From assembly GCA_017532085.1 (NCBI GenBank), contig JAFXJT010000067.1, positions 1-52,296 on the forward strand: 52,296 nt of DNA, written 5' to 3'. The stretch comes from Oscillospiraceae bacterium (GTDB lineage Bacteria > Bacillota > Clostridia > Oscillospirales > Ruminococcaceae). A program made the position numbers and the translations under genes. Within the stretch, counting starts at the first letter, position 1, and each line of letters starts with the position of its first letter. Of the stretch, positions 1 to 52,296 are shown piece after piece. The notes beneath the pieces were generated by a model. That model saw only the letters and a program-made list of their open reading frames with translations, did not search any database and was not told the DNA's origin.

Positions 1-180
1 AAGAAAAGGAGAGGAAAGGAGAGCAAACGGAATCCGAAATACGTTTCGCATTCGCTCACGTTTTCCCTCGCTTACGATACAGCGCTTTTTGTATTCAGAT
101 TCAATGGATTAAGAAAACCGCTTTTCATTTGTACAAATTGCTTTTTTAGTGTCATATTTGTATCATTATCACTGAAAGAA
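1..180. other. Left-edge stretch with no recognised gene
   Basis: No open reading frame, RNA gene or family motif is recognisable here. The stretch is purine-rich at the edge and holds a weak imperfect inverted repeat (about 30-42 against 91-102). It ends just before a good promoter. Confidence 0.5.
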
Positions 181-209
181 TTGACAAAAGGCGTTTTCTC
201 TGATAGAAT
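181..209 (+). promoter_or_regulatory. SigA-type promoter of the GH30 gene
   Basis: TTGACA at 181-186 and TAGAAT at 204-209 are separated by exactly 17 bp. Transcription would start near 216, giving a leader of about 50 nt that ends in the ribosome binding site AGGGGGG at 251-257. Confidence 0.85.
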
Positions 210-265
210 TAACATGTGTATATAAATACAAATCTACTACACATTTTTTTAGGGGGGTTTGTTCT

Positions 266-2845
266 ATGAAATCGAAACTGCGATTCTTGGCTGCATTGCT
301 GTCAGCAACGATGGCTTTGCAAGCGGCAAAACTGGATTTTCAATCCGCATCTGCCGCAACATCCATTCTGATCTCGCCCTACAGCACCTATGAGATCAAT
401 CATGGCGTCTTTGAAGGCTGGGGCACTTCTCTTTGCTGGTGGGCAAATCGACTCGGTTATTCCGATTCTCTTGCACAGCAGGCTGCCGATGCATTCTTTG
501 GTGATGAAGGTCTGCGCATGAACATCGCACGATTCAATATCGGCGGCGGTGATGATCCGACCCATAAGCACATTACCAGAACCGACTCCAATATGCCCGG
601 CTACACGAAGTATCAGAACGGTCAGGTCACTTATGACTGGTCGGCTGATTTTAATCAGAGAAATGTGCTTCTGCGCTGTATTCAAAATGCAGGCGACGAT
701 ATGATTGTAGAGATGTTCTCCAACTCTCCGCCCTATTACATGACCCAAAGCGGATGCAGCAGCGGCGGTAAGGATCCGAACAAAAACAATCTGCGTGATG
801 ATCAATATGAAGCCTTTGCCGAATATCTTGCTGAAGTCAGTGCCCATTATGCCAAGGACTGGGGTGTTGAGATTCAGAGTATTTCTCCGATGAATGAGCC
901 GTATACCAATTTCTGGAGTGCTTACAGCTATAAGCAGGAGGGCTGCCATTTCGATCAAGGCGATTCGCAGACAAAGATTCTTCTTGCTTTGCAGTCATCC
1001 ATGCAGCGCAGAGGTCTTGGCGATGTGATCATCAGCGCCAGCGATGAGACTTCCATTGATACGCAGATCGACTCTTACAACAAGCTTTCTGCAGCTGCAA
1101 AGGCTGCTGTCAGCCGAATTGATACCCATACTTATGGCGGCAGCAGACGCAGCGATCTGAAAAATCTTGCTTTGAGTGAGGGCAAGAATCTTTGGATGAG
1201 CGAAGTGGACGGCGCCGGTACTGCCGGTACCAATGCCGGTGAAATGGGACCTGCGCTCTGGCTTGCGGAGCGTATGACAATCGACTGCAACGATCTGAAT
1301 GCTTCGGCTTGGATCTTGTGGCAGGCAATTGACAAGCATATCTCCAAAGATGGCTATAATGGCAATCAGGATTCGGGTATGCCTGATATTTCCAAGGGTT
1401 TCTGGGGTCTTGCGGTTGCCGATCATGATAACAATAAGATTATTCTCACCAAGAAATATTATGCTTTTGGACAGTATTCCCGTTATATTCGTCCGGGCAT
1501 GACCATGCTGAAGTCTTCCGGCTCTACGCTTGCTGCCTATGACAAAGAGAATAAGCAGCTTGTTGTGGTTGCTCTGAATACCAGCGGCGGCAATAAGGAT
1601 GTGGAATTTGATCTTTCCGGTTTCGGATCCATCGGCAGCAAGGCACAGGTGATCCGTACCAGCCTGACGGAAAACTGGAAAAATGTCGGCGATCTGACCA
1701 CCACCGGCTCCGGATTGCAGGCAGCACTTGCTCCCAATTCCGTTACCACCTTCATCATCGACGATGTGACCGGCGGTCAGGCACTGGAAAACAAGATCGC
1801 TGTTACCGAGGATATGCTCAGCGGTACTGCAGCATGGAATCAGTCCTCCAACGACTACAAAAAGGTATTTGACGGCAATACCACCACCTATTTTGATGGT
1901 CTGGGCGATGGCTGGGTTATGGCAGATCTGGGACAGATCTATGATTTTACCGCAATCGGTTATGCACCCAGAAGTTCTTTTGAATATCGCTGTCCCGATG
2001 GCATCTTTGAAGTATCCAACGATGGCGTCAACTGGACCACAATCTATACCATCTCTGCAAAGCCGAACAGCGGTATGCAGTATGTCACCAGATTGCAGGG
2101 TATTCCTACGGGACGCTATGTACGCTATCGTGTTCCTTCCGGTGCTCCGCAGAATGAATACAACAAGGATAATGTGTATTGCTGTAATATTGCAGAAATC
2201 GAGCTGTATGGCACACCCAGTCTGACCGCCGGCTATGAGCGGATTGAAGTGACCAATGATATGGTCAGCGGTTCTGATCCTTGGAATCAATCGGCAAATG
2301 ACGTATATAACGCCTTTGATGAGGATACGGCAACATACTTTGATGGCGTAAGCAATGGCTGGGCTATGGTTGATCTGGGCGCTGTTTATGAGCTTTCTGC
2401 CATTGGCTATTGTCCCAGAAAGGGTCACGAGACCCGTTGCGTCAGTGCATTTTTTGAGGTCTCTGAGGATGGTGTCAACTGGGAGAAGATCCATACCATC
2501 ACAAAACAGCCTGCCTTCGGAATGCAGTATGTGACGAAATTTGATCAGACGCCTGAAGCAAGATTCATCCGTTATCGGGTACCTGCTTCCGATGCATCCC
2601 AGACGGATAATCCATATTGCTGCAACATCGCTGAAATCGAGCTGTACGGCAATTTCCTGAGAGAAGCAGAGATCTTGGGCGATGTGGATGGCGATGGCAG
2701 TGTGCGGATTGCGGATGCGGTAATGCTTTGCAAATATCTGACCGGCAGCGGCAAGCTGACCAATTGGCTTGCAGCCGATTTCGATGGCAATGAAGTGATT
2801 ACTGCGATTGATCTTTCTTACCTCAAGCGATTGCTGCTGGCATAA
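266..2845 (+). CDS. Secreted GH30-like glycoside hydrolase with two F5/8C domains and a type I dockerin
   Basis: Residues 1-31 form a signal peptide ending in ASA-A. Residues about 35-500 resemble the GH30 endo-beta-1,6-galactanase group. The likely acid/base is Glu211 in PMNEP and the likely nucleophile is Glu313 in WMSEVDG, both on the expected TIM-barrel strands, and a C-terminal beta-sandwich follows. Two homologous F5/8 type C (CBM32-like) domains lie at about 511-648 and 660-796. A type I dockerin spans 803-859, with calcium loops starting at GDVDGDGS and ADFDGNE. The enzyme should therefore be exported and docked onto a cohesin scaffold. The substrate (galactan, xylan or another beta-glycan) is not fixed by sequence alone. 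The ATG at 266 has AGGGGGG eight bases upstream. The gene is monocistronic, between its own promoter and a terminator. Confidence 0.88.
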   Translation: MKSKLRFLAALLSATMALQAAKLDFQSASAATSILISPYSTYEINHGVFEGWGTSLCWWANRLGYSDSLAQQAADAFFGDEGLRMNIARFNIGGGDDPTHKHITRTDSNMPGYTKYQNGQVTYDWSADFNQRNVLLRCIQNAGDDMIVEMFSNSPPYYMTQSGCSSGGKDPNKNNLRDDQYEAFAEYLAEVSAHYAKDWGVEIQSISPMNEPYTNFWSAYSYKQEGCHFDQGDSQTKILLALQSSMQRRGLGDVIISASDETSIDTQIDSYNKLSAAAKAAVSRIDTHTYGGSRRSDLKNLALSEGKNLWMSEVDGAGTAGTNAGEMGPALWLAERMTIDCNDLNASAWILWQAIDKHISKDGYNGNQDSGMPDISKGFWGLAVADHDNNKIILTKKYYAFGQYSRYIRPGMTMLKSSGSTLAAYDKENKQLVVVALNTSGGNKDVEFDLSGFGSIGSKAQVIRTSLTENWKNVGDLTTTGSGLQAALAPNSVTTFIIDDVTGGQALENKIAVTEDMLSGTAAWNQSSNDYKKVFDGNTTTYFDGLGDGWVMADLGQIYDFTAIGYAPRSSFEYRCPDGIFEVSNDGVNWTTIYTISAKPNSGMQYVTRLQGIPTGRYVRYRVPSGAPQNEYNKDNVYCCNIAEIELYGTPSLTAGYERIEVTNDMVSGSDPWNQSANDVYNAFDEDTATYFDGVSNGWAMVDLGAVYELSAIGYCPRKGHETRCVSAFFEVSEDGVNWEKIHTITKQPAFGMQYVTKFDQTPEARFIRYRVPASDASQTDNPYCCNIAEIELYGNFLREAEILGDVDGDGSVRIADAVMLCKYLTGSGKLTNWLAADFDGNEVITAIDLSYLKRLLLA

Positions 2846-2880
2846 GCGCTTACAGCATTGGGATCAAAAACAAAAATAAG

Positions 2881-2915
2881 GAACGAGATGCTTTTTTGGG
2901 GCATCTCGTTCTTTT
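2881..2915. terminator. Bidirectional intrinsic terminator
   Basis: The 11-bp stem GAACGAGATGC (2881-2891) / GCATCTCGTTC (2901-2911) is followed by TTTT on the plus strand and a T-rich tail on the minus strand. It serves both the GH30 gene and the convergent permease gene. Confidence 0.88.
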
Positions 2916-2938
2916 CATTCCGGATTCATTTTGTATGC

Positions 2939-5860
2939 TTAGTAAGATTGGAATTGCTCCATTGCTTTGATACCCGGCCATGCCGAAAGCGCAGCAATCA
3001 GAAGATGCGCGATCAGCAGGATCACGGTGATGACAATGGCAACAGGAATCAACAGAGCACAATGCTTGACATCCGTTACAAATTCAGGCAAATAGCAGAG
3101 AGCTGCCACAGCGCCCAATACCGCACCGATGACTGTTGCTGTTGCGGAAAACAGAATGCCTTCCAGAATAATCATCCTGCGCATTTGTTTGCGGCTGCAT
3201 CCCACAGCACGCAGCATGGAAAGCTCGCTGCGGCGATTCAGAATGCCTGTATGAATCGAGTTGATCATGGAGAGTATTCCCACAAGCCATAAGCTGAACA
3301 GGAAGCTTCCCAATCCGACTGCCAAAGCAAGCATGGCCTTCATACCTCCTGTGGCGAACGTATAATTATCGAGATATTCCATTTGTGTTTTGGATGCAAA
3401 CTCATTCACAATCGGACTCAGCTCTTCATAATCTGCGTGGTAAGAAGCCAAAAGGCTTATGGTGGCGTAGGACTGCTGATCAAATTGGGATACCATATGG
3501 ATAGGCAACAGGATGCCATCCTCCAAAATGGAAGCCGTGGGCAAACAGACACTGCCATCCAGCGTCAATTGCAGTTGCTGTGGGTTGATCGCGAAATCAT
3601 CCCACACCTCAATGGTGGCATTTTCCTTGGCAGCAGTATAGCCTAAAGGATATCTGTCCGGAACAGTATTCGGATGGATGCTTGCGTCATAGAGCGCTTT
3701 TTCGTCATATTCGCTATAAATGATCAAACCATGATCCTGCGCCTCAAAGGTATCATAATCCACACCTGTATAGGGTTGGATTTCAAGCTCATAGCGTGTA
3801 CGATCAATGCCATACACGGTGAGATAAGGAAAGTCGCTGTCTGCGATAGCATAGGGTGTTAAGGAATGGATCTGATCCAACGAAGATTCATTGACGGTGA
3901 TACTGCTGGTATAGGTGTAATACATTGCTCGGAACAAGGGATGATCACCAAAGGTTTCCACGGCAAGAGCATAGTTGTTTTCACTAGAGAAAAATTCAAA
4001 GTCAGAATGGTAGATGGCTTTATTGATGGCTTCGTGCGCAGCGTTGCCGGGTGCCTGTGCGTTTTTCTGCAGCTTGCTTTCAAGGTAGAATATGGAAGCA
4101 AAATCCAAAAGGAATGTCAGCATGAGCAGTCCCAGAGACAATGCAATGGTGCTGATCACAAATCTGCGCTTGGTACGCTGAATGTTCTGCCAAGTATAAC
4201 GGCGGATGAATTTCTTGGCGTTGAGTGTCAGCTTGCTTCGATGCTTGCGCAGAAGATTACGGCGCTTCTTTTTGGGTTTTCCGAAATGCAGAGCTTCCGC
4301 AGGTGTCAGCTTGCGTGAAGCATACAGTGCTGAGGTATAGGCGGAAATATATATCGCTGTGATATTCAGCAAAATACACAGACATACGATATAAGGATTG
4401 AGATGGAAAACAAATGCGGATCTCGCACTTTTCGCTAATAAGCCAAAGCAGAGCTTACAGCATAAAAAGGCAAGCAGTGCTCCCAGAGGAATGGCTGTAA
4501 CAGAATAGGCAGTGGCTTCGCTGAATACCAAGGCAAGCAGCTGCCGTTTGGAGGCTCCCATAATGCGCAAGGCAGCAAATTGCATACTGCGCTCCTGTAC
4601 CGAGATCTCAAAGGCGTTGTCAATGACAAACCGAGAAATCGCCCAGATAATCAGCAGCAGAAATACGAAAAGCCACAATACGGGAATCAGGGTTACAATG
4701 GCATCCGCACCTTTGAGTTTCAGTGCAAGCAGCATGTCGTTTTTGCCTAAAAAGTATTCGGGATAATCCATCGGATCCAGTCCAAGACTTTCTGTGATCA
4801 TCGCCAGCGAATCCTCAAAGAGAATATGATCGACAGTGGCCGCGCGCTGAGATTCTCTTGTCCGATTCTCAAAGAAGCTCTCGTTGGAATCGGAATAGAC
4901 ATCGAATACCTTGCTGGCTTCATCCAGCTGCTCCAAAAAGGGAGCCATTTGAGAGCCTGCGAACAGGTCCATGGTCTGAAAGCCATACATCATCGAATTG
5001 AATTCGTAATTGCCGAATCCTGCAACGGTCATGGTGACCGAAACAGTATCGCCCTGTTCGGTATCGGCAAATGCGATGGTATTCAAGTCATACTGTTCGT
5101 TGAGCAATTGCAGCATATTTCTGCGGATGACCCGATCGTTATCGGAGAACGATGGCTTCTGGCCATTTTCCGGTGTAAAGTAGCTGATGGCATATCGTGT
5201 CGTGGAGCCCTTTGCCTCTTCTTCGGCATTGCGCTTTTCGATATACTCCAGCACAGCCCGTACTTCGGGCATGGTTTCGTTGATGCGGCAATGTACCGGT
5301 GTGCAGTAAATGGTCACCGAATCACCGATCTGATAGCCCAGTTCCTTCGCAGAATTGGGCAGGAACACTGCATTGTCGGCAAGAGACTGGGTAATGTGAT
5401 AGGGAGAATCCTGATCGAATGTCACATTGCTGTCAAGCTGACTGGCCTGAATGGATTGATAGCGTCTTGGCGCATTGTCATCGAACCGCAATTCCCAATA
5501 GCTGATGCCATCCTTTTGGCTGACAGACGGATCCATGTTGACATGGGCATCCATTTCCCAATTCTGCAAAAAGAAGTAGGATGCAACGGCAGGATGATTC
5601 CGGATGATGTCTTTGGCTTTTTCTTCAGTGCAGGTCTGATTCTTTACCGCTGCCCGGATCACATCATCCAGATAGATTTCCCATTCGAAGCCGTCATCTG
5701 CTTCGATCAACAAATTCTTACTGCTTTGCAGACCGCTGCTGAAATAGGCGCTGAAGGTGTTGAGGACGAATGAGGCAAGCATCAGACACGAAAAGGTGAG
5801 CACAGAACGCAGCTTTTGTCTGCGGATGTATTTCAAAGCAAGAGAAATGAGATAACGCAT
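2939..5860 (-). CDS. Large two-unit FtsX/MacB-type ABC transporter permease
   Basis: Membrane subunit of the ATPase encoded just upstream. The protein of 973 residues has one N-terminal helix (about 18-40), a long extracytoplasmic domain, a three-helix FtsX cluster near 385-520, a second single helix near 575, a second extracytoplasmic domain, and a final FtsX cluster near 850-960 that includes the conserved turn MLRAVGCSRKQMRRM. This duplicated architecture fits exporters or mechanotransmission permeases that act on peptides or lipoproteins rather than nutrient importers. The start is a choice. A GTG at 5869 overlaps the ATPase stop (GTGA), but ATG at 5860 is better because GGGGGGTGA lies five bases before it. 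It is the last gene of the RR-HK-ATPase-permease operon. The substrate is unknown. Confidence 0.85.
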   Translation of the reverse strand: MRYLISLALKYIRRQKLRSVLTFSCLMLASFVLNTFSAYFSSGLQSSKNLLIEADDGFEWEIYLDDVIRAAVKNQTCTEEKAKDIIRNHPAVASYFFLQNWEMDAHVNMDPSVSQKDGISYWELRFDDNAPRRYQSIQASQLDSNVTFDQDSPYHITQSLADNAVFLPNSAKELGYQIGDSVTIYCTPVHCRINETMPEVRAVLEYIEKRNAEEEAKGSTTRYAISYFTPENGQKPSFSDNDRVIRRNMLQLLNEQYDLNTIAFADTEQGDTVSVTMTVAGFGNYEFNSMMYGFQTMDLFAGSQMAPFLEQLDEASKVFDVYSDSNESFFENRTRESQRAATVDHILFEDSLAMITESLGLDPMDYPEYFLGKNDMLLALKLKGADAIVTLIPVLWLFVFLLLIIWAISRFVIDNAFEISVQERSMQFAALRIMGASKRQLLALVFSEATAYSVTAIPLGALLAFLCCKLCFGLLAKSARSAFVFHLNPYIVCLCILLNITAIYISAYTSALYASRKLTPAEALHFGKPKKKRRNLLRKHRSKLTLNAKKFIRRYTWQNIQRTKRRFVISTIALSLGLLMLTFLLDFASIFYLESKLQKNAQAPGNAAHEAINKAIYHSDFEFFSSENNYALAVETFGDHPLFRAMYYTYTSSITVNESSLDQIHSLTPYAIADSDFPYLTVYGIDRTRYELEIQPYTGVDYDTFEAQDHGLIIYSEYDEKALYDASIHPNTVPDRYPLGYTAAKENATIEVWDDFAINPQQLQLTLDGSVCLPTASILEDGILLPIHMVSQFDQQSYATISLLASYHADYEELSPIVNEFASKTQMEYLDNYTFATGGMKAMLALAVGLGSFLFSLWLVGILSMINSIHTGILNRRSELSMLRAVGCSRKQMRRMIILEGILFSATATVIGAVLGAVAALCYLPEFVTDVKHCALLIPVAIVITVILLIAHLLIAALSAWPGIKAMEQFQSY

Positions 5861-5865
5861 AGGAT

Positions 5866-6549
5866 TCACCCCCCGATCTCATTAAGCACACCATCGTGCA
5901 TGGTGAAGATACGATCCGCCTGAGTAGCAATACTGCCGTCATGGGTAATGAGGATGAGGGTCTGATGATATTTGCGAATGGAGTTTTTGAGGATTGAGAT
6001 GACCTCACGGCTATTTTTGCTGTCCAGATTGCCCGTAGGTTCATCGGCAAGAATCAGGGGCGGTTTGTGGATCAGAGCACGGGCAAAGGCAATACGCTGC
6101 TGCTGACCACCCGAAAGCTCATGGGGAAAGCTTTGGCGCTTGGAAGTCAATCCGATCATTTCCAGCAGCTCGGCAAGATAATCCATATCCGGTGCTGTGC
6201 TGTCAAGATTCATAGGCAGCACGATATTTTCTTCCACGTTGAGCACAGGAATCAGATTATAGTATTGGAAAATAAAGCCAATGCTTCTTCTTCGATAAGC
6301 CGAAAGCCGCAAATCGTTTTGTCCGACAAGCTCTTCACCTTGGAAACGGATGCTGCCGGAATCCGGTGTATCCAGAGAACCAAGCACGTTCAGAAGCGTG
6401 GTTTTGCCGCTGCCGCTTTCACCGGTCACAGCAATAAACTCGCCCTTGTGGATTGATAAGCTCACATGATCCAGTGCATGGATCTTCTGATTGCCTTGGC
6501 CGTAGGTTTTCACCAAATCTTCTGCTTGCAGAATGATGTTGTTTTCCAT
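5866..6549 (-). CDS. ABC transporter ATP-binding protein (MacB/BceA/LolD type)
   Basis: Cytoplasmic ATPase of 227 residues. Walker A is GESGSGKT (43-50), the Q-loop is Gln95, the signature is LSGGQQQR (145-152), Walker B is LILADE (165-170) and the H-loop is His203 in ITHD. The sequence belongs to the MacB/LolD/BceA class that pairs with FtsX-fold permeases. ATG at 6549 is preferred over the upstream TTG at 6555, because AAGGAGGT at 6557-6564 sits seven bases from the ATG and only one base from the TTG. The stop codon overlaps a possible GTG of the permease gene, so the two subunits are probably translationally coupled. Confidence 0.92.
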
Positions 6550-6598
6550 TTTCAAGACCTCCTTGATGTTAGATTACTGATATTCTAACAGAGGAATC

Positions 6599-7831
6599 TT
6601 ACGCCAATGTGACAGATCGTGAAGATTTCATAAAAATAATCTCAAATGAAGTTCCTTTTTGCAGATCGGAATAAACAAGGATATGTCCGCCATGTCCCTC
6701 CACGATTTTTTTGGAGATCGAAAGCCCGATGCCTACGCTGTCCATTGTATTGCTGTTGGATTTTTTATGAAAGCGCTCAAAGATTGTCGGGATTTCAGAC
6801 TGCGGAATGCCCTTGCCGTTATCCTCCACCACGATTTTCACAAGCACAGGATCCTCATAAAGCCAAAGCTTCATTGCTGTACAATCTGCGTGTTCGGCAG
6901 CATTGGTCATCAGATTTTCTACTGCCTCACGCAGCCAGATTGCGTCATGAGAAAGGGGAATCGAAAGGGGCGTGAAGGTCAGTGCGATTTGTTTTTGCCG
7001 CAGCATTGCAGCAACGCTTTGGACGGCTGCCTCACAGGTTTTGCTCAGATCCGCAGATGCCATTTGATAGGATACGGCATCCGCATTGAGCTTTGCAAGC
7101 TTCAAAGAAGAGCGCACCAACAGCTCCATCTGATCCAACTGAACCGAAAGCTCTTCTGTCAGCTGCGAATGCTGCTGCGATGTCAGCATCGACGGTTCTT
7201 CCAGCAGATCGGTATTCAGACGGATCACAGCCAGTCCTGTTTTCAGCTGATGCGAAAAATCTGTAAGGAATTCCACGAGAAACTGCTTATCCTTTTTTGC
7301 TGTATCATCAAGATGCTGCAGACGATCTGCAATGGCATTGATGCTTTCATTGAGCCGTTCAATGCTTTGATGGGGATCGCTCACGGTTGGAGATCGCTTT
7401 GCCTTCATGGATGCAATGGCAAGACAAGAGGTGCGGATCTGCTCCATCAGCATACATTCCCGCAGAGCACCGTGCATTGCCGCAGACAGCAGCAGAAGCA
7501 CCGACACAATCACCACAAGCAATATCATGAAAAAGAGCTGCAATCGTATGGTATCCCAGCCTTGCATCATTCTGGGAGACATATCAGCGGAAATTCCATA
7601 TTGCGCAGCAGCTTCACTGCCTTTGGAAATGGCGGCTTCTGTGGGAAGCTTTGTAAAGCTTCCGTCTCCCAAAACAGCGAACATACGTCTGATCTGCTCT
7701 GTCATGATTTGATCGGCGCAGTATGCGGACAGAAACCAGGCAATGACAGCACCCACGGTGATGGAAAGCAAGGCGCTCAGCAGCAGACGCTTCGGCAAAC
7801 GATTATTGAGAATCAGGTCGAATCTGTCCAT
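6599..7831 (-). CDS. Two-component sensor histidine kinase, short extracytoplasmic loop
   Basis: A protein of 410 residues with helices at about 16-36 and 97-119 framing an extracytoplasmic loop of only about 60 residues. A linker, an H-box with phospho-acceptor His194 (DFSHQLKT), an N-box (ENLMTNAAEH) and G-boxes DNGKGIP and GIGLSISKK follow. A reading frame extends to 7870, but ATG at 7831 (MDRFDL) is preferred: it overlaps the regulator stop by 19 bp and has AAGGGGG upstream. Kinases with small sensory loops next to FtsX-type transporters usually sense through the transporter, as in the BceS family. I infer the same here from the gene order. Confidence 0.87.
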   Translation of the reverse strand: MDRFDLILNNRLPKRLLLSALLSITVGAVIAWFLSAYCADQIMTEQIRRMFAVLGDGSFTKLPTEAAISKGSEAAAQYGISADMSPRMMQGWDTIRLQLFFMILLVVIVSVLLLLSAAMHGALRECMLMEQIRTSCLAIASMKAKRSPTVSDPHQSIERLNESINAIADRLQHLDDTAKKDKQFLVEFLTDFSHQLKTGLAVIRLNTDLLEEPSMLTSQQHSQLTEELSVQLDQMELLVRSSLKLAKLNADAVSYQMASADLSKTCEAAVQSVAAMLRQKQIALTFTPLSIPLSHDAIWLREAVENLMTNAAEHADCTAMKLWLYEDPVLVKIVVEDNGKGIPQSEIPTIFERFHKKSNSNTMDSVGIGLSISKKIVEGHGGHILVYSDLQKGTSFEIIFMKSSRSVTLA

Positions 7832-8421
7832 TGATAGCCAAGCCCCCTTTTGGTGATGATTCTGCCGCAATCGGCTGTTTTCAGCTTGTCACGCAGACGG
7901 CTGATATGGACAGAAAGAGTATTGTCATTGACAAAGCAGCCTTTTGAATCCCAAAGAAAGGCGAGAATCTGTTCACGGGTCAGATAGCGTCCCTTATTCC
8001 ACATGAGATATTCCAGCAGTTTTTGCTCCACAGCGGTGAGTTCGGGCAGAGCAGTCGGCGGTGTTACAGCGCATCGACGCAGATTGGCACCGATTCGTGA
8101 GAGCAGCTCTCTTAAGCGGAAGGGTTTGGTAATATAATCATCACCGCCGCTTTCCAGCCCTTTGATGATATCCGCTTCGTCATCGTTGGAGGTCAGAAAG
8201 AGAATCGGCACCTCACAATAGGCACGGATTCTGCGGCAAAACTCTACGCCATTGCCATCGGGCAGCATCACATCCAGCAGCAAGAGATCGGCATCAGCAT
8301 AAAGTGCTTCCGCTTCTGCAATGGTAGCGGCAGACAGCACCGTATAGCCTGCTGTCTGTAATGCGAGACCAATATTTTTATTGAGGATGGCATCGTCATC
8401 CAACACAAGGATTTTTGCCAT
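7813..8421 (-). CDS. OmpR/PhoB-family response regulator
   Basis: A receiver domain (1-112) carries the acidic pair Asp8/Asp9, phospho-acceptor Asp50 (LLLDVMLPDG), Thr77 and Lys99 (TKPF). A winged-helix DNA-binding domain (about 120-200) includes the SVHISRLRDKL recognition helix. At 202 residues it is slightly short for the family, with a trimmed linker. ATG at 8421 follows GGAAGGA. It is the first gene of the four-gene operon driven by the consensus promoter at 8466-8494, and it probably controls the transporter genes downstream. Confidence 0.9.
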   Translation of the reverse strand: MAKILVLDDDAILNKNIGLALQTAGYTVLSAATIAEAEALYADADLLLLDVMLPDGNGVEFCRRIRAYCEVPILFLTSNDDEADIIKGLESGGDDYITKPFRLRELLSRIGANLRRCAVTPPTALPELTAVEQKLLEYLMWNKGRYLTREQILAFLWDSKGCFVNDNTLSVHISRLRDKLKTADCGRIITKRGLGYQWTDST

Positions 8422-8465
8422 AAAAGCGTCCTTCCTTTTCTTGGGTTATTTTGTATCTGACATTT

Positions 8466-8494
8466 ATTATACCATATGGCTCTGGGATTGTCAA
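8466..8494 (-). promoter_or_regulatory. Consensus promoter of the RR-HK-ABC-permease operon
   Basis: Read on the minus strand, TTGACA (8494-8489) and TATAAT (8471-8466) are both perfect, with a 17-bp spacer. The -35 box overlaps that of the divergent promoter. Confidence 0.85.
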
Positions 8495-8516
8495 AACAAA
8501 AGATCTGTGTTATAAT
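8488..8516 (+). promoter_or_regulatory. Divergent promoter of the phosphoesterase gene
   Basis: TTGTCA (8488-8493) and TATAAT (8511-8516) are 17 bp apart. The -35 box shares five bases with the opposite promoter, because TTGTCAA is the reverse complement of TTGACAA. Confidence 0.82.
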
Positions 8517-8545
8517 GTAGGGAACCAAAGAAAGGAGATCAGCCC

Positions 8546-9112
8546 ATGAAATGGATGATTGCATCGGATCTGCATGGATCCGCATATTATACTGCACAAT
8601 TGCTTGAGGCATATGCCAAAGAACAGGCAGAGCGCCTGATTCTGTTGGGAGATCTGCTCTATCATGGTCCGCGCAATGCTCTGCCGAAGGAATACGATCC
8701 TCAAGGGGTGATCACCATGCTCAATGCCCATTCTCAATCTCTGTTATGTGTCAGAGGGAATTGTGATACCGAAGTGGATCAGATGGTACTGACATTTCCG
8801 ATCCTTGCGGAATATGCCATTCTCAGTGTAGGATCCCATCTGATTTTTGCGACCCATGGACATCATTTTCACAGCAATCAGCTGCCGCCCATACAGCCGC
8901 ACAATATCCTGCTGCATGGGCATACGCATATTCCGTGCTGTCGGCAATATGATACCCATCGTTATTGCAATCCGGGATCTGTTTCGATTCCGAAGGAAGG
9001 CTCTGTGCACAGCTATATGACGATGGAGGATACCATCCTGCGCTGGAAATCACTGAGCGGCAAAGAGTATCATTGCTGTGATCTTGGTGCAGCGGCATTG
9101 CCTGTCCTTTGA
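8546..9112 (+). CDS. YfcE/MJ0936-type metallophosphoesterase
   Basis: A protein of 188 residues with the five metallophosphoesterase blocks: Asp8/His10 in SDLHGS, Asp36 in LLGDLLYHGPRN, Asn72/Asp74 in GNCD, His104 in ATHGHHFH and GHTH at 125-128. Members of the family hydrolyse phosphodiesters with Mn2+ or Ni2+, but physiological substrates are generally unknown. The length matches E. coli YfcE (about 184 residues). ATG at 8546 follows AAAGGAGA. The gene has its own promoter back to back with the two-component operon. No terminator is visible before the next promoter. Confidence 0.9.
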   Translation: MKWMIASDLHGSAYYTAQLLEAYAKEQAERLILLGDLLYHGPRNALPKEYDPQGVITMLNAHSQSLLCVRGNCDTEVDQMVLTFPILAEYAILSVGSHLIFATHGHHFHSNQLPPIQPHNILLHGHTHIPCCRQYDTHRYCNPGSVSIPKEGSVHSYMTMEDTILRWKSLSGKEYHCCDLGAAALPVL

Positions 9113-9134
9113 TCCGCACAGAGGAAGATTACAC

Positions 9135-9163
9135 TTGACAGTTTTTCTTTTTTTGTGTATAAT
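9135..9163 (+). promoter_or_regulatory. Perfect consensus promoter of the hydEGF operon
   Basis: TTGACA (9135-9140) and TATAAT (9158-9163) are separated by 17 bp. Transcription would begin near 9170, about 245 nt before the first start codon. Confidence 0.9.
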
Positions 9164-9169
9164 TAGGGA

Positions 9170-9413
9170 AAGAACCTCCAAACAGTTCCCGAATGTCCGG
9201 TGACGAAATCGCTCCGCACATGAGGCAGCCGGTTTGGATTCTGTATGCAACTTTATGTTTTTCTTTGCTCTGACGTGAAACTATCTGCCGATATTGACAC
9301 GAAAGTACAAGGATTCTCTTGTTATGCTATCATGAGATCGCTGTGTCCTTTCCTGTCCGGACATGGCGATTTTGTTTTGTTCTGCGCAAGAATCTTAGGG
9401 AGAAGGGAGGCGT
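9170..9413 (+). promoter_or_regulatory. Long structured 5' leader upstream of hydE, candidate cis-regulatory RNA
   Basis: No protein-coding evidence is visible here. The stem TCCAAAC (9177-9183) / GTTTGGA (9232-9238) encloses a GC-rich region with CCGG at 9197-9200 and at 9229-9232. A small hairpin ACAAG/CTTGT follows near 9308-9322, then a strong terminator at 9337-9380. The segment ATGTCCGG (9193-9200) is exactly complementary to CCGGACAT (9357-9364), inside the terminator, so it could act as an anti-terminator. The sequence does not match the core consensus of T-box, TPP, SAM, FMN, cobalamin, glycine, Moco or ZTP riboswitches as I know them. The regulatory role is inferred. Confidence 0.6.
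9337..9380 (+). terminator. Intrinsic terminator inside the hydE leader (attenuator)
   Basis: The 12-bp stem ATCGCTGTGTCC (9337-9348) / GGACATGGCGAT (9359-9370), with two G-T wobbles and a 10-nt loop, is followed by TTTGTTTTGT. It lies 34 bases before the hydE start, well downstream of the promoter, which is the typical position of an attenuator. Confidence 0.8.
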
Positions 9414-10484
9414 ATGATCCATATGCATGATCCAATCACTTCGTTGATTACAAAGCTCTCCACGGAGCATCGGCTCTCAGCAGAAGGCTATGCACAATTG
9501 CTGACCACAGAAGATCCTGCGGTACAGGATGCTCTGATTACAGCCGCAGTTGCCGTGCGAAAAGCACAGTTTGGCAATGGAATCTTTCTGCGCGGTCTCA
9601 TTGAACTGACCAATTACTGCAAGAATAACTGCTATTATTGTGGGATTCGGAGGGATAACAAGGACGTTATGCGATATCGCATGAGCCATCAAGCGGTTCT
9701 GGATTGCTGTCAGATGGGTGCAGAACTTGGCTTTCGTACCTTTGTGCTGCAGGGCGGTGAGGATCCTTACTGGAATGATGCACGACTTTGTGCACTGATC
9801 ACCGATATCAAGGCAAGATTTCCGCAATGTGCTGTCACGGTCTCTTTGGGAGAACGCTCCGAAGAAAGCTATCGGGCGCTGCGGGATGCCGGTGCGGATC
9901 GGTATTTGCTGCGGCATGAAACAGCAGATTCGCAGCATTATGCCATGCTGCATCCGCCGGAAATGTCGCTTGCAAATCGGATGCGATGTCTGAGAACGCT
10001 GAAATCGCTGGGATATCAGACAGGCTGCGGTATGATGGTAGGCTCTCCTTACCAGACAATCGAACATTTGGTCAAGGATTTGCAGTGGATCGAAGCATTG
10101 CAGCCGGAAACGGTCGGCATCGGACCTTTTCTGCCGCATCATGCCACACCCTTTGCTGCATTTCCCGCAGGCTCTGCAGCCATGACATTGCGATTGCTTT
10201 CCATCGTCCGATTGATGCTGCCGACTGTTCTGCTGCCGGCAACGACTGCTCTTGGAACCTTACTGCCCGATGGCTTGGAGCAGGGGATTCTGGCAGGTGC
10301 CAATGTCATCATGCCCAATCTCACGCCCAATACGGAACGCTGCAATTATCAGCTGTATGACGGAAAATGCACTGCCGCAAAGGATACGCTCTCGGTACTC
10401 AGAGATCGAACGCTGCGTTTTGCCGCCATCGGCTATGAAACCGTACACCAAAGAGGCGATGCGCCTTCTTTTCTCAAACCATGA
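9414..10484 (+). CDS. hydE: [FeFe]-hydrogenase maturase HydE, radical SAM enzyme
   Basis: A protein of 356 residues, normal for the family. The radical-SAM cluster motif CX3CX2C is Cys69, Cys73 and Cys76 in NYCKNNCYYCGIR, and the HydE-type stretch FVLQGGEDPYW follows. HydE acts with HydG and HydF to assemble the 2Fe subcluster of the hydrogenase H-cluster; it works on the HydG-derived Fe-CO-CN synthon. It resembles biotin synthase and PylB, but the adjacent hydG and hydF make HydE clear. Start choice: ATG at 9414 lies three bases after AAGGGAGG and a second in-frame ATG lies at 9423, so either may be used. No hydrogenase structural gene is in the window. Confidence 0.95.
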   Translation: MIHMHDPITSLITKLSTEHRLSAEGYAQLLTTEDPAVQDALITAAVAVRKAQFGNGIFLRGLIELTNYCKNNCYYCGIRRDNKDVMRYRMSHQAVLDCCQMGAELGFRTFVLQGGEDPYWNDARLCALITDIKARFPQCAVTVSLGERSEESYRALRDAGADRYLLRHETADSQHYAMLHPPEMSLANRMRCLRTLKSLGYQTGCGMMVGSPYQTIEHLVKDLQWIEALQPETVGIGPFLPHHATPFAAFPAGSAAMTLRLLSIVRLMLPTVLLPATTALGTLLPDGLEQGILAGANVIMPNLTPNTERCNYQLYDGKCTAAKDTLSVLRDRTLRFAAIGYETVHQRGDAPSFLKP

Positions 10485-10508
10485 AACATTAAGAAAGGAT
10501 GTTGTTTT

Positions 10509-11924
10509 ATGTATAATCCCAAATCTCTGAAAGCCGAAGAATTCATTTGCCATGAGGAAGTGCTTGATACTCTCGCATATGCCGAAGAAAACAAAAACAA
10601 TGTTGCTTTGATTGATCAGATTATTGCAAAAGCGAAGCTTCGCAAGGGGCTGGATCATCGTGAGGCATCTGTCCTGCTTGCCTGCGAAATCCCGGAAAAA
10701 ATCAATGCGCTTTATGCCCTTGCGCATCAGATCAAACTGGATTTCTACGGCAATCGCATTGTGATGTTTGCGCCCCTTTATCTTTCCAATTATTGTGTCA
10801 ATGGCTGTGTATATTGCCCGTATCATCATCAGAACAAGCATATTCCCCGGATTAAGCTGACACAGGAGCAGATCCGCAATGAGGTCATTGCATTGCAGGA
10901 TATGGGACACAAGCGTCTTGCCATTGAAGCCGGAGAAGATCCGGTCAACAATCCCATTGAATATATTCTGGAAAGCATCAAGACCATTTACAGCATCCAG
11001 CATAAAAACGGAGCCATTCGCCGTGTCAATGTGAACATCGCTGCCACCACTGTGGAAAACTATCGGAAACTGAAAGAGGCAGGCATCGGTACCTATATTT
11101 TGTTCCAGGAAACCTATCATAAAGAGAGCTATGAAAAGCTGCATCCCACAGGCCCCAAGCATAACTATGCTTATCACACCGAGGCAATGGATCGTGCGAT
11201 GGAGGGCGGTATTGATGACGTAGGTCTGGGCGTTTTGTTTGGTCTGGAGCTGTATAAGTATGAATTTGCAGCGCTTCTGATGCACGCTGAGCATCTGGAG
11301 GCTGTTCATGGTGTGGGCCCTCATACGATCAGTGTACCACGAATTAAGCGTGCCGATGATATTGATCCTAACGTGTTCGATAACGGGATTGATGATGAAA
11401 CCTTTGCAAAAATCTGTGCCTTGATTCGTGTTTGTGTTCCTTACACCGGCATGATCATCAGCACGCGTGAGAGTCAGCAGGTACGAGAAAAGGTATTGCC
11501 GCTGGGCGTTTCTCAGATCAGCGGAGCCTCTCGAACCAGTGTTGGCGGCTATTGCGAAGAGGTGCGTCCTCATGAATCCGAGCAGTTTGATGTCAGCGAC
11601 AGCCGTACCCTCGATGAAGTGGTTCGTTGGCTCATGGAGGGCGGATATATTCCTTCGTTCTGCACAGCCTGCTATCGTGAGGGCAGAACCGGTGATCGGT
11701 TTATGAGTCTTTGCAAAACCGGTCAGATTCAGAACTGCTGCCATCCCAATGCGCTGCTTACGCTGAAGGAATATCTCATGGATTATGCATCTGACGAAAC
11801 CAGAGCCGTCGGTGAAGCACTGATTGCCAAAGAGATTCACAATATTCCCAATGAAAAGGCAAAGGCAATCTGCGAAGCACATCTTGGTTCCATTGCGGAT
11901 GGAAAACGAGATTTTCGTTTCTGA
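10509..11924 (+). CDS. hydG: [FeFe]-hydrogenase maturase HydG, tyrosine lyase
   Basis: A radical SAM enzyme of 471 residues that cleaves tyrosine to p-cresol and dehydroglycine and supplies CO and cyanide as an Fe(CO)2(CN)-cysteine synthon. The N-terminal cluster motif is Cys96, Cys100 and Cys103 (NYCVNGCVYCPY). The C-terminal auxiliary cluster motif CX2CX22C that separates HydG from ThiH is complete at Cys385, Cys388 and Cys411. ATG at 10509 follows AAAGGA. The gene begins 24 bases after hydE, in the same operon. Confidence 0.97.
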   Translation: MYNPKSLKAEEFICHEEVLDTLAYAEENKNNVALIDQIIAKAKLRKGLDHREASVLLACEIPEKINALYALAHQIKLDFYGNRIVMFAPLYLSNYCVNGCVYCPYHHQNKHIPRIKLTQEQIRNEVIALQDMGHKRLAIEAGEDPVNNPIEYILESIKTIYSIQHKNGAIRRVNVNIAATTVENYRKLKEAGIGTYILFQETYHKESYEKLHPTGPKHNYAYHTEAMDRAMEGGIDDVGLGVLFGLELYKYEFAALLMHAEHLEAVHGVGPHTISVPRIKRADDIDPNVFDNGIDDETFAKICALIRVCVPYTGMIISTRESQQVREKVLPLGVSQISGASRTSVGGYCEEVRPHESEQFDVSDSRTLDEVVRWLMEGGYIPSFCTACYREGRTGDRFMSLCKTGQIQNCCHPNALLTLKEYLMDYASDETRAVGEALIAKEIHNIPNEKAKAICEAHLGSIADGKRDFRF

Positions 11925-11959
11925 TATCCCGCGCATTTTATGAAAAGGAGACCAATCCT

Positions 11960-13180
11960 ATGGGCTTACAGGAAGTCGCAACAGCAGATCGGATTCATAT
12001 TTCGGTATTCGGTGCACGCAATGCAGGCAAATCCAGTCTTGTGAATGCGCTGACCGGACAGAAGGTATCCATTGTCTCGGATACACCGGGTACCACCACC
12101 GATGCGGTACACAAAACCATGGAGCTTTTGCCGCTGGGCCCTGTGGTCATCACCGATACGGCAGGCTATGACGATGAAGGCGAACTGGGCAGACAGCGGA
12201 TGGAACAAACCAGACTCACACTCTATCGCACTGATCTTGCCATTCTGGTGCTGGATGGCACACGCAATCAGACAGCAATCCGACAGCAGCTGACATCCAT
12301 GCTGGTACAGCAAAGCATTCCCTATGTGGTGGTGTATAATAAGCTGGATCAGATGGGTACCGTACCGGTGTTGCAGGAAAATGAAATTGCTGTCAGCGCA
12401 GTAACCGGTGAGGGAATCGAGGCGCTGAAGGAAAAGCTTGGTTCCATGCATCAGATGGTGCAGCAGGATCGTAACATCCTTGCAGATCTGATTTCGCAGC
12501 GGGATGTGATTATATTGGTGACTCCCATTGACGAATCTGCACCTAAGGGTCGATTGATCCTGCCCCAGCAGCAGACGCTGCGTGAGATTCTGGATTGTCA
12601 CGCCATACCCTTGCTGACGCAGCCGCAGGAGCTGCCGACCTTGTTGGAGCTTCTGCAGACTCCGCCTCGTATGGTCATTACAGACAGTCAGGCATTCGGT
12701 GAGGTCAACAAATGTTTGCCAAAGGATATTCCCTTAACTTCTTTCTCTATTCTCATGGCACGCTATAAAGGCTTTCTGGATACAGCGGTGGAAGGTGTTC
12801 GTGCTTTGCGTCGGCTGCAGGATGGTGCAAAGATCCTGATTGCAGAGGGCTGCACCCATCATCGGCAGTGCAATGATATTGGCACTGTAAAGCTGCCGAA
12901 GCTTCTGCAGGCATTGACAGGAAAGCAATTTGCCTTTTCCTTTACTTCGGGCGGCACGTTTCCGGAGGATCTTTCACCCTATGCGCTGGTTGTGCATTGC
13001 GGCGGCTGTATGCGTACCGAGCGGGAAATGCTTTGGCGTATGCGCTGTGCACGTGCTCAAGGGATTCCGTTTACCAATTATGGAATCGCATTGGCAGAAT
13101 GTCACGGTATTCTTCATCGTTCCCTGATGGGTGAGTGTTTGCTTTCTCATGACAGTATTCATCCCGAAACCAAGGAGTGA
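11960..13180 (+). CDS. hydF: [FeFe]-hydrogenase maturation GTPase and scaffold HydF
   Basis: A protein of 406 residues. The N-terminal GTPase domain has the P-loop GARNAGKSS (18-26), switch DTPGTTTD, G3 DTAG (66-69) and NKLD. The C-terminal FeS site follows the HydF pattern CxH...HCxxC with Cys298, His300, His346, Cys347 and Cys350. HydF receives the 2Fe precursor from HydE and HydG and hands it to apo-hydrogenase. ATG at 11960 follows AAAAGGAGA. Third gene of the operon. Confidence 0.96.
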   Translation: MGLQEVATADRIHISVFGARNAGKSSLVNALTGQKVSIVSDTPGTTTDAVHKTMELLPLGPVVITDTAGYDDEGELGRQRMEQTRLTLYRTDLAILVLDGTRNQTAIRQQLTSMLVQQSIPYVVVYNKLDQMGTVPVLQENEIAVSAVTGEGIEALKEKLGSMHQMVQQDRNILADLISQRDVIILVTPIDESAPKGRLILPQQQTLREILDCHAIPLLTQPQELPTLLELLQTPPRMVITDSQAFGEVNKCLPKDIPLTSFSILMARYKGFLDTAVEGVRALRRLQDGAKILIAEGCTHHRQCNDIGTVKLPKLLQALTGKQFAFSFTSGGTFPEDLSPYALVVHCGGCMRTEREMLWRMRCARAQGIPFTNYGIALAECHGILHRSLMGECLLSHDSIHPETKE

Positions 13181-13185
13181 ACATT

Positions 13186-13899
13186 GTGAAATATCAAACT
13201 TCCGATCAGCATCAGATCGCTGATATCGAATATTTTACAGAGTGTTCGGGGGATGCTCCGATTTCTGTTTATATCATTCACGGAACTGACGGAGATATGC
13301 TGATAGATACAGGATTTCGAACGACATATCAGCCTTTGCTCCAATGGATTCATCGGCATCATTTTACGATCAAAGATATTTTCATCACACATGCGCATCC
13401 TGACCATGATTGGAATGCCGCTCAATTCAAGAGAATGTTCGGCGCTAGAATATGGCTGTCCGAAAACGATATTCCTTTGATCAGTCATTTTGGAAATCAG
13501 CCACAATTTCCAACCGAAAAGCGATTTGCAGCCAGAACCAAATGGATTTCATTCTGGACAAAAACGCCTTTGTTTCACAGTGAAACATATACCCCGGATG
13601 TTGTCATTACAGGCGATGATCCTGAAATAGGCAAACGATATGGATATGATGTTGCAGTCGTAACACTGCCCGGTCATACGCTTGGTTCTGTTGGCATTCT
13701 TCGAGACAATGTGTTATATGCAGGAGATGCCTATACGGTCATGAATGGTGTGCCCATGCTGCCGCCGCACGCTGCATCCGTGGAAAAGATGTTGGCTTCT
13801 TATCAAAAGATTGCAGGCATTGCGCCCGAATATTTGGCTTGTGGTCACGGTTTGCCGTTCCAATTCAACCATACATACCAAAACAAAGAAAACGGATAG
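13186..13899 (+). CDS. Metallo-beta-lactamase-fold hydrolase
   Basis: A protein of 237 residues with the metal motif HAHPDHD, then a downstream His (LPGHTLGSVGI), an Asp (YAGDAYTV) and a final GHG. These are the zinc ligands of the MBL superfamily; the subfamily (glyoxalase II-like or other) is not determined. GTG at 13186 is preferred because AAGGAG at 13172-13177 sits eight bases before it. The alternative GTG at 13177 would lie inside that ribosome binding site. It starts six bases after the hydF stop and is co-transcribed with hydEGF, but a role in hydrogenase maturation is not known. The stop codon lies within the terminator stem. Confidence 0.85.
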   Translation: MKYQTSDQHQIADIEYFTECSGDAPISVYIIHGTDGDMLIDTGFRTTYQPLLQWIHRHHFTIKDIFITHAHPDHDWNAAQFKRMFGARIWLSENDIPLISHFGNQPQFPTEKRFAARTKWISFWTKTPLFHSETYTPDVVITGDDPEIGKRYGYDVAVVTLPGHTLGSVGILRDNVLYAGDAYTVMNGVPMLPPHAASVEKMLASYQKIAGIAPEYLACGHGLPFQFNHTYQNKENG

Positions 13900-13922
13900 C
13901 ATTTTGGCTATCCGTTTTGTTG
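13889..13922 (+). terminator. Terminator of the hydEGF operon
   Basis: AACGGATAGC (13891-13900) pairs with GCTATCCGTT (13907-13916) and is followed by TTGTTG. Flanking A and T bases extend the stem. Confidence 0.88.
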
Positions 13923-13995
13923 TTGCGTGTGATTCATTGCATCCCATCCGTCAGTGAAGATCATAATAAAATGCGATAGGATTCATGCAAACAAG

Positions 13996-14025
13996 AAACG
14001 GATACCACTTCAGTGGTATCCGTTT
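13996..14025 (-). terminator. Terminator of the tRNA-Leu transcript
   Basis: A 14-bp inverted repeat, AAACGGATACCACT / AGTGGTATCCGTTT, sits just 3' of the tRNA. On the minus strand the tail reads CTTGTTTG. Confidence 0.75.
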
Positions 14026-14026
14026 A

Positions 14027-14113
14027 TGGTGCCGCTAACCGGACTTGAACCGGTACAATGTTGCCATCGAGGGATTTTAAGTCCCTTGTGTCTGCCAATT
14101 CCACCATAGCGGC
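14027..14113 (-). tRNA. tRNA-Leu (anticodon UAA)
   Basis: The acceptor stem GCCGCTA / TAGCGGC spans 14113-14107 and 14037-14031, with discriminator A and an encoded CCA (14029-14027). The anticodon arm AGGGA-CTTAAAA-TCCCT gives UAA. The T-arm contains GGTTCAAGTCC. The extended variable arm marks a class II tRNA. Length is 87 nt. Confidence 0.96.
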
Positions 14114-14131
14114 GAGCAATCTGACTTAACA

Positions 14132-14160
14132 ATTATATCACAATTGCCACCGCTTGTCAA
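14132..14160 (-). promoter_or_regulatory. Perfect consensus promoter of tRNA-Leu
   Basis: On the minus strand, TTGACA (14160-14155) and TATAAT (14137-14132) are 17 bp apart, ending about 19 bases before the tRNA 5' end. Confidence 0.9.
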
Positions 14161-14171
14161 GTGGTATTCTA

Positions 14172-16106
14172 TTATTTCGCTTTGGTTGCGACCTCGGTCA
14201 GCAGCTTGGCGATGATCTCATCTTTCGGCAGCAGACCCAATTCGCCTTCTTTGCGGGAACGAACCGTCACACCATTTTCAGCCAGTTCCTTATCACCGAT
14301 AATCAGCATATAGGGGATACGATCGAATCTGGCATTCTTGATTTTCGTACCGATATTCTCATCCTTATCCTCAACAGTCACACGCATACCGGCATTGATC
14401 AGGGTATCGGCAATCTGGTGTGCATAAGCATTATGATCCTCACCGATGGGCAGGATGCGTACCTGCTCAGGAGCAAGCCACAGCGGCAGAACGCCTGCAA
14501 AATGCTCCAGCATATAAGCCAAAGTACGCTCATAGCAGCCGAGAGAAGTTCTGTGGATGATATAAGGCAGCTTTTTCTGGCCATCCTTATCAATATAGTA
14601 CATACCGAATTTTTCAGCCAGCAGCATATCAATCTGAATGGTAACCAGCGTGTCTTCCTTACCGAAGACATTCTTATATTGGATATCCAGTTTGGGACCA
14701 TAGAAAGCAGCTTCATCAATACCGATGGTATACTCAAGACCGATATCATCGAGGATTTGCTTCATGGCATTTTGAGCCGCCTCCCATTGTTCTGCAGTGC
14801 CTTCGTATTTGTTGTTGGGATTTTCAGGATTCCATTGCGAGAAGCGGAAGGTACAGTCTTCCAACAGACCAACGGTATCCAGCATATACTTTGCCAGCTC
14901 AAGACAGCCTCTGAATTCCTCAGCAAGCTGATCGGGACGAAGGATATAGTGACCCTCGGAGATGGTGAACTGACGCACACGGATCAGTCCATGCATTTCG
15001 CCGCTGTCCTCATTGCGGAAGAGGGTAGAGGTTTCGGTAAGCCGCATCGGCAGATCACGATAAGAACGCTGCTTGTTCAAATACACCTGATACTGGAACG
15101 GACAAGTCATGGGACGCAGTGCAAAGCATTCTTTTTCTTCATCGTAAGGATCGCCCAGAACAAACATACCGTCCAGATAGTGATCCCAGTGACCGGAGAT
15201 CTTATAAAGATCACGCTTTGCAACCAGCGGTGTTTTGGTCAGCAGACAACCCTTGGATTGCTCCACATCCTCGACCCAGCGCTGCAGCAGTTGGATGACA
15301 CGAGCACCCTTGGGCAGCAGAATCGGCAGACCTTGACCGATGTAATCGACCGTTGTAAAATAGCCCAGCTCTCTGCCGATCTTGTTGTGATCTCGCTTTT
15401 TCGCTTCTTCGAGCATCTCAAGATGTGCAGCGAGCTGTTCTTTTTTGGGGAATGCTACACCGTAAACACGCTTGAGCATCTTGTTATTCTGATCGCCCTT
15501 CCAATAGGCACCGGTACATTGTGTGAGCTTATATGCCTTCACCATACCGGTAGAGAACAGGTGAGGACCGGCACAAAGATCCACAAACTCACCTTGACGA
15601 TAGAAGCTGATGGTTGCATCCTCGGGCAATTCTTCGATCAGCTGAACTTTATAGGGTTCTTTGCGCTCCTGCATGAAAGCAATCGCCTCATCACGGGGCA
15701 GAGTAAAGCGTTCGATCTTCAGGTTTTCCTTGACAATTTTTTTCATTTCGCCCTCAAGTGCCTTCATGGTATCGGCAGTAAAGGGCATCTCGGAATCGAA
15801 ATCGTAATAGAAGCCACGTTCAATGGCAGGGCCGATGGTGAGCTTCACTTCGGGATACAGACGCTTCACAGCCTGAGCCAGCACATGTGCTGCAGTATGT
15901 TGGAATACATGCTTGCCATCCTCATCCTCAAAGGTCAGCAAAGTAACCTCCGCATCGGCGGAAAGGGGCGTGGTCAGATCGGCAGGCTCGCCGTTGATTT
16001 TTGCAGCGATCACCTCTCTGGACAGAACACCGGCTTCTTTGGCAGCATCATAGACTGTAACGCCGGCTGCACCTTCATAGCAGCCATTGGGAAATTGAAT
16101 TTTCAT
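14172..16106 (-). CDS. thrS: Threonyl-tRNA synthetase
   Basis: A protein of 644 residues, typical for the family. It has an N-terminal TGS domain (1-60), an editing domain with HTAAH (His73 and His77), a class II catalytic core with motif 2 FRNEDSGEMHGL, and a C-terminal anticodon-binding domain. It charges tRNA-Thr and clears mis-acylated Ser-tRNA. ATG at 16106 (MKIQFPNG) has GGAGGATTCT directly before it. The longer in-frame reading to 16340 is an artefact running through the T-box leader. The segment after motif 2 reads FTISEGHYI rather than the more common FTQDDAHIF. Confidence 0.95.
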   Translation of the reverse strand: MKIQFPNGCYEGAAGVTVYDAAKEAGVLSREVIAAKINGEPADLTTPLSADAEVTLLTFEDEDGKHVFQHTAAHVLAQAVKRLYPEVKLTIGPAIERGFYYDFDSEMPFTADTMKALEGEMKKIVKENLKIERFTLPRDEAIAFMQERKEPYKVQLIEELPEDATISFYRQGEFVDLCAGPHLFSTGMVKAYKLTQCTGAYWKGDQNNKMLKRVYGVAFPKKEQLAAHLEMLEEAKKRDHNKIGRELGYFTTVDYIGQGLPILLPKGARVIQLLQRWVEDVEQSKGCLLTKTPLVAKRDLYKISGHWDHYLDGMFVLGDPYDEEKECFALRPMTCPFQYQVYLNKQRSYRDLPMRLTETSTLFRNEDSGEMHGLIRVRQFTISEGHYILRPDQLAEEFRGCLELAKYMLDTVGLLEDCTFRFSQWNPENPNNKYEGTAEQWEAAQNAMKQILDDIGLEYTIGIDEAAFYGPKLDIQYKNVFGKEDTLVTIQIDMLLAEKFGMYYIDKDGQKKLPYIIHRTSLGCYERTLAYMLEHFAGVLPLWLAPEQVRILPIGEDHNAYAHQIADTLINAGMRVTVEDKDENIGTKIKNARFDRIPYMLIIGDKELAENGVTVRSRKEGELGLLPKDEIIAKLLTEVATKAK

Positions 16107-16354
16107 AGAATCCTCCTGCAAAAAAAATCCCATATCCAGAACAGTACAAAGCTGTTCGGGGTACGGGTTTGTTACAACACAAACGCGCACGGTTCCACCC
16201 GAGCGTTTCCTCATTCCCAAAAGGGATTCTGCAGCAATGGTGGTATCATCAAACGGTTCCGTCGAATACCTTTCAGCGCAAGCAGTATTCTCTCTGTCAG
16301 ACGGATGACGTATGGGACATATCCTTTGCTTTTCATGCAAAAAGCCTTTGATTA
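16107..16354 (-). promoter_or_regulatory. T-box leader of thrS
   Basis: On the minus strand the T-box core GGGTGGAACCGTGCG lies at 16200-16186. A terminator follows: CCCGTACCCCGAACAG (16167-16152) pairs imperfectly with CTGTTCTGGATATGGG (16144-16129) and is followed by eight T. Stem I contains GCTGAAAG and the likely specifier ACC (16257-16255), a Thr codon. Uncharged tRNA-Thr should stabilise the anti-terminator and switch on thrS. Confidence 0.92.
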
Positions 16355-16360
16355 CCTAAT

Positions 16361-16390
16361 ATTATACGACAATTCTCACGAAAAAGTCAA
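16361..16390 (-). promoter_or_regulatory. Promoter of the thrS T-box transcript
   Basis: On the minus strand, TTGACT (16390-16385) and TATAAT (16366-16361) have an 18-bp spacer. The start falls near 16354. Confidence 0.8.
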
Positions 16391-16441
16391 GAGATTCCAT
16401 CACAGCGCAAAGACTTTCGGCATCCTGCACAAAGCAATTCG

Positions 16442-18679
16442 TTATTGATCGCTTTGTTGTTTACGTTTTCGATATTCCGTGGGAGTGATGCCAACAATCT
16501 TTTTGAACTGATGCATAAAATGCACATAATTGCTGTAACCGCTTCGGTCAGCGATTTCTGTGATGGTCAATTCCGTACTGGAGAGCAGACGCTTGGAAAG
16601 CTCAATCCGACTGTTAATGACATCCTGAGTAAAGCTGATGCCGAAGCAGCGGGTATACAGCTTTTGGAAATAGCCACGGCTGAGAATTAGGTTCTGGCAC
16701 ATGGTATCAATGCTCCAGTCCTCTTGGGGATTGCTGTAAATACGCTCCCGCAGATCCACAAACTCTCGGTAATAGGGAGAGGATTTTTCACTTTGTCTCT
16801 GCGAGCGATTTTCATCCAGATGGGTTTGCACATATGCCAATACATCCTGCAGTGAGGTTTCAGGCATAAGATAATCGCAGAACACACCGAAGCTGGCAGT
16901 GATTTTATAAGGCTTGAGCGAGCTTTGATTGTAATGTTCCAGATAACCGGTGATCGCATTGATAAAGCGGTTTGCGGAATCCACATCATAATCCTGATAG
17001 CCGATGATAGAGAAACAGGCATCCTCAATCCGGGAGCAGCGTTCATAGGTAGAACAGCTGTTGTTCAGTGCATTGGCAAGGATAGTAATGGCGCTGTCGC
17101 CCTCGCTGTGGCCATAGGTTTCATTGATTTGTCTTACGCCGTCGCATTGTGCAAAGAGCAGCAGGAATCGACGATGCTCACGCTGTGCGGCATCGAAGCA
17201 TTCGGTTAAGAATTTCAGATGTCCTTCTTTATTATAAAGACCTGTCAGAGAATCACGGATCGAGGAAAGATAAATGCGGTTATTGAATCGTTTCAGATAA
17301 TTCTGCATTCTGACAAATTCCAGAGCAATGTTGACTGCCTGCAGCCATGAGCAATACAGCGGATCATAGGAATCGGGCTGATCACCGAAGCTGAGTACAG
17401 AAAGACCGAAGAAGCGATCGTTATGGTGCAGCGGCGTAAAATAATAAGCAGCGGGCTGCTCTCTGTCCTCAAAGAGCATGGGCAGCATCTTGGAGGAGGG
17501 GAACGGCTTTGTGACAACAGCGTTTTCCTTCTCGTTGAACATCAGCTTCAGAAGCATATGTTCAGGGAATCCGGTTTTGCGATATTCATCGGGATGCTCA
17601 ACAGCACCGCCGCCTTCCCAATCTTCGCACAGGCAGAGGTAATATTCTTTGCAGTTGCGAATCATATAGACGAAATTCCGTAAAACCTCCAGACATTCAT
17701 CGAGCGTTTCTTTTCCTGTCAGACGAATCGCCATATTGCTCATACGATACAAGGTATCGAACTGATCTTTTTTACTGTTTTCACGCAGCTGATGCCGCAA
17801 AAACTCGATATCCTCGTTGCAGGCACAGCTTTTGCCGGTAATCAGCTCAATGCGTTCTGTTGGTACCAAGGCACAGCTTTTTCCGGTCACGATTTCATAG
17901 AGCTTTGCAATACCGGATACTCCCAAAGAAAAATTCTTCCGGACATAGCTTGTAATGGAAATCACAGTATGTTCATCACCGAGTACTGCATCATAGCCGA
18001 CTACGCTGATTTGTTCGGGGATATGGATACCGCCGTCCAACAGCGTTTCACAAAGAAATTTTGCCATAGGATCATTGCCGCAAACAACACCCTGTGGTAA
18101 GGGGCGTTCTCCATTGACCAAAGCGGTACCCAGTTTTTGTGCGCTGTGCTCCCAATAATCGCCATAAATGACCTGTTCGGGAGAAAAGACCAGTCCATGC
18201 TGCTCCAAAGCATCCCGGAATCCCAATGCCCGTTCTTCTGCGGTACGGTTATTTTGCTGACCGGTCAGGCAGATCAGATCTGTAAGCCCGTGTTCACGGA
18301 TCAGATGAGTTGTCAGCGAGCACATCGCTGCACGATCATCGGGCATATAAAACGGAAATGGGGAAGTTTCATCATCCAATACCAGAACCGGAATCTTATG
18401 TGCAATAAACAAGGCATCCAGGGTTTTTCTCTGTTCGATGGAATGAATCGAATGCCGTGCATATAAAATGCCGTCCAGCATAGAGAAATTCATATACTGA
18501 AATATATTGCATTCAGATTGCTGATGCGCATCAATTCGCATATGATTCACGGTGATGGAAAAGATTGCCAGATCCACATCAATGGAAAACGCTTGTGCGA
18601 TTGCGCCCTTCAACAATCGTTTCTGCACAAGATGTTCGCTTTCCGCAATGACCACACCGAACAGCAACCGTTTTTTCAT
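16442..18679 (-). CDS. Fusion regulator: sugar-binding (LacI-type) domain, GGDEF-like domain, AraC helix-turn-helix
   Basis: A protein of 745 residues. Residues about 5-280 match the periplasmic-binding-protein-like ligand domain of LacI/GalR regulators but lack the N-terminal HTH. Residues 300-460 form a linker that may be GAF-like. Residues 470-625 are GGDEF-like, starting at RDSLTGLYNKEG, but the signature is EDACF (552-556) instead of GGDEF, so cyclase activity is unlikely. Residues 640-742 are a complete AraC double HTH with the closing stretch GYSNYVHFMHQFKKIVGITP. It probably senses a sugar and activates carbohydrate genes. ATG at 18679 is preferred: AGGGGG lies six bases before it and directly abuts the alternative ATG at 18685. 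It has its own promoter. Confidence 0.88.
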   Translation of the reverse strand: MKKRLLFGVVIAESEHLVQKRLLKGAIAQAFSIDVDLAIFSITVNHMRIDAHQQSECNIFQYMNFSMLDGILYARHSIHSIEQRKTLDALFIAHKIPVLVLDDETSPFPFYMPDDRAAMCSLTTHLIREHGLTDLICLTGQQNNRTAEERALGFRDALEQHGLVFSPEQVIYGDYWEHSAQKLGTALVNGERPLPQGVVCGNDPMAKFLCETLLDGGIHIPEQISVVGYDAVLGDEHTVISITSYVRKNFSLGVSGIAKLYEIVTGKSCALVPTERIELITGKSCACNEDIEFLRHQLRENSKKDQFDTLYRMSNMAIRLTGKETLDECLEVLRNFVYMIRNCKEYYLCLCEDWEGGGAVEHPDEYRKTGFPEHMLLKLMFNEKENAVVTKPFPSSKMLPMLFEDREQPAAYYFTPLHHNDRFFGLSVLSFGDQPDSYDPLYCSWLQAVNIALEFVRMQNYLKRFNNRIYLSSIRDSLTGLYNKEGHLKFLTECFDAAQREHRRFLLLFAQCDGVRQINETYGHSEGDSAITILANALNNSCSTYERCSRIEDACFSIIGYQDYDVDSANRFINAITGYLEHYNQSSLKPYKITASFGVFCDYLMPETSLQDVLAYVQTHLDENRSQRQSEKSSPYYREFVDLRERIYSNPQEDWSIDTMCQNLILSRGYFQKLYTRCFGISFTQDVINSRIELSKRLLSSTELTITEIADRSGYSNYVHFMHQFKKIVGITPTEYRKRKQQSDQ

Positions 18680-18732
18680 AGACATCCCCCTCAGAATGAA
18701 AATGATTACGATTTATATAAATAGATAGTTTA

Positions 18733-18761
18733 ATTCTACCATATTTCGTTCAATCTGTCAA
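18733..18761 (-). promoter_or_regulatory. Promoter of the AraC-fusion regulator
   Basis: On the minus strand, TTGACA (18761-18756) and TAGAAT (18738-18733) are 17 bp apart. Confidence 0.82.
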
Positions 18762-18779
18762 GAGCATAAGCAAATAAAG

Positions 18780-18809
18780 CAGAAGCCACAGGAGGAACTG
18801 CGGCTTCTG
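18780..18809 (-). terminator. Hairpin after the AI-2E-family gene
   Basis: CAGAAGCC (18780-18787) pairs with GGCTTCTG (18802-18809), with CAG/CTG also possible inside the loop. The downstream minus-strand sequence CTTTATTTGC is only moderately T-rich. Confidence 0.6.
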
Positions 18810-18815
18810 GTATGA

Positions 18816-20150
18816 TTATTTCTTTTTACGTTTTGTTTTGCGGGGAGGGTTCTTTGTCTGGACCGATGTTTTTTGCACGGATGCTTTGGGGGAATCGGCA
18901 GTGAGCAGATCCTCAACCAACGATTCTTCGCCATCCATGCCATAAAGAGGGGCAGGGGAAGGCTGTGCAATCGGTGCGGCAGATTCCGTTTTTTTGGTTT
19001 CCTCTTCACGAGTTTGGATACGATCAACAGCTTCTTTGAGCAATGTGAAAAGAATGGCAGAAAGCGGAACGGCAATAAAGATACCGGTAATGCCGCCGAA
19101 GCTTGTACCCAGCAATACAGCAATGAGCACCACCAATCCGGGGAGTCCCAACGAATCACCGACCACCTTCGGATAGATCAGCTGACCCTCCAGCAGTTGA
19201 AGCACCAGGATGAATACAATAAACCAGATGACTTTTTCGGGAGAATCCACCCAGATGAGCAATACACCGATACTGCCGCCGATCCATGCACCGATGATCG
19301 GAATCAATGCCGTAATGCCTGTCAAAACGCCAATGGTGGTTGCAAAGGGGAATTGACAGATGGTCAGACCGATGGTGCAGAGTACACCAATGATGATCGC
19401 CTCAATAAACTGACCGGTCAGAAAGTTTGCACAGGATACATTGGCCAGATGCAGAATACGGGCAGCAGAGGAATGATATCGTTTGGGGAAGATGAGTTTG
19501 GGAAGATATTCAATATATGCCTTGACCCGTTCTTTTTTTGCAAGAATGTAGATGGCAATGATGATACCGATGATAAAGTTCGTGAAACTGGAGAGTACAG
19601 AAGTTGTTGCGTTCATTGCATTGCCCAATACGGTTTCCAGCTTACCATCCATAAAGGCAATAAGCCAGTTGGTAATTTTATTCCAATCGAACTCAAAGGT
19701 TTCAACTTTCGCAATCACCGATTCGGGAATTCTCCATTCGGAAAGCTTTTTCATCAGAGTCGGCTTCAATTGCACGGCAGACGACGGAATCCGTTCGATC
19801 AAAGTATTGACAGCGGTAGTCAGCTGCGGGATGATCATAAACACAAACAGCAAGACGATTGTGACCACACAAAGCACCGTGCAGAGCGCACATAATATGG
19901 TACAGAGTGTTCTCTTGCGTTTATCATCGGAGGTTGCCAACTGCTTGAATAGCTTTCGTTTGAAGATTCCCGATAAGAGATTGAGAATGAAAGCGATTAC
20001 AATCCCGAAAAAGACAGGTTCCAGCATCGCCATCAGCCAGAAGAACACTTTTTTTACAACATCGAAATGCTGCAGGATCATAAAAAGGAAAATGGCATAG
20101 GTCACCAGAAGATACATTTGTTTTTTGGAAAAGACAGGTTTTTGATTCAT
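18816..20150 (-). CDS. AI-2E family membrane transporter
   Basis: A protein of 444 residues with about seven to eight hydrophobic helices: two near 13-60, one at 85-110, and a C-terminal bundle near 205-380 with the family stretch FATTIGVLTGITALIPIIGAWIGG. A charged Lys/Arg-rich tail follows. The family includes TqsA and YdiK, and several members carry out Na+/H+ exchange rather than autoinducer-2 export, so the substrate is open. ATG at 20150 follows GGAGG. It lies 44 bases after ppk1 and probably shares its promoter. Confidence 0.85.
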   Translation of the reverse strand: MNQKPVFSKKQMYLLVTYAIFLFMILQHFDVVKKVFFWLMAMLEPVFFGIVIAFILNLLSGIFKRKLFKQLATSDDKRKRTLCTILCALCTVLCVVTIVLLFVFMIIPQLTTAVNTLIERIPSSAVQLKPTLMKKLSEWRIPESVIAKVETFEFDWNKITNWLIAFMDGKLETVLGNAMNATTSVLSSFTNFIIGIIIAIYILAKKERVKAYIEYLPKLIFPKRYHSSAARILHLANVSCANFLTGQFIEAIIIGVLCTIGLTICQFPFATTIGVLTGITALIPIIGAWIGGSIGVLLIWVDSPEKVIWFIVFILVLQLLEGQLIYPKVVGDSLGLPGLVVLIAVLLGTSFGGITGIFIAVPLSAILFTLLKEAVDRIQTREEETKKTESAAPIAQPSPAPLYGMDGEESLVEDLLTADSPKASVQKTSVQTKNPPRKTKRKKK

Positions 20151-20194
20151 GATTGAAAGCCTCCATACAGGATCAGCGGATCTGATAACAGCTC

Positions 20195-22237
20195 TTAGGA
20201 AAGATCGTCGGGAGCAGGATACGCACTGCGATGGAGCAGTGTCTGGGAATCAATTGTATCCGAATTGGGAGAAGGCAGAAGATAATCACCGTCAGACTGT
20301 CGGATTCTTGCCTTAACAGAATCATGAAACTGTAATTGGAAATCAGAGAAAAGTCGATCTTTCAGTGCAGGATCCAGAATCGGCGTGCAGATTTCTACAC
20401 GGCGCATCGTATTGCGCGGCATGAAATCGGCAGAACCGAGATACACCTGCATACGTTCCCCGCTGCCAAAGAGATAGACTCTTGCGTGTTCGAGATATCT
20501 GCCAACGATGCTGCGCACAGCAATCTGCTCCGTTTGTTCCGGCACACCGGGAATCAGACAGCAGATACCACGGATCAGCAATTCGATTTTCACGCCGGCG
20601 CAGGAAGCCTCAATGAGCTTTTTCATGATGATTTTATCACACAAGCCATTCAGGCGCAAACCGATATAGGCATCATTTCCAAGCTTTGCCTGTTGGATTT
20701 CAGCATCCATAGCCTCCAGCACACGAGATTGCAAGCCATAGGGAGCAACGAGCAGCAGAGTTTGTGGCTGCGGCAGTGTCTGTTCTTTGAGTGCTGAGAA
20801 TACACAAGCAGCTTCCTCACCGATTTGCGGATTTGCCGTCATCAGACAGTAATCCGTATAGAGAGAAGCGGTCTTTTCATTATAGTTTCCGGTACCGATC
20901 TGTGTAAAGCGTTCGATTTTTCCACGCATTTTCCGTTCGATTAACAGAAGCTTGGAATGCACCTTATAGCCATCGGGTCCGAAGATCACATGCACACCGG
21001 CGTGTTCCAGCGTTTTTGCCCATTGGATATTGGCTTCTTCATCGAACCGGGCACGCAGCTCTGTGAGTGCGGTGACCTGTTTGCCATGACCGGCAGCTTC
21101 ACACAATGCTGCAATGACACGGCTGTCTCTTGCCATACGATACAGTGTGATCTGGATACTGACCACAGCGGGATCATCCGCAGCCTCTTCCAGCAATCGC
21201 AAAAAGCTCCGGATACTTTCGTAGGGATAGTGCAGCAGAAGATCTTGTTTGCGGATCTGGGAGAACATAGAGCGTTTCGGATTCACAGCAGCAGAAAGCT
21301 GAGGCACCAGACGTTCATATTGCAGCTGCGGCAGAGGAAGTAGATCCTTACATTGAAAGGCAAAGGAGAGATCCAGCGGAGCCTTTGCATAAAAAATCTG
21401 ATGATGCTTCAGTTTCAATTGCTTGCAAAGAAAATGCAGTGCCGGTTCGCAGAAGGTTTCGGAAAGCTCCATACGAATCACAGGCAGACGCTTTCGCATT
21501 TGCAGCAGTGTTTCCATATCGGTGATCTGATCTCCGGTACGCAGATCACCCAGTGCTTCAGTTTCTAAGCTTGCGGAACGGGTCATACGCATGATTGTGC
21601 GATCAATGACAACGGAGTTCCGAAACAACGTATGCGCATATGCTAAAATGACATCTTCCGCAAGAATGAAGCGGCCGCCGCCCAGACGTATGAGCCGAGG
21701 GTATTGATCGGTGATCGGCACAATCCCCATCCTTACACCGGATTTTGATTCCAGATGCAAAATCACATATAAGGCTCGGTCACGGAAAAAGGGGAGCGGC
21801 TTTCCTTTATCTGCAATCAGAGGCATCGCAATCGGACGGATTTCACGCTTAAACCATTCAGAAAGCATAGTCAGCTCAGAAGCAGAAGCCGATTGCATTG
21901 TAATTTGTTCCAAACCGTAATCCCGCAGCTCGCTCATGACTTCATGATACGCTGCATCACGGGCAGGCGATAGGGTACGCACCTGATCATATATCGCATG
22001 AAGGAGCTGCTTGGGGGTCATTCCGGTAAGAGCATCCTCCTCCTTGGGAGATTGCTTTTTCTTTTTCAGCAGCTTTGCAACTCTCACTCGGAAAAACTCG
22101 TCCAGATTGCTCTGAAAAATCGCAGTAAACCCCAATCGTTCCAGCAGAGGAACCTGCTTGGACTGTGCTTCTTCCAATACGCGTTGATTAAACCGCAGCC
22201 AGGAAAGCTCTCTGTTTTCCATTACGGGATATTCCAT
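20195..22237 (-). CDS. ppk1: Polyphosphate kinase 1
   Basis: A protein of 680 residues, matching the PPK1 family. The N-domain opens with NRELSWLRFNQRVLEEA. The C1 and C2 catalytic domains include TLYRMARDS, the phospho-acceptor region KVHSKLLLI with His427, and TQIGTGNYNEKTA. The enzyme reversibly builds inorganic polyphosphate from ATP at the membrane. ATG at 22237 follows AAAGGAG. It is the first gene of a two-gene unit with the AI-2E-family transporter. Confidence 0.95.
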   Translation of the reverse strand: MEYPVMENRELSWLRFNQRVLEEAQSKQVPLLERLGFTAIFQSNLDEFFRVRVAKLLKKKKQSPKEEDALTGMTPKQLLHAIYDQVRTLSPARDAAYHEVMSELRDYGLEQITMQSASASELTMLSEWFKREIRPIAMPLIADKGKPLPFFRDRALYVILHLESKSGVRMGIVPITDQYPRLIRLGGGRFILAEDVILAYAHTLFRNSVVIDRTIMRMTRSASLETEALGDLRTGDQITDMETLLQMRKRLPVIRMELSETFCEPALHFLCKQLKLKHHQIFYAKAPLDLSFAFQCKDLLPLPQLQYERLVPQLSAAVNPKRSMFSQIRKQDLLLHYPYESIRSFLRLLEEAADDPAVVSIQITLYRMARDSRVIAALCEAAGHGKQVTALTELRARFDEEANIQWAKTLEHAGVHVIFGPDGYKVHSKLLLIERKMRGKIERFTQIGTGNYNEKTASLYTDYCLMTANPQIGEEAACVFSALKEQTLPQPQTLLLVAPYGLQSRVLEAMDAEIQQAKLGNDAYIGLRLNGLCDKIIMKKLIEASCAGVKIELLIRGICCLIPGVPEQTEQIAVRSIVGRYLEHARVYLFGSGERMQVYLGSADFMPRNTMRRVEICTPILDPALKDRLFSDFQLQFHDSVKARIRQSDGDYLLPSPNSDTIDSQTLLHRSAYPAPDDLS

Positions 22238-22283
22238 GCTGACTGCTCCTTTCCAATCTCATAATGCAAATAGATTCTCCAAT

Positions 22284-22312
22284 ATTATACACCGATTTTG
22301 CCAAAAGGTCAA
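22284..22312 (-). promoter_or_regulatory. Promoter of ppk1
   Basis: On the minus strand, TTGACC (22312-22307) and TATAAT (22289-22284) are 17 bp apart. Confidence 0.83.
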
Positions 22313-22336
22313 GACTCTGCTTAGGGAAAACAAAGA

Positions 22337-22370
22337 AAATGCGGTATGATTGCATGATCATACCGCATTT
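22337..22370 (-). terminator. Terminator of the GH130 gene
   Basis: AATGCGGTATGAT (22338-22350) is perfectly inverted at 22357-22369, with a 6-nt loop. On the minus strand TTCTTTGTTTT follows. Confidence 0.87.
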
Positions 22371-22385
22371 GTTTTTGAAAGGATA

Positions 22386-23375
22386 TCAAATTTGGGAATT
22401 GGCATCCAACCATTCCATCACATCATCCACGGTAGTAAAGCAGAGACCGGTGACAGTATCAGCACAGCCGTAGTAAATAGCAATACGACCGGTATCAGCA
22501 TCCACAAGATTTGCACACGGGAAGGTAACATTGGGAACATCACCGACACACTCATAGGGCATCTGTGGGCTGATCAGATAATCTCTGCCGCGTTTGAGAA
22601 CCTTCCAAGGTTCATTGAGATCCAAAAGCGCTGCAGAGAAGCTGTATACATAGCCGTTGCAGGAGGTCAATACACCGTGATAGAAGATCAGCCAGCCGCG
22701 ATCGGTTTCGATCTGGATGGGACCTGCTCCGATTTTGGTGGATTCCCAACCCATAGAAGGCCCCATCATATGGCGATGCTTGCCCCAATAGGTGAGATCC
22801 GGTGATTGAGAGACATAAATATCACCAAAAGGAGTATGGCCGCTGTCGGAAGGACGACTCATCATCATGTAATTGCCCTGAATACGACGGGGAAACAGAA
22901 CGCCATTGCGATTAAAGGGCAGATAGGAATTTTCCATCTGATGGAATGTTTTGAAATCAAAGGTGTATGCAAGACCAATGGTAGGCTTCCAGCCATAGGC
23001 GTTGCACCAGGTAATATAATAGCGATCCTCAATGAAAGCAACACGGGGATCATAGCCATACTGGAACTCTGCCATTTCTGGAATATCCGTTTCAAAATGG
23101 ATGCGTTCCGGAGAAATATCCCAGTGCAGACCATCCTTGGAGAAGCCGGCATGGAGCTGCATATTACGAGAACGGTCATCCACACGGAATACGCCGGCAA
23201 AACCATCCTCAAAAGGTACAACGGCACTATTGAATACACTATTGGATCTTGGGAAAATGTTGCGTTGAATGACAGGGTTTTGCGCATAGCGCCAGATGAC
23301 GTCCGGACAATCGACAGGTTTTTCCTGCCAAGGAAGATTGGGAATCGAAACGCCATTCAAGATTTTGGTCTTCAT
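22386..23375 (-). CDS. GH130 beta-mannoside phosphorylase
   Basis: A protein of 329 residues with the five-bladed propeller signatures of GH130: [46 protein letters not shown] and [16 protein letters not shown]. These enzymes phosphorolyse beta-mannosides to mannose 1-phosphate. There is no signal peptide, so it acts in the cytoplasm on imported oligosaccharides. The length and the neighbouring GH26 fit a mannooligosaccharide phosphorylase, but the exact linkage cannot be read from sequence. It has its own promoter and terminator. Confidence 0.88.
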
Positions 23376-23428
23376 TTTAATTCTGACCTGCCTTTCTCTC
23401 CGGATTTTGTTTCCGGAACTTATTGTTA

Positions 23429-23457
23429 ATTATAACACAAGTTCGAGATTTTGGCAA
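23429..23457 (-). promoter_or_regulatory. Promoter of the GH130 gene
   Basis: On the minus strand, TTGCCA (23457-23452) and TATAAT (23434-23429) are 17 bp apart, and a TG one base before the -10 gives an extended -10. Confidence 0.8.
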
Positions 23458-23461
23458 GCGA

Positions 23462-25087
23462 TTATTGTGAAAGTGAGAGAAAATCATTTAAGCTCAGAGC
23501 CCTGTCTGAGTTGTATAGATTATACAAATCACTACTTGAATAATACAAATCAGAAAAGCTTCCGTCAGATTGCATGATGTATTCGCCATACCACAGACCG
23601 AAGAAGGACCAAATGGTACGATCCAGCATCAGCATTTCGATGCTGGGCAGCGAGCTGCATTCACTCAGAGCAAGCATTTTTTTGCCGTTGGTCATACGAG
23701 CCAGTGCCAGATACTGTTCATAGCGGCTGCCATATTGCATTTCCGCATTCAGATAGACATCCACCGAAGCGAGATCATAGGTATGCTCCGGCACCAGATA
23801 GGATGCGCTTTGACCGTTCCAGATCCAGATCAAATGATTCAGTCCATGGTAATCGGTCAAACGGGTATAAAGCAGCTGCCACAGAGCCGTATAAGCATTC
23901 TGTCCATCGGCACCCCACCAATACCAGCCACCGCCTGCTTCATGAAGCGGCCGCCACAGAATAGGAATATTCATATGCTTGAATTTTTCAAGCGTATGGG
24001 CAATCTGATCGATATCCTGCAGCATCAAAAGCAGTTCTTCTGTGATTTTCTGCTCCTTGGCAAGGGCTTCTGCCTGCGCAAGATCCATGGTTGCGAGAGC
24101 AATGGTATCGGCATCCTGCAAGGCATTGGTCAGAGAAAAATCGGTTTCTTCTGCATAAACGGTATTGGTTCCCGGCGCATTCCAATGCCACATCAAACCG
24201 ACAATGCCGCCGGTATACAAATGCCAATCCATAGCGGCTTCTATCTGTTTGAATTCATTTTCGGTTCCCAGCTCACCGAAGCGGATGGCAGGGAGCTGTC
24301 CGGTGATTTCGTAAATCAGAGCCAATTCACGGTTTGTATGATCGGAAGCATATTGTCCTGTAAGGATCTGTTTGTTCCAATGCTCCTTTAGAAAGGCATA
24401 CAACGCTTTGGCTTCGGGTGTTGCCTGCGGCGTGCATGGCTCTTCTGAAATATCAAAGTCAATATCGAATACCATGGTATCTCCGGTCAGCTCCAGATAA
24501 TCCAGATCCAATCCGCCATCTATGGTATCCACAGCGATTTCAGCCCAGCCTTCTTCTAAAAAGATCCCATAAAAGGTAACCCGCATGAAATCGGCATTGC
24601 CGTTTAAGGTAAATTGTGTATAGAGTTTTCCATTGATGCGAAGTGCATTGGTTACAGTCTGATTGGCAGCCATACAGATGGTCAGATCATAATGCTGCGT
24701 AGCAGGCACATCAATCAGCACAGCCATAGCCGATTGTGTATTGCGAGGCAATCCTGTGACATAGCCGATACCACGATGTCCTTTGCGTGCCGATGCAAGA
24801 TAGGCAGGCTTATCATATTGCGAATGCTCCAGTTCTTTGGCAGATGCCACTTTGGATTCCGAAATACCGGGGACATTGACAGCATAGCGATCCGGTTCCA
24901 GTTCATCGGGAGCCAGTGGCGATTCCTCACTCCACAAAGAAAGGGTCTCATAATTGAGATAGCCTTTATGATAGGACGCAGGAAGGCTGCGGCCTGTATA
25001 CAATATGAAGTAGGAAATTGTGCAAAGAAGTGAAAGTATAATAAAGAAATAACGATATGCAATCGGGATGCGAGAATAGGATTTCAT
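23462..25087 (-). CDS. Membrane-anchored GH26 beta-mannanase with N-terminal CBM35-like domain
   Basis: A protein of 541 residues. A hydrophobic segment (about 13-31) lacks a clear signal peptidase site or lipobox, so it is probably an N-terminal membrane anchor. Residues about 75-211 form a beta-sandwich resembling CBM35. The GH26 domain carries acid/base Glu383 (WRPLHEAGGGWYWWG) and nucleophile Glu476 (ALSECS). ATG at 25087 overlaps the GH95 stop as ATGA, so the pair is translationally coupled; the longer frame to 25219 is spurious. No dockerin is present. It probably hydrolyses beta-mannan or glucomannan at the cell surface. Confidence 0.87.
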   Translation of the reverse strand: MKSYSRIPIAYRYFFIILSLLCTISYFILYTGRSLPASYHKGYLNYETLSLWSEESPLAPDELEPDRYAVNVPGISESKVASAKELEHSQYDKPAYLASARKGHRGIGYVTGLPRNTQSAMAVLIDVPATQHYDLTICMAANQTVTNALRINGKLYTQFTLNGNADFMRVTFYGIFLEEGWAEIAVDTIDGGLDLDYLELTGDTMVFDIDFDISEEPCTPQATPEAKALYAFLKEHWNKQILTGQYASDHTNRELALIYEITGQLPAIRFGELGTENEFKQIEAAMDWHLYTGGIVGLMWHWNAPGTNTVYAEETDFSLTNALQDADTIALATMDLAQAEALAKEQKITEELLLMLQDIDQIAHTLEKFKHMNIPILWRPLHEAGGGWYWWGADGQNAYTALWQLLYTRLTDYHGLNHLIWIWNGQSASYLVPEHTYDLASVDVYLNAEMQYGSRYEQYLALARMTNGKKMLALSECSSLPSIEMLMLDRTIWSFFGLWYGEYIMQSDGSFSDLYYSSSDLYNLYNSDRALSLNDFLSLSQ

Positions 25088-27432
25088 TCTGCAACCAGAC
25101 GATATACGCCCAGCGGAACAGTTGAAAAGCATATAGCGCCGTCCGTCTCCTTTCTGGTGGGAACCGAATGTCCCATATGATCGAATACAATGCATGGGCA
25201 AGGCAGATACAGTCTGCATTCACCACCGTGCATCGAATGAATCTCAGCCGAATCAAGATGCAAATCTGACCACTTCGCAGACAGCGTGAAGCCACCATAG
25301 GCGCGCAGTCCGGTAAACGATCCGCATCGCCATGCAGCATCACAGGCAGGCAGCAATGTGATACCATCGGGTGCCGATTGCAGCAATGCTTCTGCAATGG
25401 CAGCCGCACCGCCAAAATTGCCGTCAATCTGGAAGGGGGGATGCATATCGAAGAGATTCGGTGCAGTCGAATGCTGCAGCAGCAAGGTAAGATGAGTGAT
25501 CACCGCATTGGCATCCAGGAGTCTTGCATACATATTGGCGATCCATGCACGGCTCCAGCCGGTATGTCCGCCGCCGAAGGTCAGACGGCGTGTAAGAGTC
25601 ACATGGGCAGCTTCAGCAAGCTCTTTGGTTTTTCGCGGAGAAATGAGATGAGCAGGATGCAGTGCAAACAGCTGAGAGATATGCCGGTGTCCCGGTTCGG
25701 CTTCTTCATAATCCTCAGCCCATTCCATGATCTGTCCATATTGTCCCACAGATGGTTGGGGAAGCCGTTTGCGCATATCAGAAAGCGTTTGTGCGTATTC
25801 GTGATCCATATCCAACAGCTGGGAAGCAGCAATGACTGCGTCAAATAAAGCCGTTATGATTTGTGAATCCATACTGGGACCGACACAAAGATTTCCGGTT
25901 TCGCCATTGGAAAGCCGATACGTATTCTCAGGAGAAACACCGGGACAAGTCACAAGTTGTCCTTGTTTGTTCTCGATCAGAAATTGAGTAAAGAATCGCG
26001 AAGCTTCTTTGAGAGTCGGATATTTTTCACGTAAAAAGGCGATATCTTTGCTGTATTGATAGTGTTCATAGAGATGCAGACACAGCCATGCGGCACCCAT
26101 GGGCCAGAGCGTAGCGGGCATCCAGAGATCCTGAGGCGCACAATCGCCCCACAGATCGGTATTGTGATGACAGCAAAAGCCTTCACAACCATACATTTCT
26201 CTGGCAGTCTTTCTGCCATGGGGACGCATCACTTCGATCAGATCAAACAGTGGCTGATGACATTCCGGCAATCCGCAGATTTCCGCGGGCCAGTAATTCA
26301 TCTGGGTATTGATATTGATGGTATAGCGGCATCCCCATGCAGGCCACATATCTTGATTCCAGATTCCCTGCAAATTCATAGGCAAGGAGCCGGGACGACT
26401 GGCAGAAAGCATCAGATATCGGCCATATCGGAAATACAAGGAAAGCAGAGCGTTCCGATGGGTAAAATTGCCCTCTTTGATTTGAGTCAGGAGCACATCA
26501 GTGGGGATATCATGCACCGGAATTTCCGCATCGGCTTCCTCATGCAGTGTAATATCACAACGAGAATAGAGCGGTTGATAATCGGCAAGATGATCGGTAA
26601 GCAAAGCATCCCATCCATGTGCAAGCGCCTGTGACGTATCCGTTTGTGCCAGCAGGATCAGATCGGAATCGGGATGATAATAGCTGGTACGAACAGCCAA
26701 AACAAGAGTGACCTGCGTTGCATTGACAATGCGAAGTCGGTTTCCGCAGAAGGATACAACGCCATCTTTGGAGTCCGCCTGTGTCACGCAGGCAAATTGT
26801 ATGCCATTCCTGCCGCCCGAACCGCCTGTAAACAGAAGGATAGCACCATCGTTGGTCTGTTTGCATTGGTTTTGATCGTAATAATCGTCTCTGCCATCTA
26901 TGGAGACAGTGCAGGTAAAGGGAGATCCATTGTTCACAGAAAGCTGCATGATCAATGTCTGTGCCGGCATGGAAGCAAAAAGCTTTCTGGTATATTCAGC
27001 GCCATTGAGTTGAAACGAGGTGGTTTGTATCGCTGTTTGCAGATCGAGGCGGCGTTGGTAATGCTCCACAGTACCTTTGGGAAGATCCCAAGCAACGGTA
27101 AGATCTCCAAGAGGCATATAATGCGGCATATTGAGCGGGCAGCCTTGGAGAGTCTGAAAGGCAAGCTGTTCCGCCTGAGAAATCTTACCATCCAGCACAA
27201 GCTGTCTTACTTGCGGAAAGCCCTCTGAAGCGTTGGGATTGATCCGATCTCGTTTGCCGCCGGACCAGATAGAATCCTCATTGAGCTTCAGCTGCTCCAT
27301 AAAAGGATGACCGAATGCCATAGCACCAAAACGTCCGGCACCAACCGGCAGGGCTTCTTCAAAGCATTCAGCCGGTTTTTGATACCATAGCATATGCAGC
27401 GATTGCGGATCAGATCCTACTGAAGTTTTCAT
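25084..27432 (-). CDS. GH95 alpha-L-fucosidase/alpha-L-galactosidase family
   Basis: A protein of 782 residues covering the whole family. Catalytic signatures are present: the Asn pair Asn373/Asn375 in YTININTQMNYWPAE, Glu502 in GVSPENTY and Asp670 in IDGNFGG. No signal peptide is seen, so the enzyme is probably cytoplasmic. GH95 removes alpha-1,2-fucose or alpha-L-galactose from side chains such as xyloglucan or host glycans. ATG at 27432 follows GGAG by six bases; a TTG at 27444 in the same frame would overlap that site. It lies 21 bases after ctpA and overlaps GH26. Confidence 0.92.
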   Translation of the reverse strand: MKTSVGSDPQSLHMLWYQKPAECFEEALPVGAGRFGAMAFGHPFMEQLKLNEDSIWSGGKRDRINPNASEGFPQVRQLVLDGKISQAEQLAFQTLQGCPLNMPHYMPLGDLTVAWDLPKGTVEHYQRRLDLQTAIQTTSFQLNGAEYTRKLFASMPAQTLIMQLSVNNGSPFTCTVSIDGRDDYYDQNQCKQTNDGAILLFTGGSGGRNGIQFACVTQADSKDGVVSFCGNRLRIVNATQVTLVLAVRTSYYHPDSDLILLAQTDTSQALAHGWDALLTDHLADYQPLYSRCDITLHEEADAEIPVHDIPTDVLLTQIKEGNFTHRNALLSLYFRYGRYLMLSASRPGSLPMNLQGIWNQDMWPAWGCRYTININTQMNYWPAEICGLPECHQPLFDLIEVMRPHGRKTAREMYGCEGFCCHHNTDLWGDCAPQDLWMPATLWPMGAAWLCLHLYEHYQYSKDIAFLREKYPTLKEASRFFTQFLIENKQGQLVTCPGVSPENTYRLSNGETGNLCVGPSMDSQIITALFDAVIAASQLLDMDHEYAQTLSDMRKRLPQPSVGQYGQIMEWAEDYEEAEPGHRHISQLFALHPAHLISPRKTKELAEAAHVTLTRRLTFGGGHTGWSRAWIANMYARLLDANAVITHLTLLLQHSTAPNLFDMHPPFQIDGNFGGAAAIAEALLQSAPDGITLLPACDAAWRCGSFTGLRAYGGFTLSAKWSDLHLDSAEIHSMHGGECRLYLPCPCIVFDHMGHSVPTRKETDGAICFSTVPLGVYRLVAE

Positions 27433-27453
27433 AGTATTCTCCAATTCAGGACA

Positions 27454-28635
27454 TTATGCAGCTGCCTTTTCCATGGCATTTCGCAGAGTGGATTTGGCAT
27501 CTTCCAGTTGGGAATCGGTATCGGATTGTGCATCATAAATGGAAAGCACATCGGGTGTGATGCCGATTCCGTGATAGCATTCTGTTTTACCGGTTGCATA
27601 GGTGGCGGTGGTAATGGTCAGACCGCCGCCGTCAGAGAGCGAAAACGTAGATTGCATAATGCCTTTGCCGAATGTTTTTTCACCTACAAGAATGGCATCA
27701 GCATAATCACGCAGAGAACAGGCGAACAGTTCAGCGGCACTGGCAGTATAAGGATTGGTCAGCACCACAAAGGGCATCTGGAGCTGTTCGCTGTCCGATT
27801 TGAGAATAGGGGAGGCATTGCCGTCCTTATCGTAGGCAAACGCAATCTCACCTTCGGGAAGCAAGGGGTCAAGGATTTTTTCCAGCGCATCCAGCATACC
27901 GCCGCCGTTATTGCGCACATCAAAAATAAAACCTTTGGCACCATCGGCACGCAGACTGTTCAAGGCGTTCCGGAATTGCTCCACAGAGACAGTGCGGAAT
28001 TTTTTGATGCGGATATATCCCATATTATTTTCCAGCATTTCATAGTAGATCGTAGGCTCATCCACCTTACGGCGCTCCACTGAGACGGTATATTCCGTCT
28101 GATCGGCTCTGCGAAGTGTGAGCTTGACATAGGTTCCTTCCTCACCGACGATCGCATCCAAAGCGCCGTCATAGTCCTCGGAAACCGGAAGCGCATCCAC
28201 CTGCAGGATGATATCGCCGGCAACAATTCCGGCATCATGGGCGCCGCCGCCTTCAAAGACCTCAATGATCTCAACCTCTTGGTTTTCAGTAGGAGAAACC
28301 GTAATACCGACACCAACATATTGTCCGGCATTTTCGATATGATCGGCAGAAAGCTCCTCAGCAGTCAGGTATTCGCTGTAAGGGTCACCCAATCCATTCA
28401 CATATCCCTTGAGAATGCCATTCATAATCTCATTTTCATCAATATCGGTATAATAGTATTGACGCACCTCAGCATCCAACTGTTCCAGCCGCTGATATTT
28501 TTCTGCAAGGCGATCCACCTCAGAGATTTTTTGATTGAAGATTCTCGTGGAAGCAGCCATGGTAAGGATAAAGGTGAGGGCGGCAACCAATGCAGCCATG
28601 CTCAGTGCAAAGCTCAAGCTGACTTTTTTATTCAA
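27454..28635 (-). CDS. S41 carboxy-terminal processing protease (CtpA/CtpB)
   Basis: A protein of 393 residues. An N-terminal membrane segment (about 7-28) is followed by a cap region, a PDZ domain (about 95-185) and the S41 protease core with Ser299 (YTASAAE) and Lys324 (TFGKGIMQ), the Ser-Lys dyad. It should act outside the membrane on envelope substrates. The start codon is TTG at 28635 behind GCAGGAA. It follows the M23 hydrolase gene, as ctpB follows ftsEX in several Bacillota. Confidence 0.93.
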   Translation of the reverse strand: MNKKVSLSFALSMAALVAALTFILTMAASTRIFNQKISEVDRLAEKYQRLEQLDAEVRQYYYTDIDENEIMNGILKGYVNGLGDPYSEYLTAEELSADHIENAGQYVGVGITVSPTENQEVEIIEVFEGGGAHDAGIVAGDIILQVDALPVSEDYDGALDAIVGEEGTYVKLTLRRADQTEYTVSVERRKVDEPTIYYEMLENNMGYIRIKKFRTVSVEQFRNALNSLRADGAKGFIFDVRNNGGGMLDALEKILDPLLPEGEIAFAYDKDGNASPILKSDSEQLQMPFVVLTNPYTASAAELFACSLRDYADAILVGEKTFGKGIMQSTFSLSDGGGLTITTATYATGKTECYHGIGITPDVLSIYDAQSDTDSQLEDAKSTLRNAMEKAAA

Positions 28636-28745
28636 AGGAAATTCCTGCCTTTCCGGTTAGTATCCAAGATGAGATATGGCAAAACGGCAAGAAGCAGAAA
28701 CCTCCTACCGTTTTGTTGCACATCATTTGTGTTATTCGCTGCTTC

Positions 28746-30035
28746 TTAATAGAGATAATTTTCGGGGTTGACAAAAGTACCGTTTACAATCACACTGAAA
28801 TGCAGGTGATAGCCGGTAGAGTTGCCGGTAGAGCCCACATGGCCCAATACAGAACCGGTTGAAACAGTATCGCCTACTGAAACCGATACACTGGACATAT
28901 GCGCATACAGAGTGACAAGACCATTGCCGTGATTCACGGTGACATAGTTGCCATATCCGCCGCCGCAATAGCAAAAACCGGCATAATCATGAGGACAACC
29001 GACCACAACTTTGGTTACAGTACCGCTGGCAGCAGCAGTGATATTTGCGTGATGAATTCCACCGCCGGCAATATCAATACCGGAATGTGTACGACCCCAG
29101 CGAGGACCGAATCGGCTGGAAATGTAGTAAAATCCGGGTACAGGCCATGCCAATGTACCGTTATAGCCGGGATCCGGCGTAATGATCGGATTGGGATTGC
29201 CTGTTTGCTGATTCTTTTCCTCTTCCTTTTTGGCGGCATCGATAATTGCCTGAGTTTCCTTATCCAAAGAATCGATTTGTTCCTGATATTCGGCAATATA
29301 GGATTCCGCATCGTTTTTCTGACGTTCCAGCTCCAGCTTAACTGCCGTGGTTTCCTGCATAGCAGCATCCAGTTCGTTCATTTTGGTGCTGTATTCACCG
29401 CGGATCGATTCTGTTTCGGTTTTCTTCAGATTCAAAGCCTGCACACGACTGTCCAAATCCGTTTTGGTTTCGGATAAGGTATTGAGCTGTGTATTCAAGG
29501 TATCCAGCATCTCATCATCGTGTTCCGCAATCCGATTGATCAGATCGATTTTTGCAAGCACATCATAGAAATCGGTTGCACCGACCAACGCAGAAAGCAG
29601 ACTGTCATTACCGTGTACATAGAGAGTACGAATGCGAGCCTTAAAATTCTCAAGGCCCTCATCAATGGAGTCTTGCTGTGCCGCAATCTGTCCTTCCAAA
29701 ACCGCAATATCGGATTCCTTGGTTGCGATATCAGCATTCAGACCCTGCAATTGGGTATCAATCAGCAGCAGCTCTTCATTGATCAGATCAATTTTCTCCT
29801 GCAATACCGCTTGATATGCTTCCTGATCCTCAATATCTTTGGAAAGACTATCCAATTCTTTTTGTTTTTCGGCCTGAAGCTTCTGTTTTTCTTTCTTCTC
29901 CGCCTCGATTTCAGCCAAGGTTTTTGCAGAGACCTCATGCTGTAAATCCAGAGAAGAATGCGGCACAACAAAGCACCCAACGGTGATACAGATAGCCGCG
30001 ATCACAGCAAGCAACTTACATTGGATTCGTTTCAT
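28746..30035 (-). CDS. Coiled-coil M23 peptidase, EnvC/CwlO-type murein hydrolase or activator
   Basis: A protein of 429 residues. A signal peptide (1 to about 35) is followed by a long coiled coil (about 37-255), a Pro-rich linker and a C-terminal LytM/M23 domain (about 295-425). The zinc motifs are complete: His317-x3-Asp321 in HSGID and HLH at 410-412, so it may be catalytic rather than a degenerate EnvC. A Cys-rich insertion (CPHDYAGFCYCGGG) lies in the M23 domain. The coiled coil would dock on FtsX, whose gene is directly upstream, so ATP hydrolysis by FtsE can gate wall cleavage. ATG at 30035 follows GGAAGG. Confidence 0.9.
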   Translation of the reverse strand: MKRIQCKLLAVIAAICITVGCFVVPHSSLDLQHEVSAKTLAEIEAEKKEKQKLQAEKQKELDSLSKDIEDQEAYQAVLQEKIDLINEELLLIDTQLQGLNADIATKESDIAVLEGQIAAQQDSIDEGLENFKARIRTLYVHGNDSLLSALVGATDFYDVLAKIDLINRIAEHDDEMLDTLNTQLNTLSETKTDLDSRVQALNLKKTETESIRGEYSTKMNELDAAMQETTAVKLELERQKNDAESYIAEYQEQIDSLDKETQAIIDAAKKEEEKNQQTGNPNPIITPDPGYNGTLAWPVPGFYYISSRFGPRWGRTHSGIDIAGGGIHHANITAAASGTVTKVVVGCPHDYAGFCYCGGGYGNYVTVNHGNGLVTLYAHMSSVSVSVGDTVSTGSVLGHVGSTGNSTGYHLHFSVIVNGTFVNPENYLY

Positions 30036-30064
30036 AAAAGACCTTCCTTCTATGTGAAAACAAG

Positions 30065-30982
30065 TTACATATTGACAGCTTTATGCTTCAGATGTGCACG
30101 GGTAGAGAATACACTGCCCATAGCACCGATCAGAGAACCAAACAGAATATATGCCAAAGTAACCGGAATTGCGATGGTTTCATAGGGGATGATGCTGCCC
30201 AAACCAATGGTGCTGAGCATATCGAATTTTCCGAGCATCTCTACAAGACTGTCATAGGTGAACCATGTGAGCAGCGTTGCAACGGCACCGGCCATAAATC
30301 CATTGATCATACCTTCCACAAAGAAGGGGAATCGAATGAAGGTTTTGGTGGCACCAACGCTCTGCATAATACTGATTTCGCGGCGTCTTGCAAACACACT
30401 GGCTCTGGTGGTATTTGAAATGATGACCATGGAAACGATCAGCAGAGCACCGATGATAGCGATTGCAATGACCGCCACCACACTTCTGAGCTCTGTCAGC
30501 AATTCCACAAAGGAATCGGGTGCACTGACATATTCCACATCCTTGAGGGAAGCAGCCGCTGCAACGGTTTCGTCCATCATAGAGATGTCATTGATACGAA
30601 TCCGATAGGCATCGGGCAGGGGATTATCGTCACCCAGAGATTCAAATACCTGAGAATAATCATCCATGCTTTCCTTCAGATCAGCAAAGGCTTCCTCACG
30701 GGAATAGAGAGTCACGGCACTGACATTCTCCATTTTGCTCAATGTTTCTCCGATTTCCGCAATTCTTGCATCAGAGGTGTTATCCAGAAGATAGATGATC
30801 ACTTCATTCTTATCCTCAATGCCGCCTATGACCGCATTGATATTGATATAAAACAAAACGGAAATACCAACCAACAGCAGACTCACGAGCAGCACACAGA
30901 AAGAAGCGAAAGCCATCACACGGTTTTTCCATACATTATCAAAGCCTTGACCGACAAGATAACGAAAACTACTCAGCTTCAA
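30065..30982 (-). CDS. ftsX: Cell-division ABC permease FtsX
   Basis: A protein of 305 residues with the FtsX layout: an N-terminal cytoplasmic tail, one helix (about 22-50), an extracellular domain (about 55-165) that contacts the murein hydrolase, and three C-terminal helices with RRREISIMQSVGATKTFIR. The start codon is TTG at 30982 behind AGGAGG. The gene overlaps ftsE by 14 bp. Confidence 0.94.
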   Translation of the reverse strand: MKLSSFRYLVGQGFDNVWKNRVMAFASFCVLLVSLLLVGISVLFYININAVIGGIEDKNEVIIYLLDNTSDARIAEIGETLSKMENVSAVTLYSREEAFADLKESMDDYSQVFESLGDDNPLPDAYRIRINDISMMDETVAAAASLKDVEYVSAPDSFVELLTELRSVVAVIAIAIIGALLIVSMVIISNTTRASVFARRREISIMQSVGATKTFIRFPFFVEGMINGFMAGAVATLLTWFTYDSLVEMLGKFDMLSTIGLGSIIPYETIAIPVTLAYILFGSLIGAMGSVFSTRAHLKHKAVNM

Positions 30983-31661
30983 CTTCTGCGCCTCCTATCA
31001 CTTCATCGAAAACGACCTCGCCTTGACTGATATTGATAATACGGCCGCCGAAATGACGTACCATCTCATGAGCATGGGTAACCATGAGAATAGTAGTACC
31101 GCAAGCATTGATGCCTTGCAGCAATTCGATCAACTCATAGGCAAGCTCAGGATCCACGTTTCCCGTAGGCTCATCGGCAATCAGAAGCGCAGGATCATTG
31201 ACCAATGCACGAGCCAAGGCACAGCGCTGCTGCTCACCGCCGGAAAGCTCACTGGGATAGCTGTCAGCTTTATCCTGCAAGCCAACCAGCGAGATCACAT
31301 AGGGGACACGTTTCCGAATCAGCTTCATCGGGGCATCAATCACCCGCAGAACGAAGGCAATGTTTTCATAAACGGTCATGGTTTCGATCAAGCGGTAATC
31401 CTGGAACACAACACCGATCGTGCGGCGAAACTCAGGGACTTTGCGCTTTTTCATTTTTGTAAGATTATAACCGTTCACCAAAACTTCGCCGCTATTGGCA
31501 TCCAGTTCCTTCAGAAGCAATTTGATCAACGTACTCTTACCAGCGCCGGAACGACCGATCGCGAAAGCGAACTCACCGTCATCCACCTTCAAATTGACAT
31601 CGCTGAGTGCCTCGACACCGGTACTTTCATATGTGACGCATACATTTTTCAATTCAACCAA
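30969..31661 (-). CDS. ftsE: Cell-division ATP-binding protein FtsE
   Basis: A protein of 230 residues with Walker A GRSGAGKS (36-43), signature LSGGEQQR, Walker B LLIADEPTG and an H-loop in MVTHAHE. It powers FtsX and thereby controls the neighbouring M23 hydrolase. The start is TTG at 31661, seven bases after AGGAGG (31674-31669). First gene of the unit ftsE-ftsX-M23-ctpA-GH95-GH26. I could not place its promoter with confidence. Confidence 0.95.
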   Translation of the reverse strand: MVELKNVCVTYESTGVEALSDVNLKVDDGEFAFAIGRSGAGKSTLIKLLLKELDANSGEVLVNGYNLTKMKKRKVPEFRRTIGVVFQDYRLIETMTVYENIAFVLRVIDAPMKLIRKRVPYVISLVGLQDKADSYPSELSGGEQQRCALARALVNDPALLIADEPTGNVDPELAYELIELLQGINACGTTILMVTHAHEMVRHFGGRIINISQGEVVFDEVIGGAEVEAE

Positions 31662-31768
31662 AAAGAATCCTCCTTACTTTGATCCGGAGGGAAGGAGAAC
31701 GCATTGCAGCCGGCAAAACGCTCGAAAAGGTCAGATTTTCCTTCCGTTAATTTACCGTGATAAAGCAA

Positions 31769-31805
31769 CAAGTGCCAAACGAGCTCAGAATTCGTTCGGC
31801 ACTTG
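31769..31805 (-). terminator. Terminator of the PucR-type regulator
   Basis: CAAGTGCC (31769-31776) pairs with GGCACTTG (31798-31805), extended inward by AACGA/TCGTT. On the minus strand TTGCTTTATC follows. Confidence 0.72.
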
Positions 31806-31882
31806 CAGCGGCAACAAACAAAGAGAGCAGTGGCCGCAAACGTAATTACCGAGATGGTATTTGCGTAAGCGCAGTCACGTGT

Positions 31883-32968
31883 TCAGAACTTCACAGGATT
31901 TGCAGAAAGATATTTTTTGACCATCAAGGCAATCTTGAAAATAATTGCATGGTCAAATTCACGCAGATCAAGACCTGTGAGCTTCTTGATTTTTTCAAGG
32001 CGATATACCAAAGTATTGCGGTGCACGAACAGCTTACGAGAAGTCTCGGAAACATTGAGGTTATTCTCAAAGAAACGCTGAATGGTGAACAGTGTTTCAT
32101 GATCTAAGCTTTCGATGCTGCCGCGCTTGAACACTTCGTGGAGAAATGTCTCGCACAGAGTGGTGGGCAGATGATAGATCAGACGAGCAATGCCCAGATT
32201 GTCATAGCTGCAGATTACCTTGTCCGTATCGAATACTTTACCGACTTCCAGAGCCATCTGTGCTTCCTTAAAGGAGCGCGCCAGATCTCTGACACCGACA
32301 ACACTGGTACCGATACCCACATTGACTCTGGTATAGAATTCACTGGAAAGCGTATCGGCAATCGAGCGGGCAAGCTTTTCCAGATCCTTGCTTTCCACAG
32401 TGGATTTGATTTCCTTGACAAGAACGATATCGGTTTCGGTGATATTAAACACGAAATCCTTGCTCTTGTCGGGGAAGAGATTTTGAATGACATCGTATGC
32501 AGAGATATCGTTGGCAGAAACAATGCGGATCAGGAATACCACACGGCTGATCTCGGCATTAAAATGCAGCTCACGTGCCTTCACGACAATATCACCGGGG
32601 AGGATGTTATCCAGAACAACATTCTTGATGAAGTTGTTGCGGTCATATTTCTCGTCGTAATACTGCTTGATGCTCGACATGGTGATTGCCAGGATATCCG
32701 CATATTTTGCAGCGCTTTCATCGGTACCTTCCACAAAGACTGCATAATCGGGAGCAGTACGGGAACCAAACGGCTTATAGGTGCAGCCGTCACGAATGAA
32801 CAGATCACCGGATTCGTTCATATCCAGCGAAACAAATTCATTGGTTGTTCCGACTCTGGAGGTATCACTGCAAGCAATAATGGTAGCAGTTTCGTCCACA
32901 ACACCCACTGTAGCATCAATGGAATCGTGCATCTGAACAACTAAAGTCTGGAATGGTCTGTTAGACAT
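31883..32968 (-). CDS. PucR/CdaR-type transcriptional regulator
   Basis: A protein of 361 residues. The N-terminal half is a sensor region of unknown ligand, the middle (about 150-265) resembles the GGDEF-like module of PucR regulators, and the C-terminus (about 295-355) is the PucR HTH with the typical VSETSRKLFVHRNTLVYRL. Members of this family respond to purines, sugar diacids or amino acids; the effector here is unknown. ATG at 32968 follows AAGGGA. It is monocistronic, with a terminator at 31769-31805. Confidence 0.86.
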   Translation of the reverse strand: MSNRPFQTLVVQMHDSIDATVGVVDETATIIACSDTSRVGTTNEFVSLDMNESGDLFIRDGCTYKPFGSRTAPDYAVFVEGTDESAAKYADILAITMSSIKQYYDEKYDRNNFIKNVVLDNILPGDIVVKARELHFNAEISRVVFLIRIVSANDISAYDVIQNLFPDKSKDFVFNITETDIVLVKEIKSTVESKDLEKLARSIADTLSSEFYTRVNVGIGTSVVGVRDLARSFKEAQMALEVGKVFDTDKVICSYDNLGIARLIYHLPTTLCETFLHEVFKRGSIESLDHETLFTIQRFFENNLNVSETSRKLFVHRNTLVYRLEKIKKLTGLDLREFDHAIIFKIALMVKKYLSANPVKF

Positions 32969-33275
32969 AATAAAATCCCTTCGCTTTCTTCATGATTCTT
33001 AAATATATAGGAGCCCTGAATGACTCTTGCATTACATAATGTTAAGAATCAAATATTCACAGGGGAATGAATGGTACCAAAATGTCAACGCTAGACAAAT
33101 TGTAACACATTTCAAATCCTTGTTTGTTACTAAACTATGAACAAACTGTGAATATTCGATAAAGTAGCCATAATTTGAATGTCCGATTGGCGAAAATACC
33201 GAAAATTTCCTTGAAAAAGCATCGGATTGAAGCAAAATCGTTTCAAATACGGTTACAATTCGGTAACAGGATTTG
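32969..33275. other. AT-rich intergenic region with repeated GTAACA/TGTTAC words
   Basis: This region separates argS from the PucR-type gene and must contain the latter's promoter. A possible extended -10 (minus-strand TGTTACAAT, TACAAT at 33104-33099) has no good -35 box. GTAACA or TGTTAC words occur at 33102-33107, 33125-33130, 33263-33268 and 33274-33279; the last pair forms a hairpin reaching into the argS stop codon. No gene is visible. Confidence 0.5.
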
Positions 33276-35045
33276 TTACATTTTTTCAGGAGCAGAAACC
33301 TTAAGCAGATGCAGAACATTTCCGAGCACCTGTCTGGTAGCAGTGCACAGGAGCAGTCTTGCATCCCGCAGTGCCACAGACTCTGCATCACGAACCTTGC
33401 AGGCATCATAGAACTTATGGAACAAAGCAGCAAGCTCAACGGCATATTTTGTCATGCGGGAAGGATCAAGCTGCTTGGCTGCTGCATTGATTTCGGCAGG
33501 CAGCAGAGCAATCTGACGGATCAGTTCACGCTCCGGAGCGGTTTCCAGCAGAGCAAGCGCCGCATCCTTTGCATCGGGAGCGGTAATCCCGTCATCGTTG
33601 AGATTACGGATCAGGCTGCAGATTCTTGCATGGGCATACTGTACGTAATAGACAGGATTGGATGAAGATTTCTCCACAGCCAAATCCAGATCGAATTCAA
33701 AATGAGAATTGGCCTCACGGAGATTGAAGAAGAATCTTGCAGCATCCACGGGAATATCCTCCAGCAGTGTCACAAGCGTCAGAGCCTTTCCGCTGCGCTT
33801 GGATTGCTTTACGGGCTTACCATCACGCATCACAGCAACCATCTGCATCAAAACAACAGTCAATCGGGAAGCATCTACGCCCAATGCAGTAAGAGCAGCT
33901 TTCAGACGGGGGACATAGCCGTGATGATCGGCACCGAGAATATCAATGGCCTGATCGTAGCCGCGGGTAACGAGCTTATTGTAATGATAAGCGATATCCG
34001 GAACGACATAAGTGGGGATACCGTTGGAACGTACAATGACAAAATCCTTATCGGCACCCAACGCCTCAGCACGGAACCAGAGCGCATCATCCTTTTCATA
34101 GGTATAACCGCTTGCTTTGAGCTGTTCAATGATCTGTGCAACGCTGCCGTCAGCATGCAGTGTGCTCTCGGGGAACCAGCGGTCATATTGAATCCGATAC
34201 TGCATCAGGTCATCCTGCAGACCTTGAATATTCTTGGGCAAAGCGAAGTCAACCAGCGCTTTTCTGCGATCTTCCTCAGAAGCGTCAGCCAATGCATCAC
34301 CGTACTGATCGAAATACAGCTTGGCATGGGCGATGATATCCTGTCCGAGATAGACATCCTCAGGCATCGGGAAGTCAGCAGTATTGCCGTCAGCGCCGTA
34401 GATAAGCTTGCAGAGCTCTTCGGTGCTGACACCGGAATGATAGATTGCCTGTCCCTTTTCAGAGCACAGATGCAGATAGCGGAGTGAAAGAGACTTGCCG
34501 AACTTTTCGATCTGATTGCCGGCATCGTTGATATAGAACTCTCGTTGGGTATCAAATCCGGCTGCCGTAAAAACAGCGGCAAGACAATCACCGATTGCAC
34601 CGCCTCTGGCATTACCGACGTGCATCGGACCGGTGGGGTTTGCGGACACAAACTCTACAAGCACGCGTTTGCCCTTACCCATATCGGTGCAGCCGTAGCG
34701 ATCGCGCTCCTGCATAACATCCTCCAGCACCTCGCTGTACCAAGCGGATGAGAGGAAGAAGTTCAAGAATCCCGGACCTGCAATTTCGATTTTGGAAAAC
34801 GGAGAGCCTTCCAGCGAAACCGCTCCGACAATTGCTTCGGCAATTTTACGGGGAGCCATTCGCAAAGGCTTAGCACAAACCATAGCGGCATTGGATGCGA
34901 AATCACCATGGGAACGATCAGCAGGGATTTCGATGATAAAATCGGGCAGGGGCTCAGCGGGGAAGACACCTTCCGCAACAAGTCTGCCCATGGCTTCAAG
35001 GATAATGGTGTGCGCATTGTTGGATGCAGCAGCGATGCGATTCAA
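33276..35045 (-). CDS. argS: Arginyl-tRNA synthetase
   Basis: A protein of 589 residues. It has the N-terminal Add-1 domain (1 to about 85), a HIGH-type motif in ANPTGPMHVGNARGG, a KMSKS-like motif in KQSKRSGK, and a DALR anticodon-binding domain at the C-terminus. It charges tRNA-Arg. The start appears to be TTG at 35045, nine bases after AAAGGAG, with no in-frame ATG nearby. It follows the DUF1934 gene by 59 bases. Confidence 0.95.
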   Translation of the reverse strand: MNRIAAASNNAHTIILEAMGRLVAEGVFPAEPLPDFIIEIPADRSHGDFASNAAMVCAKPLRMAPRKIAEAIVGAVSLEGSPFSKIEIAGPGFLNFFLSSAWYSEVLEDVMQERDRYGCTDMGKGKRVLVEFVSANPTGPMHVGNARGGAIGDCLAAVFTAAGFDTQREFYINDAGNQIEKFGKSLSLRYLHLCSEKGQAIYHSGVSTEELCKLIYGADGNTADFPMPEDVYLGQDIIAHAKLYFDQYGDALADASEEDRRKALVDFALPKNIQGLQDDLMQYRIQYDRWFPESTLHADGSVAQIIEQLKASGYTYEKDDALWFRAEALGADKDFVIVRSNGIPTYVVPDIAYHYNKLVTRGYDQAIDILGADHHGYVPRLKAALTALGVDASRLTVVLMQMVAVMRDGKPVKQSKRSGKALTLVTLLEDIPVDAARFFFNLREANSHFEFDLDLAVEKSSSNPVYYVQYAHARICSLIRNLNDDGITAPDAKDAALALLETAPERELIRQIALLPAEINAAAKQLDPSRMTKYAVELAALFHKFYDACKVRDAESVALRDARLLLCTATRQVLGNVLHLLKVSAPEKM

Positions 35046-35104
35046 AATGCAGCGCTCCTTTCTTTATGTGAAATATATTTTATGATACAAGAGAAGGGGA
35101 AAGA

Positions 35105-35584
35105 TCAATCCGTGCCGATGCTGGGCATCTGCGTGGTTGTCCGAACATGAAGCCGGATGGAATGGTTGGTACGGATGGTATCATTCAGATTGAGAGAATA
35201 CTGAGCAAGCAGCATACCGCCGGATTCGTGGAACGCATATTTAATCTTTTTTGTATAAACCGTTAATTTCATTTCGGTCTCAGGAATCCGATAAACGGTT
35301 TCATGTGTTTTGCCTTGTTCCAGCAAAAGATCCATGCCATAGGCACCATTGCGCTGGATTGTCAGCACGGGACCGGGCAGGACAGTGATATGGGTCAGCG
35401 GAGCAACCGTTTCCTCAAGACCGGTTTCTTGATAGACAATTTCCACACGATCGGGGGTGTAGGTATAGCTGCAAAAGGAGTCCATGTCCGTGGAATTGGT
35501 TTCGCCATCCAGTGATTGGCTACTGAATAATCGGATGATGGCGTTGTCATGATTTGTTTGCGCAGCCGGATGCAGCTGATGCAA
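35105..35584 (-). CDS. DUF1934 (YwiB-like) beta-barrel protein
   Basis: A protein of 159 residues. The pattern YTYTPDRVEIVYQETGLE, then T-I-T-VLPG, IQRNGAYGMDLLLEQG and a final NHSIRLHVRT fits DUF1934, small calycin-like barrels often found next to argS. No biochemical role is established. The start is inferred as TTG at 35584, seven bases after GGGAGGG; the longer reading frame overlaps the upstream ligase by 62 bases without a ribosome binding site. Confidence 0.78.
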   Translation of the reverse strand: MHQLHPAAQTNHDNAIIRLFSSQSLDGETNSTDMDSFCSYTYTPDRVEIVYQETGLEETVAPLTHITVLPGPVLTIQRNGAYGMDLLLEQGKTHETVYRIPETEMKLTVYTKKIKYAFHESGGMLLAQYSLNLNDTIRTNHSIRLHVRTTTQMPSIGTD

Positions 35585-35612
35585 AATGAATCCCTCCCGA
35601 AAAATGGTAGAA

Positions 35613-36659
35613 TCAGAAGCCCTGATCAGAATGTTCAACGGCTTGTTCGATGAGCTTATCCAGCAGATAGGCATAGCGCATTCCGAGATCGCTCATCAGA
35701 GTGGTATAGATGGCATGCGCAGAGAGGTCCGGCATGGTATTGACCTCATCCAGCAGAATATCGCCTCGTTCAGCATAATGGAAATCGATGAGAGCCAATC
35801 CCTTGCATTCCAGTGCACGATAAGCCTCGATGGCGATTTCACGGACAATTGCAGCAGTGCTTTCCTCGATATCAGCGGGGACAAGCACCGAATCCTGTGT
35901 ACTGTCATCTCTGCGGACTTTTTCGCCTACGAAAGAAGCGAAGGGAAGATCATAGCCGAACACAGCCACACAAAGCTCCTTGCCCACTACAAACTGTTCC
36001 ACTAAAGCTGTGGAATCCTGCGTAAAAGCACGTTTGAGTGCGGTCAGCAGCTCTGCACGATTCTGTGCGGCATTCTCACCGAATGCCGATTCGCCGCTGG
36101 CAGGCTTTACATAAACGGGATAACCGATCTGCAGCTCAATCTTTTCGCATTGGCGCTCTAAACGGCTCAGATCACGCTGCGATACCGATACCCATTTCGG
36201 AGTACGGATATCCGCGGCATTCAGCAGGATATGGGCGATGGCTTTGTTATGCGAAATCGCAGAGCCGAGAATGCCGTTGCCTACATAAGGGATCCGGGAA
36301 AGCTCGCAAAGGCCCTGAATGGCACCATCCTCACCATATCGTCCGGGCATCAGAGAGAACACAACATCAATGCGCTTGTGCGTATAGCCGCTGTCTTCCA
36401 GAATGAGGATGCCATGATGCGCAGCATCGGGCGAAAGCACGGTAGGGGAGCAATCGGGATTCTGATCCCAGGTTCCGTCAGCGATTTCGGAATAATCGCC
36501 CGGAAAATAGAGCCATCTTCCTTTCAGATTTCGTCCCAGCGGAATGACTTCATATTTCTCCTCGGGGATTGTACGCAAAACATCGGCAGCGGATTGCAGC
36601 GATTTTTGATATTCGGTGGGCGCTCCGCCGAATAATACAAGAACTTTTGTTTTAGCCAT
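35613..36659 (-). CDS. Diverged D-Ala-D-Ala ligase-like ATP-grasp enzyme
   Basis: A protein of 348 residues with the Ddl fold: FGGAPTEY (Glu16), YGEDGAIQG, VKPASGESAF (Lys185), LVEQFVVGKEL (Glu221, Glu228) and LDEVNTMP (Glu305, Asn307). Several residues conserved in Ddl are altered. The catalytic Arg of GLARVDF is Leu290, the Gly after NTMP is Asp311, the Ser that positions the second amino acid is Ala316, and the omega-loop KY pair is missing. It may ligate other substrates or be a paralogue of a true Ddl elsewhere. ATG at 36659 has no close ribosome binding site; AAAGGAGA lies 27 bases upstream beyond a hairpin. First gene of the unit with DUF1934 and argS. Confidence 0.8.
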   Translation of the reverse strand: MAKTKVLVLFGGAPTEYQKSLQSAADVLRTIPEEKYEVIPLGRNLKGRWLYFPGDYSEIADGTWDQNPDCSPTVLSPDAAHHGILILEDSGYTHKRIDVVFSLMPGRYGEDGAIQGLCELSRIPYVGNGILGSAISHNKAIAHILLNAADIRTPKWVSVSQRDLSRLERQCEKIELQIGYPVYVKPASGESAFGENAAQNRAELLTALKRAFTQDSTALVEQFVVGKELCVAVFGYDLPFASFVGEKVRRDDSTQDSVLVPADIEESTAAIVREIAIEAYRALECKGLALIDFHYAERGDILLDEVNTMPDLSAHAIYTTLMSDLGMRYAYLLDKLIEQAVEHSDQGF

Positions 36660-36669
36660 AATGTCAAGC

Positions 36670-36686
36670 GACGGCAGTCCGCCGTC
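36670..36686 (-). repeat. Hairpin between ribosome binding site and start codon of the Ddl-like gene
   Basis: GACGGC (36686-36681 on the minus strand) pairs with GCCGTC (36675-36670) around a 5-nt loop. AAAGGAGA (36694-36687) abuts it on one side and the ATG (36659) lies 10 bases beyond the other, so folding would bring the ribosome binding site to a normal distance. Confidence 0.55.
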
Positions 36687-36843
36687 TCTCCTTTCCCCGG
36701 AATCAGCCCTCCGAACAATGCAATAGCTGTCCGCTATTTGTGCACATTTATGAATGAAATCGGAGAGCGGTAGTGCAAAATGAAGATTATCGCAGTACAG
36801 AGCGAAGATTTCTCAAAGCAAAGCATTACAAAGATGCATCCTT

Positions 36844-36872
36844 ATTTTAGCATACTTCACAAAAAATTGCAA
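36844..36872 (-). promoter_or_regulatory. Probable promoter of the Ddl-like operon
   Basis: On the minus strand, TTGCAA (36872-36867) and TAAAAT (36849-36844) are 17 bp apart. This implies a leader of about 175 nt (36660-36837). Apart from the hairpin at 36670-36686, I recognise no riboswitch or gene in that leader. Confidence 0.6.
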
Positions 36873-36994
36873 GTGTTTTTTTGCAATTTCACAGAATTAT
36901 TTTCAAAAAACGTCTTGCAAAGAGGCGTGACGCAATTTTTATTGCTGTTTTTCACAAATTCTGACGAACCTGAGAAGAAAGTGAGAAAATCATC

Positions 36995-37023
36995 GTGACA
37001 AAGCTTGAAAAATCTGATATGAT
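36995..37023 (+). promoter_or_regulatory. Promoter of tex
   Basis: GTGACA (36995-37000) and TATGAT (37018-37023) are 17 bp apart. The AT-rich stretch 36873-36994 before it shows nothing else. Confidence 0.7.
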
Positions 37024-37068
37024 AGTAAGTGTTATGCATTTGATACTCAATGAATCAAAGGAGTTACT

Positions 37069-39240
37069 ATGGACATTTTAGCAGCACTTGCACAAGAATT
37101 CCACCTCAAAGCCGAGCAGATCCATCAGACAGTTGCATTGATGGATGACGGCTGTACGATCCCGTTTATTGCGAGATATCGAAAGGAAATGACGGGTTCT
37201 TTGGATGACCAGACTCTGCATGCGATTGCGGATCGTTTGCATTATCTGCGGAATCTCGAAGCGCGCAAAGAGGAAGTGAAAGCCGCCATTGCCGCACAAG
37301 AGAAGCTGACGGATACTCTGTCTGCTTCCATTGATGCTGCCAAGACTTTGGTTGAAGTAGAAGATCTGTACCGTCCTTATAAGCAAAAGAGAAAAACCAA
37401 AGCATCCATTGCCAAGGAACGGGGACTTGCGCCTCTTGCCGATTGGATTATGGCACAGCAGGACGGGTGTTCTCCCGAGGAAGAAGCACAGCAATATATC
37501 AATCGGGAACAAGAGCTTCCCGATATCGAAGCAGTCCTGCAGGGCGCTGCGGATATTCTGACCGAGACAATTTCGGATGACGGTGAGATTCGCAAGCGTC
37601 TGCGTAATCTGATGCTGCTGCGCGGTACTGTGATCGTCAAGGCAACGGATTCCGAAACCGACAGTGTCTATCGCAATTATTATGACCACAGTGAACCGGT
37701 TGAAAAAATCGCCAAGCATCGTATTCTCGCGATCAACAGAGGCGAAAAGGAGGAGTATCTGAAGGTAACGCTCCAATTGCCGGCCGAGCTTGGTGAAACG
37801 GTTGTCACAGGCGCTTATGTCAAGAGCAATAATCCATGTGGTCAGATGGTATATCAATCCTGTCTGGATGCGCTCAAGCGCTATATTCTTCCTGCCGTGC
37901 AGCGTGAGGTCCGTGCAGAGCTGACTGCATCAGCTTGTGAGCAGGCGATAACGGTATTCGCATCTAATTTGCGTCAGCTGTTATTGCAGCCGCCCATGCG
38001 CGGCGCCATTACGCTTGGACTGGATCCGGGATTTCGTACAGGCTGCAAGGTAGCAATTGTGGATGAAACAGGTAAAGTGCTGGCAACAGATGTGGTATAT
38101 ATTACGGCTTCCTCTGCCGATCGGATTGCATCTTCAAAGATCAAACTGAAACGTCTGATTCTTGACCACAATGTCACGATGATAGCCATCGGAAACGGTA
38201 CTGCGTCCAGAGAATCCGAGGCTTGTGTTGCAGAGATTCTGCGTTCGATTCCCGATCGCAAAATTGCATATATGGTAGTCAGCGAGGCAGGTGCTTCCGT
38301 ATATTCCGCCTCGAAGCTTGCTGCGGAAGAATTCCCGGATTATGATGTATCGCTCCGCAATGCGGTATCCATTGCACGCAGATTGCAGGATCCTCTTGCA
38401 GAACTTGTCAAGATTGAGCCTAAGGCGATCGGTGTGGGAGAATATCAGCATGATATGCCGCCTGCACGGCTTACGGAATCGCTGGATGGCGTTGTGGAGG
38501 ATTGTGTCAACGCAGTCGGTGTGGATGTCAATACCGCCTCTCATTCATTGCTTTCCTATGTATCGGGCATTCACAGTGGAATTGCAAAGAATATTGTTGC
38601 ATATCGTGAAGAAAACGGAGCATTTCCGAATCGTCGTGCCTTATTAAAAGTACCGAAGCTGGGTGCAAAGGCATATGAGCTGTCTGCGGGATTCCTCAGA
38701 ATACGGGGAGGCAGGAATCCGCTGGATAATACCGGTGTGCATCCCGAGAGCTATCAGGCTGCCGAAGCATTGCTGAAGGCATGCGGCTATCAGCTTTCGG
38801 ATATCGGCGGAGATCTGCAGCGTTTTCAGGAAACAGTCGAAGCAAAGGGATATGCCGAGCTGAGTGCATCTCTGGGCGTTGGTGAGCCGACGCTGCGGGA
38901 TATTGTTGCGGAATTGCAGAAGCCGGGACGAGATCTTCGTGATGAACTGCCGCCTCCGCTGCTGCGAAGCGGTGATATTATGACAATTGAGAATCTGAAA
39001 CCCGGCATGGAGTTTGTGGGAACGGTTCGCAACATCATTGATTTTGGTGCTTTTGTGGATATTGGTGTGCATGAGGATGGTCTGGTGCATATTTCCCGTT
39101 TGTCCAATCGCTTTGTCAAGCATCCTTTGGATGTTGTAAAAGTCGGTCAGATTGTGCGTGTTCATGTGCTGGATGTGGACATCGGGCGCAAGCGGATCAG
39201 CTTGACAATGAAAGAAGTATCTCAGGAAAATCTTTCCTAA
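37069..39240 (+). CDS. tex: Tex family RNA-binding protein with S1 domain
   Basis: A protein of 723 residues with all Tex modules: the N-terminal helical region with TIPFIARYRKEMTGSLDD, a YqgF-like nuclease-fold domain from about 320 (LGLDPGFRTGCKVAIVD), helix-hairpin-helix repeats (FPNRRALLKVPKLGAKAYELSAG) and a C-terminal S1 domain at about 645-718 (GTVRNIIDFGAFVDIGVHEDG). Tex is a conserved RNA- and RNA-polymerase-associated factor. ATG at 37069 follows AAAGGAG. Confidence 0.95.
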   Translation: MDILAALAQEFHLKAEQIHQTVALMDDGCTIPFIARYRKEMTGSLDDQTLHAIADRLHYLRNLEARKEEVKAAIAAQEKLTDTLSASIDAAKTLVEVEDLYRPYKQKRKTKASIAKERGLAPLADWIMAQQDGCSPEEEAQQYINREQELPDIEAVLQGAADILTETISDDGEIRKRLRNLMLLRGTVIVKATDSETDSVYRNYYDHSEPVEKIAKHRILAINRGEKEEYLKVTLQLPAELGETVVTGAYVKSNNPCGQMVYQSCLDALKRYILPAVQREVRAELTASACEQAITVFASNLRQLLLQPPMRGAITLGLDPGFRTGCKVAIVDETGKVLATDVVYITASSADRIASSKIKLKRLILDHNVTMIAIGNGTASRESEACVAEILRSIPDRKIAYMVVSEAGASVYSASKLAAEEFPDYDVSLRNAVSIARRLQDPLAELVKIEPKAIGVGEYQHDMPPARLTESLDGVVEDCVNAVGVDVNTASHSLLSYVSGIHSGIAKNIVAYREENGAFPNRRALLKVPKLGAKAYELSAGFLRIRGGRNPLDNTGVHPESYQAAEALLKACGYQLSDIGGDLQRFQETVEAKGYAELSASLGVGEPTLRDIVAELQKPGRDLRDELPPPLLRSGDIMTIENLKPGMEFVGTVRNIIDFGAFVDIGVHEDGLVHISRLSNRFVKHPLDVVKVGQIVRVHVLDVDIGRKRISLTMKEVSQENLS

Positions 39241-39269
39241 GATGCCGTTGTTCACAGACAGAATATTGA

Positions 39270-39298
39270 TTGACAGATTCTGTAAGATATGATATGAT
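39270..39298 (+). promoter_or_regulatory. Promoter of the Cthe_2159-like gene
   Basis: TTGACA (39270-39275) and TATGAT (39293-39298) are 17 bp apart. Confidence 0.82.
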
Positions 39299-39365
39299 AC
39301 ATATGTATGGCGGTTGTCGGGGGATGCCGGTATACAAATTCTAGGAATGAAAGGATTTGTAAAGT

Positions 39366-40709
39366 ATGAAATCAAGCAAAAAGTTTCTTGCAGCTGCAAT
39401 GTCCGGCGTGCTTTTGTGCAGCGGTGCAGCCTTCCCGATTGCGAATGCCGCAGTGGATTCTGTCACCATGACAGCAACCATTGCACTCAATGGTGACAGC
39501 ATTGCTGTTGAGGGTGACAATGTTGCTGTGGAGGGAACAATTGTAACAATTTCCGCATCCGGTTCTTATGAGATCAGCGGTACACTGAATGACGGTCAGA
39601 TCCGTGTGTCGGTTCCGGATGAAACCGTGGATCCCGGAACGGTAAAGCTGTATTTCAACGGTGCATCCATTACCGGTGTCAGCGAAGCACCGCTGTATAT
39701 TGTCAATGCGGAAAACACCTCGCTGAATCTTGTGGAAGGTACGGAGAATTTTCTCAATGACGGCCCTGTCTATACCGAAACCAATGCTGTCATTTATGCC
39801 AAAGATGATATTACTATCAAGGGAGATGGTGCACTGACCATTACTGCCTTAACGCAGCATGGCGTGCACTGCAATAACGATCTGAAGATCAACGGCGGTG
39901 AGATTCGTGTGGATACGGAGATGGAGGATGCTCTGCGCGGAAAGACCTCCGTTGAGATCAATGGCGGCTTCTTGAATATCAATGCCGAAGGGGATGGCAT
40001 AAAATCCACACAGGGCGATGTTTTGATTACCGGCGGCGAGACCGAAGTGAAAGCAGGCAATGATGCTGTACAGGGCGAGACATCGCTGGTGATCAGCGGT
40101 GGTGAGCTGATGGCCAACGGTGACCGTGGTCTGACCTGTGCGACTGCTGCTGTCACCATCAGCGGCGGTGTGGTTCTTGCAACGGCAACCGACAATCAGT
40201 GTGCCTCTGTCACGGCAGAGCAGCCTGTCATGCTGCTGAACTTTGCCGAAGAATGTGTTAAGGATCAGAAACTGGTGATCTATGGCAAAACTGCTGCGGA
40301 TGCCGATCTGCAGCTGCTGTCTATGAAGCCCGATAAGAAGTTCAGCTTTGCTCTTGTTTCGATTCCTGAGTTTACCGCTGACGGTGTATATGATCTGACC
40401 CTTGCGGATGCTTATCTGACGCATGCGGCTGCAAAAACAGATCACGATTTTACCATGACCGATGCACTCACTGCCTTTGACAGCGTGTTGGTGACCGATT
40501 CGAAAGTGCCTTCTATTCTCATGGGCGATGTCAATGTGGACGGCATCATTAAGATCGATGATGCGGTGATGCTGGCACGCTATGTTGGTGAGGATGATAG
40601 TCTTGTAATACCGGATGGCGGTGCAGAGCGTATGGATATGAACAAAGATCATATTGTGGATGCCAGTGATACCATCCAGATTTTGAGATATCTTGCCGGT
40701 CTGAGCTGA
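39366..40709 (+). CDS. Secreted Cthe_2159-like carbohydrate-binding beta-helix protein with type I dockerin
   Basis: A protein of 447 residues. The signal peptide (1 to about 28) ends NAA. Residues about 35-300 consist of short beta-helix turns with repeated ING/ISGG elements (DLKINGGEIRV, SVEINGGFLNI, LVISGGELMA), as in the Cthe_2159 family (PF14262), whose founding member binds cellulose and pectic acid. A type I dockerin closes the protein at about 380-447 (GDVNVDG and DMNKDHIVD). It is probably a non-catalytic or lyase-like cellulosome component. ATG at 39366 follows AAAGGA. Confidence 0.86.
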   Translation: MKSSKKFLAAAMSGVLLCSGAAFPIANAAVDSVTMTATIALNGDSIAVEGDNVAVEGTIVTISASGSYEISGTLNDGQIRVSVPDETVDPGTVKLYFNGASITGVSEAPLYIVNAENTSLNLVEGTENFLNDGPVYTETNAVIYAKDDITIKGDGALTITALTQHGVHCNNDLKINGGEIRVDTEMEDALRGKTSVEINGGFLNINAEGDGIKSTQGDVLITGGETEVKAGNDAVQGETSLVISGGELMANGDRGLTCATAAVTISGGVVLATATDNQCASVTAEQPVMLLNFAEECVKDQKLVIYGKTAADADLQLLSMKPDKKFSFALVSIPEFTADGVYDLTLADAYLTHAAAKTDHDFTMTDALTAFDSVLVTDSKVPSILMGDVNVDGIIKIDDAVMLARYVGEDDSLVIPDGGAERMDMNKDHIVDASDTIQILRYLAGLS

Positions 40710-40743
40710 TCTTGGATGGTTGCATCATAAGCAAATAGATTCT

Positions 40744-40783
40744 TGGCGCAGAAGTGAAATGCTTGCTTCTGCGCCAATTTTAT
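40744..40783 (+). terminator. Terminator of the Cthe_2159-like gene
   Basis: TTGGCGCAGAAG (40744-40755) pairs with CTTCTGCGCCAA (40767-40778), followed by TTTTA. Confidence 0.88.
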
Positions 40784-40823
40784 GGCAGCCCGAAAAAAAT
40801 TGGAGAAAAATCACAAATACTAC

Positions 40824-40852
40824 TTGCAAACGGTGTAAAAATATGGTACAAT
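40824..40852 (+). promoter_or_regulatory. Promoter of the giant LRR gene
   Basis: TTGCAA (40824-40829) and TACAAT (40847-40852) are 17 bp apart. The start would be near 40859, giving a leader of about 50 nt. Confidence 0.75.
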
Positions 40853-40907
40853 GTCTATAAGTGCATACATGCGCATGAAAGAATCCACGAAACAAGGAGG
40901 TAGTCCT

Positions 40908-43900
40908 ATGGGTGCACGAATTCTGACCAGAGATGATGCGAAAAGTTTCATTCGCAGTAATACCGAAAAATTGAAGCTGCCCGCTGATTTTACAGTGATC
41001 GGTGAGGGTGCCTTGGCAGGTTTTTCGCAAGTAAAAGAGTTGACAATTCCCGAAGGTGTAACCCGTATTTGTTCTCATGCGTTTTTTATGAGAAGCTTCA
41101 AAAATGCCAGCGGTCTTGAGCGTTTGATTCTTCCCGCTTCACTGACACAGTTTGATCTGTGGGCTTTTTATGACTGCAATCAACTGAAAACGGTCTTTCT
41201 GCCGGAAGATTTTCCCGAAAAGAAGGCTCTGGAGCTGTTTTTTCATCAGCCCGGTGCGACATTGAATTTCGGAAAAAAGCTGCTGTTTTCCGCAAAAACC
41301 AAAACAGTACAAGAGATCATGGATGAGACATCCGGTATTCTGACCCCCAATACCGCAGCGGTGCTGCCTGTGCATGATGGTGTTTGGGAGATCCCGGCAA
41401 CCTATTTTGCCATCGGATCTCACGCAGGACGCTCCATCGTCAGCAAAAAGATCCGTAAGATCGTGCTGCCTTCCAGCATTCGTCTGATTTCGTCTATGGC
41501 GTTTACAGATCTGACGACGCTGGAGGAGGTGGTGATTTCGGATGGCGTAGAGCATATTGATAACGCTGCCTTTATGCGCTGCAAGAATCTGCGCAGAGTA
41601 GTCATCCCTGCATCAGTGAAGCGGATTGGTGCCGGTGCATTTATGGACTGTCCGCAGCTCAAGGAGATCGTGCTGCCTCCGCAGCTGCAAGCCATTGAAG
41701 ATGAACTGTTTAGCGGCTGTACATCGCTTTCTTCCATTCGGATCCCCGAAACGGTTAGCAAAATCGGAGCCGGTGCATTTGCCGGATGTACTGCACTTCG
41801 CTGTCTGGTATTGCCGGATTCTGTCAAAACAATCGGAATCAGTGCATTCTGGGAATGTGCTGCATTGCAGCAGCTTTATATTTCTCCTGCCACAAAAACG
41901 ATTCAGCAATCGGCACTGGGAAATTGTCCGTTGCTGACTGAGCTTTATATGCCTCGTATTATCGCAGATGCTCTGGAGCAGAAGCGTGTGCTGGGTGAGA
42001 ATACCAATCCCCGGATTCAATGGATTGAGCAGGATTCTCCAAAGCCTGCGTTTGCTGAGATGGATCCCGATGAAGCATTTGCCGCTTGTTCGGATCCCCT
42101 TGCGGAGGATAACGCTGCAGACGAAATCTTGCAGGCAGTTGCCGCTGCTGAGATGAATTCTGTCGTAACGCCGCCCAAATCCCAACAGGTATCGCAGGAA
42201 GAGCCAGCGCCTGTCCAGCAGTTGGATGCGGATGCGGTACGGAAGCTGGAACAGACCATTGCTTCCATGCAAGAGAAAATTGATGCCCTTTCCAGTCAGA
42301 ATGCCGCCGCAGCACAGGCTTCCCGGCAGCCTGCCATTGATGCCGGCGCTGTGGAAGCTTTGAATGCCAATTTAGCGGCGATGCAAGCAAAATTTGATCA
42401 GTTTTCCGATATGCAGCAATCTGTGGAAGCCATTGCGTCTATGCAGGAGCAGGTAGCAACCATTGCTTCCATGCAGGGTCGTGTGGAGCAGATCGCAGCC
42501 ATGCAGGAAACCGTGCATGAACGTGTCGGAGCAATCAGCGATATCCAGGAAAAAATGAGCGAGATTGATGACATTCGTGCCAAGGTCGATGCCATTCAGC
42601 CGGATGCCATTGGTGATATGCAGCAAAAGGTAAGTGAGATTTCCGATATCCGTCAGAAGGTGGATGCCATCACCGATATTCAGGCAAAAGTCAATGAAAT
42701 TTCGAATATTCGGGAAAAGGTGGATGCCATTTCCGGTGTACAGGATAAGATGGATGAGATCTCCGATATCCGTCAGAAGGTCGATGCGATTTCTGAAGTA
42801 CAGGAAAAAGTCAGTGTGATTTCCGATATCCAGCAGAAGGTCGGCGCCATTACCGATGTGCAGGAAAAGGTGGGCGAAATTTCATCCACACAAGCGGATA
42901 TGAATAAGCGCTTTGCGGAGATTACAGGCAAATCGTTTTCGCAGAAGGATGTTTCTGCATCTGTTGCTCCCGATGCACTGGATTCTGCTTTTGTACCTGT
43001 ACAGCGCGGCAATTATCGGAAAGATGATCATGTCTTTACATATGAGATTTCCAAGCCGGTGGAGGGACCTAAGCAGCGCAGCCTGATGCTCAAGGATTAT
43101 ACCGTTATTGCTTTCCGCTCTTTCCGTGAGAAAGAAGGCGGCGAGCGGTTTGAAATTCCCGAAGGTGTGCGTCGTGTGGAAACACAGGCATTCTGGGATT
43201 GCCCCAGATTGCTTGCCCTTGAGCTGCCTCACTCTCTGACAGAAGTTGAGCCGGATGCATTTTCCGGATGCAGCCGTCTGACCGATGCGTATCTGTGTGA
43301 GGAATTCCCGGAACGCCGTGCTGCGGAGTATTTCCTGTTTCGTCCTGAGGTGAAGCTGCATTGGCCGAAAAAGGGATTCCTTTCGAAAGCAAAAGTGCAT
43401 ACAGTTGCCGAGCTGCTGGAACAATATGATGATATTCTGACCGCTGAAAAAGCCAAAAAGCTTCAAGTACGGCATCATGTGCTGCAGATTCCCGAAGGCT
43501 ATACGATTCTTGCACCGGATATGGCACGTGGTATCAACGCAAGAGCCGATGAGCCGGAGCATATCTTGCATACAATTATTCTGCCGAAATCTTTGCGCAG
43601 AATCGGCGCCAGAGCTTTTGTCGGACTGGAAACATTGCAGCATATTGTAATGTCAAAAGGTTTGCAGATCATTGATATGCATGCATTTTCGGGTTGTGAA
43701 GGTCCATATCGGATCATCTTCCCCAACAGCGTGAGCTATATTGGTCCTTATGCCTTTGCAGCGCCTTGCCGCTATGAACAGATCCGTCTGCCGAAGCGTT
43801 TGCGCCGTATTTCCGAGAATACCTTTACCAACTGCGAGTCTCTTGTTTCACTTCGTATTCCGGAATCCGTTACAGATATCGGAGATTGTGCACTTTCGGG

Positions 43901-46319
43901 CTGTACCTCTCTGAGCAGTCTTACGCTTCCTCAGCGATTTTCCGAATCCCTCAAACAGATTCTGGATGGTCCCGTTAAGCTGTCTGTGATCTGGTCTGAG
44001 GATGCAAAGGATGCACATCGCCGTGAGCCGAATCCCGCACTGATCAATGTGCTGGAACCCCAGATGCATTCCATTGCGACCCATCGTGTCTTCACCAAAG
44101 AGATGAGTCAGAATTGCAGCAATTTTGCCGAGCGTCTGACAATGCTGCGCTCACATCCCTATGCAGGAGCGGAATCTTTGGAAGATATGTCCAATCAAAC
44201 GAAATTTGAGATTCCGTTGGGCGTACTTCGCTTGTGCAGCTATGCTTTTGGACAGAATAGTCGATTGCTCACACTGATCATACCCAAGGCGCTGTCTGTG
44301 TTTGAATATGCAGCGTTCTATGGATTTGAACGCCTGAGAGATGTATTTTTCCCCGAAGATTTTGATCGTGACAGTGCAGCGGTGCTCTTTATGAATTCGC
44401 CGCAGGTGCTGTTGAATATGGGCGGCAGTCGGCCAATCAAGGTGCGACAGGTACTGAATGATTGTCCATGGGTACTGACTTCCAATGATATTGCTGAGTT
44501 TCCTGTTGTCAATGGCGTGATGACAATTCCGGATGGCTATTTGGTCATTGCCTCTTTTGCGTATCATGGAATCATGGGTATGACACATTTGCGTACTTTG
44601 CAGATTCCGCCCAGTGCTCGTCTGATTGGTTATCGTGCATTTGCCGAGCAGGAGCATCTGGAGGAGGTTGTCTGTGCTGAGGGTCTGTTGGCTGTAGAGC
44701 CGCAAGCCTTTGTGGATTGTCATAATTTGCGGAGAATTGTTTTGCCGTCAACGCTGCGGTTTTTAGGCTCTCATCCTTTTGTTGGATGTATGCAGCTGCA
44801 ATCGCTTGTGCTGCCGAAATCCTTCTCCAATCGAGAGGAAGAGCTGCGTCGGGATTGTCCTCAGCTTCAGATTCAATGGTGTGAGGATTTTGATGAAGGC
44901 AGTCTGCCTTCTCGGATTCTTGACTATTCCGATCTGCTTGAAAGAGCTGCACAGGGCGATGTAGAGATGCTGACACCCTTTGATTTGGAGGATATTCCAT
45001 TGTATCATGGGCAGGATGCCATTGATGGTCCCATTGAGACTTCGCTGCTGTCGGAAGAGACATTAGCCGATACCGAGAATCTTGAAAATAAGACCCAAGC
45101 AATGCTTGGAACAAAACCGGCTATTTCTACTACTGCTGAGCCGGAGGTCATTGCGGTTCAGACGGCAGAAGCATCCGCCGAAGAACCCGAAACTCCTGTG
45201 GATGCAGAGCATATGGATGCCCTTGCCGAGGTGATCTTTGGTACTGCCGATTCGCAGGAATCCGAACCCGAACCGCCTGCTGAGATCGCAGCGCCGGAAG
45301 AAACAGCAGAAGCATCCGCCGAAGAACCCGAACCCCCTGTGGATGCTGAGCATATGGATGCCCTTGCTGAGGTCATTTTCGGTGCATCGGATACACAGGA
45401 ATCCGAACCCGAACCGCCTGCTGAGATCGCAGCGCCGGAAGAAACAGCAGAAGCATCCGCCGAAGAACCCGAAACTCCTGTGGATGCTGAGCATATGGAT
45501 GCCCTTGCTGAGGTCATTTTCGGTGCATCGGATACACAGGAATCCGAGTACACCGCCGAAGCCAAAGAAACTGTCACAAAAGGGGAGTCCGCATTGGAGC
45601 CGGATCGTTCTATCCCTGAGGATGGCCGATTGACCGCAAAGGAATGCCGCCGCTGGTATCATCAGGAAGCTGACTTTACAATCCCCAATGGATATCGCGA
45701 GATTCGTGCCGGAGCCTGTGCTGCTTTGGATGAGCTTTCTGCTTTGACAATTGCAGAATCTGTTGAACGGATCGGCAATGGCGCATTTGCAGACTGTACG
45801 GCTCTGAAAACTGTGGTCATACCGTTGTCTGTCACAGATTTGGCAGAAGATGCATTTGATGGCTGCGATGCAATCTGTTCTGTAACGGCACCGAAACGTC
45901 TTGCCGAGCAGATTCTTGCAATGTTCGGAGATACACCTGATTATGTATGGCTGGAAGATCCGCCCAAAATCATAGGGGATGGCAGATTCACTGCCAAGAT
46001 CCGCAACACTATGTATCATGGTGAAGAGACGCTCATCATTCCGGAAGGCTATCTGGAGATCCGTGCCGGAGCCTGTGCCTGTCTGGAGGAGGTTACAACA
46101 CTACAATTGCCCACAACACTTGTAAAAATTGCAGGCGGTGCTTTCGCAGACTGTACCGCACTGACTTCGCTGCAGATTCCTGCAAGCGTTACCGAGCTTG
46201 CTGAGGATGCATTTGAAGGCTGTAATTCGCTGCAATCCGTGACAGCGCCCCGTCATCTGGAAGAGATTGTACGGCAGTGCTTCCCCAATGTTTTGCTGCA
46301 ATTTACAGAGAACGAATAA
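40908..46319 (+). CDS. Giant BspA-like leucine-rich-repeat protein with decapeptide-repeat core
   Basis: A protein of 1803 residues. Four blocks of BspA/LRR_5-type repeats (pattern IP.sV..IG.gAF.gC..L..v.lP) lie at about 20-365, 725-1020, 1060-1330 and 1565-1800. Between the first two, residues 502-664 carry exact ten-residue repeats with the consensus VxxISDIQxK. Residues 1420-1547 hold nearly three copies of a 47-residue Glu/Pro/Ala-rich unit. No signal peptide, transmembrane helix, sortase motif or dockerin is visible, so it looks cytoplasmic, unlike surface BspA proteins. ATG at 40908 is chosen because AAGGAGGT precedes it; the frame extends upstream to 40851 without support. The function is unknown; a scaffold or adaptor role is my guess. 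Confidence 0.85.
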   Translation: MGARILTRDDAKSFIRSNTEKLKLPADFTVIGEGALAGFSQVKELTIPEGVTRICSHAFFMRSFKNASGLERLILPASLTQFDLWAFYDCNQLKTVFLPEDFPEKKALELFFHQPGATLNFGKKLLFSAKTKTVQEIMDETSGILTPNTAAVLPVHDGVWEIPATYFAIGSHAGRSIVSKKIRKIVLPSSIRLISSMAFTDLTTLEEVVISDGVEHIDNAAFMRCKNLRRVVIPASVKRIGAGAFMDCPQLKEIVLPPQLQAIEDELFSGCTSLSSIRIPETVSKIGAGAFAGCTALRCLVLPDSVKTIGISAFWECAALQQLYISPATKTIQQSALGNCPLLTELYMPRIIADALEQKRVLGENTNPRIQWIEQDSPKPAFAEMDPDEAFAACSDPLAEDNAADEILQAVAAAEMNSVVTPPKSQQVSQEEPAPVQQLDADAVRKLEQTIASMQEKIDALSSQNAAAAQASRQPAIDAGAVEALNANLAAMQAKFDQFSDMQQSVEAIASMQEQVATIASMQGRVEQIAAMQETVHERVGAISDIQEKMSEIDDIRAKVDAIQPDAIGDMQQKVSEISDIRQKVDAITDIQAKVNEISNIREKVDAISGVQDKMDEISDIRQKVDAISEVQEKVSVISDIQQKVGAITDVQEKVGEISSTQADMNKRFAEITGKSFSQKDVSASVAPDALDSAFVPVQRGNYRKDDHVFTYEISKPVEGPKQRSLMLKDYTVIAFRSFREKEGGERFEIPEGVRRVETQAFWDCPRLLALELPHSLTEVEPDAFSGCSRLTDAYLCEEFPERRAAEYFLFRPEVKLHWPKKGFLSKAKVHTVAELLEQYDDILTAEKAKKLQVRHHVLQIPEGYTILAPDMARGINARADEPEHILHTIILPKSLRRIGARAFVGLETLQHIVMSKGLQIIDMHAFSGCEGPYRIIFPNSVSYIGPYAFAAPCRYEQIRLPKRLRRISENTFTNCESLVSLRIPESVTDIGDCALSGCTSLSSLTLPQRFSESLKQILDGPVKLSVIWSEDAKDAHRREPNPALINVLEPQMHSIATHRVFTKEMSQNCSNFAERLTMLRSHPYAGAESLEDMSNQTKFEIPLGVLRLCSYAFGQNSRLLTLIIPKALSVFEYAAFYGFERLRDVFFPEDFDRDSAAVLFMNSPQVLLNMGGSRPIKVRQVLNDCPWVLTSNDIAEFPVVNGVMTIPDGYLVIASFAYHGIMGMTHLRTLQIPPSARLIGYRAFAEQEHLEEVVCAEGLLAVEPQAFVDCHNLRRIVLPSTLRFLGSHPFVGCMQLQSLVLPKSFSNREEELRRDCPQLQIQWCEDFDEGSLPSRILDYSDLLERAAQGDVEMLTPFDLEDIPLYHGQDAIDGPIETSLLSEETLADTENLENKTQAMLGTKPAISTTAEPEVIAVQTAEASAEEPETPVDAEHMDALAEVIFGTADSQESEPEPPAEIAAPEETAEASAEEPEPPVDAEHMDALAEVIFGASDTQESEPEPPAEIAAPEETAEASAEEPETPVDAEHMDALAEVIFGASDTQESEYTAEAKETVTKGESALEPDRSIPEDGRLTAKECRRWYHQEADFTIPNGYREIRAGACAALDELSALTIAESVERIGNGAFADCTALKTVVIPLSVTDLAEDAFDGCDAICSVTAPKRLAEQILAMFGDTPDYVWLEDPPKIIGDGRFTAKIRNTMYHGEETLIIPEGYLEIRAGACACLEEVTTLQLPTTLVKIAGGAFADCTALTSLQIPASVTELAEDAFEGCNSLQSVTAPRHLEEIVRQCFPNVLLQFTENE
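42411..42900 (+). repeat. 30-bp coding repeat array (decapeptide units)
   Basis: Fourteen units of exactly ten residues, plus one 15-residue unit and one 4-residue fragment. Hydrophobic residues recur at positions 1, 4 and 7. Units of type VSEISDIRQK and VDAISDVQEK alternate, giving a 20-residue (60-bp) super-repeat, and no stop codons interrupt it. Confidence 0.88.
45165..45547 (+). repeat. 141-bp tandem repeat (47-residue units)
   Basis: Copies begin at 45165, 45306 and 45447, exactly 141 bp apart; the third is partial. The DNA is nearly identical between copies, which indicates recent duplication. Each unit encodes AEASAEEPE-PPVDAEHMDALAEVIFG and a Glu/Pro-rich linker. Confidence 0.93.
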
Positions 46320-46335
46320 AAAATCTGATTAGGGC

Positions 46336-46364
46336 TTGTATTTTTCAAGTGATTGTGATATAAT
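46336..46364 (+). promoter_or_regulatory. Promoter of the Asp23-fakA genes
   Basis: TTGTAT (46336-46341) and TATAAT (46359-46364) are 17 bp apart. Confidence 0.75.
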
Positions 46365-46396
46365 GATTGTTATGGATTTTCTGAAAGGAGATTCGT

Positions 46397-46744
46397 ATGA
46401 TTATCATCGAAAACCATATTGGCACGATTCGGGTCACAAAGGCATATCTGCGTGCTTTGATCGAGCATACAGTCATCAGTTGCTTTGGTGTCGCTGATCT
46501 GAATGATTCTTCACCGCTTGAGACATTGAAGACACATTTGTTTCCGGGTGATCTTCAGCGTGGTATCCAGCTGCGCTCCAAGAACAATGCACTTATCATT
46601 GATTTGCATATTGTGACCGGCATCGGTACGAATGTCACTGCCATCACCAACAGCATCCGCAACAAAGTGCGGTATGCCGTTGAGGAGTCTATCGGCATTC
46701 AGCCTGCGCAGATCAATGTATTTATCGACGGTGTTCGTGCATAA
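46397..46744 (+). CDS. Asp23/Gls24 family (YloU-like) protein
   Basis: A protein of 115 residues with the family pattern GTIRVTKAYLRALIEHTVISCFGV at the start and DLHIVTGIGTNVTAITNSIRNKVRYAVEE in the second half. YloU-type proteins are almost always encoded directly before the fatty acid kinase gene, as here, but their role is unsettled; envelope stress and membrane-associated scaffolding are proposed. ATG at 46397 follows AAAGGAGA. Confidence 0.9.
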   Translation: MIIIENHIGTIRVTKAYLRALIEHTVISCFGVADLNDSSPLETLKTHLFPGDLQRGIQLRSKNNALIIDLHIVTGIGTNVTAITNSIRNKVRYAVEESIGIQPAQINVFIDGVRA

Positions 46745-46763
46745 CGATTGGGGGAGCATAATA

Positions 46764-48422
46764 GTGATTACTGGAAATCAATTGAAAGCAGCAATGATTC
46801 ATGCTGCAATTCTGATTAACAATAGACGACGTGAAGTGGATGAACTGAATGTTTATCCTGTACCGGATGGTGATACCGGTACAAATATGTCAATGACCAT
46901 CTCTGCTGCCAAGCGTGAGTTAGAGCTACTTCAGAATCATTTGCCTGTATCACAGGTGGCTGATACCGCAGCTTCGGCAATGCTTCGTGGTGCAAGAGGA
47001 AATTCCGGCGTAATTCTTTCGCTTTTGTTCCGTGGATTTTCAAAGGGACTTTCCGGCTTGAAGGAGGCTGGTGTAGCTGACTTCGCCAATGCTTTGGAGC
47101 TTGGTGTGGCAGGTGCCTATAAAGCGGTTATGAAGCCCACGGAAGGTACTATTTTGACCGTATCCCGAATGGCAGCCTCCAAAGCACAGGAGCTTGCCAA
47201 AACCGATATCGAATTGCTGGATTTCTGGCAGGAAATCTGTAAGGAAGCAAATGATGTTCTCAAGCAGACAACCGAAATGCTGCCCGCCTTGAAAAAAGCA
47301 AATGTTGTGGATGCCGGTGGTCAGGGCTTTTGCATTATCATGGAAGGTATGCTGGAATCGTTCCGTGGTGGTGCTTTGCCCGAAGAAGCCGCAGAACGTA
47401 CCGGCTCTGTGGATCCGAAGGTAGATTTCAATTCTGCTGTTGCGCAATATGATGAGGAAATCAACTTCACTTATTGTACCGAGTATATTGTAGAGAAGCA
47501 TGATTCTGCTGCAGATCCCGCAAAGCTGCGTGCCTATCTGGAAACGATCGGTGATTGTGTTGTGGTAGTGGATGACGATGAGATCATCAAAGTTCATGTG
47601 CATACGGATAATCCCGGTCTGGCGATTGCTAAAGCATTGGAATTCGGCAGCTTTATCAATGATCCCAAGCCGAAAATCGAAAACATGAAGATCCAGCATC
47701 AAAATAAGGTGAAGGAAGCGACAATTGTTCGTCAGCAGGAATTTGTACCTGTGGAACCGAACAAGGAGATTGGCTTTGTTGCTGTGGCAGCAGGACCCGG
47801 TCTGGAGAGAACCTTTTTGGATCTTGGTGTCGATCAGGTGGTACGCGGCGGTCAGACGATGAATCCTTCTACGGATGATATTCTTCGTGCGATTCATGCA
47901 ACCCCTGCAAAGACTGTATTTGTTCTGCCGAACAATAAGAATATCATTATGGCTGCAGAGCAGGCGGTCAATCTCGCCAACAGAAATGTCTGCGTGCTGC
48001 AGACCCGCACCATTCCGCAAGGAATTGCTGCGATGCTTGCTTACGATGATATGGCGGAGTTCCAAGAGAATCGTATGCAAATGGCAAAGGCTGCTGAGCA
48101 TGTTTCAACCGGTTCGATCACCTTTGCAGCTCGTGATTCCGAACTGGATGGGCATACCATTCATAAGGATGAAGTGCTGGCTCTGGATAACGGTAAGCTT
48201 TCCTTTACAGAGAAAGATGTGAATAAGGCTGCCTATAAGCTCACACGGAAGCTGGTCAAGAATGACACCAGCTATGTAACCATCATTTATGGTGCAGATG
48301 TGACTGAGGAACAGTCGCAGCGGCTGAAAGAAATGCTGCATGCAAAGCTGAATTCCCGTGTGGAATTGACGCTGATCAATGGCGGTCAGCCTGTATACTA
48401 TTATTTGATTTCAGTAGAATAA
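46764..48422 (+). CDS. fakA: Fatty acid kinase FakA (DegV-partner, DAK2-domain protein)
   Basis: A protein of 552 residues. The N-terminal DhaL-type nucleotide-binding domain has the Asp cluster NVYPVPDGDTGTNMSMT and RGARGNSGVILS. A middle domain and a C-terminal YloV-type domain (to IYGADVTEEQ...YYYLISVE) follow. FakA phosphorylates fatty acids delivered by FakB/DegV proteins so that they enter phospholipid synthesis; no fakB is in the window. GTG at 46764 is chosen because GGGGAG (46751-46756) sits seven bases before it; the longer frame from 46632 overlaps the Asp23 gene. Confidence 0.92.
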   Translation: MITGNQLKAAMIHAAILINNRRREVDELNVYPVPDGDTGTNMSMTISAAKRELELLQNHLPVSQVADTAASAMLRGARGNSGVILSLLFRGFSKGLSGLKEAGVADFANALELGVAGAYKAVMKPTEGTILTVSRMAASKAQELAKTDIELLDFWQEICKEANDVLKQTTEMLPALKKANVVDAGGQGFCIIMEGMLESFRGGALPEEAAERTGSVDPKVDFNSAVAQYDEEINFTYCTEYIVEKHDSAADPAKLRAYLETIGDCVVVVDDDEIIKVHVHTDNPGLAIAKALEFGSFINDPKPKIENMKIQHQNKVKEATIVRQQEFVPVEPNKEIGFVAVAAGPGLERTFLDLGVDQVVRGGQTMNPSTDDILRAIHATPAKTVFVLPNNKNIIMAAEQAVNLANRNVCVLQTRTIPQGIAAMLAYDDMAEFQENRMQMAKAAEHVSTGSITFAARDSELDGHTIHKDEVLALDNGKLSFTEKDVNKAAYKLTRKLVKNDTSYVTIIYGADVTEEQSQRLKEMLHAKLNSRVELTLINGGQPVYYYLISVE

Positions 48423-48433
48423 GCTTGAAAAAG

Positions 48434-48455
48434 GGACGGGAAACCGTCCTTTTTT
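48434..48455 (+). terminator. Terminator of Asp23-fakA with GAAA tetraloop
   Basis: GGACGG (48434-48439), loop GAAA, CCGTCC (48444-48449) and TTTTTT (48450-48455). It lies 27 bases before queH, which must rely on read-through or an unseen promoter. Confidence 0.88.
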
Positions 48456-48481
48456 CACGATCTGACAGGGGAGTGATCCAT

Positions 48482-49138
48482 ATGGAAAAAAGACAGTATC
48501 ATCTGGAAATGGAGGCGATTTTTCAAACATTGCCTACCGATCCTGTTCCAAGATTATTGCTGCATAGCTGCTGCGGTCCATGCAGCACTGCCGTATTGGA
48601 ACAGCTCACACCGCATTTTGAGATTGTGCTGTTTTATTATAATCCCTGTATTGCGCCGCAGTCAGAATTTGAGCATCGGCTTCAGACGCAAAAGCAATTG
48701 CTTGCGCAGTTGAAGCCGCAGCATCCCATTACCTTGGTTGTGCCTCCCTATGATCACAGCAGCTATCAGCGGGCTGTTGCCGATGCTGCAGATACACCCG
48801 AAGGCGGGGAGCGCTGTGTTCGCTGTATTGCAGAGCGGCTTGAGGAGGCTGCGAAAGCAGCTTTGCAATACGATTGCCCATGGTTTACCACAACGCTTTC
48901 TGTCAGTCCGCATAAAAATGCGCCCTATCTCAATGCCTGTGGAGAGCGTTTCGCTGCGCAGTATCATTTGTCCTATTTGCCATCCGATTTCAAGAAAAGA
49001 GGCGGTTATGCCCGCTCGGTTGCGCTGTCAGGAACCTATGGTCTCTATCGGCAGGATTATTGCGGCTGTCCCCAAAGCCTTGCTGAGGCCATCGCACGCA
49101 GAGAGGCAAAGGAAAAAGTTGTCGAAAATACTAATTGA
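48482..49138 (+). CDS. queH: Epoxyqueuosine reductase QueH
   Basis: A protein of 218 residues (DUF208 family). Metal and cluster cysteines are present: CCGPC (Cys30, Cys31, Cys34), ERCVRCIAERL and DYCGCPQS near the C-terminus. QueH carries out the last step of queuosine synthesis in tRNA, replacing QueG in many anaerobes. ATG at 48482 follows AGGGGAG by eight bases; the frame upstream to 48425 overlaps the fakA terminator. Confidence 0.93.
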   Translation: MEKRQYHLEMEAIFQTLPTDPVPRLLLHSCCGPCSTAVLEQLTPHFEIVLFYYNPCIAPQSEFEHRLQTQKQLLAQLKPQHPITLVVPPYDHSSYQRAVADAADTPEGGERCVRCIAERLEEAAKAALQYDCPWFTTTLSVSPHKNAPYLNACGERFAAQYHLSYLPSDFKKRGGYARSVALSGTYGLYRQDYCGCPQSLAEAIARREAKEKVVENTN

Positions 49139-49213
49139 TTTGAAAGAATGTGCAGTGCATTTTTCAGTTTGCACGAAGTTGTTATTTTTTTCACAAAGAT
49201 TCAAAATCCACTC

Positions 49214-49242
49214 TTGACAAGTGAAAGAAAAAATTGTATACT
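49214..49242 (+). promoter_or_regulatory. Promoter of the serC operon
   Basis: TTGACA (49214-49219) and TATACT (49237-49242) are 17 bp apart. The start would be near 49249. Confidence 0.85.
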
Positions 49243-49250
49243 ATATGGTG

Positions 49251-49299
49251 TGATGCTGTAAACTGCATGGAAGTGTGCAGATCAGCAGCATCATTTTCC
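49251..49299 (+). promoter_or_regulatory. Leader hairpin of serC
   Basis: TGATGCTG (49251-49258) pairs with CAGCATCA (49286-49293), and CTGCA (49263-49267) pairs with TGCAG (49276-49280) inside. TTTTCCT follows, so it could act as a weak attenuator or as a 5' stabilising stem. It occupies the very 5' end of the transcript. Confidence 0.6.
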
Positions 49300-49338
49300 T
49301 AAAGAAATCACCAATTAGAATTAACGGAGGTTTTATCA

Positions 49339-50424
49339 ATGAGCAGAGTGTATAATTTCAGTGCAGGTCCTGCAGTTTTGCCGGAGGAAGTTCTGAAGGA
49401 AGCAGCAGAGGAAATGTTTGACTACCGTGGCTGCGGTATGTCCGTTATGGAAATGAGCCATCGTTCCAAGATGTTCCAGCAGATTATTGATGAGGCAGAG
49501 CAGGATCTTCGCGATCTGATGAATATTCCGGATAACTATAAGGTTTTGTTCCTGCAGGGTGGTGCATCTCAGCAGTTTGCAGCCGTTCCCATGAACCTGA
49601 TGAAGAACGGTAAGGCAGCATATGTTGTAACCGGCCAGTGGGCAAAGAAAGCCTATCAAGAGGCTCAGAAGTACGGTGAGGCCGTTGCAGTTGCTTCTTC
49701 TGCCGATAAGACCTTCTCCTATATTCCCGATTGTTCCGATCTGGACATTCCCGAGGATGCTGATTATGTTTACATCTGCCAGAACAATACGATTTATGGC
49801 ACAGTTTTCCACGAGCTGCCCAACACAAAGGGTCACGAGCTGGTTGCAGACGTATCTTCCTGCTTCCTCTCTGAGCCGATTGATGTTACCAAGTATGGCG
49901 TGATCTATGGCGGTGTACAGAAGAACATCGGACCTGCCGGCGTCGTGATTGCCATCATTCGTGAGGATCTGATCCCTGAGACTCCTTATGTAGAAAATGC
50001 ACCTACCATGCTGAGCTGGAAGATTCAGGCAGATAATGGTTCTATGTATAACACACCTCCTTGCTATGGTATTTATATCTGCGGCAAGGTCTTCAAGTGG
50101 CTGAAGAAGATGGGCGGTCTTGAGGCTATGAAGGCTTATAATGAAAAGAAGGCTGCTATCCTGTATGATTTCCTCGATCAGAGCAAGATGTTCCAGGGCA
50201 CTGTCCGCAAAGAAGATCGTTCTTTGATGAATGTTCCCTTCATTACCGGCAATGATGAGCTGGATAAGAAGTTTGTTGCTGAGGCAAAAGCTGCCGGCTT
50301 CGAGAACCTTAAGGGTCATCGTTCTGTTGGCGGTATGAGAGCTTCGATCTACAATGCAATGCCGATTGAGGGCGTTGAAAAGCTGGTTGCTTTCATGAAG
50401 AAGTTTGAGGAAGAAAACGCATAA
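49339..50424 (+). CDS. serC: Phosphoserine aminotransferase
   Basis: A PLP enzyme of 361 residues, full length for SerC. It has the opening YNFSAGPAVLPEEVL, the PLP Lys195 in YGGVQKNIGPAG, and HRSVGGMRASIYNA near the end. It converts 3-phosphohydroxypyruvate and glutamate to phosphoserine and 2-oxoglutarate. ATG at 49339 follows ACGGAGG. First gene of the serC - membrane protein - serA unit; no serB is present here. Confidence 0.96.
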   Translation: MSRVYNFSAGPAVLPEEVLKEAAEEMFDYRGCGMSVMEMSHRSKMFQQIIDEAEQDLRDLMNIPDNYKVLFLQGGASQQFAAVPMNLMKNGKAAYVVTGQWAKKAYQEAQKYGEAVAVASSADKTFSYIPDCSDLDIPEDADYVYICQNNTIYGTVFHELPNTKGHELVADVSSCFLSEPIDVTKYGVIYGGVQKNIGPAGVVIAIIREDLIPETPYVENAPTMLSWKIQADNGSMYNTPPCYGIYICGKVFKWLKKMGGLEAMKAYNEKKAAILYDFLDQSKMFQGTVRKEDRSLMNVPFITGNDELDKKFVAEAKAAGFENLKGHRSVGGMRASIYNAMPIEGVEKLVAFMKKFEEENA

Positions 50425-50873
50425 TGATCGGGTTTCTTATTATTCTGTTTCTGATAGGTCTGGCAGTTCTGATCGTCGGGATTTATCAGCAGAAAACAGT
50501 ATATGGTAATCCGAATTATCAGGAAGCAGAAGTGGTTGGATATGCGCCTTATCGCAGCACCAACATGATGATCTCAGCTGTCGGTAATCTGGCAGGCGTT
50601 GTGGTTCCGATTGTCAAAGTCATGCTGGATAACGGTGAAATACGACGCTTGAAGCTTCACCTTGATATTCCCCAAGAAACAATAAAACAGTTTCCGGAAC
50701 TTGGAATTGGCGGAAAAGTGGATGTGCTTTTCTTTGGAGAAAACCCAAAAGAAGCATTTCTGATGAGTCATCCGCTTTCACAGTCCGTTGTTCGATTTTC
50801 TATCCTGATTTCAATCGGCGTAGCACTGATGCTTACTGCTGTAGGACTGTATCTGTTTTATTTATCAATTTAA
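50424..50873 (+). CDS. Small membrane protein of unknown function, DUF3592-like
   Basis: A protein of 149 residues with one helix at each end (about 3-21 and 122-147). Between them is a soluble segment of about 90 residues, rich in beta strands (YQEAEVVGYAPY, KVMLDNGEIRRLKL, GGKVDVLFFG), typical of DUF3592-type domains. The start overlaps the serC stop by one base (TAATG), so it is translationally coupled and lies between two serine-pathway genes. No function is known. Confidence 0.75.
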   Translation: MIGFLIILFLIGLAVLIVGIYQQKTVYGNPNYQEAEVVGYAPYRSTNMMISAVGNLAGVVVPIVKVMLDNGEIRRLKLHLDIPQETIKQFPELGIGGKVDVLFFGENPKEAFLMSHPLSQSVVRFSILISIGVALMLTAVGLYLFYLSI

Positions 50874-50890
50874 GAAAGGACGATTTTTCG

Positions 50891-52066
50891 ATGTTTCAAA
50901 TTCAGACTCTGAATAAGATTTCTCCTGTAGGACTCGCACAACTGAATGATAATTATCAGGTTGCAGATACTTGTGATGCGCCTGATGCCATTCTGGTTCG
51001 TTCTGCTGTAATGCACGATATGACTTTTGGCGATAGCCTGCTTGCAATTGCCAGAGCCGGTGCCGGTGTCAACAATATTCCTGTTGATCGCTGCGCAGAG
51101 GAGGGGATTGTGGTATTCAATACCCCCGGTGCCAATGCAAACGGTGTGAAAGAGCTTGCCATTGCCGGTATGCTGTTGGCTTCCCGTGATATCATCGGTG
51201 GTATTCAGTGGGTACAGACCATCAAAGGTGAGGAAACTATTGCAAAGATGGTCGAGAAAGGCAAATCGAAGTTTGCCGGCACTGAGCTGAAGGGCAAAAA
51301 ACTGGGTATCATTGGTTTAGGCGCAATCGGTGGTCCTCTGGGTAATGCAGCAACACATCTGGGCATGGAGGTTTATGGCTGCGATCCTTATATCTCCATT
51401 GATGCAGCATGGAATCTGTCCCGCACCATTCATCATGTCAAAACTCGTGATGAGATTTTCCGTGAGTGTGATTTCATCTCTGTACATACTCCGCTGATTG
51501 AGAATCCCGATCCCAACATCAATACCAAGAAAATGATCAATGCAGAGACCATTGCTATGATGAAGGATGGCGTTGTCATTCTGAACTTTGCTCGCGATCT
51601 TCTGGTGGATGATGATGCAATGGAAGCCGCACTGATGTCCGGTAAGGTTCGCAAGTATGTAACTGACTTCCCCAATGCAAAATCCGCTAACATGGAGGGC
51701 GCAATTGCAATTCCGCATCTTGGTGCATCTACCGAAGAGGCTGAGGACAACTGTGCTGTCATGGCTGCTAACGAGCTGGTTGAGTATCTGGAGAACGGTA
51801 ATATTCGTAACAGCGTGAATTTCCCCAATGCTGAAATGAATGCTGTTGGTAAGAAATTCTGCATTCTGCATAAGAATGTCAAGAATCTGATTGCCGGTCT
51901 TACCAGCGTTGTCAGCAACGCCGGCGGAAATATTGAGAACATGGTGAATGCAAGCCGTAAGGATTTCGCTTATACCATGATTGATGTGACTGGTGAACTG
52001 ACTGGCGATATCGCTGAGGAAATGAAGAAAATCGAAGGCGTTATTCGTGTTCGTGTGATCGGCTGA
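50891..52066 (+). CDS. serA: D-3-phosphoglycerate dehydrogenase with C-terminal ACT domain
   Basis: A protein of 391 residues. It has the 2-hydroxyacid dehydrogenase fold with NAD motif GIIGLGAIG, catalytic Arg in LNFARDLLVDD and catalytic His in IPHLGASTEEAEDN, plus a short ACT domain (about 318-391) that usually binds serine for feedback inhibition. It oxidises 3-phosphoglycerate, the first step to serine. ATG at 50891 follows AAAGGA. Confidence 0.95.
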   Translation: MFQIQTLNKISPVGLAQLNDNYQVADTCDAPDAILVRSAVMHDMTFGDSLLAIARAGAGVNNIPVDRCAEEGIVVFNTPGANANGVKELAIAGMLLASRDIIGGIQWVQTIKGEETIAKMVEKGKSKFAGTELKGKKLGIIGLGAIGGPLGNAATHLGMEVYGCDPYISIDAAWNLSRTIHHVKTRDEIFRECDFISVHTPLIENPDPNINTKKMINAETIAMMKDGVVILNFARDLLVDDDAMEAALMSGKVRKYVTDFPNAKSANMEGAIAIPHLGASTEEAEDNCAVMAANELVEYLENGNIRNSVNFPNAEMNAVGKKFCILHKNVKNLIAGLTSVVSNAGGNIENMVNASRKDFAYTMIDVTGELTGDIAEEMKKIEGVIRVRVIG

Positions 52067-52086
52067 TCAACTGATTCTGAACAGAA

Positions 52087-52126
52087 AAACGGCACACGAT
52101 CCTATGTTTCGTGTGCCGTTTCTTTT
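52087..52126. terminator. Bidirectional terminator after serA
   Basis: AAACGGCACACGA (52087-52099) pairs with TCGTGTGCCGTTT (52109-52121), followed by CTTTT. On the minus strand TTCTGTTC follows, so it can also end the convergent small gene. Confidence 0.9.
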
Positions 52127-52141
52127 GTTGTTTGTCGTAAA

Positions 52142-52276
52142 TCAGAATTCCTGGTTGTTCTGATTTCTGTTCTGAGAGTTATTCTGTTTCTTGTTCTGAC
52201 CGGGATTGTTCTGCTTGTTGTTGCTGTTCTGCTGGTTCTGACTGTTCTGGTTGAACTGATTGTTCTGCTGATTCAT
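52142..52276 (-). CDS. Asn/Gln-rich 44-residue micro-protein
   Basis: The frame runs from ATG at 52276 to TGA at 52142-52144. GGAG lies seven bases before the ATG. Of 44 residues, 18 are Asn and 13 are Gln (70%); the rest are mainly Ser, Lys and single Pro, Gly, Arg, Phe and Glu. It opens MNQQNNQFNQ and ends NQNNQEF. There are no hydrophobic segments or cysteines. The composition recalls gamma-type small acid-soluble spore proteins, but their TEFASET motif is absent. The function is unknown. The promoter would lie beyond the window edge. Confidence 0.7.
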   Translation of the reverse strand: MNQQNNQFNQNSQNQQNSNNKQNNPGQNKKQNNSQNRNQNNQEF

Positions 52277-52296
52277 AAGAATGCTCCATTTCTCCG

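What the first reader, a model, noticed from the sequence alone, without database searches (positions are those of the whole stretch)
9170..9413. Candidate undescribed regulatory RNA controlling [FeFe]-hydrogenase maturation genes
A perfect promoter is followed by about 245 nt of non-coding leader that ends in a 12-bp intrinsic terminator just before hydE. ATGTCCGG (9193-9200) is exactly complementary to CCGGACAT (9357-9364) inside the terminator, and TCCAAAC/GTTTGGA closes an upstream domain. This is the layout of a riboswitch or attenuator. The operon makes the H-cluster, so iron, SAM, tyrosine or redox state are possible signals (inference). I recognise no known riboswitch consensus.
Basis: partly seen in the sequence, partly recalled or inferred. 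Interest (0 to 1): 0.78.

Follow-up and report, generated by a model that had tools for sequence, protein, structure and literature searches.

The report
New hydrogenase-assembly RNA switch
In front of the genes that assemble the iron core of hydrogen-making enzymes sits a small folded RNA, shared by many related anaerobic bacteria and absent from the RNA catalogue we searched, that looks like an off-switch and may be controlled by a protein of so far unknown job.

Summary
The leader of hydE-hydG-hydF is real and belongs to a conserved, apparently undescribed cis-regulatory RNA. It covaries: 75 aligned copies, score 0.644 against 0.158 shuffled. In a search requiring no pairing, 29 of 38 sequence matches paired fully; reversed control 0 of 3. 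A covariance model hit 66 of 293 class genomes at 79 places (E<=0.02); 73 of 79 lie beside H-cluster maturation genes, the TM1266 gene or linked transporter genes (13 by coordinates). No Rfam family reaches threshold. Of 47 verified copies, 18 lie against a start codon; of the 29 others, 25 are followed by a terminator (shuffles 0.55) whose 5' arm tends to pair with the hairpin's 3' strand (p=7e-8, n=39). So the folded hairpin should switch genes off (inferred). The motif tracks TM1266: 53 of 151 HydG genomes with it, 2 of 43 without (within-family p=1e-4). TM1266 as RNA-binding effector is inferred; a riboswitch is the main rival.

The parts
9135..9163 (+). sigma-70-type promoter, TTGACA - 17 nt - TATAAT; start of transcription inferred near 9170
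   Evidence: 12 of 12 consensus match; transcript start not measured
9170..9256 (+). 5' part of the leader with a local hairpin closed by TCCAAAC/GTTTGGA; not part of the shared motif
   Evidence: fold; a DNA search of 61 genomes gave the window itself plus short matches; those inspected around 9194-9218 looked like coding sequence
9263..9312 (+). conserved sensor hairpin (match to covariance model R1). P1 9262-9267/9308-9313; CU/AG 9270-9271/9304-9305; P2 9274-9277/9298-9301; 2x2 internal loops 9272-9273/9302-9303 and 9278-9279/9296-9297; upper stem 9282-9285/9290-9293
   Evidence: unforced MFE of leader and of isolated segment; R1 32.2 bits, own-genome E 1.1e-4, but the window copy is one of the 18 that built R1, so this match is partly by construction; covariation over 75 copies
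9301..9321 (+). inferred antiterminator strand: 3' end of the sensor hairpin plus following bases, pairs with 9331-9352
   Evidence: fold of the nascent transcript up to 9353; duplex of 9291-9318 with 9326-9358 is -16.9 kcal/mol, mean with other loci's terminators -7.1, but 13% of mismatched pairs are as strong
9332..9375 (+). intrinsic terminator hairpin (12-bp core 9337-9348/9359-9370), then T-rich tail
   Evidence: same layout in relatives
9397..9413 (+). Shine-Dalgarno region of hydE
   Evidence: read from the sequence
9414..10484 (+). hydE, radical SAM H-cluster maturase
   Evidence: NCBIfam TIGR03956 505 bits, cut-off 255
10509..11924 (+). hydG, radical SAM H-cluster maturase
   Evidence: NCBIfam TIGR03955 931 bits, cut-off 312
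11960..13180 (+). hydF, H-cluster maturation GTPase
   Evidence: NCBIfam TIGR03918 521 bits, cut-off 326

Best explanation
A conserved cis-regulatory RNA hairpin is an off-switch for H-cluster maturation genes and their TM1266-linked neighbours. SHOWN by computation: a hairpin of about 45 nt with two near-identical internal-loop motifs in pseudo-twofold arrangement, covarying stems, placement before hydE/hydG/hydF/TM1266 genes, and coupling either to an intrinsic terminator whose 5' arm tends to be complementary to the hairpin's 3' strand, or to a start codon close behind it. INFERRED: when its effector stabilises the hairpin, the terminator forms (or the ribosome site is masked) and the genes are off; without effector the 3' strand pairs with the terminator's 5' arm and transcription reads through. 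INFERRED, less certain: the effector is the small TM1266-family protein (PF21699, weakly like the NikR C-terminal domain), binding the twofold RNA as a dimer and sensing an H-cluster- or iron-related signal. In the window genome TM1266 is encoded on another contig, so it would act in trans.
For: Covariation: A1, 18 copies, 96.6% of cells paired, score 0.782 against 0.188 shuffled; A3, 75 copies, 92.6%, 0.644 against 0.158, slid pairings at most 0.156. Search without pairing as a criterion: 29 of 38 matches fully paired, reversed 0 of 3. Model searches of 293 genomes: R1 54 places, 47 of 54 next to hyd/TM1266 genes on the same strand; R2 79 places, 73 of 79 in such contexts (coordinates). Output: 18 of 47 copies lie within 20 nt of a start codon; of the other 29, 25 have a terminator, shuffled expectation 0.55. 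Matched motif-terminator duplexes are 3.3 kcal/mol better than mismatched, p=7e-8, n=39. TM1266: 61 of 63 context-checked motif genomes have it (lists); HydG+ genomes: motif in 53 of 151 with and 2 of 43 without TM1266, within-family permutation p=1e-4, mixed families 24 of 58 against 2 of 38; HydG- genomes: 6 of 32 with, 0 of 67 without (E<=1e-3). The two exceptions (G071 97%, G224 93% complete) have genus-mates with TM1266. TM1266 keeps basic residues at R36, K76, R5.
Against: No binding, transcript or termination data. 98 of 151 HydG+TM1266+ genomes have no detected motif (one of them is the window's own genome, whose copy the strict filters missed, so sensitivity is limited). The window genome's TM1266 gene has no motif before it. 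One motif copy precedes a transporter gene with no TM1266 beside it (G215, L250). In some searches the two measures that count pairs or pair types are less or not exceptional against shuffles (165 and 2 of 500; 24 and 194 of 500). Hairpins are only moderately stable (z -0.9 to -2.5, four copies). Several copies pair with their terminator no better than with others (L042, L112 first copy, L139, L147 second copy, L150). SD-like letters occur in the tail of 18 of 18 near-start copies, but 10.9 are expected after shuffling and 16 of 29 terminator-type copies have them too, so proximity to the start, not the SD letters, carries that point. At TM1266 position 66 the window's protein has Q where most have K.
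Confidence: 0.6

Rival explanations
1. A true riboswitch: the hairpin binds a small molecule directly (for example a HydE/HydG intermediate, SAM, tyrosine, iron or an imported precursor), and TM1266 co-occurs because it handles the same compound.
For: Nearly invariant loop bases (column counts), the two outputs, transporter genes behind some copies, tandem copies.
Against: Motif follows TM1266 rather than HydG; core is small and pseudo-twofold, more like a protein-dimer site (inference).
Confidence: 0.28
2. Another, unidentified RNA-binding protein, or a redox- or metal-dependent folding change, is the effector; TM1266 is only a passenger of the same operons.
For: 98 of 151 HydG+TM1266+ genomes have no detected motif.
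Against: Within-family association with TM1266.
Confidence: 0.1
3. One reading: the 5' domain is the sensor and ATGTCCGG/CCGGACAT is the antiterminator.
For: The complementarity is present.
Against: 10.6 kcal/mol less stable than the free fold; no homologous leader found by DNA similarity.
Confidence: 0.04
4. A DNA operator or chance hairpin rather than an RNA element.
For: Short motif; 6 of 79 R2 places are at unrelated sites, about what chance predicts.
Against: Variable stem bases covary while flanks stay fixed; 47 of 54 R1 places stand on the coding strand just before hyd or TM1266 genes, with a start codon or terminator behind most.
Confidence: 0.02

Closest known systems
Metabolite-sensing riboswitches with terminator/antiterminator or SD-masking platforms
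   Same: Conserved structured leader, alternative pairing with the terminator 5' arm or closeness to the start codon, tandem copies
   Different: No Rfam family at threshold (relaxed searches list only weak matches that do not overlap the motif); ligand unknown; core is a small pseudo-twofold hairpin
RNA-binding attenuation and translational repressor systems (for example PyrR, LicT/SacY, ribosomal-protein leaders; recalled)
   Same: A small hairpin that a protein could stabilise to choose between terminator and antiterminator; regulator gene often in the controlled operon
   Different: TM1266 is not known to bind RNA (recalled); sequence comparison with those leaders was not made beyond Rfam
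Moco/Wco and NiCo riboswitches
   Same: Leaders linked to metal-cofactor genes; tandem Wco riboswitches reported before hydrogenase genes (PMC9481103, passage seen)
   Different: No such Rfam model matches at threshold in the window or in 40 hyd loci
TM1266 family, PF21699 / TIGR03959, 'iron-only hydrogenase system regulator, putative'
   Same: Gene adjacent to many motif copies; present in 61 of 63 motif genomes (one search lists)
   Different: Three searches of the held library (listings only) showed no title or abstract on its target or RNA binding

Membership tests
Riboswitch (as a kind) | Conserved structured RNA domain in the leader with covariation | tested here: met
Riboswitch (as a kind) | Expression platform coupled to the domain | tested here: met
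   terminator platform; start-codon platform: proximity only, SD letters not decisive
Riboswitch (as a kind) | Direct binding of a small ligand without protein | not testable with these tools
   needs in-line probing or ITC
Any Rfam 15 family (including T-box, SAM, Moco, NiCo, c-di-GMP classes) | Match at or above the curated gathering score | tested here: not met
   window: only a tRNA at 14030-14113; 40 hyd loci: none, of which 19 hold a model-found motif copy; relaxed: E<=10 on 9050-9450 one weak match outside the motif, E<=5 on 20 motif loci three weak matches outside the motif
Protein-controlled attenuator with TM1266 as effector | Phyletic co-occurrence of protein and RNA | tested here: met
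   many TM1266 genomes lack a detected motif
Protein-controlled attenuator with TM1266 as effector | Conserved basic surface suited to RNA | tested here: inconclusive
   R/K conserved at positions 5, 36, 76 and, less, 66; surface location not tested
Protein-controlled attenuator with TM1266 as effector | Physical binding and effect on termination or translation | not testable with these tools
   experiment needed

The most novel reading that the evidence does not exclude
A new class of RNA element, widespread in the window's class (Clostridia, judging by its named relatives), is the RNA target of the orphan TM1266 family: a NikR-C-like protein dimer that reads a pseudo-twofold RNA hairpin and shuts down H-cluster assembly and a linked, uncharacterised transporter when the cluster or a precursor is plentiful.
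Probability: 0.5. Interest if true: 0.9.

Novelty: new variant of a known kind. Interest (0 to 1): 0.8.

Why it matters
How bacteria adjust assembly of the [FeFe]-hydrogenase H-cluster is, as far as I recall, unclear. A conserved RNA switch in front of hydE, hydG, hydF and TM1266 makes this directly testable, suggests a function for a protein family named only from its gene neighbourhood, and links uncharacterised transporters to hydrogenase maturation.

Tried and rejected
DNA-level search for the leader in 61 genomes gave only short matches; those around 9194-9218 that were inspected looked like coding sequence. Rfam at gathering and relaxed thresholds: nothing on the motif. P1 outside the CU/AG pairs is good in the window but I did not show it to be general. 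A second own-genome hit (C48:16002; R1 E 0.99, R2 E 0.0099) precedes an unrelated gene (SPFH-like by my reading) and lacks a full P2; taken as chance.

Rows dropped or treated specially: 7 of 54 R1 places (G140, G126, G286:2179385, G327:C44, G264, G280, G084) and 6 of 79 R2 places (G160, G140, G323, G000:C48, G149:C22, G314) are counted as not hyd-linked. Five of the 66 R2 genomes (G000, G140, G160, G314, G323) thus have no verified place in that search, leaving 61; one search uses these 61 plus two (G304, G074) verified with R1 only, and does not count the window genome as motif-bearing. Before the context check the R2 counts were 3 of 43 HydG+TM1266- (E<=1e-3) and 2 of 67 with neither (E<=0.02); G160, G140 and G314 then proved unrelated. 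In one search the 15 against 0 (score 12 or more) becomes 20 against 2 at score 11 or more, and L032/L057 are the same locus counted twice. L137 duplicates L077. P2 pairing was a selection criterion, so lean towards it; one search is the test without that bias. One search counts tandem copies twice against one terminator (L077, L112, L147). In one search the distance for G311 was set by me. In one search, 5 of the 7 positive genomes were chosen from loci already known to hold a copy; of the other 15, two were positive. Genomes are related; only the stratified test corrects for that in part.

Literature: ten searches of the held library listed no report of this RNA; I saw only listings, plus passages of PMC9481103 and a word search of PMC2864571 with no occurrence of hydrogenase, hydE or hydG. 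PMC5737381 (224 candidate RNAs, 2017) is not held, so I cannot exclude that the motif is listed there.

Full report
OBSERVATION. The window carries hydE (9414-10484), hydG (10509-11924) and hydF (11960-13180), each far above its NCBIfam cut-off. A 12-of-12 promoter lies at 9135-9163 and a terminator hairpin at 9332-9375. The named pairing ATGTCCGG/CCGGACAT exists, but forcing it costs 10.6 kcal/mol relative to the free fold.

FINDING THE CONSERVED PART. DNA similarity found no homologous leader. hydE loci were collected by protein: 26 places in 25 of 30 genus genomes and the best 80 of 525 loci from species-level genomes. Reading the sequences upstream of hydE showed a recurring pattern CUGA-YNNN-...-GA-N'N'N'R-AAAG, often before a terminator. 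A scoring scan of these 106 loci gave 15 hits at score 12 or more against 0 in the same sequences reversed, and 20 against 2 at score 11 or more (one locus counted twice). Not every hydE gene has it. The window's copy has its core at 9270-9305 (model match 9263-9312). The unforced minimum-energy fold of the whole leader contains this hairpin, with a 6-bp outer stem 9262-9267/9308-9313.

ANATOMY. In 75 aligned copies (column counts) the core reads mostly C-U-G/A-A, four variable pairs, R-A-A-G on the 5' strand and Y-U-G/A-A, four variable pairs, R-A-A-G on the 3' strand. The same element, two pairs followed by a 2x2 mismatch, therefore stands at both ends of a 4-bp stem: a pseudo-twofold hairpin. 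The covariation score is 0.644 against 0.158 for shuffles and at most 0.156 for slid pairings; the two measures that count pairs or pair types stand out less or not at all (24 and 194 of 500 shuffles). Because pairing had been a selection criterion, I repeated the search with sequence alone on 136 hyd loci: 38 matches, 29 with all three inner pairs formed; the reversed control had 3 matches, none paired.

GENOME-WIDE PLACEMENT. Model R1, built from 18 copies from hydE loci, the window's included, hit 50 of 293 class genomes at 54 places at E<=0.05. 47 of 54 lie on the same strand directly before TM1266, hydE, hydG or hydF genes: 46 by comparison with reference proteins and one before a gene that reads as aspartate ammonia-lyase (my reading) followed by hydF. 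The other seven are unrelated; about 15 chance hits were expected. Model R2, from 75 copies, hit 66 of 293 genomes at 79 places at E<=0.02. 73 of 79 are in such contexts (45 checked, 15, 13 by coordinates); two of the 73 stand before transporter genes (G070, G215). Six are unrelated, so 61 of the 66 genomes have a verified place. Of 20 genomes reached through named loci, 7 have it, but five of these were already known to: among them Thermoclostridium caenicola (L077) and Anaeromassilibacillus sp. An200 (L079). The two new ones are MAGs labelled Bacteroidales, where the motif overlaps the start region of a TM1266-hydG unit; misbinning is possible. None was found in the two Treponema and five Coriobacteriia-type genomes tried.

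HOW IT WORKS. Of the 47 verified R1 copies, 18 lie within 20 nt of a start codon. The other 29 lie further off and 25 of them are followed by a terminator, where shuffles give 0.55; the four without are G304, G071, G262 and G336. SD-like letters occur in the tail of 18 of 18 near-start copies, but 10.9 are expected after shuffling and 16 of 29 distant copies have them too, so masking of the ribosome site is inferred from position. The terminator's 5' arm is complementary to the motif's 3' strand: matched pairs are on average 3.3 kcal/mol better than mismatched ones (39 copies, p=7e-8; several single copies do not show it). In the window the fold of the nascent transcript up to 9353 pairs 9301-9321 with 9331-9352, dissolving both P1/P2 and the terminator's 5' arm; the complete leader folds into hairpin plus terminator. 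Both platforms agree in sign: hairpin formed means gene off. This is inference from sequence; no transcript was measured.

WHAT IS SENSED. On the same 293 genomes HydG is found in 194 and TM1266 in 183. The motif is present in 53 of 151 HydG+TM1266+ and 2 of 43 HydG+TM1266- genomes (family-stratified permutation p=1e-4; in the 15 mixed families 24 of 58 against 2 of 38). Without HydG it is 6 of 32 with TM1266 and 0 of 67 without (E<=1e-3). In all, 61 of 63 verified motif genomes have TM1266; the two exceptions are incomplete assemblies whose genus-mates have it. In HydG-less genomes the motif precedes TM1266 plus an ABC transporter (G222, G256), or TM1266 plus iron-siderophore-type transport and NifH-like genes (G183) (functions read from the sequences). 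TM1266 belongs to PF21699, with a NikR_C match just over its cut-off, and has a solved structure, 2nzc, called hypothetical protein. In an alignment of 75 distinct relatives and the window genome's protein, R36 is invariant, position 76 always K or R, position 5 99% and position 66 89% basic (Q in the window genome's protein); no His or Cys is conserved above 75%. A dimer of this protein binding the RNA is my favoured effector, at about even odds; a direct riboswitch is the main rival. The window genome has one TM1266 gene, on another contig and without the motif, so it would act in trans there.

NOVELTY. No Rfam 15 family other than a distant tRNA reaches its gathering score in the window, and none in 40 hyd loci, 19 of which hold a model-found copy. 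Relaxed searches gave only weak matches off the motif. Ten searches of the held open-access library listed no report; one key list of candidate RNAs is not held. The output mechanism is of a known kind; the sensor module and its likely partner are, to my knowledge, new.

LIMITS. Sensitivity is limited: the strict filters missed even the window copy, while the full own-genome search found it at E 1.1e-4. Related genomes are not independent. Effector, sign of regulation and transcript ends need experiment.

Noticed in passing
L221, L209, L240, L250, L257: The motif also stands before genes of an ABC transporter (for the L250 binding protein two Pfam matches just below cut-off, for the L221 one none), with a TM1266 gene in four of the five loci and none in L250; substrate unknown.
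   Followed up: partly
L220, 432-6044, minus strand: Motif, TM1266, a siderophore-type permease, an ATPase carrying a TM1266-like C-terminal part, and a NifH-like protein in one run, in a genome without a HydG hit (functions read from sequence).
   Followed up: partly
L222, L247: Motif, TM1266-like gene (31-34% identity), then a small membrane protein that resembles an ECF S component (recalled; no Pfam match for the L222 one); in L222 hydrogenase NADH-subunit-like genes follow.
   Followed up: no
L077 148-193 and 195-239; L147 1501-1546 and 1551-1594; L112 2581-2625 and 2628-2673: Tandem copies of the motif, starts 47-50 nt apart (the first L077 copy is weak, E 0.11), suggesting cooperative control.
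   Followed up: no
L235, L236: Two MAGs labelled Bacteroidales carry the motif over the start of TM1266-hydG; transfer or misbinning.
   Followed up: partly
window 8466-8516: Two overlapping near-perfect divergent promoters between a response-regulator gene (minus strand) and the phosphodiesterase gene.
   Followed up: no
window 13177-13899: A metallo-beta-lactamase-fold protein gene overlaps the end of hydF and may belong to the operon; below the NCBIfam cut-off of each family listed.
   Followed up: no
L034 1455-1499 (minus strand): A genus-mate in whose hydE leader no motif was found has a copy directly after hydE (next gene not examined), so the switch may move within the operon.
   Followed up: partly
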